Positions 1-38,274 of a DNA stretch of 38,274 nt are shown one piece after another. Below the pieces are notes generated by a model. The model was not told the DNA's origin. It worked only from the letters and a program-made list of their open reading frames with translations, and ran no database searches. Origin of the DNA: a virus. The DNA lies in IMG/VR virus record IMGVR_UViG_3300042988_001208, positions 1 through 38,274 of that record. One strand, given 5' to 3'. How positions within the stretch are numbered: the first letter of the stretch is position 1; every line of letters starts with the position of its first letter. Both the position numbers and the translations under genes were made by a program.

Positions 1-1325
1 GGTGCCGCCTGCCTCAGCGGTGCGTTGAAGCTGAACGTGCCGGCCGAGGCATAGGGATATTCGCGGCTCGCTGCCGTGTTGTCATAGAACACGATGCTGT
101 TGAGGTCGGCGTCGGCGATGCCTTCCACCATCACGCCGGACCCGCCGCCGTTCGGGTTGGTCGGGGCGTAGAGGCCGCACTTGAGCGAGTCGCCGACGAA
201 GTTCAGCAGCAGGTCCGCGGTCTTGCCGGTGACGGTTCCGCCGGTCGCGTCAATGTCGCTGTTCTGGCGCAGCAGATATTGGATTTTCGTGTAAATCTGC
301 GCGAGCGACGCGCCGAGCGAGGCGGCCGGGTAAAGCGTGAAACTGCTGTTGCTCTCCGTCGCCGCGAACGTGCCGGGGATCGCCACGCTGCCCGCCGCCG
401 GGGTGCCGCTGATCGTGTAGGTGCCTTTATTCGTGCCCTCATGCACCTTGAGCGTGCCGCCGATGAAGTCGGCGCCCGTGATGCCGGCTGCCGCGGTCGA
501 TAGCGTGCTCCCTCCGGCCGTCATGCTGCCGTCGATGCCCGAGTGCGTTCCTACGTCGATCACGATGCCGAAGTTGCGCCCGGTGCCGGACTCGACGGCC
601 TTGGTGAAGGCGCCGGAGAAGTACCTGGCGACGATCTTGGTGTAAGGCAATAGCGTCGAAACGTCTCCGTCCGCCGCAGTGATCTTGGTTTCGGCCGCGG
701 CCGACATGCCGAACGGCAACTTGTAGGGTCCGGTCGCCGTTTCGCTGATATCCGTCAGGCTCGCGTCGTCATAGGTGTAGTTGTATTCGCGGATGAACGA
801 CTTGAAGAATGCCCGGTCGTCAAAATTCCCGTTGCTGGCGTCCCCGTAGACCTGCACCGCTTCGTTCGGCAGGTCGGTGAAGGTGTAGTTGATCGGGGTT
901 CCGCCGCTCGCCACCGACTTCCGCAGATAGTATGCCTGGCATCCCGCCGGTGCCGAGCCTTGCAGCACGGCGTTGAAATACTGGCGGTTGAGCACGCCGG
1001 CAGCCGAGTACTCGGACCACCCGCCATTGCGGATCATCTGTCGCGTCGCGTCGTTCGCCGGTTTCCATCCGTTGTAATTCCCGCCCGGGTCGCGGCCGAA
1101 GACGTATTGCCCGGAACGGTTGTCGATCTTGTTCATCGGGAACGGGAATGGCTGATATGTCGCCGTCGCCCACAAATCCACGAAGAACGACCACAGGGCG
1201 TTGGCATCGACGCCATCCTTCGCCACCAGGTCGCCGGCCGCAACCAACGTGAAGGTCCGCGCGCTGGTGTCGATGGTAATTTCGGTGCCGACGGCCATCA
1301 GGTCGGGATCGGTAATCATTGTCAT
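1..1325 (-). CDS. Putative phage structural protein, C-terminus cut by window edge
   Basis: The reading frame starts at an ATG at 1325, preceded by a good Shine-Dalgarno (GAGGAG about 7 bases upstream), and stays open to position 1, giving at least 441 residues. The N-terminal part is acidic and aromatic-rich (for example LWSFFVDLWATATYQ and KIDNRSGQYVFGRD). The rest is rich in Gly, Thr and Ser, as in phage fibre or decoration proteins. There is no signal peptide or membrane segment. It lies 12 bases downstream of another large Gly/Thr/Ser-rich gene and belongs to the leftward terminase-portal operon, so a virion role is the natural inference. I do not recognise a named family. A capsid-associated, neck or fibre protein are all possible. 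Confidence 0.7.
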   Translation of the reverse strand, partial: MTMITDPDLMAVGTEITIDTSARTFTLVAAGDLVAKDGVDANALWSFFVDLWATATYQPFPFPMNKIDNRSGQYVFGRDPGGNYNGWKPANDATRQMIRNGGWSEYSAAGVLNRQYFNAVLQGSAPAGCQAYYLRKSVASGGTPINYTFTDLPNEAVQVYGDASNGNFDDRAFFKSFIREYNYTYDDASLTDISETATGPYKLPFGMSAAAETKITAADGDVSTLLPYTKIVARYFSGAFTKAVESGTGRNFGIVIDVGTHSGIDGSMTAGGSTLSTAAAGITGADFIGGTLKVHEGTNKGTYTISGTPAAGSVAIPGTFAATESNSSFTLYPAASLGASLAQIYTKIQYLLRQNSDIDATGGTVTGKTADLLLNFVGDSLKCGLYAPTNPNGGGSGVMVEGIADADLNSIVFYDNTAASREYPYASAGTFSFNAPLRQAA

Positions 1326-1337
1326 GGTGGTGCTCCT

Positions 1338-3947
1338 CTAGGGGATATAGCTCGGGTCGGCGGCCTGGTTCATGGGCAGCGAAAGTCCCGCCGCCGTCAG
1401 CGCCAGGTTGCGCAAAATGTAGGGTATGTATCCGGACTGATACACGCACACGTCGATGCTCGGGTAGACGGTCGCGTCAATGCTGGTGGTGTAGCTTGTG
1501 CCTGCGGTGGCGTCCGTGCTGTCGATCACGGTTTCGGTGCCGGCGGAAATAATCACGATATCCGACCCCGACACCAGGTTTGTCAGTTCGACCTCCGCCA
1601 TGTCGAGCGGGAAATAGTTCGCCTGGCTGGCGGCGCTGGTGCCGGTGACTACGTAGACCGACGTGATTGCGGTCGTGTTCGCCGTGCCAGTCGTGATCCG
1701 CAGCTTGAGCTTGATCCCGGTCGATGCCGAAATTGCCCCCAGGCCGTTCAGCGCCGTGCCGAGGGCTGCCGCGGTCAGTTCCGACGACCAGGCCGAAAAC
1801 CCGCTGCCTGTGTCGTATTGATAGGCGAACGTAAAATTGCCCACCGCTCCGCCGCCGGCCATCACCAGCGCGGTGTTCGTGAAACTTGTGTGCCCCTTGG
1901 TGAAATAGGGCATTTCGAAGGTCGCCGTCATGCCGACGGTCGGCATGTAGAGGCCGCCCGCTGCCGTGAAGGCCGCTCCGCCGGTCAGCGCAACTTCGTC
2001 GGCGGTGAGCCCGGTCGGCTCATTCATTACGATGGCGATGCGCCCGGCGGTCGCGCTGGTGAAGTGGTCCCACCAATGCGTGCCATAGACGCCGGTTTGC
2101 GCCGCATACGTCGGGGTCGCGCCCACCGAGCGGTGCAATAGGTTCAGGCCTGCCGCGACCGGCACGTCGGCGTAGTCGCCCATTACGTTTTCGAACGTGA
2201 TGCGGGTTGAGGAGTTGTCCAGCGTGTAGAGGTTCGTGCGCGTGTTCGAAACGAAGCACTTTTGCACCTTCACGTCCGACGCCGCGGCTCCGGCCGCGAT
2301 GTTTATCAGGTAGGCACTTTGATTGGCGGACCCGAGCGATAGCACCGACGACGGGCTTGTGCCTATGTTCCGCAGCTTGATATCCGAGCACCCGGCGACG
2401 CCGACGCTGAGAATGCCTAAGTAGGGGTGCACGTTCGTCAGGCCAAAGAAATCTACTCCGTCGATCTTGATGCCTGACGAGTTCGCCGTCACCAATTCCA
2501 CCACGTAGTTGTTCTGTCCTGCCGTCGATGCCGTGGTGCCCGTCACCACGTCGGCATAGCTTGTCGTTGTGATATCCACGCGGGTGCAGGCCACCAGGCT
2601 GATCTTGGCGCCGACGATCTTGGTGTTCGTCAGCGCGCAGTCGACCATGCGCGTGCCTAGTATCGCCGCGGCGCCGACGTTCGCTTTTACTAGGCGCGAG
2701 TTGAACCGGCAATTACTAAACGTGAATCCGGCAATATCGGTCAGCGTGGCGATATAGACCGCTGTCGCCAGCGCCGCCCTGGTGAAATGCGAATCGCTGA
2801 TCGTGCCGCCGGCGAAGCATAGGCCCATCACCAGGCCGGTCTGCGTGTTCGCCGCCTCCTGCCCTACGCAAACCCGCGTGAGCGTCATCGGTTGCGCAAC
2901 TTCGAGCATCGAAAGTTGCGTGAGGATGCCAACGTCGGTCATCGCCACCGAATACGCTTGAAGGATAGACGGATACCAAGCGAGGTTGATCCGCTCCAGG
3001 TCGATCACGCCTCCGCCGGTCGTCGTCAGGTCGTAACGGGTCGCAAGCGTCGCGTTCGGCAGGGCATTGGTGCCGCGCGCTGCCGTGGTGCAGACGGCGG
3101 TGATGATGTTCGGGATGCGGATCGCGCGCCCGGCGCCCGGCACCTGCCCGACCGTGTTCGTGCCGTCCGATCCGAACCGGAGCACGCCGCCGGTGCTGAT
3201 CCAGCAGCACTTGCCGCGTTCGTCGGTCGCCGTCGAGCTTGCTGCGACCAAGGACCCCGCGCACGGCCACCACTCATACACCCCGGACCCGGCCGAGGTC
3301 TCGACCTGCACCCCGGGGAAATACTGCACCGAGCCGTTCGTCGGAAGCTGATAGGTCGTCGCGCTCGATCCGCTGGTGCTCCCCACCGCGAAGAAGTCGC
3401 CGCGCGAGCGAAGCGTTCCGAGTCGGTTGCAGTTGATGGTTGCCGACTCGTCGCCCACCAACTCGATCCAGCCAACCACGTCCGCGCCGGTTGCGCTGGC
3501 GCCTATTCCGGTGAGCGCGCCGGCCGCGAAGGCGCCGCCGGATACCTGTTTGAGCGTGATGAACCCGGTCGCCGGCATCGCCGCGCCAACGGCGGTCGGC
3601 GTCGCGTTGATGGCGCTCTGTACTCGGATCAATTTGCCCGTGACGCCGCCCTGCGACACCACCGTGTTATAGGCCGGGACGTTGCCTGATCCGGTGTTGT
3701 ATGGGATTGTCCGCACCGCCTGGGCGTCAATGAGCACCATGCCGCCCTTTGCGGCGTTGATCGTCATGGACCCGAGCGATAGCGCGGCGCCACCCGTCAG
3801 GCCATAGCGGGTGTCCTGGTCAATCGTGAAGGTGAAGCCATTGGTGTCTATCGTGTCGCCGCCGGCCCGCGCCGAGGCCGATCCGCTCGGCGATAGCGTC
3901 CCAAGCTGGTCGATGTTGCAATCTGCGGTGATGACGTAGGCTGTCAC
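1338..3947 (-). CDS. Large structural protein, tail-fibre-like (869 aa)
   Basis: This 869-residue protein is dominated by Gly, Thr, Ala and Ser with recurring short beta-strand patterns, as in beta-helical fibre or spike proteins. The N-terminal third contains GWIELVGDESATIN and YQLPTNGSVQYFPGVQVET, a type of block I associate with uncharacterised phage structural proteins. There is no signal peptide or transmembrane segment. The GTG start overlaps the stop of the 52-aa gene upstream in a GTGA arrangement, so translation is probably coupled. Because it follows the portal rather than the tail genes, it could be an appendage attached near the portal vertex, a capsid fibre or a surface protein. 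The structural assignment is fairly secure; the exact role is not. Confidence 0.75.
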   Translation of the reverse strand: MTAYVITADCNIDQLGTLSPSGSASARAGGDTIDTNGFTFTIDQDTRYGLTGGAALSLGSMTINAAKGGMVLIDAQAVRTIPYNTGSGNVPAYNTVVSQGGVTGKLIRVQSAINATPTAVGAAMPATGFITLKQVSGGAFAAGALTGIGASATGADVVGWIELVGDESATINCNRLGTLRSRGDFFAVGSTSGSSATTYQLPTNGSVQYFPGVQVETSAGSGVYEWWPCAGSLVAASSTATDERGKCCWISTGGVLRFGSDGTNTVGQVPGAGRAIRIPNIITAVCTTAARGTNALPNATLATRYDLTTTGGGVIDLERINLAWYPSILQAYSVAMTDVGILTQLSMLEVAQPMTLTRVCVGQEAANTQTGLVMGLCFAGGTISDSHFTRAALATAVYIATLTDIAGFTFSNCRFNSRLVKANVGAAAILGTRMVDCALTNTKIVGAKISLVACTRVDITTTSYADVVTGTTASTAGQNNYVVELVTANSSGIKIDGVDFFGLTNVHPYLGILSVGVAGCSDIKLRNIGTSPSSVLSLGSANQSAYLINIAAGAAASDVKVQKCFVSNTRTNLYTLDNSSTRITFENVMGDYADVPVAAGLNLLHRSVGATPTYAAQTGVYGTHWWDHFTSATAGRIAIVMNEPTGLTADEVALTGGAAFTAAGGLYMPTVGMTATFEMPYFTKGHTSFTNTALVMAGGGAVGNFTFAYQYDTGSGFSAWSSELTAAALGTALNGLGAISASTGIKLKLRITTGTANTTAITSVYVVTGTSAASQANYFPLDMAEVELTNLVSGSDIVIISAGTETVIDSTDATAGTSYTTSIDATVYPSIDVCVYQSGYIPYILRNLALTAAGLSLPMNQAADPSYIP

Positions 3948-4102
3948 TGGATTTCAACTTTGATTATCACGTTGTCCGCGCTCACGGCCGCCACGGCAAC
4001 GATCTGCGAGTCGTAATCGTGGTTTTGCACGACAACCTCCGTCTCCGGCGGGTAGGCTTGCGCCAGCGCCTGCAACTCGCCGATAAGGTGCTGGAGGTTC
4101 AT
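3944..4102 (-). CDS. Small phage protein, 52 aa, downstream of portal
   Basis: The ATG at 4102 lies 3 bases past the portal stop, with AAGGAA in the end of the portal gene as ribosome binding site. The frame ends at 3944, overlapping the GTG start of the 869-aa structural gene by 4 bases. The product begins MNLQHLIGELQALAQAYPP, then TEVVVQNHDYDSQIVAV, and ends in a beta-rich tail (NVIIKVEIQ). It has one predicted helix followed by strands and no membrane segment. The tight packing between two structural genes supports it being real. The function is not known; a small head or connector accessory is possible. Confidence 0.65.
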   Translation of the reverse strand: MNLQHLIGELQALAQAYPPETEVVVQNHDYDSQIVAVAAVSADNVIIKVEIQ

Positions 4103-4105
4103 GGT

Positions 4106-6109
4106 CTATTCCTTGTCGCGCTCGATCTGCGAAACCTTGTCGATGTTTTCGTCGTCGTCTCGCTTGACGGTGGTGGTGGTTTCCCTGGTCGGCATCGAAG
4201 TGATTGCGACTTCCCGTATCTCCGCCGGCTGGACGGTGATCGACTGTTTCAGGTCGGCGGGCTGAACGCTGATGCTGTTCTCCACGGTGACTGCGGCTGG
4301 CTCGACGGTGATCTGCGGTGCCGCCTGCTCCGGAACGTGGATATGGTTCTCGATGGTCACTGGCGCCTGGGCTCCGGCTGCCGCGGCGACGGCCGACTCC
4401 GGCAAATGGATTGCTGCCGACAGGTGGAACACCGGTCCCGGCGTCTCGGTGGTCTTCGGCTCGGGTTTCGGCTTGGCTCCAATGTCCGCCTGGCTGTCGG
4501 CGTGCGCATACCCCATCACGTCGGCGGCGAACAGCGCGCGCTCGAGTATTCCGCGGAATTCGTCGGGGCTGTTGCCCAGGTAGACCTCGGAAAGACGCTC
4601 GGCAAGGTCTTCCGGGCTTGTTGCGGCCTCGATGGCGGCCTTGATCGCATCCACGGGGATTGGCGAGCGCGCCTCCTCAAGCGCGGCGTCGGCGAGGTCT
4701 TCGATGGCCTGCTGCGCCGGGGTGAAGGTTTGCGCTGCTCCGCCGGCGGCGAATTGCAGGCTGGCCTTGGTCGCCGGGGTTCCGGTCGGCTTGCCTGGGG
4801 GCGTGCCGCCGGCCGGGGGCGGTGCGGCGTCTTCCGGAATCTCGAAGTCGCCGGCCTCGAAGTCATAGGCGCGCAGCAGATATTCCGGGGTGAATTTGAC
4901 GATCTTCGCCGTCGCGAGCTTGGCGTCGCGCTCGGCTCGGTCGGCTTGCAGGCCGGTTTCGTCTTCCATGATGAACTTGACGGCGCCCACTCGGCGGCCG
5001 TTGAGCACCATCACGGTGTCGATCATGCTTTGGATGGTGCCGGTAATCATCCGAACGTCCGCAATGCGCCGGTCGTCGCGCACCAGGTTGTGGACCTGGC
5101 CGAGCGCATAACTCCCTTTGCCGTTGCTGTCGGTGGTCAGGGTTTGCCCGAGCACGACCTTTTGGATGCGCCGGTCGACGGCCGAACTGTATCGTTCGAA
5201 GGCGTCGCCGGCGTTGTTCGGCGATATCGCCTCGACGTCATCGTTCTTTCCGACCGCGGCCACCGCTGATTGCAGCGCCCGGGCAAGTGCCGTCGCCATG
5301 TCGGCGGTGTTGTTCGCGGTCTTGCCGATCAGCATTGGCGACCCGAACCGTTCGAGGAACTTCGCCCAAAATTTCCACCCGTTTGTGCGGAAGAACCAGG
5401 GCCAATAGAGGCGGGACAGCAATGCCTCGCCGGCCGGGTTGCGGGAATCCTCCGGCCGGCGCCGGGTGCAGAAGAACTTGCCGGGCCGGGTCAAATGCAC
5501 GTTCTCGCCGGTGCGGGCGTTGTGCGCGCTGCCGTATGCCGGGAAGTAGCTCAGCGCGCAGGCGGGCTTGACCAAGCCCATTGCCTCGACCGCGGCGATG
5601 GCCTGCCGATCCTCCTCGCGCTTTCCCCATGCCCTCGGGGCGAACCACTCGAACGGCCTGGCGCTGATGTGGTCCCATACGATCTGGCGGCCGTCTTTGC
5701 GATATGTGACCTCCTGCACGGCGTATCCGTAGGGAACCGCGCGCCAGGCGCCTTCGATGATGGTTTCGATGTGCGCCGCCACCAGCGGATAGATGAAACT
5801 GTAGTCTCCGCCGTCGCCCGGCTCGATGCGCCAGGGGGTCGATTTGACGGCGGACTCCCGGGTTTCGAGCGCGGCGATGATTTCGTCGTCGCTCTCCAGG
5901 CGCCGCAGGTCGGTTCGGTCCAGGCCGGCGGCCTCAAGAACGTGGTCGGGGTCCGGGAACTGGAGCAGGAAATCCGCGAACTGCTCGATGGCGTAGTCGG
6001 TAAACAGCGGCGAGACGGCGGGTTTCTGTGCGTCAGCGGGGTTTTCGCCGAGCCTCATGCCGGGTTGTGTCGCCGCGGGTGTCGCCGCGGCCTGGCGGGC
6101 GTTTTTCAT
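4106..6109 (-). CDS. Phage portal protein, DUF935 / Mu gp29-like
   Basis: This 667-residue protein looks like a portal of the DUF935 (Mu gp29) family, the dodecameric ring through which DNA enters the head. Support comes from the block around residues 235-270 (WPWFFRTNGWKFWAKFLERF followed by GSPMLIGK), the VLGQTLTTDSNGKGSYALG segment, and its position two genes after the large terminase. The family core is about 500 residues. Here the last 150 or so are an extra tail: a Pro/Gly linker, a helical segment, then short beta repeats built on VTVEN, ITVEP, ISVQP and ITVQP, ending in an acidic stretch with DDDENID. The ATG overlaps the stop of the preceding HTH gene by 4 bases (ATGA). Confidence 0.88.
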   Translation of the reverse strand: MKNARQAAATPAATQPGMRLGENPADAQKPAVSPLFTDYAIEQFADFLLQFPDPDHVLEAAGLDRTDLRRLESDDEIIAALETRESAVKSTPWRIEPGDGGDYSFIYPLVAAHIETIIEGAWRAVPYGYAVQEVTYRKDGRQIVWDHISARPFEWFAPRAWGKREEDRQAIAAVEAMGLVKPACALSYFPAYGSAHNARTGENVHLTRPGKFFCTRRRPEDSRNPAGEALLSRLYWPWFFRTNGWKFWAKFLERFGSPMLIGKTANNTADMATALARALQSAVAAVGKNDDVEAISPNNAGDAFERYSSAVDRRIQKVVLGQTLTTDSNGKGSYALGQVHNLVRDDRRIADVRMITGTIQSMIDTVMVLNGRRVGAVKFIMEDETGLQADRAERDAKLATAKIVKFTPEYLLRAYDFEAGDFEIPEDAAPPPAGGTPPGKPTGTPATKASLQFAAGGAAQTFTPAQQAIEDLADAALEEARSPIPVDAIKAAIEAATSPEDLAERLSEVYLGNSPDEFRGILERALFAADVMGYAHADSQADIGAKPKPEPKTTETPGPVFHLSAAIHLPESAVAAAAGAQAPVTIENHIHVPEQAAPQITVEPAAVTVENSISVQPADLKQSITVQPAEIREVAITSMPTRETTTTVKRDDDENIDKVSQIERDKE

Positions 6110-6342
6110 TCAATGTCCCCAATGAGGATGCGGAGGAGTTCGTCGCGCGGGATGATCGTTGGTCCGATGACCTTTTGCGTGCGAATCGTGCCGGCATTTA
6201 TCCGGCGCCAGATTCGGCCGCGGGCCTGGCCTGGGGTCAATTCAAGCTCGCGGGCAACGATGTCGATCACTTCCGACACCTGAAATCGGGCCTTTTCGGG
6301 GATTGGATGCTTCGTGGTTGGCATCAAGGCGATGGCGCCCAT
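6106..6342 (-). CDS. Small helix-turn-helix protein between terminase and portal (78 aa)
   Basis: This 78-residue basic protein has a predicted winged or MerR-like helix-turn-helix. FQVSEVIDIVARELELTP gives the first helices, QARGRIWRRINAGTI the recognition region, and KVIGPTIIPRDELLRIL the wing and last helix. A strong GAGGAG lies 7 bases before the ATG at 6342. It begins 11 bases after the terminase stop and its own stop overlaps the portal start (ATGA), so all three are probably co-translated. It may be a DNA-binding packaging accessory or an excisionase-type regulator that has moved into the packaging operon. The fold is inferred from pattern only. Confidence 0.7.
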   Translation of the reverse strand: MGAIALMPTTKHPIPEKARFQVSEVIDIVARELELTPGQARGRIWRRINAGTIRTQKVIGPTIIPRDELLRILIGDIE

Positions 6343-6353
6343 GCGGTATCTCC

Positions 6354-7871
6354 TCAGAAAACCCGTTCGCCGGCAAAGGCGTAGTTCGGGCCGGCGGTGC
6401 CTGGGTGGAATGTGCAGCCGAGCGAGTCGGCTATGTCCGGCGAGAAGCCGAGGCGTTTTTTCATTTCATCCTTGCTCTCGACCACGATCCGGCCGCTGCT
6501 GTCATGCTTGTACTTGACCGACGCAAGTTCGCCGGCGAGGTCTTGGGCGATATCGGCATCGACGCCCTCGAAGCTCGGTTCGTCGCAATGCAGCCAATCT
6601 GCCATTACGAGCCAAAGATAATCGCGCAGCGTCTTGCCCTGGGCTTCGTCTTTGCCGGTTTGCCGGAACGGGGCGGACTCGGCGACGTTGACCTCAATGA
6701 CCGGCTGTTCGAGTTCCTTGAGGCGGTCGGCGACGCCGGCGCCGACTCCGATTACGTCCACATAGATGCCGGTCGCGTTGAACAGCTGCCGCATCGCCAC
6801 GGCCCGGCCGGAGGTTTGCATCGTGTCTTCTTTGGCGTGGATTTCGGCGTGCAGTAGGTTCGCTCCCTGGCGGACGGTGTAGACGGTGCGGTCGCTGCCG
6901 AAGCGGGCAACGTCGATGCCGAGTCGAATGTCGGCGGTTGCCTGCTCCCGCTGCCGCTCGCGCTCGATGGCCGCCTCCGCCCACTCAATCGAAATGAGCA
7001 CGTCGTCATCTTGCTTTGGAAATTCCCCGTCGGCGCGCACCCGCACGACGTTGCTGTTCTCGCCCCACTTGCGGACCAGCTTCACCCGGTATGCCGGGTC
7101 GACTAGCGGGCTTTCGCCGCTCTTGAGGTGGACCGTGGTGAAGTCGCCGCGATCCTTCCGGTGACTGTCGGCGAAATATCCGGTGGTCCGTGTCGGGTTC
7201 GCCAGCATCAAGAGGCGGGCGCCTTGGCTCGATAGCGCGCCTTCCGCCACCTCGAAAACCTGATCGGCGACGCCCGCGGCTTCATCGACCACGAACATGA
7301 TATTGCCGGCCTGGTTGTGATGGACGAGCCCGCGGCCGTCGTCGGTGATTTCAACGTCGCTGGCGTGGAATCCTTGCAGCGCGTCGGGGTTGTCTTTGCT
7401 GCTTGTCCGTGCCACCGCGAACCACTCGCCGCGTGCGCTCGGGTCATAGATGCGGTCCTGGGTGTAGCGGAACACGTTGCCGAGCCAAAATGCCGGATGG
7501 TCGCCGCGCTTCGCGCTCAGCGTGTCCGACGCGCGCAACCACTTGGCAAGCTCCGCCCATAGCACGTCGCGCAACTGGTGCCCGGTCGGCGCCGTGCAGG
7601 GAATCTTGCAATAGTCCCGGGTTTCGAGGAACCATAGGACGAGGCCCGCGGTGCATCCGGTCTTTCCGGTGCCGTGCCCGCTGCGCACCGACACCTTGGC
7701 GCCCTCGGGTTGTATCGCGTCGATGATCTTGTTCTGCTGCCACGTCGGCTTCATGCCGAGGCGCATGCGCAGGTAGAGGCCCGGGTCGTCGCGCCATTCC
7801 TGGCGGAGTTCCATGTACGCATCCAGATCGCGCTGGATCGCGTCGAACTGGATTAACCCGGGGGCGCCCAC
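6354..7871 (-). CDS. terL: Terminase large subunit (packaging ATPase/nuclease)
   Basis: TerL powers DNA translocation into the prohead and cuts the concatemer. The 505-residue product shows a Walker A motif SGHGTGKT at residues 64-71, a Walker B segment IMFVVDEAAG at 191-200, and an RNase H-like nuclease domain with GIDVARFGSDRT (D320), VDVIGVGAGV (D372) and SPDIADS (D479/D482) as likely metal ligands. The length is normal for the family. The start is a GTG lying directly after the TerS TAA stop. TerS lies upstream and the portal downstream, the usual order. Confidence 0.95.
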   Translation of the reverse strand: MGAPGLIQFDAIQRDLDAYMELRQEWRDDPGLYLRMRLGMKPTWQQNKIIDAIQPEGAKVSVRSGHGTGKTGCTAGLVLWFLETRDYCKIPCTAPTGHQLRDVLWAELAKWLRASDTLSAKRGDHPAFWLGNVFRYTQDRIYDPSARGEWFAVARTSSKDNPDALQGFHASDVEITDDGRGLVHHNQAGNIMFVVDEAAGVADQVFEVAEGALSSQGARLLMLANPTRTTGYFADSHRKDRGDFTTVHLKSGESPLVDPAYRVKLVRKWGENSNVVRVRADGEFPKQDDDVLISIEWAEAAIERERQREQATADIRLGIDVARFGSDRTVYTVRQGANLLHAEIHAKEDTMQTSGRAVAMRQLFNATGIYVDVIGVGAGVADRLKELEQPVIEVNVAESAPFRQTGKDEAQGKTLRDYLWLVMADWLHCDEPSFEGVDADIAQDLAGELASVKYKHDSSGRIVVESKDEMKKRLGFSPDIADSLGCTFHPGTAGPNYAFAGERVF

Positions 7872-8312
7872 TTAGGTTCCGCCGCCCTTCTTTGATTCCC
7901 GGTGCGCCGCGAGCAGCGACGAGAGGCCGCCGCCCTGATATTCCTGCTGCCCGGTCGGGTCCGTCGGCGCAATCTTGGTCGGTGCGTTCATGCCGGTAAT
8001 CGCTGCGCGCTGCCGCTGAATGACGATGATCCGGTCGAAGGCGCCATTGTTGCCGGCGATGGCCTTCGGCCAGAACACCCGCTGAAGGTGGTCGAGGCGC
8101 GATAACTCGAGTTGCTGCAACACGGCGACGTCCTGCTGCGTCTCGAACTTGTACTGCGCCAACTGCTTCATCTTCGTTTTGCTGATGGTCGATTTGGAGC
8201 ACCCGACCTGCTCGCAAATCACGTCATACTCGACCCCCGCGCGCAGCAGTTGGATGATCTTCGCGTCGCGCTCCGCCCGCTTGATCGCGTTTTTCGAGTG
8301 CGGTTTAGCCAT
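7872..8312 (-). CDS. terS: Terminase small subunit (DNA recognition)
   Basis: This 146-residue protein starts with a basic helix and a helix-turn-helix (about residues 14-48, including EYDVICEQVGCSKSTISKTK), followed by a helical middle (LQQLELSRLDHLQRVFW) likely to mediate oligomerisation and a flexible C-terminus ending KKGGGT. This architecture, next to TerL, fits a small terminase that binds the pac or cos site. The ATG overlaps the end of the methyltransferase C-half by 8 bases, and the stop abuts the TerL GTG. The pac/cos site itself cannot be identified by eye. Confidence 0.85.
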   Translation of the reverse strand: MAKPHSKNAIKRAERDAKIIQLLRAGVEYDVICEQVGCSKSTISKTKMKQLAQYKFETQQDVAVLQQLELSRLDHLQRVFWPKAIAGNNGAFDRIIVIQRQRAAITGMNAPTKIAPTDPTGQQEYQGGGLSSLLAAHRESKKGGGT

Positions 8313-8937
8313 TGCCGGCCTCCGGCTCCGCGGTCAGCACCGGCCCGAAGTCGCCGGCGGCCTGGTGCGGGTCGCCCTTTGCGAACACCAGCAGTTTTTC
8401 GTGTTGCTGTAGCAGCGCGCGGTGCTCGGCGAAATGCTTTGCCAGGTGGTCACCGAGTCCCTTGATCGGGTCGGTGGCGTCCGGCTCGCCTTTGGCGAAC
8501 ACCAGCATGTTCTGATGCCCCTTTGCCAGCTTGCGGCTCGCGCGGAACATATTGCCGGCCCGCATGGCGAGGCTGCCGTTCGGGGTTATGAGCACCGCCT
8601 CGTTGTAATACCGCAGGCCGGCGGCCTCGCACGCGGCGATGGTGTCGCCGACGAAGTTGCGATAGAACCCTTTGCGGTCGCGCACGTCGCCGACGATGAA
8701 CACGGCGAAGCGGTTTTCACGGAGGCGCGCGGCGGCCTTGGCGATGATTTCCCGGTATGCCGCCATGAACTCGGGATAGTCCATGTTGCTGATATCGGCC
8801 GGGTCGTCGCTGTAGACCTCCAGGTCGGCGTAGGGGGGGCACGTGAAGATCAGGTCGACCTGTTCGTCCGCCGGCATCACTTCGTCCATGCGTCGGCTGT
8901 CGCTGGCGATCCAGCGGGGGGTAATTGGCTCGCTCAC
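8305..8937 (-). CDS. DNA methyltransferase C-terminal half (CPPY motif), split gene
   Basis: This 210-residue protein carries the catalytic half of an amino-DNA methyltransferase. It starts MSEPITPRWIASDSRRMD and has DLIFTCPPYADLEVYSDDP with motif IV CPPY at residues 33-36, then MDYPEFMAAYREI and FIVGDVRDRKGFYRN. It has no AdoMet-binding FxGxG motif. That motif sits in the gene at 9907-11403, on the far side of the PP-loop gene. In the phage ParB-methylase family as I know it, both motifs are in one protein, so this looks like a split enzyme. The GTG start forms a GTGA overlap with the PP-loop stop. The C-terminus repeats a short block (MLVFAKGEP, then LLVFAKGDP). Target and activity are unknown. 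Confidence 0.8.
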   Translation of the reverse strand: MSEPITPRWIASDSRRMDEVMPADEQVDLIFTCPPYADLEVYSDDPADISNMDYPEFMAAYREIIAKAAARLRENRFAVFIVGDVRDRKGFYRNFVGDTIAACEAAGLRYYNEAVLITPNGSLAMRAGNMFRASRKLAKGHQNMLVFAKGEPDATDPIKGLGDHLAKHFAEHRALLQQHEKLLVFAKGDPHQAAGDFGPVLTAEPEAGNG

Positions 8938-9917
8938 CGCGACTCCTCCGGTTCAATGAATGCCTCGATGGCGCGCTGTCGGGTCCAGGCGGTTCCGCCG
9001 AAGACCTTTTCTGCGTTGTTGTGGAGCACGCGCTCCGCGTGCGTGATGGCGTCGGTGTCCGGGGGCAGGATTCCAAGCCGCTGCCCGTAGATGATTTCCT
9101 GCGCGCACTTGTAGCAACTGCCGCAGCGCCCGGGGCGGATCGTCTCGGCGCCGAACTTGTTGACGTTGCCGGTATGCAGGTTTCCCTTGTACCGGGCCGG
9201 GGTCATGCAACTGCCGATCAGGTCCCACAACCCGAGTCCGTGCGGGGCGATCACCGCGTAGCTTTCGGCCTCGGAGCGGAGCACGCGGGTGTCGACCTCG
9301 ATTGCTCCGCGCGCCATCGCCTTGTATAGCCCGGCCGCGGCGTCCATGACCTCGATCCCGTCCGAAAACCCGGCCGAGTAAGTCAGGCGCCGGGCGTGGT
9401 CCCGGTATTGGGTGCCGAGGGCATATCGGGCAATGCCGTACCCCATGCCGTAATCCACCATCAACCCGAGGATGGTTGCGTTCTTTGCCGGGTTCTCGAT
9501 GTGCGGTTGCTTCGCCGGCTTGACCTTCAAGATGTGCAGCGCGCACCCGAGCGCGGTTGCAATGTCGATGGCGCGGTCCTTTTCGCCGGGATATGCCGGG
9601 TTGATGCCGGCGATGTAGAACAGGCTGATGGCCCGCCCGGCTGCCTGTTCCTTGAGCGCCGCGGCGAGGCTGTCTTTGCCGCCGGTGCAGGCGATCATCG
9701 AGTGAGTCGCCGTCGTCGGTGCGCCCTGGTCCTGGTCCGCGGCCTCGGTGGTGATCGCTCCCGCCGCTCCGGCACGCAATAGGCCCAACAGCGTCGCCGC
9801 CTCGCTCGGCAGTTTCGGGTCCGTCGCCGGGAGCGGGTCGGTTGCCGCGAAGTCGAACAGCGTTGCCGCCGCGCGGCCGATTGGCCCGGCCTGGTATCCG
9901 CGCAGGTCAATTCGCAT
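8934..9917 (-). CDS. PP-loop ATPase, QueC / PAPS-reductase-like
   Basis: This 327-residue protein has the PP-loop nucleotide-binding motif CTGGKDS at residues 77-83, the adenylating P-loop of QueC, DndC and PAPS-reductase relatives. Downstream come SAGFSDGIEVMDAA (181-194) and, near the C-terminus, four cysteines: C237, C265, C268 and C271, the last three in a CGSCYKC cluster. This resembles the zinc site of QueC, where the first cysteine is closer. The first 70 residues are an Ala/Pro-rich extension. The ATG at 9917 follows GGAG by 6 bases and overlaps the preceding gene by 11 bases. No other queuosine genes are visible, so a preQ0 pathway is not implied. A role in DNA base modification with the flanking methyltransferase halves is inference. 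Confidence 0.8.
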   Translation of the reverse strand: MRIDLRGYQAGPIGRAAATLFDFAATDPLPATDPKLPSEAATLLGLLRAGAAGAITTEAADQDQGAPTTATHSMIACTGGKDSLAAALKEQAAGRAISLFYIAGINPAYPGEKDRAIDIATALGCALHILKVKPAKQPHIENPAKNATILGLMVDYGMGYGIARYALGTQYRDHARRLTYSAGFSDGIEVMDAAAGLYKAMARGAIEVDTRVLRSEAESYAVIAPHGLGLWDLIGSCMTPARYKGNLHTGNVNKFGAETIRPGRCGSCYKCAQEIIYGQRLGILPPDTDAITHAERVLHNNAEKVFGGTAWTRQRAIEAFIEPEESR

Positions 9918-11403
9918 AATGCACTCCGACCGTCGGGGGTTGCTTGGTTTCCGGTGCCGGCTGTCGCGTCCGCGGCGTGACGGGCTTGTTCGCGCTCTCC
10001 TCCTCGCGCTCGCGCGCGAATGCGCTGGCGACCTCTCTTGATGGGAAAAACATCGCATCCCGGCCCTCGATAACATCGGCCCGCGCCTGGTCGAACTGCT
10101 CTTGCCCGAATAGATTGACCAGGCCGCCCCTCATGGCGTCGATCAGCATTGGCCCGCTGCCGGCCGCCCCCTTGCAGAACGACGTCGGAAGCTGTGCCTT
10201 ATCGTGCATCACCAGCTTTCCGGTGCTGTTGAAGATGAACGGGTATAGCTGGCACGACGCGGGCTTGTCTTCCGCCGACAACGAACACCCATGGTCGCCT
10301 AGGTGCTCGCATACGTTGCCCGGGTATGCCTTCGCCGGCCAGGTGGTTTTGTGCCGGCAGCAAACACCGCCGCACCCGCCCGGCTCGATGATGTGCGATA
10401 CGGTGCAGTTGAACTTTTTGACGGCCCACGCGGCGGACATTTCAATCGGCGCCGGCTTTTCGTCGCCGCTGGTCGCGCTTTCCTCGATCTCTTTCCAGTT
10501 CTTTCGGTTTGCCGCGACTTGCTCCGCGCGCAGGTCGATGCCGGTATAGCTGTACCCGAGCAGGCCCGCCACCACGCCGCGAACGCTGCCGCCGGCAAAT
10601 GGATCCAGGATCGCGCCGCCCGGGGGTGCGAACCACCGATATGAAATCTCCGCCAGCACGGGGTCGAATACCGAATCGCCGGCGAGGGTTATTTCGTCGG
10701 GGTATGTCTCGGCGAACTCCGCCCAGGTGTAGGTCCGGCCATCCTTTTGCTCGAGTTCGCGCTTCCGGTCCAGCACGTCGGGCGGTTGCGCGCTGATGCT
10801 GTAGGTCATGCCGGCCTTGCCCTTGTCGCCGTCCTGGCCGCGGCCTAGCTCGCTGCGGATGCCCACGGATAGCCAAAGACGCTTGCGGTCCGCCCAATAG
10901 CCCTGGCGGGCGTCGAGCACGCTGAACGGCGGGATGATGAACTGCTCGGTGAGGCTGGATCGGATGGACGCCTGCTCCGCCCCCTTCGCGCCGGGGTCTT
11001 GCCCGCGGAGGCTGTCGAGGAAGTGGCCGAGGTTCGTGTTCTCGACCTCGATGCCGGCGAGCAGCGCAATCAGCGCGTCGTCGTCTTGATACGCGAGCCC
11101 GGTGATCGGGTCGAGCGACGCCAGGGCGATGCGTTCCTCGCGCTCTGTAAGCTCCACGTAAGTCACGGGAACCTCCGCCTCCTCGCGGCGGATTGCCAAC
11201 TCGACCCGGGCGTGCCCGTCGATCATGTGCCCGGTGGTCCGGTTCACGATGACCTGCTGTATCCAGCCTATCTCGGTCAGCGCGCCTTCGAGGGCGTCGA
11301 GTTGCGACTTGGGGTGCCGTCGGAAGTTGAACGGGTTTGCGAGGAGTTGGGTCGGGTCTTCGATCCCGTGCCCTGCGATGCGATTGCGGAATTGTTGTTC
11401 CAT
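9907..11403 (-). CDS. ParB-like / methyltransferase N-half fused to YkgJ-like Cys-rich domain
   Basis: This 498-residue protein has three parts. Residues about 10-130 form a ParB/sulfiredoxin-like domain with the DGHAR motif (62-66). Residues 155-305 form the AdoMet-binding half of a DNA methyltransferase: PPFSVLDARQGYW, then motif I ILDPFAGGS (265-273), then YTGIDLR. There is no DPPY or CPPY motif, which is in the separate gene at 8305-8937. Residues 330-455 hold a cysteine cluster (C333, C344, C348, C349, C365, C373, C384, C410) with the GGVCC ... CSL ... SCQLYPF layout of YkgJ-type zinc/iron-chelating domains. The C-terminus is a disordered Pro/Thr/Glu tail. It is the first gene after a sigma70-like promoter with an embedded operator. 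A weak AGGG precedes the ATG. Confidence 0.82.
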   Translation of the reverse strand: MEQQFRNRIAGHGIEDPTQLLANPFNFRRHPKSQLDALEGALTEIGWIQQVIVNRTTGHMIDGHARVELAIRREEAEVPVTYVELTEREERIALASLDPITGLAYQDDDALIALLAGIEVENTNLGHFLDSLRGQDPGAKGAEQASIRSSLTEQFIIPPFSVLDARQGYWADRKRLWLSVGIRSELGRGQDGDKGKAGMTYSISAQPPDVLDRKRELEQKDGRTYTWAEFAETYPDEITLAGDSVFDPVLAEISYRWFAPPGGAILDPFAGGSVRGVVAGLLGYSYTGIDLRAEQVAANRKNWKEIEESATSGDEKPAPIEMSAAWAVKKFNCTVSHIIEPGGCGGVCCRHKTTWPAKAYPGNVCEHLGDHGCSLSAEDKPASCQLYPFIFNSTGKLVMHDKAQLPTSFCKGAAGSGPMLIDAMRGGLVNLFGQEQFDQARADVIEGRDAMFFPSREVASAFAREREEESANKPVTPRTRQPAPETKQPPTVGVHYAN

Positions 11404-11436
11404 GCCCGGCGGCCCTGGTGGTGGTGTTGCGCCGAT

Positions 11437-11465
11437 CTTTTACATTACCGGCGGGATCATGTCAA
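11437..11465 (-). promoter_or_regulatory. Leftward sigma70-type promoter of the modification/packaging operon
   Basis: On the minus strand a perfect TTGACA (11465-11460) is separated by 17 bases from TAAAAG (11442-11437). The predicted transcript starts near 11430 and reaches the ATG at 11403 after a leader of about 27 bases. It would drive the ParB/methyltransferase genes, terminase, portal and beyond. Confidence 0.65.
11444..11460 (-). promoter_or_regulatory. Operator-like element O1 in the leftward promoter spacer
   Basis: Read on the minus strand it is ATGATCCCGCCGGTAAT, matching the ATTATCT-N3-CGGTWAT consensus of the other sites at 5 of 7 and 7 of 7 positions. It fills the -10/-35 spacer, so binding here would block the promoter. 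Confidence 0.45.
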
Positions 11466-11525
11466 TGCCTTCCGGGTAATAAACACACCTATTGAGGGCA
11501 ATAAAAACAATCTAATGCACAGGGG

Positions 11526-11554
11526 TTGCGTTATTATCTCTGCGGTAATACATT
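11526..11554 (+). promoter_or_regulatory. Rightward promoter candidate for the 11.6-13.8 kb operon
   Basis: TTGCGT (11526-11531) and TACATT (11549-11554) are 17 bases apart. The predicted start near 11561 lies downstream of the ATG at 11515. The element overlaps operator O2. The match to consensus is moderate. Confidence 0.4.
11533..11549 (+). promoter_or_regulatory. Operator-like element O2
   Basis: ATTATCTCTGCGGTAAT, a full match to ATTATCT-N3-CGGTWAT. It lies between the -35 and -10 of the rightward promoter candidate. The outer bases form a partial dyad (ATTAYC...GRTAAT). Confidence 0.6.
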
Positions 11555-11579
11555 GCGGTCATACGCTGCGGTTGCAGCC
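11541..11579 (+). repeat. Three tandem 13-bp direct repeats (TGCGGT-N7)
   Basis: TGCGGT occurs at 11541, 11554 and 11567, exactly 13 bases apart. The first two units extend the match (TGCGGTAATAC, TGCGGTCATAC). The first overlaps operator O2. It could be a regulator-binding array or part of the mRNA leader. Confidence 0.5.
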
Positions 11580-11598
11580 AACCACCGAGGAGTCCGAA

Positions 11599-11874
11599 AT
11601 TCCCAAAACCTACACCGCCGATGAACTCTTTGCCCTGGCGAAAGAATGGGACCGCCGCGCTAATGCTGCCGCGGCCCGCGAGTGGGCTGAGTCCTGCCGC
11701 CAACAAGCGGACCGCTGCATTGCCGCCGGCAACGCGATGCTCCGCGGTGCATCCCGCTTCTATGCAATGCCCAAGGCCGAGCTTCGCGCCTTCATCGACG
11801 GTTGCCATGCGTCGCGCCAGTTCGACGCAACTTTCGAGCGCGCCTGCTTGGTTTTCAACAACCGTTTTCGCTAG
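11599..11874 (+). CDS. Small helical phage protein with probable ATT start (91 aa)
   Basis: The product begins (M)PKTYTADELFALAKEWDRR, continues with Ala-, Arg- and Cys-rich helices (EWAESCRQQADRCIAAGNAM) and ends ACLVFNNRFR. I do not recognise a family. A GAGGAG sits before an ATT codon at 11599, in the same leader context as the next two genes, both of which have ATG at that place. The only in-frame upstream ATG (11515) has no good Shine-Dalgarno and lies upstream of the predicted transcript start. It is the first gene of the rightward operon, and its stop is followed within 3 bases by the ribosome binding site of the next gene. Confidence 0.6.
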   Translation: MPKTYTADELFALAKEWDRRANAAAAREWAESCRQQADRCIAAGNAMLRGASRFYAMPKAELRAFIDGCHASRQFDATFERACLVFNNRFR

Positions 11875-11884
11875 GAGCCCTGAA

Positions 11885-12190
11885 ATGCCCACGACCTACT
11901 ACGTCACCCTCTCTGCGCCGTTCCTGGATTGCGGCGACTCCTCGCAGTTCGTCTGCGAACTCGCCGACCTCAACGGTGCAACCGCGCTGGCTGCCATCGA
12001 GCAGCACGACGCCGACCTCGCCGGCCTGCCGGTTGAGGAGGCCGCCGGCTTCACGCTGCTGTCGTTCGTTGTTTCCGGGAACGAGGCGGTTGCCGTGGTC
12101 CGGACCGAAGGACTTGGCCCGCGCGCCGAGGACAACTGCCTTTGCACCGCTCACTTTTCTACCCAAGGAGTCCTGAAATGCCCAAGCTGA
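11885..12190 (+). CDS. Uncharacterised phage protein, 101 aa
   Basis: The ATG follows TAGGAGCCCTGAA, a clear ribosome binding site. The product starts MPTTYYVTLSAPFLD and is acidic with alternating strands and helices (CELADLNGATALAAIEQHD), suggesting a small alpha/beta domain. The C-terminal dozen residues are encoded by the ribosome binding region of the next gene, which it overlaps by 13 bases. It has no membrane segment and no family I recognise. Confidence 0.7.
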   Translation: MPTTYYVTLSAPFLDCGDSSQFVCELADLNGATALAAIEQHDADLAGLPVEEAAGFTLLSFVVSGNEAVAVVRTEGLGPRAEDNCLCTAHFSTQGVLKCPS

Positions 12191-12483
12191 ACCTGTCCCT
12201 TGTCCAAGGCAACAACCTTTGCATGGTCGAAACCTCGACCGGCGTCCGCGTTGCCCAGGTCTTCGTGTCCGACGAAATCCCCGCTCCGGCGGAGGTCGCT
12301 GCGCTGTTTGCCGCGGCTCCGGCCCTCCTGTCCGGCATGGAGTCGATTCATGCCTGGTGCTATCCGGAGGCCGAAACGATGCCGGCGGACGCGCTCGCTC
12401 GCTGCGAGTGGTATGCGCGCCGGCTTTCCCTGATTGCCAACGCGGCCACGTCCGCCATCGCTGCGGCTCGGGGTGCGGCATGA
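12178..12483 (+). CDS. Uncharacterised phage protein, 101 aa
   Basis: The ATG follows AAGGAGTCCTGAA. The product begins MPKLNLSLVQGNNLCMVET, with a beta-rich first half and a helical, Ala-rich second half (LARCEWYARRLSLIANAATS). It has no recognisable domain. Its stop overlaps the next ATG (ATGA), so the downstream gene is probably coupled. The two preceding genes share nearly the same leader sequence, which suggests duplicated translation-initiation modules. Confidence 0.7.
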   Translation: MPKLNLSLVQGNNLCMVETSTGVRVAQVFVSDEIPAPAEVAALFAAAPALLSGMESIHAWCYPEAETMPADALARCEWYARRLSLIANAATSAIAAARGAA

Positions 12484-12674
12484 AGCCCGCGGCATACCCG
12501 GTGCCCGGCGTGATGCTCACCGCGCTCCGTGACCGGTTCGGCCATGCGGCCCTGCAACGGATGATTTCGGCCGAGGTCGTCGCGCACCCCCGCGGCATCA
12601 TGCGCATGCAGGCGGTCGCCAACTTGTGGGACCGGCATATCGTTGCCGCGCCCTCCGTCGAAAGGAGCGCGTGA
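12480..12674 (+). CDS. Small uncharacterised protein, 64 aa
   Basis: This 64-residue basic protein (MKPAAYPVPGVMLTALRDRF ... AVANLWDRHIVAAP) starts in an ATGA overlap with the gene before and ends one base into the next start. It is predicted to be mostly helical. Evidence for it is its tight packing and maintained frame; the function is unknown. Confidence 0.6.
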   Translation: MKPAAYPVPGVMLTALRDRFGHAALQRMISAEVVAHPRGIMRMQAVANLWDRHIVAAPSVERSA

Positions 12675-12964
12675 TGCCTTCGTTCGAGGTTAACTTCGAA
12701 GTGTTCTGTGCCAAGTGCGGCGCCGGCATCTGTAACCTTGCCGACGGCCGCAACTCCCGTGGTCGGGGCGAGCCGCAGGTAACGGTCGCCCCCTGCGAAA
12801 ATTGCCTCGATGCGGCGCGCTCGGAAGGCGCCGACGAAAAGGAGAGTGAAAAGGACGCCGAAATCGCCGCGCTCGAAGACTCTCACGCCGACGAAGTGCG
12901 TGCTTTGTCCGATACCATCGACGCGCTGCGGATCGAGCTTGCTGATGCGAGGGCTTTGGCATGA
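12674..12964 (+). CDS. Zinc-ribbon plus coiled-coil small protein, 96 aa
   Basis: The N-terminus has two cysteine pairs, CAKCGAGIC and CENC (about residues 12-45), laid out like a zinc ribbon. From about residue 48 it is a highly charged helix (SEKDAEIAALEDSHADEVRA) ending in heptad-like DTIDALRIELADARALA. The ATG overlaps the previous stop by one base, with AAAGGAG upstream. It is probably a zinc-stabilised dimeric accessory protein. The function is unknown. Confidence 0.65.
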   Translation: MPSFEVNFEVFCAKCGAGICNLADGRNSRGRGEPQVTVAPCENCLDAARSEGADEKESEKDAEIAALEDSHADEVRALSDTIDALRIELADARALA

Positions 12965-13782
12965 CCGCCGCCCTGGTGAAGTCCGTCTCCATCGACAACC
13001 TGCTCAACCAGCGCGCGGCCGTTCTCGACCGCCTGGCCGCGGTCAGGGTCGCCCTCCTCGAAATCGACGCTCTCGCTGCCGCCATCGAAGCCGAGGCGCC
13101 GCGGCGGTCGTTCTACTGGTCCGCCTCGGGTGCCCTGGTCAATTCCCGGGGCGACGCCTACAAGCTCCGCATCACCAGCGACGATGGCATTGCCGCCGCC
13201 ACGGTTGAGTTCGACCGCATGGCCTGGCGCCACCTGATGCACGCCTCGGGGCTCCGCTCGCTTATGGACGCGACCGCCCGCGAGAAGTGGGAAAAGTCTC
13301 TCGACGGCGGCGACTTCCCGCCGCTCACCCGCGAGAACATCGAGGCCACATTCGCTCGCCTGTACGACGCCCGGGGCGATATGTTCGAGCGCGGGGTGAT
13401 CGAGGTCTTCCGCCGGCTGTCCTGGTGCTACAAGACCAACCTGCCGCACAAGTTCGGCAAGCGCATCATCTTGACCGGCATCACTGGCACCTACGGCAAC
13501 CGCTCTTGCGACTACCTCGACGACCTGGTTCGCGTGCTCCATGTGCTCGACGGCAAGCCGGAGCCGGATCATCGGCAGGGCACTTATGCCGTGCTCTCCG
13601 CGGCCGGGCTCACGTACCAGGACCGCCGGGGCGTCGCCGAAACCGAGTATTACTCGATCCGCACGTTCAAGAACTTCTCCGGCCATGTCACGTTCAAGCG
13701 GCTCGACCTGATCGAGCAAATGAACCGGATCATCGCCCGGCACTACCCGGGCGCGCTGCCGCCGCCGACGCGCTCCGCCTAG
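12961..13782 (+). CDS. DUF4942 family protein (273 aa)
   Basis: This 273-residue protein matches what I know of DUF4942, a family found in phages, plasmids and accessory regions without a firmly assigned activity. Signature stretches are WRHLMHASGLRSLMDATARE, ENIEATFARLYDARGDMFER and GVIEVFRRLSWCYKTN. A coiled coil occupies residues about 5-45. The start overlaps the previous gene (ATGA). It is the last gene of the rightward operon, and its TAG shares the four bases CTAG with the stop of the opposing DUF1643 gene, leaving no room for a terminator. Confidence 0.82.
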   Translation: MTAALVKSVSIDNLLNQRAAVLDRLAAVRVALLEIDALAAAIEAEAPRRSFYWSASGALVNSRGDAYKLRITSDDGIAAATVEFDRMAWRHLMHASGLRSLMDATAREKWEKSLDGGDFPPLTRENIEATFARLYDARGDMFERGVIEVFRRLSWCYKTNLPHKFGKRIILTGITGTYGNRSCDYLDDLVRVLHVLDGKPEPDHRQGTYAVLSAAGLTYQDRRGVAETEYYSIRTFKNFSGHVTFKRLDLIEQMNRIIARHYPGALPPPTRSA

Positions 13783-14345
13783 TCGAGTCCCTCGCCCAGG
13801 CAGTTCGGGCAACCATAGGCGTCGTCGGTTTCCATTTCGTACCCGCAGCGCGGGCAGGCCGGCGCCTGGGGCTCGAACGGCACGGGCTTGAGGTATTTTG
13901 GCAGGTAGAGCGGGTGACACGGCTGCCCGTTCCGCGTGATGCGCAGGCTGTGCAACCCTGGGATCATCTTCACCATTTCGGCGGCCCGGCCGCGGTGCGC
14001 TCCGTGCTCGCCCCATCCGGCGACTATCAACCCGGCGCCCGCGGCGACCCGCTTGATGTGCGCGTCGTTGTCGGCGCCGACCGGGTCCGCCTGGGCTTTC
14101 ATGTATCGCGGGTCCGTTGCCCGGAACGCGAAAATGTTCGTCATGCAGAAGGCGCCGAATCCCCAGGCTTTTGCGTAGGCGATGCAGCGGCGCACGGTCG
14201 GGTCGTCTTGCACTTCGTCGGCGGTGCTCGGGTTGAGGCAAATGAACTGGCAATACCCGTCGCCGCCGATCCACTCGCGCCATAGGGTGTAACGATAGGC
14301 CCGGCTGAGCGAGAACGTCGCCACGGGCTCATTTGGCCTGGTCAC
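13779..14345 (-). CDS. DUF1643 family protein with C-terminal zinc ribbon (188 aa)
   Basis: The product resembles DUF1643: FICLNPSTADEVQDDPTVRR, RCIAYAKAWGFGAFCMTNIF, then AGAGLIVAGWGEHGAHRGRA and GQPCHPLYLPKYLKP. The family is common in phages and has no established biochemical role. An additional CPRCGYEM ... CPNC zinc ribbon sits at the C-terminus. I chose the GTG at 14345 because GAGGAA precedes it and it starts 2 bases after the stop of the gene before. A longer frame upstream would overlap that gene. It is the last gene of the leftward early operon. Confidence 0.82.
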   Translation of the reverse strand: MTRPNEPVATFSLSRAYRYTLWREWIGGDGYCQFICLNPSTADEVQDDPTVRRCIAYAKAWGFGAFCMTNIFAFRATDPRYMKAQADPVGADNDAHIKRVAAGAGLIVAGWGEHGAHRGRAAEMVKMIPGLHSLRITRNGQPCHPLYLPKYLKPVPFEPQAPACPRCGYEMETDDAYGCPNCLGEGLD

Positions 14346-14347
14346 GG

Positions 14348-14617
14348 TCAATTCCTCACCGCTCTGCCGATTGCCTGCGTGCCTGGTGGCGTCGGAATCT
14401 TCATGGTCGATATCACGTTGTTTTCGCACGCCGGGCTCGCTGCTCGGTGGTCGTCATAAACGGCGCCCGCCGCCCGGTATAACCAGGCGCCGACTGGCTC
14501 AATCACGCTGCGCTCCTCGACGACGACGGGCCGGTCGACGATCTTGCACTCGCCGCACGTATAGAGCACCTCGATGGTCGGCTTGTCGCCTGGGGTGGCG
14601 GCGCCGGTCGCGCTCAT
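14348..14617 (-). CDS. Uncharacterised early protein, 89 aa
   Basis: The ATG overlaps the previous stop (ATGA). The product has a Cys pair in YTCGECKIVDRPVVVEER and later EPVGAWLYRAAGAVYDDH, with no membrane segment. The single CxxC plus a distant cysteine (ACENN) might bind metal. No family is recognised. It lies between a coiled-coil gene and DUF1643 in the early operon. Confidence 0.65.
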   Translation of the reverse strand: MSATGAATPGDKPTIEVLYTCGECKIVDRPVVVEERSVIEPVGAWLYRAAGAVYDDHRAASPACENNVISTMKIPTPPGTQAIGRAVRN

Positions 14618-15237
14618 GACCTCGCCTTTGCGATGGCGGCGTCCAGCTTGGCGCAGGCGTCCCGCATTTCAACGATTCGCGGCTGAGTGAAATAGTCTTC
14701 GAGCGGCATTCGGTTTAGCGTCAAAACACTCCGCGCCGTCTCGGCTGCCGCCAGCAGGTCGTTGCGCTGCTGAATCAATGGTTCGGTGATCTTCCGCAAG
14801 GCTGTATCGTCATGGGGGAGGGCGAATGCCTTTTCTAGTTCGTGATGCGTAGTGTCTGTGTGCTGCATTCTTGGATCATTGAGGCAGCTATGTATTCCCT
14901 CCCGCAACTGCTGAATGTGCCGGTCTTTGGCGGCGAGTTCACCGAACATAGCTTCCTGTGTAGTCCGGTAGTCTCGGCAGACGCCGTTGAGCCTTTCGTT
15001 TTCCGCTGTCATGGCGGCGAGTTGTTCCTTCATCTCCTCGTCCTCGGAATCCGCAAAGGCTTGTGCAATAGCCAATTCATGGCGCAGGGCTTCGACTTCG
15101 CAATCCTTGCAATCATCGTGAGGCGAGTCTTTGTGATGCGGGCAGTTCGGCTCGGTCGCGCTCTCGCCGCGGGCCTGGCGGCGAAGTTCCTCGTTGCGCT
15201 CGGCGCAGATCGACTCATAGTCTTCCATGTCGCTCAT
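14614..15237 (-). CDS. Coiled-coil early protein, 207 aa
   Basis: The N-terminus contains a His/Cys cluster (PNCPHHKDSPHDDCKDCEVE) that could bind zinc. It is followed by a long acidic coiled coil (EALRHELAIAQAF, EDEEMKEQLAAMTAENERLN). The C-terminal half is helical (LIQQRNDLLAAAETARSVL). The start overlaps the previous stop by 4 bases, with GGAGGAG just upstream. It begins immediately beyond the attC-like site A. Base composition is less GC-rich than its neighbours, suggesting later acquisition. The function is unknown. Confidence 0.72.
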   Translation of the reverse strand: MSDMEDYESICAERNEELRRQARGESATEPNCPHHKDSPHDDCKDCEVEALRHELAIAQAFADSEDEEMKEQLAAMTAENERLNGVCRDYRTTQEAMFGELAAKDRHIQQLREGIHSCLNDPRMQHTDTTHHELEKAFALPHDDTALRKITEPLIQQRNDLLAAAETARSVLTLNRMPLEDYFTQPRIVEMRDACAKLDAAIAKARS

Positions 15238-15533
15238 TTCTCGCTCCTCCTCTCCGCCTGCCCAACGGTGCCATGCAGGGGACCGCTTTGCGACCCCTGA
15301 TGTTCGGTGTTAGCCGTCAGGTGCGCGTCCAGCTTGTCTCGATCAACAAAGCACTGTTTCCGGAAACGATAGTGTTCGTCCTTCCCGATAATTCCGAGTT
15401 TGGCCATCAACCAAGCCTCATCGGACATATGTAGCTCGATCAACGCCCCGAGTCGTGCGCTTTCCCTGTCTCTAGCCGCCTTTGCGTCTTCGATGGCTAC
15501 CCCGCGCAACATTCGCAAAATCCAGTTTCTCAT
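15234..15533 (-). CDS. Cassette-borne small protein, 99 aa
   Basis: The product starts MRNWILRMLRGVAIEDAKAA and is strongly helical and charged (LGALIELHMSDEAWLMAKLG, then EHYRFRKQCFVDRDKLDAHL). Its last 30 or so residues (TANTEHQGSQSG onward) are encoded by the attC-like site A and the bases beyond it, so the reading frame runs through the recombination site into flanking DNA. The ATG at 15533 has AGGTG 6 bases upstream; a GTG at 15542 is the alternative. The function is unknown. The gene lies almost exactly between two attC-like repeats. Confidence 0.65.
   Translation of the reverse strand: MRNWILRMLRGVAIEDAKAARDRESARLGALIELHMSDEAWLMAKLGIIGKDEHYRFRKQCFVDRDKLDAHLTANTEHQGSQSGPLHGTVGQAERRSEK
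15260..15315. repeat. attC-like site A
   Basis: This 56-bp imperfect palindrome is bounded by GCCCAAC (15260) and GTTAGCC (15309), with an inner stem CAGGGG/CCCCTG and a short loop. This is the layout of integron attC sites (outer R boxes, inner L boxes, unpaired spacers). The right-hand 7-mer is the exact inverse of the left-hand 7-mer of site B, as expected at the two ends of one cassette. Confidence 0.6.
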
Positions 15534-15559
15534 CTTCTTCACCTTTCCTTTCAGCTTAC

Positions 15560-15618
15560 GGCTAACCCATCATTCCACCGGACGGCCTTCGGCCGCGCGG
15601 TGAATTCCGGCGTTCGCC
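15560..15618. repeat. attC-like site B
   Basis: This 59-bp imperfect palindrome runs from GGCTAAC (15560) to GTTCGCC (15612). The inner arms are CATTCCACCG and CGGTGAATTCC, and the central hairpin is CGGCC-TTC-GGCCG. The CATTCCACCGG...CGGTGAATTCCGGCGTT arrangement resembles chromosomal-integron attC sites as I know them. Confidence 0.65.
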
Positions 15619-16121
15619 GTCATGCGCTCGTTGCCGCGGCGGTGCCCGTCGCGCAGCATGATGAACTCAAGCAGCAGCAGCGCATCGGCCTCGTTGTCGT
15701 CGCCGGGGTTGTATCCGCGGCGCCTGGCCTCCGCGATCATTGCGTCTTTGTCGGCGTTGCCCTTGCCGGTCGCAGCCTTTTTGATCGTGCCGACCGGGAT
15801 TCCCTGGTATGGGATGCGCCGCTCCTCGCACCAGCTTGTCAGGTGCGCCATGAGCCCGCCATAAATGTGCGCCGCGTCGGTGCCGCGGTGCCCGCGAACC
15901 TCCTCGAAATAGACCTGGCCGATATCGCCGGTGCAGGCGATCACGTCGTCTAGCCAGCGTCGGAATCGCAGGTATCGCATGCCGCCGCCCTCGTACCGTT
16001 GCGGCGAGAAGTTCGATATGCCGCTCTCGACCCGCTTGCTCGCCATCATCACCGCCCATCCGGTCGTCGTTCCGAGGTCGAGGGCGAGGACGGAGGCCCG
16101 CCGCGCTGGCGCCGCTCCCAT
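15570..16121 (-). CDS. RuvC-like Holliday junction resolvase
   Basis: This RNase H-fold endonuclease, of the type phages use to resolve branched DNA before packaging, has VLALDLGTTTGWAVM (D15), QVYFEEVRGHRG (E73/E74), PVGTIKKAATGKGNADKDAM and PGDDNEADALLLLEF (D142/D146). These are the acidic residues expected for RuvC-type catalysis. A length of about 165 residues would be typical. The last 17 residues (MTANAGIHR onward) are encoded by attC-like site B, so the native C-terminus has been replaced. I chose the ATG at 16121, just before the first strand. It lies inside the preceding gene (73-base overlap) with a weak ribosome site, so the start is uncertain. Confidence 0.82.
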   Translation of the reverse strand: MGAAPARRASVLALDLGTTTGWAVMMASKRVESGISNFSPQRYEGGGMRYLRFRRWLDDVIACTGDIGQVYFEEVRGHRGTDAAHIYGGLMAHLTSWCEERRIPYQGIPVGTIKKAATGKGNADKDAMIAEARRRGYNPGDDNEADALLLLEFIMLRDGHRRGNERMTANAGIHRAAEGRPVE

Positions 16122-16312
16122 TCCCTCAAGATCGCCGCTTCGAGGCTCGCTCGCGCCGCCTTGCCGCGCACCTTCTCGATTTCGTCCAGCCAGGCCCGCC
16201 GCGCCTCCTGCGTCGGTCGCTTGAGCACCGCCCTGGCTTCGCACTCCTGTCTCCATTCCTCGGTCCACGTGAATCCCCTTTCGATGTTCGGTTGCGTCAG
16301 CGGCCCGGTCAT
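16049..16312 (-). CDS. Conserved small phage protein next to resolvase, 87 aa
   Basis: The product contains WRQECEARAVLKRPTQEARR and AWLDEIEKVRGKAARASLEA, a basic helical pattern that I associate with small uncharacterised proteins near phage resolvase genes. The start overlaps the previous stop (ATGA). The 3' end overlaps the resolvase start. The function is unknown. Confidence 0.7.
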   Translation of the reverse strand: MTGPLTQPNIERGFTWTEEWRQECEARAVLKRPTQEARRAWLDEIEKVRGKAARASLEAAILREWERRQRGGPPSSPSTSERRPDGR

Positions 16313-16512
16313 TCATCCGGGCCGATCCTGCACGCGACGGTGCCGCCGATCTGCGCCGCCATAGCGTTGAGCATGTCGTCGCCCGGGTTCTCAACCCGAA
16401 CCGTGAGCACGACCGTCTTCACGGCCGTTCCTGGTGCCTTGCCGGCTTTGAATATCCTCATGCCTTCCAACTCCGCGACCCCTTCCCACGCTTGCGCTGC
16501 TGCTGCGTTCAT
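16309..16512 (-). CDS. Small early protein, 67 aa
   Basis: The ATG at 16512 has an excellent GGAGGGAGGAG just upstream. The product (MNAAAAQAWEGVAELEGMRI, then VLTVRVENPGDDMLNAMAAQ) looks like a helix followed by a beta hairpin. It overlaps both neighbours by 4 bases (ATGA). No family is recognised. Confidence 0.65.
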   Translation of the reverse strand: MNAAAAQAWEGVAELEGMRIFKAGKAPGTAVKTVVLTVRVENPGDDMLNAMAAQIGGTVACRIGPDE

Positions 16513-17108
16513 GCTCCTCCCTCCTGTAGATCGGTTTCCCTCGGTTTGAAAAGATTTGGCATCCGGCTCCGCAGGCTCGCGCATCGCTCCCGGGCGACCT
16601 CGACCGGCGTCGCCTCCATGCGCGGCGCCGGCAGCGCCAACTGCCGCGGCGGGATGGTCGCCGGGAGGCGGCCGGCGGCGATGCCGTCTTCCGCCCGCTT
16701 CAATGCGTGTATCCAGCGCGCCTTGCTCTGCGCGTAGCTGAACTGGAACAGGTCGCGCCCCATGTCCGCCGCTGCGTAGAAGATCGCCGGGTTGCTCCAG
16801 TCCTCGGGGTCGCCGCGGTCCCTGGCGCGCATTTGCACCTGGGCTTCGGCGTGCGCAAGCTCGGGGTGTATCGGCGGCCGGCATAGGCCGATGAACTCCG
16901 GCAGCGTCGGCGGCCATTCGAGGCGCCGGCATCCTTCCATGCCGCGGCGCAGTTCGGCCTCGGTGAAGCCGTGAAGCTCCGCGGCCCAGGCGGCGACTAC
17001 CCTGGGGGCGGCGACCCCGTTAAAAGTCCGGTCCATCTTCGTCGCGCCGAACCTGGCGACGCACCATTCGAGGAACCCCTGGATTGCCTGGTTGATCGCG
17101 TTATCCAT
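16509..17108 (-). CDS. Lambda-P-like replication / helicase-loader protein
   Basis: This 199-residue protein resembles the lambda P group, which recruits the host DnaB helicase to the phage origin. The N-terminus has FLEWCVARFGATKMDRTF and AAWAAELHGFTEAELRRGME; then comes WPPTLPEFIGLCRPP (about residues 65-79), a hallmark of these proteins; the C-terminus is Pro/Arg-rich and probably flexible. It follows the DUF1376 initiator with an 8-base overlap, mirroring the O-P gene order of lambdoid phages. Assignment rests on motif and position. Confidence 0.72.
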   Translation of the reverse strand: MDNAINQAIQGFLEWCVARFGATKMDRTFNGVAAPRVVAAWAAELHGFTEAELRRGMEGCRRLEWPPTLPEFIGLCRPPIHPELAHAEAQVQMRARDRGDPEDWSNPAIFYAAADMGRDLFQFSYAQSKARWIHALKRAEDGIAAGRLPATIPPRQLALPAPRMEATPVEVARERCASLRSRMPNLFKPRETDLQEGGA

Positions 17109-18132
17109 CGAGCGTCACTCCTCCGCCGCGCATGGCGGCGAGTTGGGTTGAGAATGAATCCGTGCCGGTTGCCGGGTTTCCGACCATGGATTTCTGCATC
17201 CACTCCGCCTTGAACCCGCCCCATCCGTTCTCGCAGCAGGTCTGGATTGCCTTTTGCAGGCTCACCCCGGCCTTTTCCGCCTCGCGCTCGACCCCCTTGA
17301 ATGCCGTCTCTGTGGGGGCAAGGTCTTTCGCTTTCCGGGTTTTTATCCAATCGCGTGCGGTCTGCTCCTCGACCCCTTTGCTGACCAGGTATCGAACCGG
17401 GTCGAACGCTTTTGGCTTTTCCGCCTCCGGTGCCTTTGTCGTCAGCAGGTCGGGTTGTTGTTGCGTCTCCTGCCCGGGGGTTTGCCCGGTATGTATTTCA
17501 TGTTTACTCCTCTCCACTCCACTCCTCTCCTCTCCTCTCCTCTCCTCTCCAGAGCGTTTTCCGGTGGAATTTTGGGAATTTCCAGCGGAATTTTCTTTTT
17601 TTCCAGCGGAATTAGTGGAATTTCCAGCGGAACGCTTGTGGCTTTCCTTGGCTGGCCTGCTGCAAAACTCCTCGAATAAGGGGGGCAAAATCTCGGGTTT
17701 TCCGTCCTTTTTCCGGGCGTGATTCTCTTTGCGGATTCGGTCGCATTCCTTGTGCCAGCGGGCCTTCAACCTCTCTGCCCATGCCTCCATTACGACCTCC
17801 GCGACGACCGGGTGATAGAGGCGCCCGTCGCTGCATAGAACCCACCCGCGGAGCACGGTGTCCTGTACCTCGTCCCATCGCTGTGGATAACATCCTGCCG
17901 CGTCGGCTAGAACGTCCGGGTCATACTCGATGCTGCCGGCCGGCTTTTCCTGCCATGCGCGCATCCATAGATTGACCATGTAGAACCCCAATTCCGGTGT
18001 TCGCTTGCAGGTCAGCCAGGCCTTCGAGTTCCGCAACCTGTTGATTTGCAGCGGCATGTAGTTGAGGCCGTCCATGTCCGCCTCTGGCGGCGTGAGCGGA
18101 TCGGGCAGGCCGGTCCGGTCGTCGGTGCTCAT
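17101..18132 (-). CDS. DUF1376 replication initiator-like protein with internal iterons
   Basis: Residues about 20-110 form a DUF1376 domain (LNYMPLQINRLRNSKAW, LGFYMVNLWMRAWQEKP, LADAAGCYPQRWDEV), seen in phage replication genes and DNA-binding by inference. Residues 168-192 are four heptads of the form S-A-G-x-x-x-N, encoded by four 21-bp iterons. Residues about 192-210 (Glu/Arg/Gly/Ser) are encoded by a run of nine pentamers. The C-terminal 100 residues contain a second helical domain (DPVRYLVSKGVEEQTARDWI). An origin inside the initiator gene is the arrangement of lambda O. The ATG overlaps the preceding mini-gene (ATGA). Confidence 0.8.
   Translation of the reverse strand: MSTDDRTGLPDPLTPPEADMDGLNYMPLQINRLRNSKAWLTCKRTPELGFYMVNLWMRAWQEKPAGSIEYDPDVLADAAGCYPQRWDEVQDTVLRGWVLCSDGRLYHPVVAEVVMEAWAERLKARWHKECDRIRKENHARKKDGKPEILPPLFEEFCSRPAKESHKRSAGNSTNSAGKKENSAGNSQNSTGKRSGEERRGEERSGVERSKHEIHTGQTPGQETQQQPDLLTTKAPEAEKPKAFDPVRYLVSKGVEEQTARDWIKTRKAKDLAPTETAFKGVEREAEKAGVSLQKAIQTCCENGWGGFKAEWMQKSMVGNPATGTDSFSTQLAAMRGGGVTLDG
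17506..17550. repeat. Pentamer microsatellite, 9 x WCTCC
   Basis: There are nine consecutive ACTCC or TCTCC units on the plus strand (GGAGA/GGAGT on the coding strand), inside the DUF1376 gene and 8 bases from the first iteron. The last five units are identical. Unit length 5 means slippage by one or two units would shift the frame. Confidence 0.85.
17559..17632. repeat. Iteron cluster II: four TTCCRGYGGAA sites every 21 bp (candidate origin)
   Basis: TTCCGGTGGAA at 17559 and TTCCAGCGGAA at 17580, 17601 and 17622 are spaced exactly 21 bases (two helical turns). Each has TTCC/GGAA dyad symmetry. They sit inside the initiator gene next to a polypurine/polypyrimidine tract, as expected of a lambda-O-type replication origin. 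Confidence 0.7.
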
Positions 18133-18248
18133 GCTTTCCTCCTGTCGCCCTGAAACTTTCCGGCGGAATTTCCCGTTTTTCCGGCGGAATTTCGTGATTT
18201 TCCAGCGGAGGGGTGATGCCTTTCCGCCGGCCTTCCGTTGGTTGTCAT
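18129..18248 (-). CDS. Mini-gene of SAGK repeats, 39 aa
   Basis: This short frame has AAGGAAA before its ATG and 4-base ATGA overlaps with both the CII-like gene before and the DUF1376 gene after. The product contains three heptads, SAGKSRN, SAGKTGN and SAGKFQG, encoded by iteron cluster I in the same frame as the heptads of DUF1376. It is basic and probably disordered. It may be only a translated iteron array that couples initiator translation, or a remnant of a duplicated initiator segment. Confidence 0.5.
   Translation of the reverse strand: MTTNGRPAERHHPSAGKSRNSAGKTGNSAGKFQGDRRKA
18158..18210. repeat. Iteron cluster I: three TTCCRGCGGAR sites every 21 bp
   Basis: TTCCGGCGGAA at 18158 and 18179, and TTCCAGCGGAG at 18200, are exactly 21 bases apart. 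A degenerate TTCCGCCGG follows at 18222. The cluster lies immediately upstream of the initiator start codon, where binding could autoregulate it. Confidence 0.7.
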
Positions 18249-18499
18249 AGCTTTTCCTTGAGCACGCGCTGGAGGCTGTCGACGTATTCCGTCGGAAATA
18301 TCTCGAGCCCCAATGCCTGGGTGATTTGGCAAAGGCGCCGGAGGTCGCCGCCGAGCAACTTCGATAGCTGGCCGTCGCTGACGCCTACTTCATCGGCCAG
18401 GGCTGCCCGCTTGTCGCCCTGCGCGAGAGCCGCTTTAATCCTGGCGAGCGACCGCTCGGATGCCTCTTGTTCCAGCATCTTTCCTGTTCTTTCAACCAT
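18245..18499 (-). CDS. CII-like helix-turn-helix activator, 84 aa
   Basis: RSLARIKAALAQGDKRAALA then DEVGVSDGQLSKLLGGDLRR form an HTH whose spacing and following helix (LCQITQALGLEIFPTEYV) resemble lambda CII-type regulators, which activate lysogeny promoters. The C-terminus is a short amphipathic helix (LQRVLKEKL). It lies directly after the Cro-like gene, the CII position. ATG at 18499 is used; an internal ATG at 18478 with AGGAAAG upstream is a real alternative. Confidence 0.7.
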   Translation of the reverse strand: MVERTGKMLEQEASERSLARIKAALAQGDKRAALADEVGVSDGQLSKLLGGDLRRLCQITQALGLEIFPTEYVDSLQRVLKEKL

Positions 18500-18507
18500 T
18501 TGCGTGC

Positions 18508-18825
18508 TCAGCTATTGGTGCCGGCAAGCTCCGAGCATCCTGGGTTGCCGCACTCGTCGGCGAAACTCTGGCGCAGTACCGGGTCCGCCTTGAGGTCATC
18601 GAGGCTTGCGACTCCGAAATAGTCCAGGGCTTCGGCGATGGATACGGCACCCTCCGACGCGGCGACCATTTGCTTGAGTAGGTCGTCGCCGGGCCGCTTG
18701 CGGGGCTTGCCGTCTTTGGTCGAGAAGAAGCCGACTAGCAGGTAGTCGACGGACGTCCCGGCTCGGTCGGCGAAAACCTTGCGGGCCTCTTTGTCCAGGC
18801 CCATGAAGAAGTCTCTGAAGTTCAT
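18508..18825 (-). CDS. Cro/YdaS-like early regulator, 105 aa
   Basis: The N-terminus MNFRDFFMGLDKEARKVFAD then RAGTSVDYLLVGFF resembles YdaS/Cro-type HTH proteins, in which the second helix follows RAGTS. The rest is a helical extension (LLKQMVAASEGAVSIAEALD) absent from minimal Cro proteins. It is the first gene of the leftward early transcript, divergent from the CI-like gene and separated by a shared control region. AAGGA precedes the ATG. A role in switching to lytic growth is inferred from position. Confidence 0.7.
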   Translation of the reverse strand: MNFRDFFMGLDKEARKVFADRAGTSVDYLLVGFFSTKDGKPRKRPGDDLLKQMVAASEGAVSIAEALDYFGVASLDDLKADPVLRQSFADECGNPGCSELAGTNS

Positions 18826-18872
18826 TGTGGTGGTCCTTGTTTTGTGCCTCGGGGTATCCGTTGCAAATTTAT

Positions 18873-18889
18873 ATTATCTGAACGGTTAT
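18873..18889 (+). promoter_or_regulatory. Operator-like element O3
   Basis: ATTATCTGAACGGTTAT matches ATTATCT-N3-CGGTWAT fully and covers the -10 of the early leftward promoter, where a repressor would block it. Confidence 0.65.
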
Positions 18890-18900
18890 ATGTTTGTCTA
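18873..18900 (-). promoter_or_regulatory. Early leftward promoter
   Basis: On the minus strand, TAGACA (18900-18895), a 16-base spacer and GATAAT (18878-18873) each match consensus at 5 of 6 positions, in an AT-rich patch of a GC-rich genome. Operator O3 overlaps the -10. It would drive the Cro-like to DUF1643 operon. Confidence 0.65.
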
Positions 18901-18955
18901 GGGGGTCATGGAGTTTTTTTACTTGAGGGGTATACTTGCCCCAGAGGAGTTCGAA

Positions 18956-19405
18956 ATGAAAAACGCAGTCGCGTCTATAAAAACCGACGACATTCGCCGG
19001 TGGAACGCTCGCGCCCTGGCTGATAAGCTCGGCGGCGTCTCCCGGTTCGCTGAAAAGCTCGGTCGGGCGCAGGCCCAAATGTCCCATATCATCGGGAAGA
19101 ACCCGGTGAAGATGATCGAATCGAAGCAGGCCCGGCATATCGAGTCCGCCTGCGGTATGGTCGAGGGCTGGCTTGATGTTCCGCACGTCACCGATTGGCT
19201 CGCCATCGAGCGCCGGGATTGGGCTGCCGCCCTTCGCGCGTTCCTGGCGTCCAACGGCATCACGGTCGAAAGCTCGGAGCCCGAATCGCTGCCCGAGGTC
19301 GAGGTGATGACCCTGTTCCGGTCCATGTCGGTGACCAACCGGCGGAAGCTGATCGACATTGCCCGGGTGCTGTCGTCGCCCAATGGCCGCGGCGATCACC
19401 AGTAA
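18956..19405 (+). CDS. CI-like repressor lacking a peptidase domain (149 aa)
   Basis: Residues 13-75 look like a lambda-repressor-type HTH: RWNARALADKLGGVSRFAEK, then GRAQAQMSHIIGKN, then ESKQARHIESACGMVEGWLD. The remaining 75 residues are a short helical tail (EVEVMTLFRSMSVTNRRKLI). S24 peptidase repressors are usually longer than 200 residues with Ser and Lys catalytic residues; none of that is here, so RecA-stimulated self-cleavage is unlikely. The ATG at 18956 has GAGGAG upstream; an in-frame ATG at 18908 is less likely. A TATACT at 18931 may be the -10. It is divergent from the Cro-like gene and is the best candidate to bind the ATTATCT-type operators. Confidence 0.75.
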   Translation: MKNAVASIKTDDIRRWNARALADKLGGVSRFAEKLGRAQAQMSHIIGKNPVKMIESKQARHIESACGMVEGWLDVPHVTDWLAIERRDWAAALRAFLASNGITVESSEPESLPEVEVMTLFRSMSVTNRRKLIDIARVLSSPNGRGDHQ

Positions 19406-19979
19406 TCCGTTGCCGGTGGCGTCGCCCGGCGCCCTGGTGTCGGTGCTGTTCCCTCGCTCGGGGTCCGCGTCGTATCCTGCCGCGCTGGCGGTCGCTGCCG
19501 GTGCCGAGCGGCGGGTTGACGTCGGGGTCGGTCGGCGCGCTGCGCACCTGGCCGAGTTCGGCCGGTCGCCTGGGCAGGCCTCGCTTGCGGTCGCGCTCCT
19601 CGGGTATGTCGCCGCCTGGCGCGGGTGCGTGGTGTTCGCGTCGGGGCGGCCGGTCGGCTCCGCCTACGGGGTCCGCGAGAACTTGGAGCGGGTGCTCTGC
19701 TGCTACATCGAGGCCGGCGCCGTGCCCGACCGTGAGGCGCATTGCCTGGCCGTCGTTCTCCGGCCCTATGGCGACGCGGCACCGCTGTTCGCCGTCGATC
19801 CGGTCCCCGTGCCCTGTCGCCATGTTCTCCGCGTGTTTCCGGCCGTTCTCGATCCATTGCATCCGTCGTCGGTCACCGCCCAGGTGATGGCGAAATCTGT
19901 CGCCGCCGGGTGCGATTTCTGCCCGCTGTTCCGCCCCCCGGAGCCTGCAATCCCGCATCACCACTCGCTTCCCGCCTGA
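19383..19979 (+). CDS. Uncharacterised protein, 198 aa
   Basis: The frame starts at 19383, inside the end of the repressor gene (23-base overlap), and ends at 19979. The product begins MAAAITSNPLPVASPGALVS, is Ala/Val/Arg-rich (SLAVALLGYVAAWRGCVVFA) and has a CDFCP motif near the C-terminus. No clear ribosome site precedes the start; a later GTG is possible. Another frame is also open here, but this one covers the whole gap up to the next promoter. No family is recognised. Confidence 0.5.
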   Translation: MAAAITSNPLPVASPGALVSVLFPRSGSASYPAALAVAAGAERRVDVGVGRRAAHLAEFGRSPGQASLAVALLGYVAAWRGCVVFASGRPVGSAYGVRENLERVLCCYIEAGAVPDREAHCLAVVLRPYGDAAPLFAVDPVPVPCRHVLRVFPAVLDPLHPSSVTAQVMAKSVAAGCDFCPLFRPPEPAIPHHHSLPA

Positions 19980-19999
19980 TTTATCCCCTCTGTAAAAAA

Positions 20000-20016
20000 A
20001 TTATCTTCAGGGTATT
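20000..20016 (+). promoter_or_regulatory. Operator-like element O5 (degenerate)
   Basis: ATTATCTTCAGGGTATT keeps the ATTATCT half exactly and 5 of 7 bases of the CGGTAAT half. It is centred 42 bases (four helical turns) from O4 and overlaps the proposed -35. Confidence 0.4.
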
Positions 20017-20043
20017 GCATTCGCTTTTTTTTCGTGGTCAAAT
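20015..20043 (+). promoter_or_regulatory. Rightward promoter candidate for the recombination operon
   Basis: TTGCAT (20015-20020), a 17-base T-rich spacer, then TCAAAT (20038-20043). The AT-rich block stands out from the surrounding GC-rich sequence. It is flanked by O5 and O4, so it is likely repressed in the lysogen. Confidence 0.45.
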
Positions 20044-20058
20044 TATCTCGTCGGTTAT
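20042..20058 (+). promoter_or_regulatory. Operator-like element O4
   Basis: ATTATCTCGTCGGTTAT matches the consensus fully and shares 14 of 17 bases with O3. It lies just downstream of the proposed -10. Confidence 0.6.
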
Positions 20059-20093
20059 GTAGTTCCCATCAACGGTAATTTGGAGGATTCACC

Positions 20094-21143
20094 ATGAAAC
20101 AAGGTCGCTCCCTGGTCGAACTGGCCCAAGAACTGTCCCGCCGCGTCACCGCGAAGTCGGATTTCGTTGCGGACACCCGCTCCCTGTCGCTGTCCGCCGA
20201 TGCCACCACCCTGGCGGCGGAGGATTCCGCTTATCCCATCACCCCGCTAGTCCATCGCCAGATCGGCGCCTGGGCGAACGTGCCGGCGAAATACTACGAC
20301 CGCATGCAGGCCGAGGCGCCCGAACTGCTGTCGCGCAACATCAACCACTGGCTGACGGCGGCCAAGGACGTGCGCCGCATGATCCGCACCCTCGACGGCA
20401 ACGCTCGCGCGTTCCTGTCGGACCGCTATCGTCGCATTGACAACGAGCAGGTCGCCGAGGCGGTGCTGCCGCTGCTGCTCGGTGCCGGCCCGGATATCCG
20501 CGTCGAGTCCTGCGAAGTCACCGAGTCGAAGCTGTACCTGAAAGCGGTCTTCCCTCGCATCGAGGGCGAAGTGAAGCGCGGCGACGCGGTGCAGTCCGGC
20601 ATCGTGATTTCCAACTCCGAGGTCGGCTTGGGCTCGCTGTCGGTCCAGCCGCTGATCTTCCGCCTGGTCTGCACGAACGGCATGGTGTTGCCCGATTCCG
20701 GCTTGTCCCGCTATCACGTCGGCGGCAAGGTCGGCGACGGCGCCAACATCGAGGCGTTGCTGCGCGACGAAACCAAGGCGGCCGACGACCGCGCGCTGAT
20801 GCTCAAGCTCACCGACGTGGTGCGCGCCTCTCTGGACCAGGTTCAGTTCAATTCCCACCTGGCCCGGATGCGCGTCGCCACCGAGGGCGAAACGGTCGCC
20901 CGTCCGGTGCAGGCCGTCGAGCAACTCTCCAAGGCTTTCACCTTCTCCTCGGGCGAGCAGGATTCGATTCTGAATAACCTGATCCGCGGACAGGACTTCT
21001 CCCGGTGGGGCATGTTGAATGCCGTCACGGCGGTTGCCAACGATCACCCCTCGTATGACCGGGCGACTGAGCTTGAGGAAATCGGCGGTCGCATCCTGAA
21101 CCTGGCCGCCAACGATTGGCGGGTTGTCGCCGAGGCGGCCTGA
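20094..21143 (+). CDS. DUF932 phage/plasmid-like protein (349 aa)
   Basis: The 349-residue product fits DUF932 (phage/plasmid-like TIGR03299 type): ITPLVHRQIGAWANVPAKYY, VRRMIRTLDGNARAFLSDRY, SLSVQPLIFRLVCTNGMVL and LSRYHVGGKVGDGANIE. The family is widespread in phages near recombination genes, and its activity is not established to my knowledge. GGAGG precedes the ATG. It heads the rightward operon that includes exonuclease, annealing protein and SSB, so a DNA metabolism or anti-host role is inferred. Confidence 0.88.
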   Translation: MKQGRSLVELAQELSRRVTAKSDFVADTRSLSLSADATTLAAEDSAYPITPLVHRQIGAWANVPAKYYDRMQAEAPELLSRNINHWLTAAKDVRRMIRTLDGNARAFLSDRYRRIDNEQVAEAVLPLLLGAGPDIRVESCEVTESKLYLKAVFPRIEGEVKRGDAVQSGIVISNSEVGLGSLSVQPLIFRLVCTNGMVLPDSGLSRYHVGGKVGDGANIEALLRDETKAADDRALMLKLTDVVRASLDQVQFNSHLARMRVATEGETVARPVQAVEQLSKAFTFSSGEQDSILNNLIRGQDFSRWGMLNAVTAVANDHPSYDRATELEEIGGRILNLAANDWRVVAEAA

Positions 21144-21144
21144 T

Positions 21145-21381
21145 ATGCCGGCCAAGGATGGCCGCCCCTATTCCACCGAGGACGAGCTTGCCTTTATCGG
21201 CGACCTCGGCCGCGGTGGGGTTCCCGGGGTGTCTCGCATCGACCTGCTCAAGTCCTATCGGGCCGCGGCGTCGCGCCGCACCCGGTGGGGTCATGTTTGC
21301 CGTGGGACCGTGCTCAAGGCTGTCGACCACGCGCTGTCGGTCGAGTCGAGTTGGTCCGTATCCAATCGGGTGAAAAAATGA
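21145..21381 (+). CDS. Small basic early protein, 78 aa
   Basis: It begins one base after the DUF932 stop. The product MPAKDGRPYSTEDELAFIGD then GVSRIDLLKSYRAAASRRTR is basic and helical and may bind nucleic acid. It overlaps the next gene by 4 bases (ATGA). The function is unknown. Confidence 0.6.
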   Translation: MPAKDGRPYSTEDELAFIGDLGRGGVPGVSRIDLLKSYRAAASRRTRWGHVCRGTVLKAVDHALSVESSWSVSNRVKK

Positions 21382-21740
21382 TCGACCGCACTCGCGCCTG
21401 GTTTGCCGGGCGAATCCTTCCGCTCCGCCTCCGCCACGGCATGTTTTGGAGCTCGACTATTCCGTCGCCGCGCGACCTGGCGCGGCAGTTCGGCGCGCTC
21501 GTTGCGGCCTTGGCGGTTGTCCTGCTGCTGCTCGTGATCTATGCCGTCGCCGACCTGATTTCGCGCAATGGCGACCTGGCCGCGCAGGCGGCCCAGGCCG
21601 AGGGGGCGGCGGTTCGGTCTTCCGCAATGCTGGCCGACTGTCTGAACGGCCGCGCCCGGTTTCTGCATCCCAACAACTCCGGCCGCGGTCACGGCATGAC
21701 CGCTGTTGTCTGCGAGCCGGCCTATTCCGTCGAAATCTAG
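21378..21740 (+). CDS. Single-pass membrane protein, 120 aa
   Basis: One strong hydrophobic segment (about residues 34-56, ALVAALAVVLLLLVIYAVA) follows a basic N-terminus, predicting an N-in single-pass inner-membrane protein. The C-terminal 60 residues, including SSAMLADCLNGRARFLHPNN, would be periplasmic and contain two cysteines. Such proteins among early phage genes are often superinfection-exclusion or spanin-like accessories; no specific role can be read from the sequence. Confidence 0.65.
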   Translation: MIDRTRAWFAGRILPLRLRHGMFWSSTIPSPRDLARQFGALVAALAVVLLLLVIYAVADLISRNGDLAAQAAQAEGAAVRSSAMLADCLNGRARFLHPNNSGRGHGMTAVVCEPAYSVEI

Positions 21741-21749
21741 GAGGCCCAA

Positions 21750-22652
21750 TTGAACGCTCCCCATACCCCGAACATCGCCGAGGCCCATAAGACGGGCATT
21801 GGCGGTTCCGAAGTCGCCACCATCCTCGGCATCAACCCGTTTTGCACCCCGTTCCAGCTTTTCCTTGAAAAGACCGGCCGGCTGCCCGCGTTCGAAGGCA
21901 ACGAGCATACCCGGGCCGGCAAGGTCATGGAGCAGGTGATTGGCGTGATGTATGCCGAGCGCGCCGGCGTCAAGCTCCGCCGGATCAACCGCACGCTGCG
22001 CCACCCGAAATTCCCCTGGCTGATTGCCCATATCGACCGCGATGTGGTCGGCGAACCCAAGGGCGTCGAAATCAAGAACTGCTCTCCCCGCGTCGCGCAC
22101 TATTGGGGCAAGGATGGCGACCCGGACGGCGTTGCCGAGTATTACATACCGCAACCGCATCACTACATGCTGATGCTCGACTATCCGGTGTTTGATGTTG
22201 CCGCCTACTTCGGCGGGTCCGACCTGCGCGTGTATCCGCTGGAGCGCGACCGCGAAATGGACGACATTATCGTCGCCGCGACGCACGATTTCTGGCACGA
22301 AAACATCTTGAAGGACGTGCCGCCGGAACCGTCCTGGGAGCATCGCACCACGTCGGCGGTGCTGTCGCAACTCTATCCGGGCACCAGTGGCGAAACGGTC
22401 GAGGCCGACGAGGCGATTCTCGCCTGGGCAAAGGTTGCCCGCGAGGCCGCGGCGAAGGCGGCCGAATATGAGTCCGTCGCCAGCACCGCCAAGGCCCACA
22501 TGCTGCATTTCATGGGCGAGGCTGCCGTGCTCAAGCTGGACGGCAATTCCGTCTTCCGCCGCAAGGCGGTCACCCGCAAGGGATACACCGTCGCCGACTC
22601 GTCGTATATCGACGCGCGCTTCACTTCCACCAAACCCGCCAAGGAGGCTTAA
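21750..22652 (+). CDS. YqaJ-type viral recombinase exonuclease
   Basis: This 300-residue 5'-3' exonuclease of the lambda Exo/YqaJ fold makes 3' single-stranded tails for annealing-based recombination. HKTGIGGSEVATILGINPFC (residues 13-32) is the YqaJ signature. E61 in AGKVMEQVIG, D96/D98 in LIAHIDRDVV and the E107-x-K109 pair in GVEIKNCS are the expected metal and catalytic residues. PQPHHYMLMLDYPVF follows as in relatives. It uses a TTG start with TAGGAGG upstream. Partners encoded just downstream are the putative annealing protein and SSB. Confidence 0.9.
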   Translation: MNAPHTPNIAEAHKTGIGGSEVATILGINPFCTPFQLFLEKTGRLPAFEGNEHTRAGKVMEQVIGVMYAERAGVKLRRINRTLRHPKFPWLIAHIDRDVVGEPKGVEIKNCSPRVAHYWGKDGDPDGVAEYYIPQPHHYMLMLDYPVFDVAAYFGGSDLRVYPLERDREMDDIIVAATHDFWHENILKDVPPEPSWEHRTTSAVLSQLYPGTSGETVEADEAILAWAKVAREAAAKAAEYESVASTAKAHMLHFMGEAAVLKLDGNSVFRRKAVTRKGYTVADSSYIDARFTSTKPAKEA

Positions 22653-22655
22653 ATC

Positions 22656-23069
22656 GTGTCATCCACCCGTGTCTATCACCTTGAGGATTCCGGTCGCCGG
22701 GTTCTCGTTCGTGCCGTGTCGTCGGCGCAGGCAACGTCGTTCGTCGCGCGCTCGCGCTTCCCGTGTCGCGTTGCGACGCAGGGCGATATGGAGGCCGTTC
22801 TGTCCGGTGGCGGTCGCGTCCATGACGCCACCGACCCGGAGGCGGTCCTGCCGGCGGTCACGGCGCCTTCCGTCGCCCCCTCCGAGCCCGTCTCGGTCGT
22901 CGCGCCGGTGGCGTCCGTCGCCCTGGTCGGCGTGTCGTCTGTCGATGATGTGCTCCGCCACCTGGCGCCGGCTCCGGTCGCCGCTGCTCTCGGTGTCGCG
23001 CCTGCTGCCGGTGCCGGCGAAGTCGCCGACGCCACCCACTTCACCAAAACCCAAGGAGAACCCGCATGA
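22656..23069 (+). CDS. Uncharacterised protein between exonuclease and annealing protein, 137 aa
   Basis: It has a GTG start with AAGGAGG upstream. The N-terminal 55 residues form a compact domain (MSSTRVYHLEDSGRRVLVRA then ARSRFPCRVATQGDME). The rest is an Ala/Val/Pro-rich low-complexity region, probably disordered. It overlaps the next gene by 4 bases (ATGA). Its position suggests an accessory of the recombination module; no family is recognised. Confidence 0.65.
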   Translation: MSSTRVYHLEDSGRRVLVRAVSSAQATSFVARSRFPCRVATQGDMEAVLSGGGRVHDATDPEAVLPAVTAPSVAPSEPVSVVAPVASVALVGVSSVDDVLRHLAPAPVAAALGVAPAAGAGEVADATHFTKTQGEPA

Positions 23070-24289
23070 ACGCTCCCAACGCACCCGCCCCCGGAACCCT
23101 GCCCGCTTTGCAGGTCGCCGGGGCCATGACCGCCGGTTTCGGGTCTACCGAAATGACCGCCGGCATCGAGTCCGCCTCCTCGGCGGTTGCCGCCCAGGCT
23201 CGCGCGGTTGTCGAGGCCCGCTACATCATGGCCCTGCGCCGCCCGCGGTCCTGGGACGATGTTCGCGCCCAACTGATCCGCGAGTGCCGCCGGCCGACGT
23301 TCGCTCACAACAAGTCGGCGTTTTACCGCAAGCCCATCGGCGAGGGCGTCGAGGGGCTCGGCATCCGGTTCGTCGAGGTCGCGCTCCGCTGCATGACGAA
23401 CGTCCTGGTCGAGTCGTCGCTGGTCTTCGAGGATGCCGGCAAGGAAATCCATCGCGTCACCGTGACCGACCTCGAATCCAACCTCACCTATCCGCTCGAC
23501 GTGCGCGTGACCAAGACGGTCGAGCGGTCGAAGCCGATGGACGACGGGTCTTATATCTCCGTCCGGATCAACTCGTACAAGAAGCCCGTCTATACCGTGC
23601 CGGCGAACGACGACGACCTGCTGAACAAGCGCGGCGCCCTTATCTCGAAGGCGATCCGCACGCTCGGGTTGCGCGTTATCCCGGGCGACCTGCAAGACGA
23701 GTGCGAGGAAATCATCAAGTCGATCCGCATGGACGAGGCCGCCCGCGACCCCGATGCCGAGCGCAAGCGCATCGCGGACGCCTTCGGTGAAATCGGCGTC
23801 AAACCGTCGGCGCTGGCCGAGTACCTTGGGCATGACCTCGGTTCGTGCTCTCCGGCCGAGTTGGTCAATCTGCGCGGCTTGTATGGCGCGATCAAGGACG
23901 GCGAGGCGACCTGGGCGTCCGTGATGGACAACAAGGCGGCGAACGGTGGCGAGGTTCCGGCTCCGGCCGGCGGTGCCGCCCCTGGTGCCGCGGGCGACGC
24001 CTCCGGTGCTCCCGCTGGCCGCACGGCGGGCGTGAAGGAGCGCGCCAAGGCTGCCGCATCGTCACGCGCTCCGGCTGCCGGTGCCGCGGCTCAGACGGCC
24101 GCCGGTGCCTCGAACGGTTCGGCGCCGGTGGTGTCGTTCGCGCAGGTCGAGGAAGGCTTGCAGAAGGCCGCCACGGTCGATGCGCTGGACGAAGCGGCGA
24201 GCCTGATTGCCGCGGTCGGCGATGCCGGCCAGCAAACCGAACTCACCGAAATTTACCGCACCCGCCGCGCGTCTCTGGCGGCCGAGTAA
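23066..24289 (+). CDS. Putative single-strand annealing recombinase (407 aa)
   Basis: The core, residues about 45-230, contains ARYIMALRRPRSWDDVRAQL, ECRRPTFAHNKSAFYRKPIG, GLGIRFVEVALRCMTNVLVE and DDLLNKRGALISKAIRTLGL. It resembles a phage family usually left unnamed. It does not match RecT/Beta, Erf or Rad52-like Sak patterns that I can recognise. Its place between YqaJ exonuclease and SSB is where an annealing protein belongs, and the basic, conserved core fits. The C-terminal 150 residues include an Ala/Gly/Pro-rich linker and a final helical domain. Function is inferred mainly from context. Confidence 0.65.
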   Translation: MNAPNAPAPGTLPALQVAGAMTAGFGSTEMTAGIESASSAVAAQARAVVEARYIMALRRPRSWDDVRAQLIRECRRPTFAHNKSAFYRKPIGEGVEGLGIRFVEVALRCMTNVLVESSLVFEDAGKEIHRVTVTDLESNLTYPLDVRVTKTVERSKPMDDGSYISVRINSYKKPVYTVPANDDDLLNKRGALISKAIRTLGLRVIPGDLQDECEEIIKSIRMDEAARDPDAERKRIADAFGEIGVKPSALAEYLGHDLGSCSPAELVNLRGLYGAIKDGEATWASVMDNKAANGGEVPAPAGGAAPGAAGDASGAPAGRTAGVKERAKAAASSRAPAAGAAAQTAAGASNGSAPVVSFAQVEEGLQKAATVDALDEAASLIAAVGDAGQQTELTEIYRTRRASLAAE

Positions 24290-24366
24290 TGACTACGGGG
24301 CAAGACGTGGTGATGCGACGGAAGCGGGCCGAGTCCGGCCGGATCGGATTCCCCCTGTCGCTATAG
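24289..24366 (+). CDS. Possible 25-aa peptide
   Basis: The ATG overlaps the previous stop (TAATG) and the frame ends at a TAG at 24366. The peptide (MTTGQDVVMRRKRAESGRIG plus five residues) is basic. Re-initiation from the overlap would suffice to translate it, but there is no other support. Confidence 0.25.
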   Translation: MTTGQDVVMRRKRAESGRIGFPLSL

Positions 24367-24402
24367 ACGCTGAGCCCAACCCCCACCCTCGAAAGGAAAA
24401 AA

Positions 24403-24900
24403 ATGTTCTCCCTTGAACGCTCGCAAATGAAGTTGATCGACGTCAATCCGCGCTCGGAAATCCACGGCGAGGAGCATAAGACCGCCGCCGATCTGAAATT
24501 CGAGTTGAAGTGCTCGAACGATATCCTGTCCGAGTTCCATCCCCTGCTCAAGTCGTCGCTGTTCGGTCCTGCCGACGGCCCGCAGGGCGATCTGCTGCCG
24601 TCCGATGCCGGGCACTTCCCGTCGCTCCGCTTTCCGCTCATGGGCCCGATCAAGTGGGGCAAGGACTTCCAGGGCTATACCGTCCGCATCCATTGGGGCA
24701 TGTCCGGCAAGGACGATATCGTGCTCGATACCTGCGCCGTCGACGGGTTCCGCTTCGAGTGCCTCGACGGCGGGACGGTGGTCGTTCGCTTCCGCGTGCA
24801 GGCGCACCCCGAACCGGTGCCGCTCGGTCGCCTTTGCTCGCTTATCCAGCAGGCCGTCGAGGTGTCGCTTGAGCCTCCGCCCGAGTCCGGGGAGGGTTGA
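24403..24900 (+). CDS. Conserved phage protein next to SSB, 165 aa
   Basis: GAAAGGAAAAAAATG gives a strong start. The product has MFSLERSQMKLIDVNPRSEI, then TAADLKFELKCSNDILSEFH and PLLKSSLF, then a beta-rich second half (IKWGKDFQGYTVRIHWGMSG). This resembles a conserved uncharacterised phage family that accompanies SSB and RecT-type genes. A role in DNA recombination or replication is likely from context only. Confidence 0.75.
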   Translation: MFSLERSQMKLIDVNPRSEIHGEEHKTAADLKFELKCSNDILSEFHPLLKSSLFGPADGPQGDLLPSDAGHFPSLRFPLMGPIKWGKDFQGYTVRIHWGMSGKDDIVLDTCAVDGFRFECLDGGTVVVRFRVQAHPEPVPLGRLCSLIQQAVEVSLEPPPESGEG

Positions 24901-24902
24901 TC

Positions 24903-25316
24903 GTGGCGAACGACCTCAACCAGTGCAACTTCATCGGCCGGCTTGGTGCCGACCCGGAAATGCGCTACATGCCGAGCGGCGATGCCGTCGCGTCGTTCCG
25001 CCTGGCGGTCGGCTGGAAGACCAAGGAAAAGGAAGGCACCGAATGGGTGCCCGTGACGGCCTTTGGCAAGCTCGGCGAAATCTGCGGCCAGTACTTGAAG
25101 AAGGGCGCGCAGGTCTTCGTGTCCTGCCGGGCTCGCACCGAGGAGTACGAAAAAGGCGGCGAGAAACGCTACATCACCAAGTTCGTCGCCGACACCATGC
25201 AAATGCTCGGGTCGCGCGGTGATGGCGCCGGTGCCGGCTCGGGTAGTTCCGCGCCGGCGTCCCGTCCGTCGGCTCGCCCGGCTCCGCCGCCTGGCGACGA
25301 CGACCTGCCGTTTTGA
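24903..25316 (+). CDS. ssb: Single-stranded DNA-binding protein
   Basis: The OB-fold N-terminus has the classic MANDLNQCNFIGRLGADPEM and RYMPSGDAVASFRLAV blocks, WVPVTAFGKLGEICGQYLKK and GAQVFVSCRARTEEYE. A Gly/Ser/Pro linker leads to the acidic tip DDDLPF, which in SSBs docks partner proteins. Its length of 137 residues is slightly short for a bacterial SSB but normal for phage versions. I chose the GTG at 24903 because GGGAGG lies 6 bases upstream; a TTG at 24897 would leave no spacing. Confidence 0.93.
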   Translation: MANDLNQCNFIGRLGADPEMRYMPSGDAVASFRLAVGWKTKEKEGTEWVPVTAFGKLGEICGQYLKKGAQVFVSCRARTEEYEKGGEKRYITKFVADTMQMLGSRGDGAGAGSGSSAPASRPSARPAPPPGDDDLPF

Positions 25317-25317
25317 C

Positions 25318-25416
25318 ATGAACACCCGCGGTTCCTCCCCGCGGCTGCCGGCGAGCCTGTCGCCGTTTTCCCCGACGACGCCTGGCCCGGGCGTGACCGC
25401 AAGGTCGAACAGGTAG
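25318..25416 (+). CDS. Possible 32-aa peptide after SSB
   Basis: The ATG is one base after the SSB stop. The product is Pro/Ser-rich (MNTRGSSPRLPASLSPFSPT) and shows no domain or ribosome site of its own. It may be chance. Confidence 0.2.
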   Translation: MNTRGSSPRLPASLSPFSPTTPGPGVTARSNR

Positions 25417-25447
25417 GGCACCAATTCTTTTCAATGAGGTGCCGTCA

Positions 25448-25888
25448 ATGAGCAATCTATTTCTTGGGATCGTTAAAGTCACGAAGACGGTTCGCATCCC
25501 TATTGCCGCCGAAAATATAGAGCAAGCGGAAGCGTTTATGCGGTCCCCTGAAAGAAAATGGATTGGCGACGGGGGGCTGGACGTAAAGGGGACGCTGGAG
25601 GTGGTTCGCGTTACACATGTCACCGACCCAAATGAGTGCCGAGGGTTTGACTCTGATGTGCTTTGCTGGTGGGCCGGCGCCCCCAAAGACGACGACGAAT
25701 TTACTCTTAGTGATGCATATTTCAGAGAGCGACTTGTCGCGTGCTTTCACCCCGAGTTAACTGAAATATCCCAAGAACAGGCGGATCAATTCTGGCGCGA
25801 CTACGAACAAGAAAAAGAACGGTCAAGCAGAGAATTTCATTCGGCCATCGAACATTTTTGCGAAGGTGCCGGGGTTCCCCGTGGCTGA
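25448..25888 (+). CDS. Uncharacterised acidic protein, AT-richer insertion (146 aa)
   Basis: The product begins MSNLFLGIVKVTKTVRIPIA, with an alpha/beta first half and an acidic, helical second half (ISQEQADQFWRDYEQEKERS). Its base composition and codon choice (ATA, TTA, AGA, AAA) are clearly less GC-biased than those of both neighbours, pointing to recent acquisition. GAGGTG lies 6 bases before the ATG. It overlaps the DUF5131 start by 8 bases. No family is recognised; a moron or anti-defence gene is possible. Confidence 0.7.
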   Translation: MSNLFLGIVKVTKTVRIPIAAENIEQAEAFMRSPERKWIGDGGLDVKGTLEVVRVTHVTDPNECRGFDSDVLCWWAGAPKDDDEFTLSDAYFRERLVACFHPELTEISQEQADQFWRDYEQEKERSSREFHSAIEHFCEGAGVPRG

Positions 25889-26810
25889 CAACTCGAAAAT
25901 CGAATGGACCGAAGCGACCTGGAACCCCATCACCGGGTGTTCGGTCGTCTCCGCCGGCTGCCGGCATTGCTATGCCATGAAGCTCGCCGGCACCCGCTTG
26001 CAACATCACCCGTCGCGCGCCGGGCTCACGGTGGAATCTGCCGCCGGTCCGGTCTGGAACGGCCAAGTCCGCTTCAATGAGGAATGGTTGCGCCAGCCGC
26101 TGCAATGGCGCCGGCCGCGGAAAATCTTTGTCTGCGCTCACGGCGACCTGTTCCATGAGTCGGTGCCGGACGAGTGGATTGATCGGGTGTTCGGCGTGAT
26201 GGCCGTCGCCAAGCACCACACCTTCCAAGTGCTCACGAAGCGCGCCGGCCGGATGCGCGACTACGTTGCCGGGCTAGGCAACGCTTTCCCCCGGCTTGAG
26301 CGCGGCGCCCGCCTGGTCGGCTACACGCTGAACTTCGAGGGGTTGCCGATGGTGCGGTTCCCGCTGCCGAATGTATGGCTCGGCGTCTCCGTCGAAGACC
26401 AGGCCGCGGCCGACGCGCGCATTCCGCTGCTGCTGCAAACTCCGGCCGCCGTGCGCTGGATCAGCGCGGAGCCTTTGCTCGGGGCGGTCGATCTTCCGGG
26501 GTTGTTTTTTTACGGGGTCGAGCGCAATGGTGGTGTCGTCCCGTTGCGCGAAAAAGGACACCCACAACTTGATTGGGTCGTCGTCGGCGGCGAGTCCGGC
26601 ACCAACGCGCGGCCGATGCATCGGGCCTGGGCTCGCTCGCTGCGCGATCAATGCGCCGCTGCCGGGGTGCCGTTCCTGTTCAAACAATGGGGCGAGTGGG
26701 CTCCGGCCGCCAACCCCAACCGAATCGACTTCGAGCGCGTCGGCAAGCGTGCCGCCGGTCGTCTCCTCGATGGCGTCCAGCATGACGGGTATCCGGAGGC
26801 CCGGCCATGA
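25881..26810 (+). CDS. DUF5131 (phage Gp37/Gp68) family, radical-SAM-like
   Basis: MADNSKIEWTEATWNPITGC followed by SVVSAGCRHCYAMKLA is the start of the Gp37/Gp68 (DUF5131) family. The three cysteines C20, C27 and C30 (C-x6-C-x2-C) suggest a 4Fe-4S cluster like that of divergent radical SAM enzymes. Further family marks are PRKIFVCAHGDLFHESVPDE, HTFQVLTKRAGRM, NVWLGVSVEDQAAADAR, and near the end WVVVGGESGTNARPMH and FLFKQWGEW. The substrate is unknown. GTG at 25881 fits the usual N-terminus; GTG at 25866 would add five residues. Confidence 0.85.
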   Translation: MADNSKIEWTEATWNPITGCSVVSAGCRHCYAMKLAGTRLQHHPSRAGLTVESAAGPVWNGQVRFNEEWLRQPLQWRRPRKIFVCAHGDLFHESVPDEWIDRVFGVMAVAKHHTFQVLTKRAGRMRDYVAGLGNAFPRLERGARLVGYTLNFEGLPMVRFPLPNVWLGVSVEDQAAADARIPLLLQTPAAVRWISAEPLLGAVDLPGLFFYGVERNGGVVPLREKGHPQLDWVVVGGESGTNARPMHRAWARSLRDQCAAAGVPFLFKQWGEWAPAANPNRIDFERVGKRAAGRLLDGVQHDGYPEARP

Positions 26811-27169
26811 GCGACCAGCACACAAAAGAGCCGTGGTCGATTAACGAATGGCCGCAGCAAGATACCAGCATCGGGATTGGTGCCGTGGGGACACCGATCA
26901 TTGCGCGGGTCGCCTTGCGCGACGTGTCGATCAACGAGCAGAGAGCCAACGCCCACCGGATCATAGCTTGCGTGAATGCCTGCGCCGGGATCCCGACGGT
27001 GGCGCTCGTGGCCGAAAAATACATCCAGACCGCCAGCTACCGCATGAGGCAAAGCGCAGAGCAGCAGCGCGACGAACTCTTGGCGGCGCTGGAAACTCTG
27101 CGGCCCCGCGTAATTGATGAATACGACAGGCTGTTTATCTCTGGCGCCATCGCCAAGGTGAAGCCATGA
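26807..27169 (+). CDS. Conserved small phage protein, 120 aa
   Basis: The start is in an ATGA overlap with DUF5131. Motifs are TKEPWSINEWPQQDTSIGIG and INEQRANAHRIIACVNACAG IPT (residues about 43-65), the latter common in many uncharacterised phage proteins, followed by a C-terminal helix with QQRDELLAALETLRP. No enzymatic motif is visible. It overlaps the next gene by 4 bases. Confidence 0.72.
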   Translation: MSDQHTKEPWSINEWPQQDTSIGIGAVGTPIIARVALRDVSINEQRANAHRIIACVNACAGIPTVALVAEKYIQTASYRMRQSAEQQRDELLAALETLRPRVIDEYDRLFISGAIAKVKP

Positions 27170-27795
27170 ACGACAGATACCGGATCCCCGAGTTCCTGCG
27201 GACGCCAAAGCCATTCGTTCGCGTACCGATCGAGCGGCCGATACTGTTCTCGGCGCCGATGGTCCGCGCGCTGCTGGCCGGGGCGAAGACGCAGACGCGG
27301 CGCGTGGTGAAGCCGCAGCCGGTTGGCAACGCCGACGTGCAGTTTCGCGTCGCTGCTGCCGTCACGCTTGCGCCGGATGGCAAGCAACTGCGCTGCCCCT
27401 ACGGCCAGCCCGGCGACCGGCTTTGGGTGCGCGAGCAGTTCAGCGGCCCTCACTATCAAGATGCGTTCCCGCCGTCGTTGTGGCATGAAATGGACCCGTT
27501 GTGGTATTGGGCGGACGGGAACCCCGGCTCCGGCGATTGGACTAGGCCGCGCCCGTCCATCCACATGCCCAGGTGGGCCTCGCGCATCCTGCTGGAAATC
27601 GTCTCCGTCCGCGTCGTGCGGTTGCAAAGCATCCCCCGGGGCGACGCGATGGCCGAGGGCTGCCCGTTCCCGAATATGGTCGCCGGTCCCGACCCGCGGG
27701 AGTGGTTCTCGGGGCTATGGCGGGAAATCAACGGGCCGGACTCATGGGGCGCGAATCCCTGGGTGTGGGTTGTCGAGTTCCGGAGGCTGCCGTGA
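27166..27795 (+). CDS. ASCH/PUA-like phage protein, 209 aa
   Basis: RPILFSAPMVRALLAGAKTQ then TRRVVKPQP, CPYGQPGDRLWVREQF, RPSIHMPRWASRILLEIVSV and RGDAMAEGC form the pattern of phage ASCH-related proteins with a PUA-like RNA-binding fold. They are often found beside DUF5131. No defined activity is assigned. It overlaps neighbours at both ends (ATGA and GTGA), indicating one translational unit with the flanking genes. Confidence 0.78.
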   Translation: MNDRYRIPEFLRTPKPFVRVPIERPILFSAPMVRALLAGAKTQTRRVVKPQPVGNADVQFRVAAAVTLAPDGKQLRCPYGQPGDRLWVREQFSGPHYQDAFPPSLWHEMDPLWYWADGNPGSGDWTRPRPSIHMPRWASRILLEIVSVRVVRLQSIPRGDAMAEGCPFPNMVAGPDPREWFSGLWREINGPDSWGANPWVWVVEFRRLP

Positions 27796-27980
27796 CCACG
27801 CCACACCAAGGCAGCACCCGCTTGCTTGCGAAGGCCACCGAGCTTCGCCGGCTCGCGCCGAACGTCCGCGACGCATTCAACCTGCGGATCAGCGCGGCGT
27901 TGATGGAGGAGGTTGCCGGCATCCTAGAAGAACTCGCGCCGCTCGACCCGGACATTGATTCGACTCCAGGGGAAAACTGA
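27792..27980 (+). CDS. Small helical protein, 62 aa
   Basis: The GTG start shares GTGA with the previous stop. The product (RLLAKATELRRLAPNVRDAF, then ALMEEVAGILEELAPL) is two amphipathic helices and may form a coiled coil. The function is unknown. Confidence 0.6.
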   Translation: MTTPHQGSTRLLAKATELRRLAPNVRDAFNLRISAALMEEVAGILEELAPLDPDIDSTPGEN

Positions 27981-27983
27981 ACC

Positions 27984-28202
27984 ATGCCGCGCGCTGCCCG
28001 CCCCGTCACCGCTCGCGCCGTCGGGTCAATCGCCGGGTTCGCCGACGAGGCGATTGCCCGGTTGCTGATCGAGCGCGAGCGGTCGAGGCCTGCCCTGGTT
28101 GCCGTTCCTGCGGCCGATGTTGCCGGTTCTCCCGCTTCCATACCTGCCGGGTATAAACTCCCGGCCCATGATCCGCGCCGTTCTCTATCTCCGGTCGAGT
28201 AA
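27984..28202 (+). CDS. Small protein overlapping recombinase start, 72 aa
   Basis: The ATG follows CCAGGGGAAAACTGAACC. The product is Ala/Arg-rich (MPRAARPVTARAVGSIAGFA, then ARLLIERERSRP) and helical in the middle. Its last 35 bases overlap the serine recombinase start in another frame, which suggests coupling. The function is unknown. Confidence 0.5.
   Translation: MPRAARPVTARAVGSIAGFADEAIARLLIERERSRPALVAVPAADVAGSPASIPAGYKLPAHDPRRSLSPVE
28140..28154. promoter_or_regulatory. Palindrome ATACC-N5-GGTAT before the recombinase
   Basis: A perfect 5-bp inverted repeat spaced by 5 lies 14 bases before the recombinase ATG and overlaps a TATAAA (28152-28157). It could be an operator on a local recombinase promoter. 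Confidence 0.3.
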
Positions 28203-29733
28203 GGACCGGGCCGACGTATCCATCGACGCTCAGCGCCGGGCCTTGCAGGAAATGGCCGAGGCGCGCGGTGTCGCCATCGTCGGCGAGTTCGCCGATGCGG
28301 TCGAATCCGGCAAGGACGACGACCGCCCGGGGTTCCAGAACCTGATCGCCGCTATCCGGTCGCCTTCCCGGGCCTGGGACCATATCCTGGTTCTGGACAC
28401 CGCCCGCGTTGCCCGCCGGCGTGCCCTCGGCATCATCTTCGAGGAACACGAATGCAAGAAGCGCGGCGTGCGCATCCTGTATCGGTCGCTGCCTGAGTCC
28501 GACCCGATCACCGAAATGCTGCTCAAGTCCATCCTGCAAGCGATGGACGAATGGCACTCGTTGACGTCCCGGGTGAAGGGACTCGCCGGCATGTCGGAAA
28601 ACGTCAAGCAGGGGTTCCGCGCCGGCGGTCGGGCTCCGCTCGGGTATGTGCTCGAATCAGTCGACACTGGCTCGGTGCGCGACGGGGCGCCGGTGCTCAA
28701 GTCTCGGCTTGCGCCTGGTCCTGATGCTCCGGCCGTCAAAGACTACCTCACCGCCCGCGCCGCCGGCATCCCTCGTTCGCGCGCCCTGGCGTCGTCGGGG
28801 CTGTCTTCGCCGGTGTCGTCGCTGGTATCTCTCGAGCAAAACGCTCTCACGTACGCTGGCGCGACGGTCTGGAACCGGCACGCCGAACGGGTCGATGGCG
28901 GGTATGTCGGCGGCGCCAAGGTCCGCCCGCGGTCGGAATGGGTCATCCAGCGCGATACGCACCCTGCGCTCATTACCTGGGACCAGGCCGAGGCGATTCT
29001 CGCCGCTGCCGCCTCGAAATCGGGCCGCAGGGACGCGCGCAAGGACGGCCGGGTGTATCTCCTCGGCTCGCTGCTGTTCGACCCGACCGGCGCCCCCTGG
29101 CATGGTGACGCGGGGTCGTATCGGCTCGGGAAGGGTCCGCGGGTTGCCGCCGAGGCGGTCGAGTCTGCCGTCGTTGCCTTGACGGTCGCCGAGCTTCAAT
29201 CCGAGGAGCGGGCCAAGGCCATCGCCGAGCACTATCGCCGGCTGTCGTCGCCCGGCCGAAATGGATCCAAAGAGGTTGCCGTTTCTCGGCGGAAGGTTGC
29301 CGATTTGGACAAGCGCATCGCTCGCCTGGTCGCCCTGGTGTCGCAAACCTCGGCGCCGGACGCGCTGCTGCGTCAGGTGGAGGCTATGGAAGCGGAGCGC
29401 GCGGCCCTGGTTGCCTCGGTCGATGCGTCGGCGTCGGAGGCGTCCGCGCTGCGGTCGCTGCGGTCTGTATCTGCGGCCGACGTGCGGCGTATGCTTGCCG
29501 GGCTTGCCGACGACCTGGCCGGCACCGATCCGGCCGCCCTGCGCGACGTTCTCGGCTTACTTGTCGAGCGGGTCGTTCTCGACCCGGCGACCTTCGAGGC
29601 GGTCGTTCATTTCCGCCTCGCCCCCGCTCAGAAAGCGGGGGTTGACTGGCGTCCCCACGGGGATTCGAATCAATCCCCGGTTTTCAGCTTCCGGTCTTCG
29701 GTCGCCGTTCGACACAACCGGCGGGCCGCTTAA
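28168..29733 (+). CDS. int: Large serine recombinase (phage integrase)
   Basis: The N-terminal resolvase domain starts MIRAVLYLRSSKDRADVSID, with the nucleophile most likely S11 (S10 adjacent), and continues DDRPGFQNLIAAIRS and HILVLDTARVARR. A recombinase domain (about 165-300: GRAPLGYVLESVDTGSV, WNRHAERVDGGYVGG) and a long coiled coil (SRRKVADLDKRIARLVALVS) follow. The usual zinc-ribbon cysteines are absent; LLGSLLFDPTGAPWHGDA occupies that place, as in a proteobacterial subgroup. The 521 residues and the temperate context argue for the phage integrase. The last 30 residues are encoded by hairpins and a tRNA-like sequence, a candidate attP. Confidence 0.87.
   Translation: MIRAVLYLRSSKDRADVSIDAQRRALQEMAEARGVAIVGEFADAVESGKDDDRPGFQNLIAAIRSPSRAWDHILVLDTARVARRRALGIIFEEHECKKRGVRILYRSLPESDPITEMLLKSILQAMDEWHSLTSRVKGLAGMSENVKQGFRAGGRAPLGYVLESVDTGSVRDGAPVLKSRLAPGPDAPAVKDYLTARAAGIPRSRALASSGLSSPVSSLVSLEQNALTYAGATVWNRHAERVDGGYVGGAKVRPRSEWVIQRDTHPALITWDQAEAILAAAASKSGRRDARKDGRVYLLGSLLFDPTGAPWHGDAGSYRLGKGPRVAAEAVESAVVALTVAELQSEERAKAIAEHYRRLSSPGRNGSKEVAVSRRKVADLDKRIARLVALVSQTSAPDALLRQVEAMEAERAALVASVDASASEASALRSLRSVSAADVRRMLAGLADDLAGTDPAALRDVLGLLVERVVLDPATFEAVVHFRLAPAQKAGVDWRPHGDSNQSPVFSFRSSVAVRHNRRAA
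29621..29641. other. 8-bp stem-loop in recombinase 3' end
   Basis: CCCCCGCT and AGCGGGGG form a perfect stem around a CAGAA loop. Only TTG follows, so it is a poor terminator; it may protect the mRNA end or be part of the attachment region. Confidence 0.5.
29647..29670 (-). other. Candidate attP core resembling the 3' end of tRNA-Glu
   Basis: Read on the minus strand, this is a T-loop (TTCGAAT), T-stem half (CCCCG), acceptor strand (TGGGGAC), G and CCA, all in the right order and spacing. From memory it matches 21 of 23 positions of the 3' end of E. coli tRNA-Glu. The match stops 5' of the T-loop, where ATTGA interrupts the stem. There is no tRNA body. Confidence 0.5.
29658..29684 (+). terminator. 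Possible weak intrinsic terminator
   Basis: CGGGGATT and AATCCCCG pair around CGAATC, followed by GTTTT. The stem is good and the T-run short. It overlaps the attP-like core and lies inside the recombinase frame, so termination could be partial. Confidence 0.35.
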
Positions 29734-29863
29734 CCGATCAGGTGAAGGCGGCGCCTGGCTCGGGTTGAAAGGATGGCCGCGCGCGCTGCGGCTCGCTCGC
29801 TCGGGAAGGGGGCATAGCGGCGCAGGCGCAACGTCGCCACCCTGGCGCGCAGTATTCCGGACC

Positions 29864-30463
29864 TCATTGGCTCACCCACCCGCGGCGCCGGGCAAGGTCT
29901 TGCCATCCGGCAACGGTGTCCCGGCACGCTTTCCATCGGCCGGCGTTTTCGGCGAGGTTGTCGAGGGCGTCCCAGGCGCCAATAGGACCGGGGGTTTCGC
30001 CGGCTCCATCAGGCGTCCCGGTATCATTTCCGGCCGCTTCCCCGGTTCGGAGGGCAATGTCCCACAACCGAACAAAATCGCCAGTAAGAGTAGGACGGCG
30101 GCCGTCTCCATCACCTTGACTACCTGGCCCGGCCATCGCTCCGCCCGGGGCGCTCGCGCCCGGTTCCACGGTGCCCTCACACCCCACGACAAGCTGCGTC
30201 CCTCGCTTTCGTTCATCGCGCAATCTCCTCTCATAGTCCAGTTTCTGTCGGTCGTTCTCCGCCTGCTTTTTGCCGAGCACGTTGGCAACCGCTTCGTGGT
30301 CGCTTTTCGCCGTCTCGACGTCTTCCCGCAACCGCTCGATGCTCTGCTGTAGCTTCGCGCGCTCTTTCGCGTCGAATCGCCACTCTTGCACCTTGATGCC
30401 GGCAATGAACCCGGTGAGCAACACCAGGGCGATCAGCCCGACCCTCGCCAGTATCAAATTCAT
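29864..30463 (-). CDS. Rz-like inner-membrane spanin
   Basis: The N-terminal signal-anchor (MNLILARVGLIALVLLTGFI) is followed by a periplasmic coiled coil (KLQQSIERLREDVETAKSDH, KKQAENDRQKLDYERR), the layout of i-spanins that link the inner membrane to the outer-membrane lipoprotein and disrupt the envelope in lysis. The C-terminal 80 residues are Gly/Pro-rich and end in a short helical domain, longer than classical Rz. AGGAGCAGGAC precedes the ATG. It lies directly after the endolysin and contains the Rz1-like gene in another frame. Confidence 0.78.
   Translation of the reverse strand: MNLILARVGLIALVLLTGFIAGIKVQEWRFDAKERAKLQQSIERLREDVETAKSDHEAVANVLGKKQAENDRQKLDYERRLRDERKRGTQLVVGCEGTVEPGASAPGGAMAGPGSQGDGDGRRPTLTGDFVRLWDIALRTGEAAGNDTGTPDGAGETPGPIGAWDALDNLAENAGRWKACRDTVAGWQDLARRRGWVSQ
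29872..30111 (-). CDS. Rz1-like outer-membrane lipoprotein spanin, nested in Rz
   Basis: This 79-residue product is encoded wholly inside the Rz-like gene in a different frame. METAAVLLLLAILFGCGTLP is a lipoprotein signal with the probable lipidated cysteine at 16 (LFGC; the Phe at -2 is unusual). The mature part is proline-rich (KPPVLLAPGTPSTTSPKTPA), as in Rz1 proteins. ATG at 30111 is chosen as the start next to the hydrophobic stretch; a GTG just before it is possible. Embedded Rz1 genes are a known arrangement in lambda. Confidence 0.75.
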   Translation of the reverse strand: METAAVLLLLAILFGCGTLPSEPGKRPEMIPGRLMEPAKPPVLLAPGTPSTTSPKTPADGKRAGTPLPDGKTLPGAAGG

Positions 30464-30479
30464 GTCCTGCTCCTCTCGC

Positions 30480-30962
30480 TCACGCTTCGCTTTCGCTCTG
30501 GCTCGCGCTGCCGATTAGCAGCGGTCCGGTTGCCAGCGGCGCATCGACGGGCCACCGGTATCCGATGGCGCGCTCGAACTTGAATGCCTTGATGCTCACG
30601 GTGTCGCCCTGGTTGCCGCCTAACACCAACAGGTCGCCGCTGGCGTCCCTGCCGACTACAAACCCGACGTGCGCTCCGCCTGGCCGGCTGAAAATGACGA
30701 CGCACCCAGGCGCCGGTGCCGCCAGCCTGACGCCCCAATCGAGATAAGACCTTGCCGATTCGAAGCGGCTTGACTTGATGCCCGCGCGCTCTAGGCAGGC
30801 GCCAACGAAGGCCGCGCACCAAGGGGTTTCGTCGTCTTTGATGCCACCGCGCTTTATGTCCCGCCACATCGCCAAAATCTCCGGCGAGTGCTCCGCCCCC
30901 TTGACCTCGCCGAGCCCGATCATGCCGCGGCCGATAACGATCCAGAGCGGGTCGGTGTTCAT
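30480..30962 (-). CDS. Endolysin, TIGR02594 / CHAP-like peptidase
   Basis: This 160-residue Cys/His peptidoglycan hydrolase shows C49 in DETPWCAAFVGACL, H98 in GAHVGFVVG and N117 in VLGGNQGDTVSI. The blocks RSYLDWGVRLAAPAPG and FERAIGYRWPV also fit TIGR02594 proteins. There is no signal peptide, so it needs the holin genes just upstream for export. The ATG at 30962 overlaps the previous stop (ATGA). The C-terminus is short and polar. Confidence 0.85.
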   Translation of the reverse strand: MNTDPLWIVIGRGMIGLGEVKGAEHSPEILAMWRDIKRGGIKDDETPWCAAFVGACLERAGIKSSRFESARSYLDWGVRLAAPAPGCVVIFSRPGGAHVGFVVGRDASGDLLVLGGNQGDTVSIKAFKFERAIGYRWPVDAPLATGPLLIGSASQSESEA

Positions 30963-31330
30963 GCCGGGTGCCCCTCGCTCCGGTCGGTTTCGCGCCGGCG
31001 GTGATTGACCTCCTGTCGCGTCATGGGTTCCGGCGGACGGTATCCGGGCCGGGCCGGGCAGTTGAGGCATACGCACTTGCGGCGGTTGGCAATGAAGCCA
31101 ATGGCGACCCCGGCGAATGCTGTTGTCGTTCCGATGCTTCCGGCGTCAATTTCCGGTGCGCTCAGCGCGGCGGCGAAACTGCCGACGGCGACCAAGTAAA
31201 AGCTGATCCGGGTCGCCAGCGATGTTTTTCGGGTGCAGGCGTTGATGCCGCACAAGGCATACCAACACGAAATGCCGCATGCGACTGTGTTGATGATGAT
31301 GAATAGACCGGCGGCGGTTGTCGGGCTCAT
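30959..31330 (-). CDS. Holin-like membrane protein with Cys tail (123 aa)
   Basis: Three hydrophobic segments (about residues 8-26, 40-58 and 66-84) precede a polar tail with a CVCLNC motif and many Arg/Glu. Small size, three predicted membrane spans and position next to the endolysin and another holin candidate fit a class I holin or an antiholin partner. The cysteine tail is unusual and could bind metal or form disulfides. It has ATGA overlaps at both ends. Confidence 0.68.
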   Translation of the reverse strand: MSPTTAAGLFIIINTVACGISCWYALCGINACTRKTSLATRISFYLVAVGSFAAALSAPEIDAGSIGTTTAFAGVAIGFIANRRKCVCLNCPARPGYRPPEPMTRQEVNHRRRETDRSEGHPA

Positions 31331-31680
31331 TGGCTGGCGTCCTTGTTGCGCACGATCCCGGCCGGGTCGCGGCGGAAGATTTCGGAGAGGCGGAGCAAAC
31401 CTGGGATCACGTTCATCGCGGTCAGCCCGAGGAGGAAGGCGGCGGCGTTTTCCATATGTGGGGTTGCCGGGATGCCGAGCCCGCCGGCAATCACGGGAAT
31501 GGCAATCGGCGTCAGGTAACCCGCGCACGCGCTGCCGGATAGAACCGCCAGCACCATTTGCGTGCGGCTTAGTTCCTGCAAATACGCGAGGCTGATAACT
31601 CCTCCGGCGAAGCCAGCCACCAGCGCGGCATACTTAACACCGAGCACTCCGGCGGCGGTTGATGATGCTGGATCGGCCAT
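31327..31680 (-). CDS. Putative holin (117 aa)
   Basis: Predicted membrane segments are LGVKYAALVAGFAGGVISLA (about 12-31), VLAVLSGSACAGYL and PIAIPVIAGGLGI, and AAAFLLGLTAMNVIPGLL, followed by a charged C-terminus (EIFRRDPAGIVRNKDAS). This resembles superfamily III-type phage holins that permeabilise the inner membrane for the endolysin. I chose the ATG at 31680, where GGGA lies 6 bases upstream, over the ATG at 31686. Confidence 0.72.
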   Translation of the reverse strand: MADPASSTAAGVLGVKYAALVAGFAGGVISLAYLQELSRTQMVLAVLSGSACAGYLTPIAIPVIAGGLGIPATPHMENAAAFLLGLTAMNVIPGLLRLSEIFRRDPAGIVRNKDASQ

Positions 31681-31693
31681 GTCCATTCCCTTT

Positions 31694-32035
31694 TTAGATA
31701 TGGTCGCCGTCAGGGTCGAACGGGTCGAGTAGCGGCTCGAACCACAACACCAGGGCAAGGCGCCAGCCGGTCGAATCTTTGTGGTGCCGCTTTAGCCTGG
31801 CGGTCACGGTGAGTTCCCTGGGTCGCTCCCACAACAACACCGTCATCACCAGCACGTTGACCACGAAATCCAGAACGTAACCCGCGGCCAACACCGGCGC
31901 ACCGAGCGCGGCGGCCGTCTTCGATAGCTTGCCGGCCTTCTTTGCGCGGCTCAAGTTCATCACCGCGAGGTAGAACACCCATAGGGCATAGACCGTGAGC
32001 GCGGCGTAGATCGGCAACAGGGCGATGGTGCTCAT
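31694..32035 (-). CDS. Phage membrane protein, 113 aa
   Basis: Two hydrophobic segments (IALLPIYAALTVYALWVFYL and APVLAAGYVLDFVVNVLVM) are separated by a basic loop (RAKKAGKLSK). The C-terminus WRLALVLWFEPLLDPFDPDG is of a type I associate with proteins encoded beside phage tail/lysis genes. The function is unknown; a lysis accessory is likely. Its stop lies 13 bases before the holin start. Confidence 0.7.
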   Translation of the reverse strand: MSTIALLPIYAALTVYALWVFYLAVMNLSRAKKAGKLSKTAAALGAPVLAAGYVLDFVVNVLVMTVLLWERPRELTVTARLKRHHKDSTGWRLALVLWFEPLLDPFDPDGDHI

Positions 32036-32039
32036 GGCA

Positions 32040-32459
32040 TCACTCCGGGATCGGCCAGAGGGCGGCCTGCTGCTGCCCTGAAAGAATCAGCGCCTCCGTC
32101 AATTCCGCCAGCGTCACGGCGACGACGGTGTTGTCGGCAAGGGTCCAGGTGATCGTCGGCACGCCCGCGGCTTGCAGGCCGATGATGGCCCGCGCCATCC
32201 TGGTCTGTGAGTCTTCGTCGCCGTCGAATGTCTTTCCGGTCGTTGTGGTGACGGTGATCGCTGCGACGGCCGCCGCGCGGGCGACCTTGGCCGCTTCCCG
32301 TGCGGGCGGCGCGAGGAAGGCCGCAACCTCTGCGGCTGTCGGCTCGCCGCCGATGGCATCGACAACGTACTGGCCGACCGTGTATCGCACCGCGTCGGGG
32401 TGTTGATCGGTTGCGGGGAAATTCGGCTCGCGTGAATAAACGCAACGAATAGTGCTCAT
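32040..32459 (-). CDS. DUF4376 family protein (tail-associated)
   Basis: The C-terminal half has TGKTFDGDEDSQTRMARAII, then TITWTLADNTVVAVTLAELT, the DUF4376 pattern found in proteins encoded after tail fibre genes and thought to be tail or fibre-assembly accessories. The N-terminal part is a short unrelated segment (RYTVGQYVVDAIGGEPTAAE). It overlaps the upstream fibre gene by 4 bases (ATGA). Confidence 0.82.
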   Translation of the reverse strand: MSTIRCVYSREPNFPATDQHPDAVRYTVGQYVVDAIGGEPTAAEVAAFLAPPAREAAKVARAAAVAAITVTTTTGKTFDGDEDSQTRMARAIIGLQAAGVPTITWTLADNTVVAVTLAELTEALILSGQQQAALWPIPE

Positions 32460-33916
32460 GCCATGACCTCCTGTATCCGTAGAAAGCTCGCCATCACTCC
32501 GCCAAACAGGCGAGCACTTGATTGCCCATTAAATGTCGTTGTTCCGGCAGCGGATAGGCCGCCTCGGATTTTCATCGTGGTGGCCGATACCGTTCCTGCA
32601 ACCATGAAGTGAGAAAGCAGCGCGTTGCACAGTGCTCCGGCCGTCGCCACCCTTGCGTTGTATGTGGTAGCCAGCGCGCCCGCAACGCTGTCCTGAAACA
32701 GCGAAACAATGAAGGCACTTGCCGTCGCATTACTGCTGGCATAGTTTCCTTGATGCGTGACGTGCAGCAAATTTGCTGCGGCCTGCGGGGTGATCGCCTG
32801 CGACATAAACTGGTCGCCCTCGGAGTTCTGATGAACCGTGTCGTCGATTGGGACTGTTGTTGTGCCGGTCGCAACAGCACCGTCGGCGTTGTATGCCACT
32901 TGCAGAACCGTGCCGGTCTTCGGCGTGGTCGCCGTGATCTGCACCTTGTTGGTCAAGGTCTGCGCCCACGTTCCTGCCGTGGTCTGCGTCGAGTCCATGT
33001 AGCTGACTTCGCGGATTGCCTTGCTGGTCTTCGCCGCCGTGGTGTAGATCGTATGAGCCGAATCGGCCGCGCCGGCGCCGCCTTCCGCCGTCGAGGAATA
33101 CACCGCGCCTTCGTTGAGGCCGAGCAGGTGCTTGGTGCTGTTGTTCCACGAGTTGTAAAGCCCAAGCACCACCGTGCCGCCGTCATCGACCGCGACCGCC
33201 CGAATGCGCGATGCCTGCGCGGAGACTGTGCCGAGCGTCGATCCGCTGGAGGCGGTGACTGAAGTTGCTGCCGTGATCGCGCGCGAATAGAACCCGGCCG
33301 TCGCCAGCGTCGAGTCGCGGAACGTAGCGAAGACCGGTGCCGACGCCGACGGGTCCGCGCCCGACTTGTGCTTGATCGCGGCGGTGAGCGCGTTGGCACT
33401 GATCGACCATTCCACGTAACCGTTAATCAGCGGCAGGTCGAGATTCAGCGGAACGCTGGTCAAGGCCGACAGCGATGTAATGTCGGCGTTGGCGCCCGCT
33501 CCTGCGGCCACGGCACCCCCGGCGATGCCCACCGCACACTGTGAAATCGTCCATGCCGACTTGGTGCCGCTGCCGCCGACCGCCGTGATGTTCATCACCA
33601 GCGCCGTGCCGGCGTAGCTTGTGACCTGGCCGATCATCCAGTTCGTGGATGGCGCGGCGGTGTCGGCGATCACCAGGAACATGCCGCCGAGGAACGACTT
33701 GCCGGCGGTGACTGTGAAGGACTTGGCGCCCGTACCGATCAGCACCGACGACGCGCTGGTGTCGCTGGTGTCGTTCATGTTCATTGCCAGCGCGGCGGCA
33801 TTGGCCTCCTCGGCGAAGCGCGGCAACTGCACCGTCAGAAAATCGTTGACCTCGGATTCGAAATTCGCCTGGTCGGCAATCGACGGGATATTGCTGAATG
33901 GGGTAATGGCGGGCAT
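32456..33916 (-). CDS. Tail fibre-like protein, 486 aa
   Basis: The N-terminus (FESEVNDFLTVQLPRFAEEA NAAALAMN) is a helical segment like those of phage fibre proteins that attach to the tail. It is followed by low-complexity Ser/Thr/Ala/Gly beta-rich sequence (VTAGKSFLGGMFLVIADTAA, TNWMIGQVTSYAGTALVMNI) and a C-terminal domain. Lying after the tail protein gene and before DUF4376, it is the likely receptor-contact fibre. The host receptor cannot be inferred. Confidence 0.78.
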   Translation of the reverse strand: MPAITPFSNIPSIADQANFESEVNDFLTVQLPRFAEEANAAALAMNMNDTSDTSASSVLIGTGAKSFTVTAGKSFLGGMFLVIADTAAPSTNWMIGQVTSYAGTALVMNITAVGGSGTKSAWTISQCAVGIAGGAVAAGAGANADITSLSALTSVPLNLDLPLINGYVEWSISANALTAAIKHKSGADPSASAPVFATFRDSTLATAGFYSRAITAATSVTASSGSTLGTVSAQASRIRAVAVDDGGTVVLGLYNSWNNSTKHLLGLNEGAVYSSTAEGGAGAADSAHTIYTTAAKTSKAIREVSYMDSTQTTAGTWAQTLTNKVQITATTPKTGTVLQVAYNADGAVATGTTTVPIDDTVHQNSEGDQFMSQAITPQAAANLLHVTHQGNYASSNATASAFIVSLFQDSVAGALATTYNARVATAGALCNALLSHFMVAGTVSATTMKIRGGLSAAGTTTFNGQSSARLFGGVMASFLRIQEVMA

Positions 33917-34846
33917 TTAGATTTCCTCAAGTTCCAGCCCGATCAGGGCTTGGTCCGGGTGGGACAAATTGATCGTGAATCGCTTGTAAATGCCGAGGAT
34001 CAGCAGCGCCTCGAAATATCCGTGCGTGTCGTCGTCCAGGCCGCACCAAAGCGCAGGCACGGCATTCAAGTCTTCTCGCAGCGCGCGAATCTTGTTGACG
34101 CGCGACTTGTCCGCCCAAACCCTCTGGATCGTCTTCGGGATCGAGCGGCGTTGCAGTAGCTGCGCGGTGCCGTCGAACGCGCGATCTACCCGCGAGAAGT
34201 TCAGCACGTCGTCTTCGGCGTCGTATTCAATCGCGCCGATGTAGGATTGCAGCCCGACGACGCAACCGCCGCACTTCACCGTGCCGCTGCTCGAACTGAT
34301 GGTGATGGTGATGACGCCGGTGGTGTATGGCGGCAAGTCGAACAGCACCATGCTTTTCTTTGCCGAGAACGGCTCGAAGAAATAGCTGTAGAAGTCGAAA
34401 ACGTCGCGCGTGTTGAGGTCTTCGGTGTGACTGTAAACTTCCACGGCATCAACCGTCATCGCCACCACCACCGTCTCGGCTTCGAGGCCGACCAGGCCCA
34501 ACGCATCAACGCGCGTCCCTGGCGTGAGCACAACGACCAGCGGCGAGGCCGCCTCGGTCTGCGTGTTGCGCAGCAGGTCAAACATGGCGTGCTGGTTTGT
34601 CGGTCCAACGTCGAGCCACCACACCGGCGGGTTGTCGGGGTCGCCCTGGGTGTCGAGCGTCGGGTCATGGTTGAGGTTCCCGGCCTGCAACGACTCATAA
34701 ATCCGGTGCGTTGAGGCCAGATAGCGGCGGTCGCCGAGCGCGTAGGTGGTCCCCGAGTTCCATGCGGTTTCGCCGGTGTCCGGCTCCGGCACCGTGCTGC
34801 TGGTGAGCCGGCCGTCGGTTATTTCCAAGGGCGGAATGACGATCAT
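33917..34846 (-). CDS. Tail protein downstream of tape measure, 309 aa
   Basis: Residues about 25-85 (AWNSGTTYALGDRRYLASTH, RIYESLQAGNLNHDP, PVWWLDVGPTN) form a small aromatic carbohydrate-binding-like module of the type seen in phage baseplate and tail-tip proteins. The remainder is beta-rich, with a helical end (VWADKSRVNKIRALREDLNA). The ATG overlaps the tape-measure stop (ATGA). It is a probable distal tail or tip component. Confidence 0.75.
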   Translation of the reverse strand: MIVIPPLEITDGRLTSSTVPEPDTGETAWNSGTTYALGDRRYLASTHRIYESLQAGNLNHDPTLDTQGDPDNPPVWWLDVGPTNQHAMFDLLRNTQTEAASPLVVVLTPGTRVDALGLVGLEAETVVVAMTVDAVEVYSHTEDLNTRDVFDFYSYFFEPFSAKKSMVLFDLPPYTTGVITITISSSSGTVKCGGCVVGLQSYIGAIEYDAEDDVLNFSRVDRAFDGTAQLLQRRSIPKTIQRVWADKSRVNKIRALREDLNAVPALWCGLDDDTHGYFEALLILGIYKRFTINLSHPDQALIGLELEEI

Positions 34847-37800
34847 GCTGCCTCCGTGAGCAACGAGTCGCCGTCGCGCGTGACTCGCACCAGCGTGTCG
34901 GACGTCTTGCGCGAGCTTCGGTCGATGCTTTCAATGGCTGAGTTGAGCTTGCCCATCAACTGACGCAGCGCGCGCAGTTCGACAACGGCCTGGCCGGACA
35001 TGCGGTTCTCCGCGGCCGTTAGCACCGCCTCGCCTTTGTGCAGCAGCGCCGGGCCGGTGACTGGCACGTAATCCGTCCCCACGTCATAGCTCGGCATATT
35101 GGCCGCCGACAGCGGGATGCCGTTGGCGACGTAGCTCCGCGCGCGAACGAAGTCGGTCAGCGTGGCAAAGTAGTTTTCATTCATGGCCGCGAGCCGGCCC
35201 TTGATGCCGAGTTCGTTTTCGAGCGACTTGTAGTAGGCATCCATCGCCGGGGACAACGCAATGAGCGAACCGTACTGGTCCCACCCTGCCTTCGTGCTTG
35301 TGTCGATGCCATCGACCAGCGCGCGGAATCCTTCGCGCGACTCGGGGAATGCCACGTTTAGGTCGGCGAGCACCTTGCGCACCCGTGCGCTGGCGTCGTC
35401 AAACTTCTCCGTCTCGGAATAGAACAGGCTCTTGTATTGCTCGACGCCTCCCGCAAGCGCGCTGAATTTTTTGCTGCTGAACTTCCCGGTCGCCGAAAGC
35501 ATGTCCTGCGCGAGCCGTTCGAGCACTTCGTCGCCGCGTATGGCGAGCAGTTGCGCCAAATCGGCGTAGCGTTCCTGGACCTTGCCGGCGGTCGTATCGA
35601 ACAGGGTATCGACCCACCCGCCGATTGAATTGCTTATCCGGTTGAGCCGCTGCATCATCACGCCCGAGATTTCGCCCTGGGTGAATCCGTGCTCGACTTC
35701 CGCCTTGTATTGCACGGCCTTGGCAGCGGCGGCGATTTCTGCCGTGGTCATGTGCTCCGCCAGCACCTTGTCTAGCGCGGCGATGGGGTCGGCGATGCGG
35801 CTCTTGAGGCTTTCCGCGCTCTGATCGTTGCGTTTTAGGTGTTGTCCGATGGCAGTAACTTCGCCGAAAGGAGATTCGGCGCTGTACTGGTCCCAATACT
35901 TGCCGCCGGCGCCGCCGAGGTTGAAATTCTCCGGCCGGTTGAGCAGCGCCCATTCGATGGGCGCCGGCTTTTTGCTGCCGAACATATCGCCGAAGATCGA
36001 GGCGACGGCGATGCCGCCGGCGATCCATGGCGCGACAGTGGCGAGGCCGGACAAGGCGCTGGTTGCGCTCGCTGTCGCGCCGGCCGCTTCCAAGGTTGCC
36101 GCCGTGCCTGCCGCGCCGAAGACTGAATCTTGCGCCGCCAGCATGGCCGCCTGACTGAACCCCATGTTTCCGGCGGTCATGTATGCGCCAGTATTGACCG
36201 CTCCGGCCAGCATTCCGCCGCCGCCGGACAGCGCGCTATAGATGCTGCTGCCATTGGAAAGCAGATTGAGCGCGCCGCCGGCACCGCCCGCCGCGTTGCC
36301 CGCATTGAGCCCGAGCGCGCCGGCGGCGGCATTCATGCCGATACTCACCACACCCTGGATGATCGGGCGCAACACCAGCGTCTTGAAGTAGTTTTCGAGC
36401 AATTCGCCCGCGTTCTGTCCGCCGCGCATCAATTCGTCGGTGAGCGATTGCGAAAGCTGATCGTGCATGCGCTCCCAATCGCGCTGCATTTCCTCGGTGG
36501 CTTTTTTGTTCGCGTCGAGCGCGTCCTTCGAGTCTGCCGCCGCGGCGAGTCGCTTGCGCGCCGCAATTTCGCGGTCCAACGCTTCCACCATTGATTCGTG
36601 ACCGTCTAGCCCGGCCTCGATGGTGCGACGCTCCTCCAGTCGCTTGATGATGCTCCGCTCTATTGCGCCGGCCGTCAGCCCGTAGTTCGCAACCTCGCGC
36701 TCCGCAGCGGTTGCCTGCGTGGCGAGGCTGTCGATGCGGCGGTCGGTGTCCTGCTGCGCTCGCTTTGCGGCATCCGACCATTCCTTTTCCGCCGCTGCTG
36801 CCGCGAGCGCCGCGTTCGCTGCGGCGACGTAGGCGTCGACAACTTCGCGCGTCGCCGGCGCCAGCTTGTCCCACGCGCCCGAGACGATCAGGTTTTCGCG
36901 CACCTGTTCGGCCGCGGTCAGGTCTTTGGCGGCGCCGGTCGCCTTTGCCTCAATGCCGGTCAGGGATTCAATCGCCTTGGCATAATCCTTGTTCGCTTCG
37001 ACCGCGGCGTCGACTATGGTGATGCTTTTTACCGTGTCTTTATCAAGTTCAGCTACACGCTTCCGGTAGTCGATATTTATCTGCGCGAGTTCATCTTCCG
37101 ATTTTCCGAGCTTGATGGCAGCCTGGTAAGCTGCCGAATATTCATGAGTCAATTCCCTTAGTTTCCTGAATTTCTCCTCATTCTTCGTGCCGTGCTTGCT
37201 GTCTCCCCACGCTTTCAGCGCGGCCTCGGCGCTGGTCTGCATGGCCGCCAGCCGGTCGGGGTCGGTTTGCCGGCCGCGCTGCATTTCCCGGTCCAGGTCG
37301 TTCTGCGCTGCCCGGTCGGCACTCGCGCGACGCTCCGCGGCGGCCTGCCCGGCTTCGCGCTCCGCCCTGCCCTTGTCCTGGATGGCGATAATCTCGCGGC
37401 GAAGCTCCACGATTCGCTTGTTTGTATAGAAGTCATCCTCGCCGGATGCGCGCTGCCCGTTGCGCACCAGTTCGAGGTTGGCAATCTCGGCTTGCAGCCT
37501 GGCGACCTTCGCAAGCTCGCTGCTATTTACCGAGTTCAACCCGGCGGCCAGGACTCGCACCGAATTGGCCGCGGCATCGAGCACGCCGCTGTTCGCAAGC
37601 GAGGCCTTGAAGTCCTCCCAGGCCGACGTCATCCGGTTAATGCTCGCCTGGGCCGAGGCCGCGGCCGATTGCGGGGCGTCGCCGAGCGTCTTCGTGAGTT
37701 CGGCGGCGAACCTCGGCAGGAATTCGCTCGTTGCGACCTGCCCCTGTTCGAGCATCTTTCCAAGCTCCGCGGTCGTCACACCCATTGCCCGCGCCGCGAT

Positions 37801-38274
37801 CTGGAAGGCGCCTGGCAACCGCTCGCCCAACTGCCCGCGCAACTCCTCGGCGCTGACTGTGCCCTTGCTGATCATTTGCTGGACCGCAAGCAGCGCGCCC
37901 TCGGTTTCGCCCGCCGAGAGGCCCATCACGGTCGATGCCTTGGCGATGGACTCAAAGACGTTCCGGGTTTCCTGCCCTTGCAGCGCGGTGCCCTTGCTGG
38001 CTGCCGCGAGCTTGCCGTAGGCTGCCGCCGCTGTAGCGAAGTCAAGCCCGAGGTCGTTCGTCGTCTTTCGCAGGTATGCCAATTCCTGCGCTGCTGCGGC
38101 CGTCGATCCAGCCGAGAATGCTAGTTGCCGGTTCAGCTTTTCGGCGGCGAGCCCGGCCTGCACAACAGCATCGGCGAACCCAACGACCGCGCCGACCGTG
38201 AAGGCGCCGGCGGCGAGCTTTCCGACCTTGCCTATGGTCTGCCCAAGCACTTCCGCCGGCTTGACGGAATCCTC
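34843..38274 (-). CDS. Tail tape measure protein, N-terminus beyond window edge
   Basis: At least 1143 residues, open through the right edge (a GTG at 38250 is internal, since the frame continues upstream with EDSVKPAEV). The N-terminal region KLNRQLAFSAGSTAAAAQEL, LRKTTNDLGLDFATAAAAYG and MISKGTVSAEELRGQLGERL is the TIGR02675 tape-measure signature. Long helical segments (KRAQQDTDRRIDSLATQATA) and a Gly/Ala-rich hydrophobic zone around residues 660-750 are typical of tape measures. The length implies a long flexible tail of the siphovirus type. Confidence 0.93.
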   Translation of the reverse strand, partial: EDSVKPAEVLGQTIGKVGKLAAGAFTVGAVVGFADAVVQAGLAAEKLNRQLAFSAGSTAAAAQELAYLRKTTNDLGLDFATAAAAYGKLAAASKGTALQGQETRNVFESIAKASTVMGLSAGETEGALLAVQQMISKGTVSAEELRGQLGERLPGAFQIAARAMGVTTAELGKMLEQGQVATSEFLPRFAAELTKTLGDAPQSAAASAQASINRMTSAWEDFKASLANSGVLDAAANSVRVLAAGLNSVNSSELAKVARLQAEIANLELVRNGQRASGEDDFYTNKRIVELRREIIAIQDKGRAEREAGQAAAERRASADRAAQNDLDREMQRGRQTDPDRLAAMQTSAEAALKAWGDSKHGTKNEEKFRKLRELTHEYSAAYQAAIKLGKSEDELAQINIDYRKRVAELDKDTVKSITIVDAAVEANKDYAKAIESLTGIEAKATGAAKDLTAAEQVRENLIVSGAWDKLAPATREVVDAYVAAANAALAAAAAEKEWSDAAKRAQQDTDRRIDSLATQATAAEREVANYGLTAGAIERSIIKRLEERRTIEAGLDGHESMVEALDREIAARKRLAAAADSKDALDANKKATEEMQRDWERMHDQLSQSLTDELMRGGQNAGELLENYFKTLVLRPIIQGVVSIGMNAAAGALGLNAGNAAGGAGGALNLLSNGSSIYSALSGGGGMLAGAVNTGAYMTAGNMGFSQAAMLAAQDSVFGAAGTAATLEAAGATASATSALSGLATVAPWIAGGIAVASIFGDMFGSKKPAPIEWALLNRPENFNLGGAGGKYWDQYSAESPFGEVTAIGQHLKRNDQSAESLKSRIADPIAALDKVLAEHMTTAEIAAAAKAVQYKAEVEHGFTQGEISGVMMQRLNRISNSIGGWVDTLFDTTAGKVQERYADLAQLLAIRGDEVLERLAQDMLSATGKFSSKKFSALAGGVEQYKSLFYSETEKFDDASARVRKVLADLNVAFPESREGFRALVDGIDTSTKAGWDQYGSLIALSPAMDAYYKSLENELGIKGRLAAMNENYFATLTDFVRARSYVANGIPLSAANMPSYDVGTDYVPVTGPALLHKGEAVLTAAENRMSGQAVVELRALRQLMGKLNSAIESIDRSSRKTSDTLVRVTRDGDSLLTEAA

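Follow-up and report, generated by a model that had tools for sequence, protein, structure and literature searches.

A three-gene locus on the minus strand

Three genes were located on the minus strand of the 38,274-nucleotide viral contig (the window), as an earlier, sequence-only reading had described. The genes and their features are as follows:

9907..11403, minus: gene 1, 498 aa; ParB domain, methyltransferase motifs I/II and a Cys-rich, possibly DUF3109/YkgJ-like domain (translation, PHROG and local profiles)
11050..11352, minus: ParB/sulfiredoxin-like domain, gene 1 (PHROG ParB families, local profile)
10486..10953, minus: predicted methyltransferase N-half, gene 1 (LTEQF..PPFSVLDARQGYW, motif I, strand 2, helix B; local profile E 1e-61)
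10585..10611, minus: motif I ILDPFAGGS, gene 1 (direct reading)
10057..10440, minus: Cys-rich domain, gene 1 (CGGVCC..C..L..GC...DKP.SC.LYPF...CKG; profile E 6e-59)
9924-9928, minus: Shine-Dalgarno-like CGGAG for gene 2 (direct reading)
9907..9917, minus: gene 1 end overlapping gene 2 start by 11 nt, ATGCGAATTGA (direct reading)
8934..9917, minus: gene 2, 327 aa; predicted QueC/Cap9-like PP-loop ATP pyrophosphatase (AlphaFold2, Foldseek, relatives L077-L099)
9669..9686, minus: P-loop TGGKDS, gene 2 (family alignment)
9105..9209, minus: four cysteines C237, C265, C268 and C271, gene 2; C(x)27CxxCxxC, a variant of the QueC zinc site
8943..8949, minus: Shine-Dalgarno-like GGAGGAG for gene 3 (direct reading)
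8934..8937, minus: gene 2 end overlapping gene 3 start by 4 nt, GTGA (direct reading)
8305..8937, minus: gene 3, 210 aa, GTG start; predicted catalytic methyltransferase half, motifs III/IV (phrog_498, phrog_12517)
8830..8844, minus: motif IV TCPPY, gene 3 (Cys at the usual D/N/S position)

Gene 2 starts at the ATG at 9917, not at the ORF start at 10076, and gene 3 overlaps the terminase small subunit gene by 8 nt. Overlapping stops and starts are thus present as the sequence-only reading had described. That reading had also placed a Cys-rich domain and a PP-loop gene between two methyltransferase halves; the PP-loop gene does lie there, but the Cys-rich domain forms part of the first-half protein and is not a gene of its own.

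Homologues of the Cys-rich domain, which also occurs beside or inside relatives that bear a PLP enzyme (PALP), were found at L125, L126, L128, L129, L130, L138, L145 and L201. The window domain scored 17.4 bits against DUF3109 (curated cut-off 33.5), a family matched by seven of the eight homologues (best E 3e-6); the assignment to DUF3109/YkgJ is put forward weakly. The sole PDB profile matches of the domain, to G-protein beta-5 (E 0.0075), were taken as chance.

A predicted methyltransferase in two pieces

The two halves, in genes 1 and 3, match one family of phage ParB-methyltransferases, which are predicted DNA methyltransferases. Besides motif I, gene 1 contains GIDLR; in gene 3, WIASDSR corresponds to motif III and TCPPYADLEVYSDD to motif IV, whose CPP is kept in 173 of 177 relatives. 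Gene 1 matched phrog_498 (E 3e-37) and phrog_12517 (E 6e-37), as did gene 3 (E 1e-64 and 2e-59, respectively), and by profile E value these matches (E 1e-37 to 1e-64) lie far beyond chance. The match of gene 3 to Pfam N6_N4_Mtase (E 6e-5) fell under the Pfam cut-off. Motifs and PHROG matches bear out the proposal that the AdoMet-binding half lies in gene 1 and the catalytic half in gene 3.

On the phrog_12517 profile the gene 1 half covers positions 52-154 and the gene 3 half 160-306, end to end; the break, between helix B and strand 3, falls where one half would continue into the other, again as proposed. In insert-free homologues (n = 127) motifs I and IV occur in one protein, in the same order, 65-81 residues apart. 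Members of the PHROG 498/12517 family are single polypeptides, whereas in the window ParB, motif I and motif IV, all present and in family order, are spread over two genes; L081, L176 and L247 are split too. The sequence-only reading had named its own refutation, namely halves that do not align contiguously to one family or intact homologues that never hold both motifs in one protein. The profile comparison with intact phage ParB-methylases was run, and because the halves are contiguous and both motifs share one protein in relatives, the reading passed its test. The N-half is 63-71% identical to those of L081, L100, L101 and L102.

It is very improbable that the locus is a decayed gene or an assembly artefact. 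The window is a metagenomic contig, and loss does occur, since a close relative (L071) has an internally deleted remnant of 154 aa. Against this, no motif is damaged, the gene overlaps and ribosome-binding sites are in place, and an independent contig from a second phage (L081), with halves about 70% identical to those of the window, has the same layout around a PP-loop gene, with overlaps and ribosome-binding sites of its own; L081 largely refutes decay and artefact. In a third phage (L247) the enzyme is broken at this loop as well, a bare split with nothing inserted. The dN/dS ratios were 0.25-0.28 against L101 and, against L081, 0.26 for the N-half, 0.46 for the C-half and 0.64 for the PP-loop gene, all of them below 1, which indicates purifying selection. 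Based on the repeated layout, the bare split and these ratios, the arrangement is best regarded as a split and not as decay, a point on which the sequence-only reading holds.

The break loop and the QueC-like protein

The loop at which the enzyme is broken, which faces away from the active site, is a recurrent insertion slot. About 27 distinct relatives, the closest to the window among them, carry an in-frame PLP enzyme there. A census returned 184 fused proteins that lack an insert, 37 that hold PALP in the loop and two that hold PALP plus the Cys domain known from the window (147 and 27 for the first two classes once near-copies were removed), together with proteins split around a PP-loop gene (L081), Cys domain plus PP-loop gene (window), PALP (L176) or nothing (L247). 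The nearest relatives of the window, L101, L102 and L100 (59-72% identical), all have in-frame PALP. In the AlphaFold2 model of L101 the insert spans residues 311-578, with helix B (294-309) before it and strand 3 (580-584) after it; the PALP, which matches D-cysteine desulfhydrase and ACC deaminase, is modelled confidently and its linkers with low confidence. A GNAT acetyltransferase is fused in L084 and an Asp/Asn-type hydroxylase in L176. Neither the recurrence of the slot nor the PLP enzyme of the closest relatives is visible from the window sequence alone. A tree of a smaller relative set, with inserted PALP labelled apart from adjacent PALP, suggests two entries of the PP-loop gene into the slot (p about 0.04-0.05).

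By predicted fold and motifs the gene 2 protein is QueC-like, as the sequence-only reading had it. The best PDB match of its AlphaFold2 model (pLDDT 86.6) was Cap9 (9nto; Foldseek TM 0.78 by target), compared with 0.72 by target length for QueC and 0.3-0.4 for TtuA; identity to solved or viral QueC-like proteins was 11-22% in structure alignments. Searched alone against Pfam, the window protein (P0002) reached no family, QueC included, but Pfam QueC matched 13 of 18 PP-loop family members at E ≤ 0.1 (best 2.6e-6). Most relatives have SGGKDS where the window has TGGKDS, and the four cysteines are invariant in 17 of 17 relatives. The QueC zinc site is C(x)8CxxCxxC, and that of QatC is given as C(x)19CxxCxxC in a 2026 QueC family survey (PMC13329287), from which the motifs compared here were also taken. 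Most ATP/Zn motifs are kept in the family: QueC-type P-x-K-N, N(x)5E, SD and Cys4 are conserved, with NPxKN, (F/Y)SD and N(x)5E in place of VPxRN, YPDC and YxQxHxxE; the YxQxHxxE tyrosine and an exact YPDC are absent from the gene 2 protein.

Single-sequence scans with the PP-loop protein found no relatives; L077-L099 were recovered via a two-sequence alignment of gene 2 and the protein of Staphylococcus phage Alsa_1. The family appears essentially viral, because scanning the genome collection yielded only one degraded remnant (L179); the plasmid collection held no members. At nearly all loci the PP-loop gene sits just downstream of an intact ParB-methyltransferase, in Alsa_1 between a methyltransferase and a PALP gene. 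It is followed by a radical SAM gene in three relatives, and a neighbour of about 170 aa in L085, L086, L090 and L095 may be a shortened PALP (hhalign probability 33 in a profile comparison). No queD/queE-type gene was recognised beside gene 2 in the window ORFs scanned or in relatives.

Proposed function of the locus and its known counterparts

We consider it somewhat probable (roughly 0.55) that the locus encodes a DNA-modification enzyme in which a two-piece ParB-methyltransferase places a mark on phage DNA that the QueC-like protein then builds upon. The products of genes 1 and 3 would each supply half of a single AdoMet enzyme of Rossmann fold and would fold together after translation. 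The helix B/strand 3 loop is the enzyme slot, filled in frame by PALP in relatives and out of frame by the QueC-like gene in the window and L081, hence the split gene. The rebuilt enzyme would transfer an AdoMet-derived group onto a base of phage DNA; the QueC-like protein would activate a carboxylate with ATP, on the base substituent or a small molecule, and join it to an amine or ammonia. The resulting hypermodified base would most likely block host restriction, and the Cys domain may bind metal and assist the second step. Reassembly, target base, chemistry and purpose are all inferred from gene association, as is the reassembled complex adding more than a methyl group that the sequence-only reading had put forward; that reading as a whole is partly supported. 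There is precedent in CmoX, which produces a carboxymethyl handle for further extension by an AsnB-like, ATP-dependent ligase (PMC12783734). Since related phages place a PLP enzyme at the same spot, the slot is suggested to be swappable among enzymes that decorate phage DNA with groups bulkier than methyl.

The locus might instead be a plain two-subunit DNA methyltransferase whose loop or gene border tolerates cargo (PALP, PP-loop, Cys domain) acting elsewhere, which we regard as unlikely but quite conceivable. No accessory gene was detected near 85 of 113 relatives in a methyltransferase-only sample, some of these loci being cut short where the contig stops; on this count the core enzyme may do no more than methylate. 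The PP-loop gene probably entered twice, as cargo would, and the L247 split holds no insert. The cargo is non-random, however: one PALP family and one PP-loop family return repeatedly in unrelated phages, within, fused to or beside members of this methyltransferase family, and PALP forms an in-frame domain of the methyltransferase protein. Sulfur transfer onto the base or its substituent, by a TtuA/MnmA-type thiolase with a cysteine-bound cluster, is improbable. The family profile has TtuA (E 4e-10) and MnmA as its best PDB sequence matches, over the P-loop half only, NCBIfam TtuA and LarE match 11 of 18 members, and the PALP fold resembles D-cysteine desulfhydrase; against these stand the Foldseek ranking, the QueC-type C(x)nCxxCxxC site and the Pfam QueC matches given above.

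It is also highly unlikely that gene 2 acts like Cap9 or QatC, placing a 7-deazaguanine on the N-terminus of a partner, such as the second methyltransferase half, and so controlling its activity. The nearest solved structure is Cap9 captured with its conjugated protein, and gene 2 has a conserved aspartate at the QueC/Cap9 base-recognition position (PMC13279940), but Cap9 and QatC partners begin with glycine (PMC13279940), whereas gene 3 begins MSEP and its L081 counterpart MTPE; the lack of a recognised queD/queE-type gene in the window ORFs scanned also speaks against it. A bolder and rather doubtful reading has the enzyme primarily transfer, instead of methyl, an amino-acid-bearing group (e.g. 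3-amino-3-carboxypropyl from AdoMet) to a base, with the loop as socket for exchangeable enzymes that edit this group (PALP, QueC-like carboxylate ligase, GNAT, Asp/Asn-type hydroxylase, radical SAM neighbour). The near-invariant motif IV Cys fits an unusual active site but is no proof of one.

The known phage ParB-methyltransferases (PHROG 498/12517; ParB+PF01555; Enterococcus phiFL3A gp36, Listeria B054 gp77) share domains, motifs and order with the window, and the halves align to them full length; they are one gene, whereas the window has two, with the Cys domain and QueC-like gene in the gap. Pseudanabaena phage Pam4, Erythrobacter phage ZS04 and L100-L102 have ParB-methyltransferases with an inserted PALP domain, which in the closest relatives lies at exactly the loop of the break; the PLP enzyme is in frame in one polypeptide, while the window has a different enzyme out of frame. 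Gene 2 shares its fold and SGGxDS-type P-loop with the QueC family (PF06508), especially Cap9 (type IV CBASS) and QatC, and comes near them in P-x-K/R-N and, as in QatC, a long-spaced Cys4 site; unlike them, it adjoins ParB-methyltransferases in phages, without queD/queE and at the low identity noted. Its group is not mentioned in those parts of the 2026 survey (PMC13329287) that the comparison covered. CmoX/CmoY (PMC12783734) likewise pair an AdoMet-dependent DNA enzyme with an ATP pyrophosphatase-type ligase and have ParB domains nearby, but are built on a C5-methyltransferase, carboxy-AdoMet and an AsnB-like ligase, in contrast to the amino-methyltransferase-like fold, QueC-like protein and PALP of the window and its relatives. 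Motif IV of the window is CPPY, of PF01555 and not C5 type, and no CmoA (carboxy-AdoMet synthase) was seen among the larger ORFs scanned. The DNA methyltransferases M.AquI, whose break lies within the variable region ahead of motifs IX-X, and M.EcoHK31I, with only motif IX apart (PMC3404938), are also made of two polypeptides; unlike the window they are C5 enzymes with other break sites, and no intervening enzyme gene is described for them. No description of a PALP/QueC/Cys-domain slot was found in the literature searched; the likeliest earlier mention, Iyer et al. 2013 (doi 10.1093/nar/gkt573), lies outside that search.

Many phages carry ParB-methyltransferases annotated as plain methylases, whose ParB domain is said to have no known role (PMC12783734). 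The window would supply a natural example of a split DNA-modifying enzyme in the amino-methyltransferase group and would extend the QueC superfamily by a phage branch. The back-side loop, conserved and occupied by a PLP enzyme in some phages and by a QueC-like enzyme with a split gene in others, predicts new hypermodified DNA bases, and the slot points to enzyme sets and phages that can be tested directly, among them the isolates Pam4, ZS04 and Alsa_1. If amino-acid-bearing groups are indeed transferred, one enzyme family would give rise to a combinatorial set of unknown DNA bases.

A methyltransferase in two genes

Three coupled genes lie in one row on the minus strand of the window (38,274 bases, a virus record from IMG/VR), ahead of the terminase genes:

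9907-11403, minus strand: gene 1, ParB domain, AdoMet-binding methyltransferase half and Cys-rich domain
8934-9917, minus strand: gene 2, PP-loop protein with TGGKDS and four cysteines
8305-8937, minus strand: gene 3, motif III (WIASDSR) and motif IV (TCPPYADLEVYSDD)

The AdoMet-binding half reads ILDPFAGGS ... GIDLR ... EQVAANRKNW. Overlaps along the row are 11, 4 and 8 nt, with Shine-Dalgarno-like sequences at genes 2 and 3. The sequence-only reading had the halves, PP-loop gene and overlaps right; the Cys-rich domain, which it had placed between the halves, belongs to gene 1. Its claim that intact phage relatives carry both motifs in one protein was borne out, as was the common family of the halves. 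By profile search, genes 1 and 3 each matched PHROG 498 (DNA methyltransferase) and PHROG 12517, contiguously on the latter (52-154, then 160-306). Hundreds of IMG/VR contigs carry intact one-gene ParB-methyltransferases, as do cultured phages of Enterococcus, Listeria, Mycobacterium, Erythrobacter and Haloarcula, among others; motifs I and IV are 65-81 residues apart in 127 members without an insert. Stenotrophomonas phage StM171 (L076:5968-6717) and its relatives Suso, HXX_Dennis and QH16 have a "DNA methylase" annotation on a ParB half only, 59% identical to that of the window and without methyltransferase motifs.

Elsewhere in the window, a resolvase-type serine recombinase (28099-29733, plus strand) suggests a temperate phage. 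A DUF5131 protein (25866-26810, plus strand; E 2e-96), of a phage family that resembles radical SAM enzymes, has no link to the split locus. A DUF4942 protein (12961-13782, plus strand) also matches phrog_6263, named DNA methyltransferase, outside any recognised catalytic motif.

The insertion slot and its occupants

The break between the halves is an insertion slot. In locus L001, Pseudanabaena phage Pam4 and Erythrobacter phage ZS04, about 265 extra residues fall exactly there, a fold-type II PLP-enzyme (PALP) domain by Pfam, with invariant PLP lysine and GSG loop, resembling D-cysteine desulfhydrase and ACC deaminase. In a profile-based census of all fetched loci, 184 genes were fused with no insert, 37 had PALP in the slot and two had PALP plus the window-type Cys domain (L125, L201); 147, 27 and 2 were left after removal of near-copies. 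Split genes enclosed a PP-loop gene (L081, fetched again as L181), the Cys domain and PP-loop (the window), PALP (L176) or nothing (L247). PALP, with or without Cys domain or PP-loop, lay within 3 kb of 52 of the 147 uninserted genes. In a sample from methyltransferase queries only (n = 113), it was inserted in 8 and nearby in 19.

The slot was placed in the fold with an AlphaFold2 model of PALP-bearing L101. Its insert (residues 311-578) separates helix B (294-309) from strand 3 (580-584); motif I is on strand 265-268, strand 2 spans 286-291, and strand 4, which bears CPPY, spans 599-604. Confidence was mostly >90 in the inserted domain; with linkers <50 and an overall pTM of 0.46, the model does not fix the position of PALP against the methyltransferase. 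In Rossmann methyltransferases the turn from helix B to strand 3 is on the side opposite the pockets for AdoMet and the base, and is thus a plausible site for an insert or chain break.

The split is maintained. That it was not a decayed gene, as proposed from the sequence, is upheld by L081, a different contig with the same break occupied by a PP-loop gene, an ATGA overlap and Shine-Dalgarno-like sequences; its N- and C-halves are 71% and 66% identical to those of the window. Against L101 the halves gave Nei-Gojobori dN/dS values of 0.25 and 0.28; against L081 the values were 0.26 (N-half), 0.46 (C-half) and 0.64 (PP-loop). In L247 the same loop holds a stop followed by GAGAGGA and ATG, with no insert, possibly a sequencing error. 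A decayed form is seen in the close relative L071, a 154-aa remnant with ParB fused to the C-terminal tail. There (2098-2562), just ahead of terminase genes, an internal deletion has brought ParB residues 1-70 and the C-terminal tail of the catalytic half together in frame; the two meet at a shared AMRA stretch.

The methyltransferase tree puts both the window and L081 among PALP-inserted relatives, L101 being sister to L081 (96/91). In the PP-loop tree L081 is sister to L078 (97/94), in which an intact ParB-methyltransferase precedes the PP-loop gene. Constraining the window and L081 together was weakly rejected in both trees (AU p 0.049 and 0.041). The simplest reading is that a QueC-like gene replaced PALP, probably on two occasions; statistical support is borderline, and the pattern could also arise by recombination.

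The PP-loop protein and other accessory enzymes

The PP-loop family comprises 22 IMG/VR loci and Staphylococcus phage Alsa_1, to which L180 was added. In nearly all loci a same-strand ParB-methyltransferase precedes the PP-loop gene by 0.7-2 kb, the exceptions being L088/L089, L098 (a fragment), L094, L097 and L179. In Alsa_1 the gene has a methyltransferase on one side and a separate PALP gene on the other. The PP-loop gene there (L077, OR354820, 5942-6702) is annotated as two pieces in different frames, from a frameshift, intron or sequencing error; the adjoining PALP enzyme (6695-7423) is unannotated. A conserved protein of ~170 aa beside the PP-loop gene (L085:1948-2457, L086:7357-7881, L090:2250-2729, L095:3784-4329) may be a minimal derivative of PALP, with a GSGE loop; a search with the L095 copy found no related Pfam family.

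The gene 2 model (AF2, pLDDT 86.6) had Cap9 as top Foldseek match (TM 0.78 by target; QueC 0.61-0.72), and phage QueC proteins as matches in a viral structure library. Set against the QueC signature (PMC13329287), invariant residues match in part: the P-loop and the aspartate of YPDC are there, N(x)5E stands in place of Q(x)5E and NPxKN in place of VPxRN, and the four cysteines are at longer spacing. The protein may still, though less probably, be a thiolase, given sequence matches to TtuA and MnmA in the P-loop region.

The Cys domain, very likely a metal binder, has homologues at eight loci (L125, L126, L128, L129, L130, L138, L145, L201), always beside or inside PALP-bearing loci; its nearest Pfam family, DUF3109, scored below the cut-off. 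Other associations are single or few cases: a C-terminal GNAT domain on the ParB-methyltransferase of L084, an aspartyl/asparaginyl hydroxylase-type domain fused to the second half where the first bears PALP (L176:6804-8753), and a radical SAM gene immediately following the PP-loop gene (L086:8933-9721, L097:4536-5651, L098:6372-7520).

Proposed function

ParB-methyltransferase fusions have been described (PMC12704722, PMC12783734); neither a PALP or QueC-like insertion in this family nor its split was found in the collection of 5.39 million open papers searched, a scope that leaves Iyer et al. (2013) outside. Architecture, family, slot, recurrence and fold are the demonstrated part of the model. 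The main rival to the rest, a plain methylase with passenger genes, we consider less likely. The GNAT, hydroxylase and radical SAM enzymes all have amines, carboxylates or C-H bonds as targets, the basis for a tentative reading (probability about 0.15) in which the methyltransferase would put an amino-acid-bearing group on the base and the slot would be a socket for enzymes editing it.

The halves most likely reassemble (split DNA methyltransferases exist, natural and engineered; PMC3404938), and the rebuilt enzyme would modify phage DNA. The QueC-like protein would use ATP to activate a carboxylate, a chemistry known from QueC and Cap9 (PMC13329287, PMC13279940); CmoY does the same with a different ligase (PMC12783734). 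The purpose of the modification would be protection from restriction.
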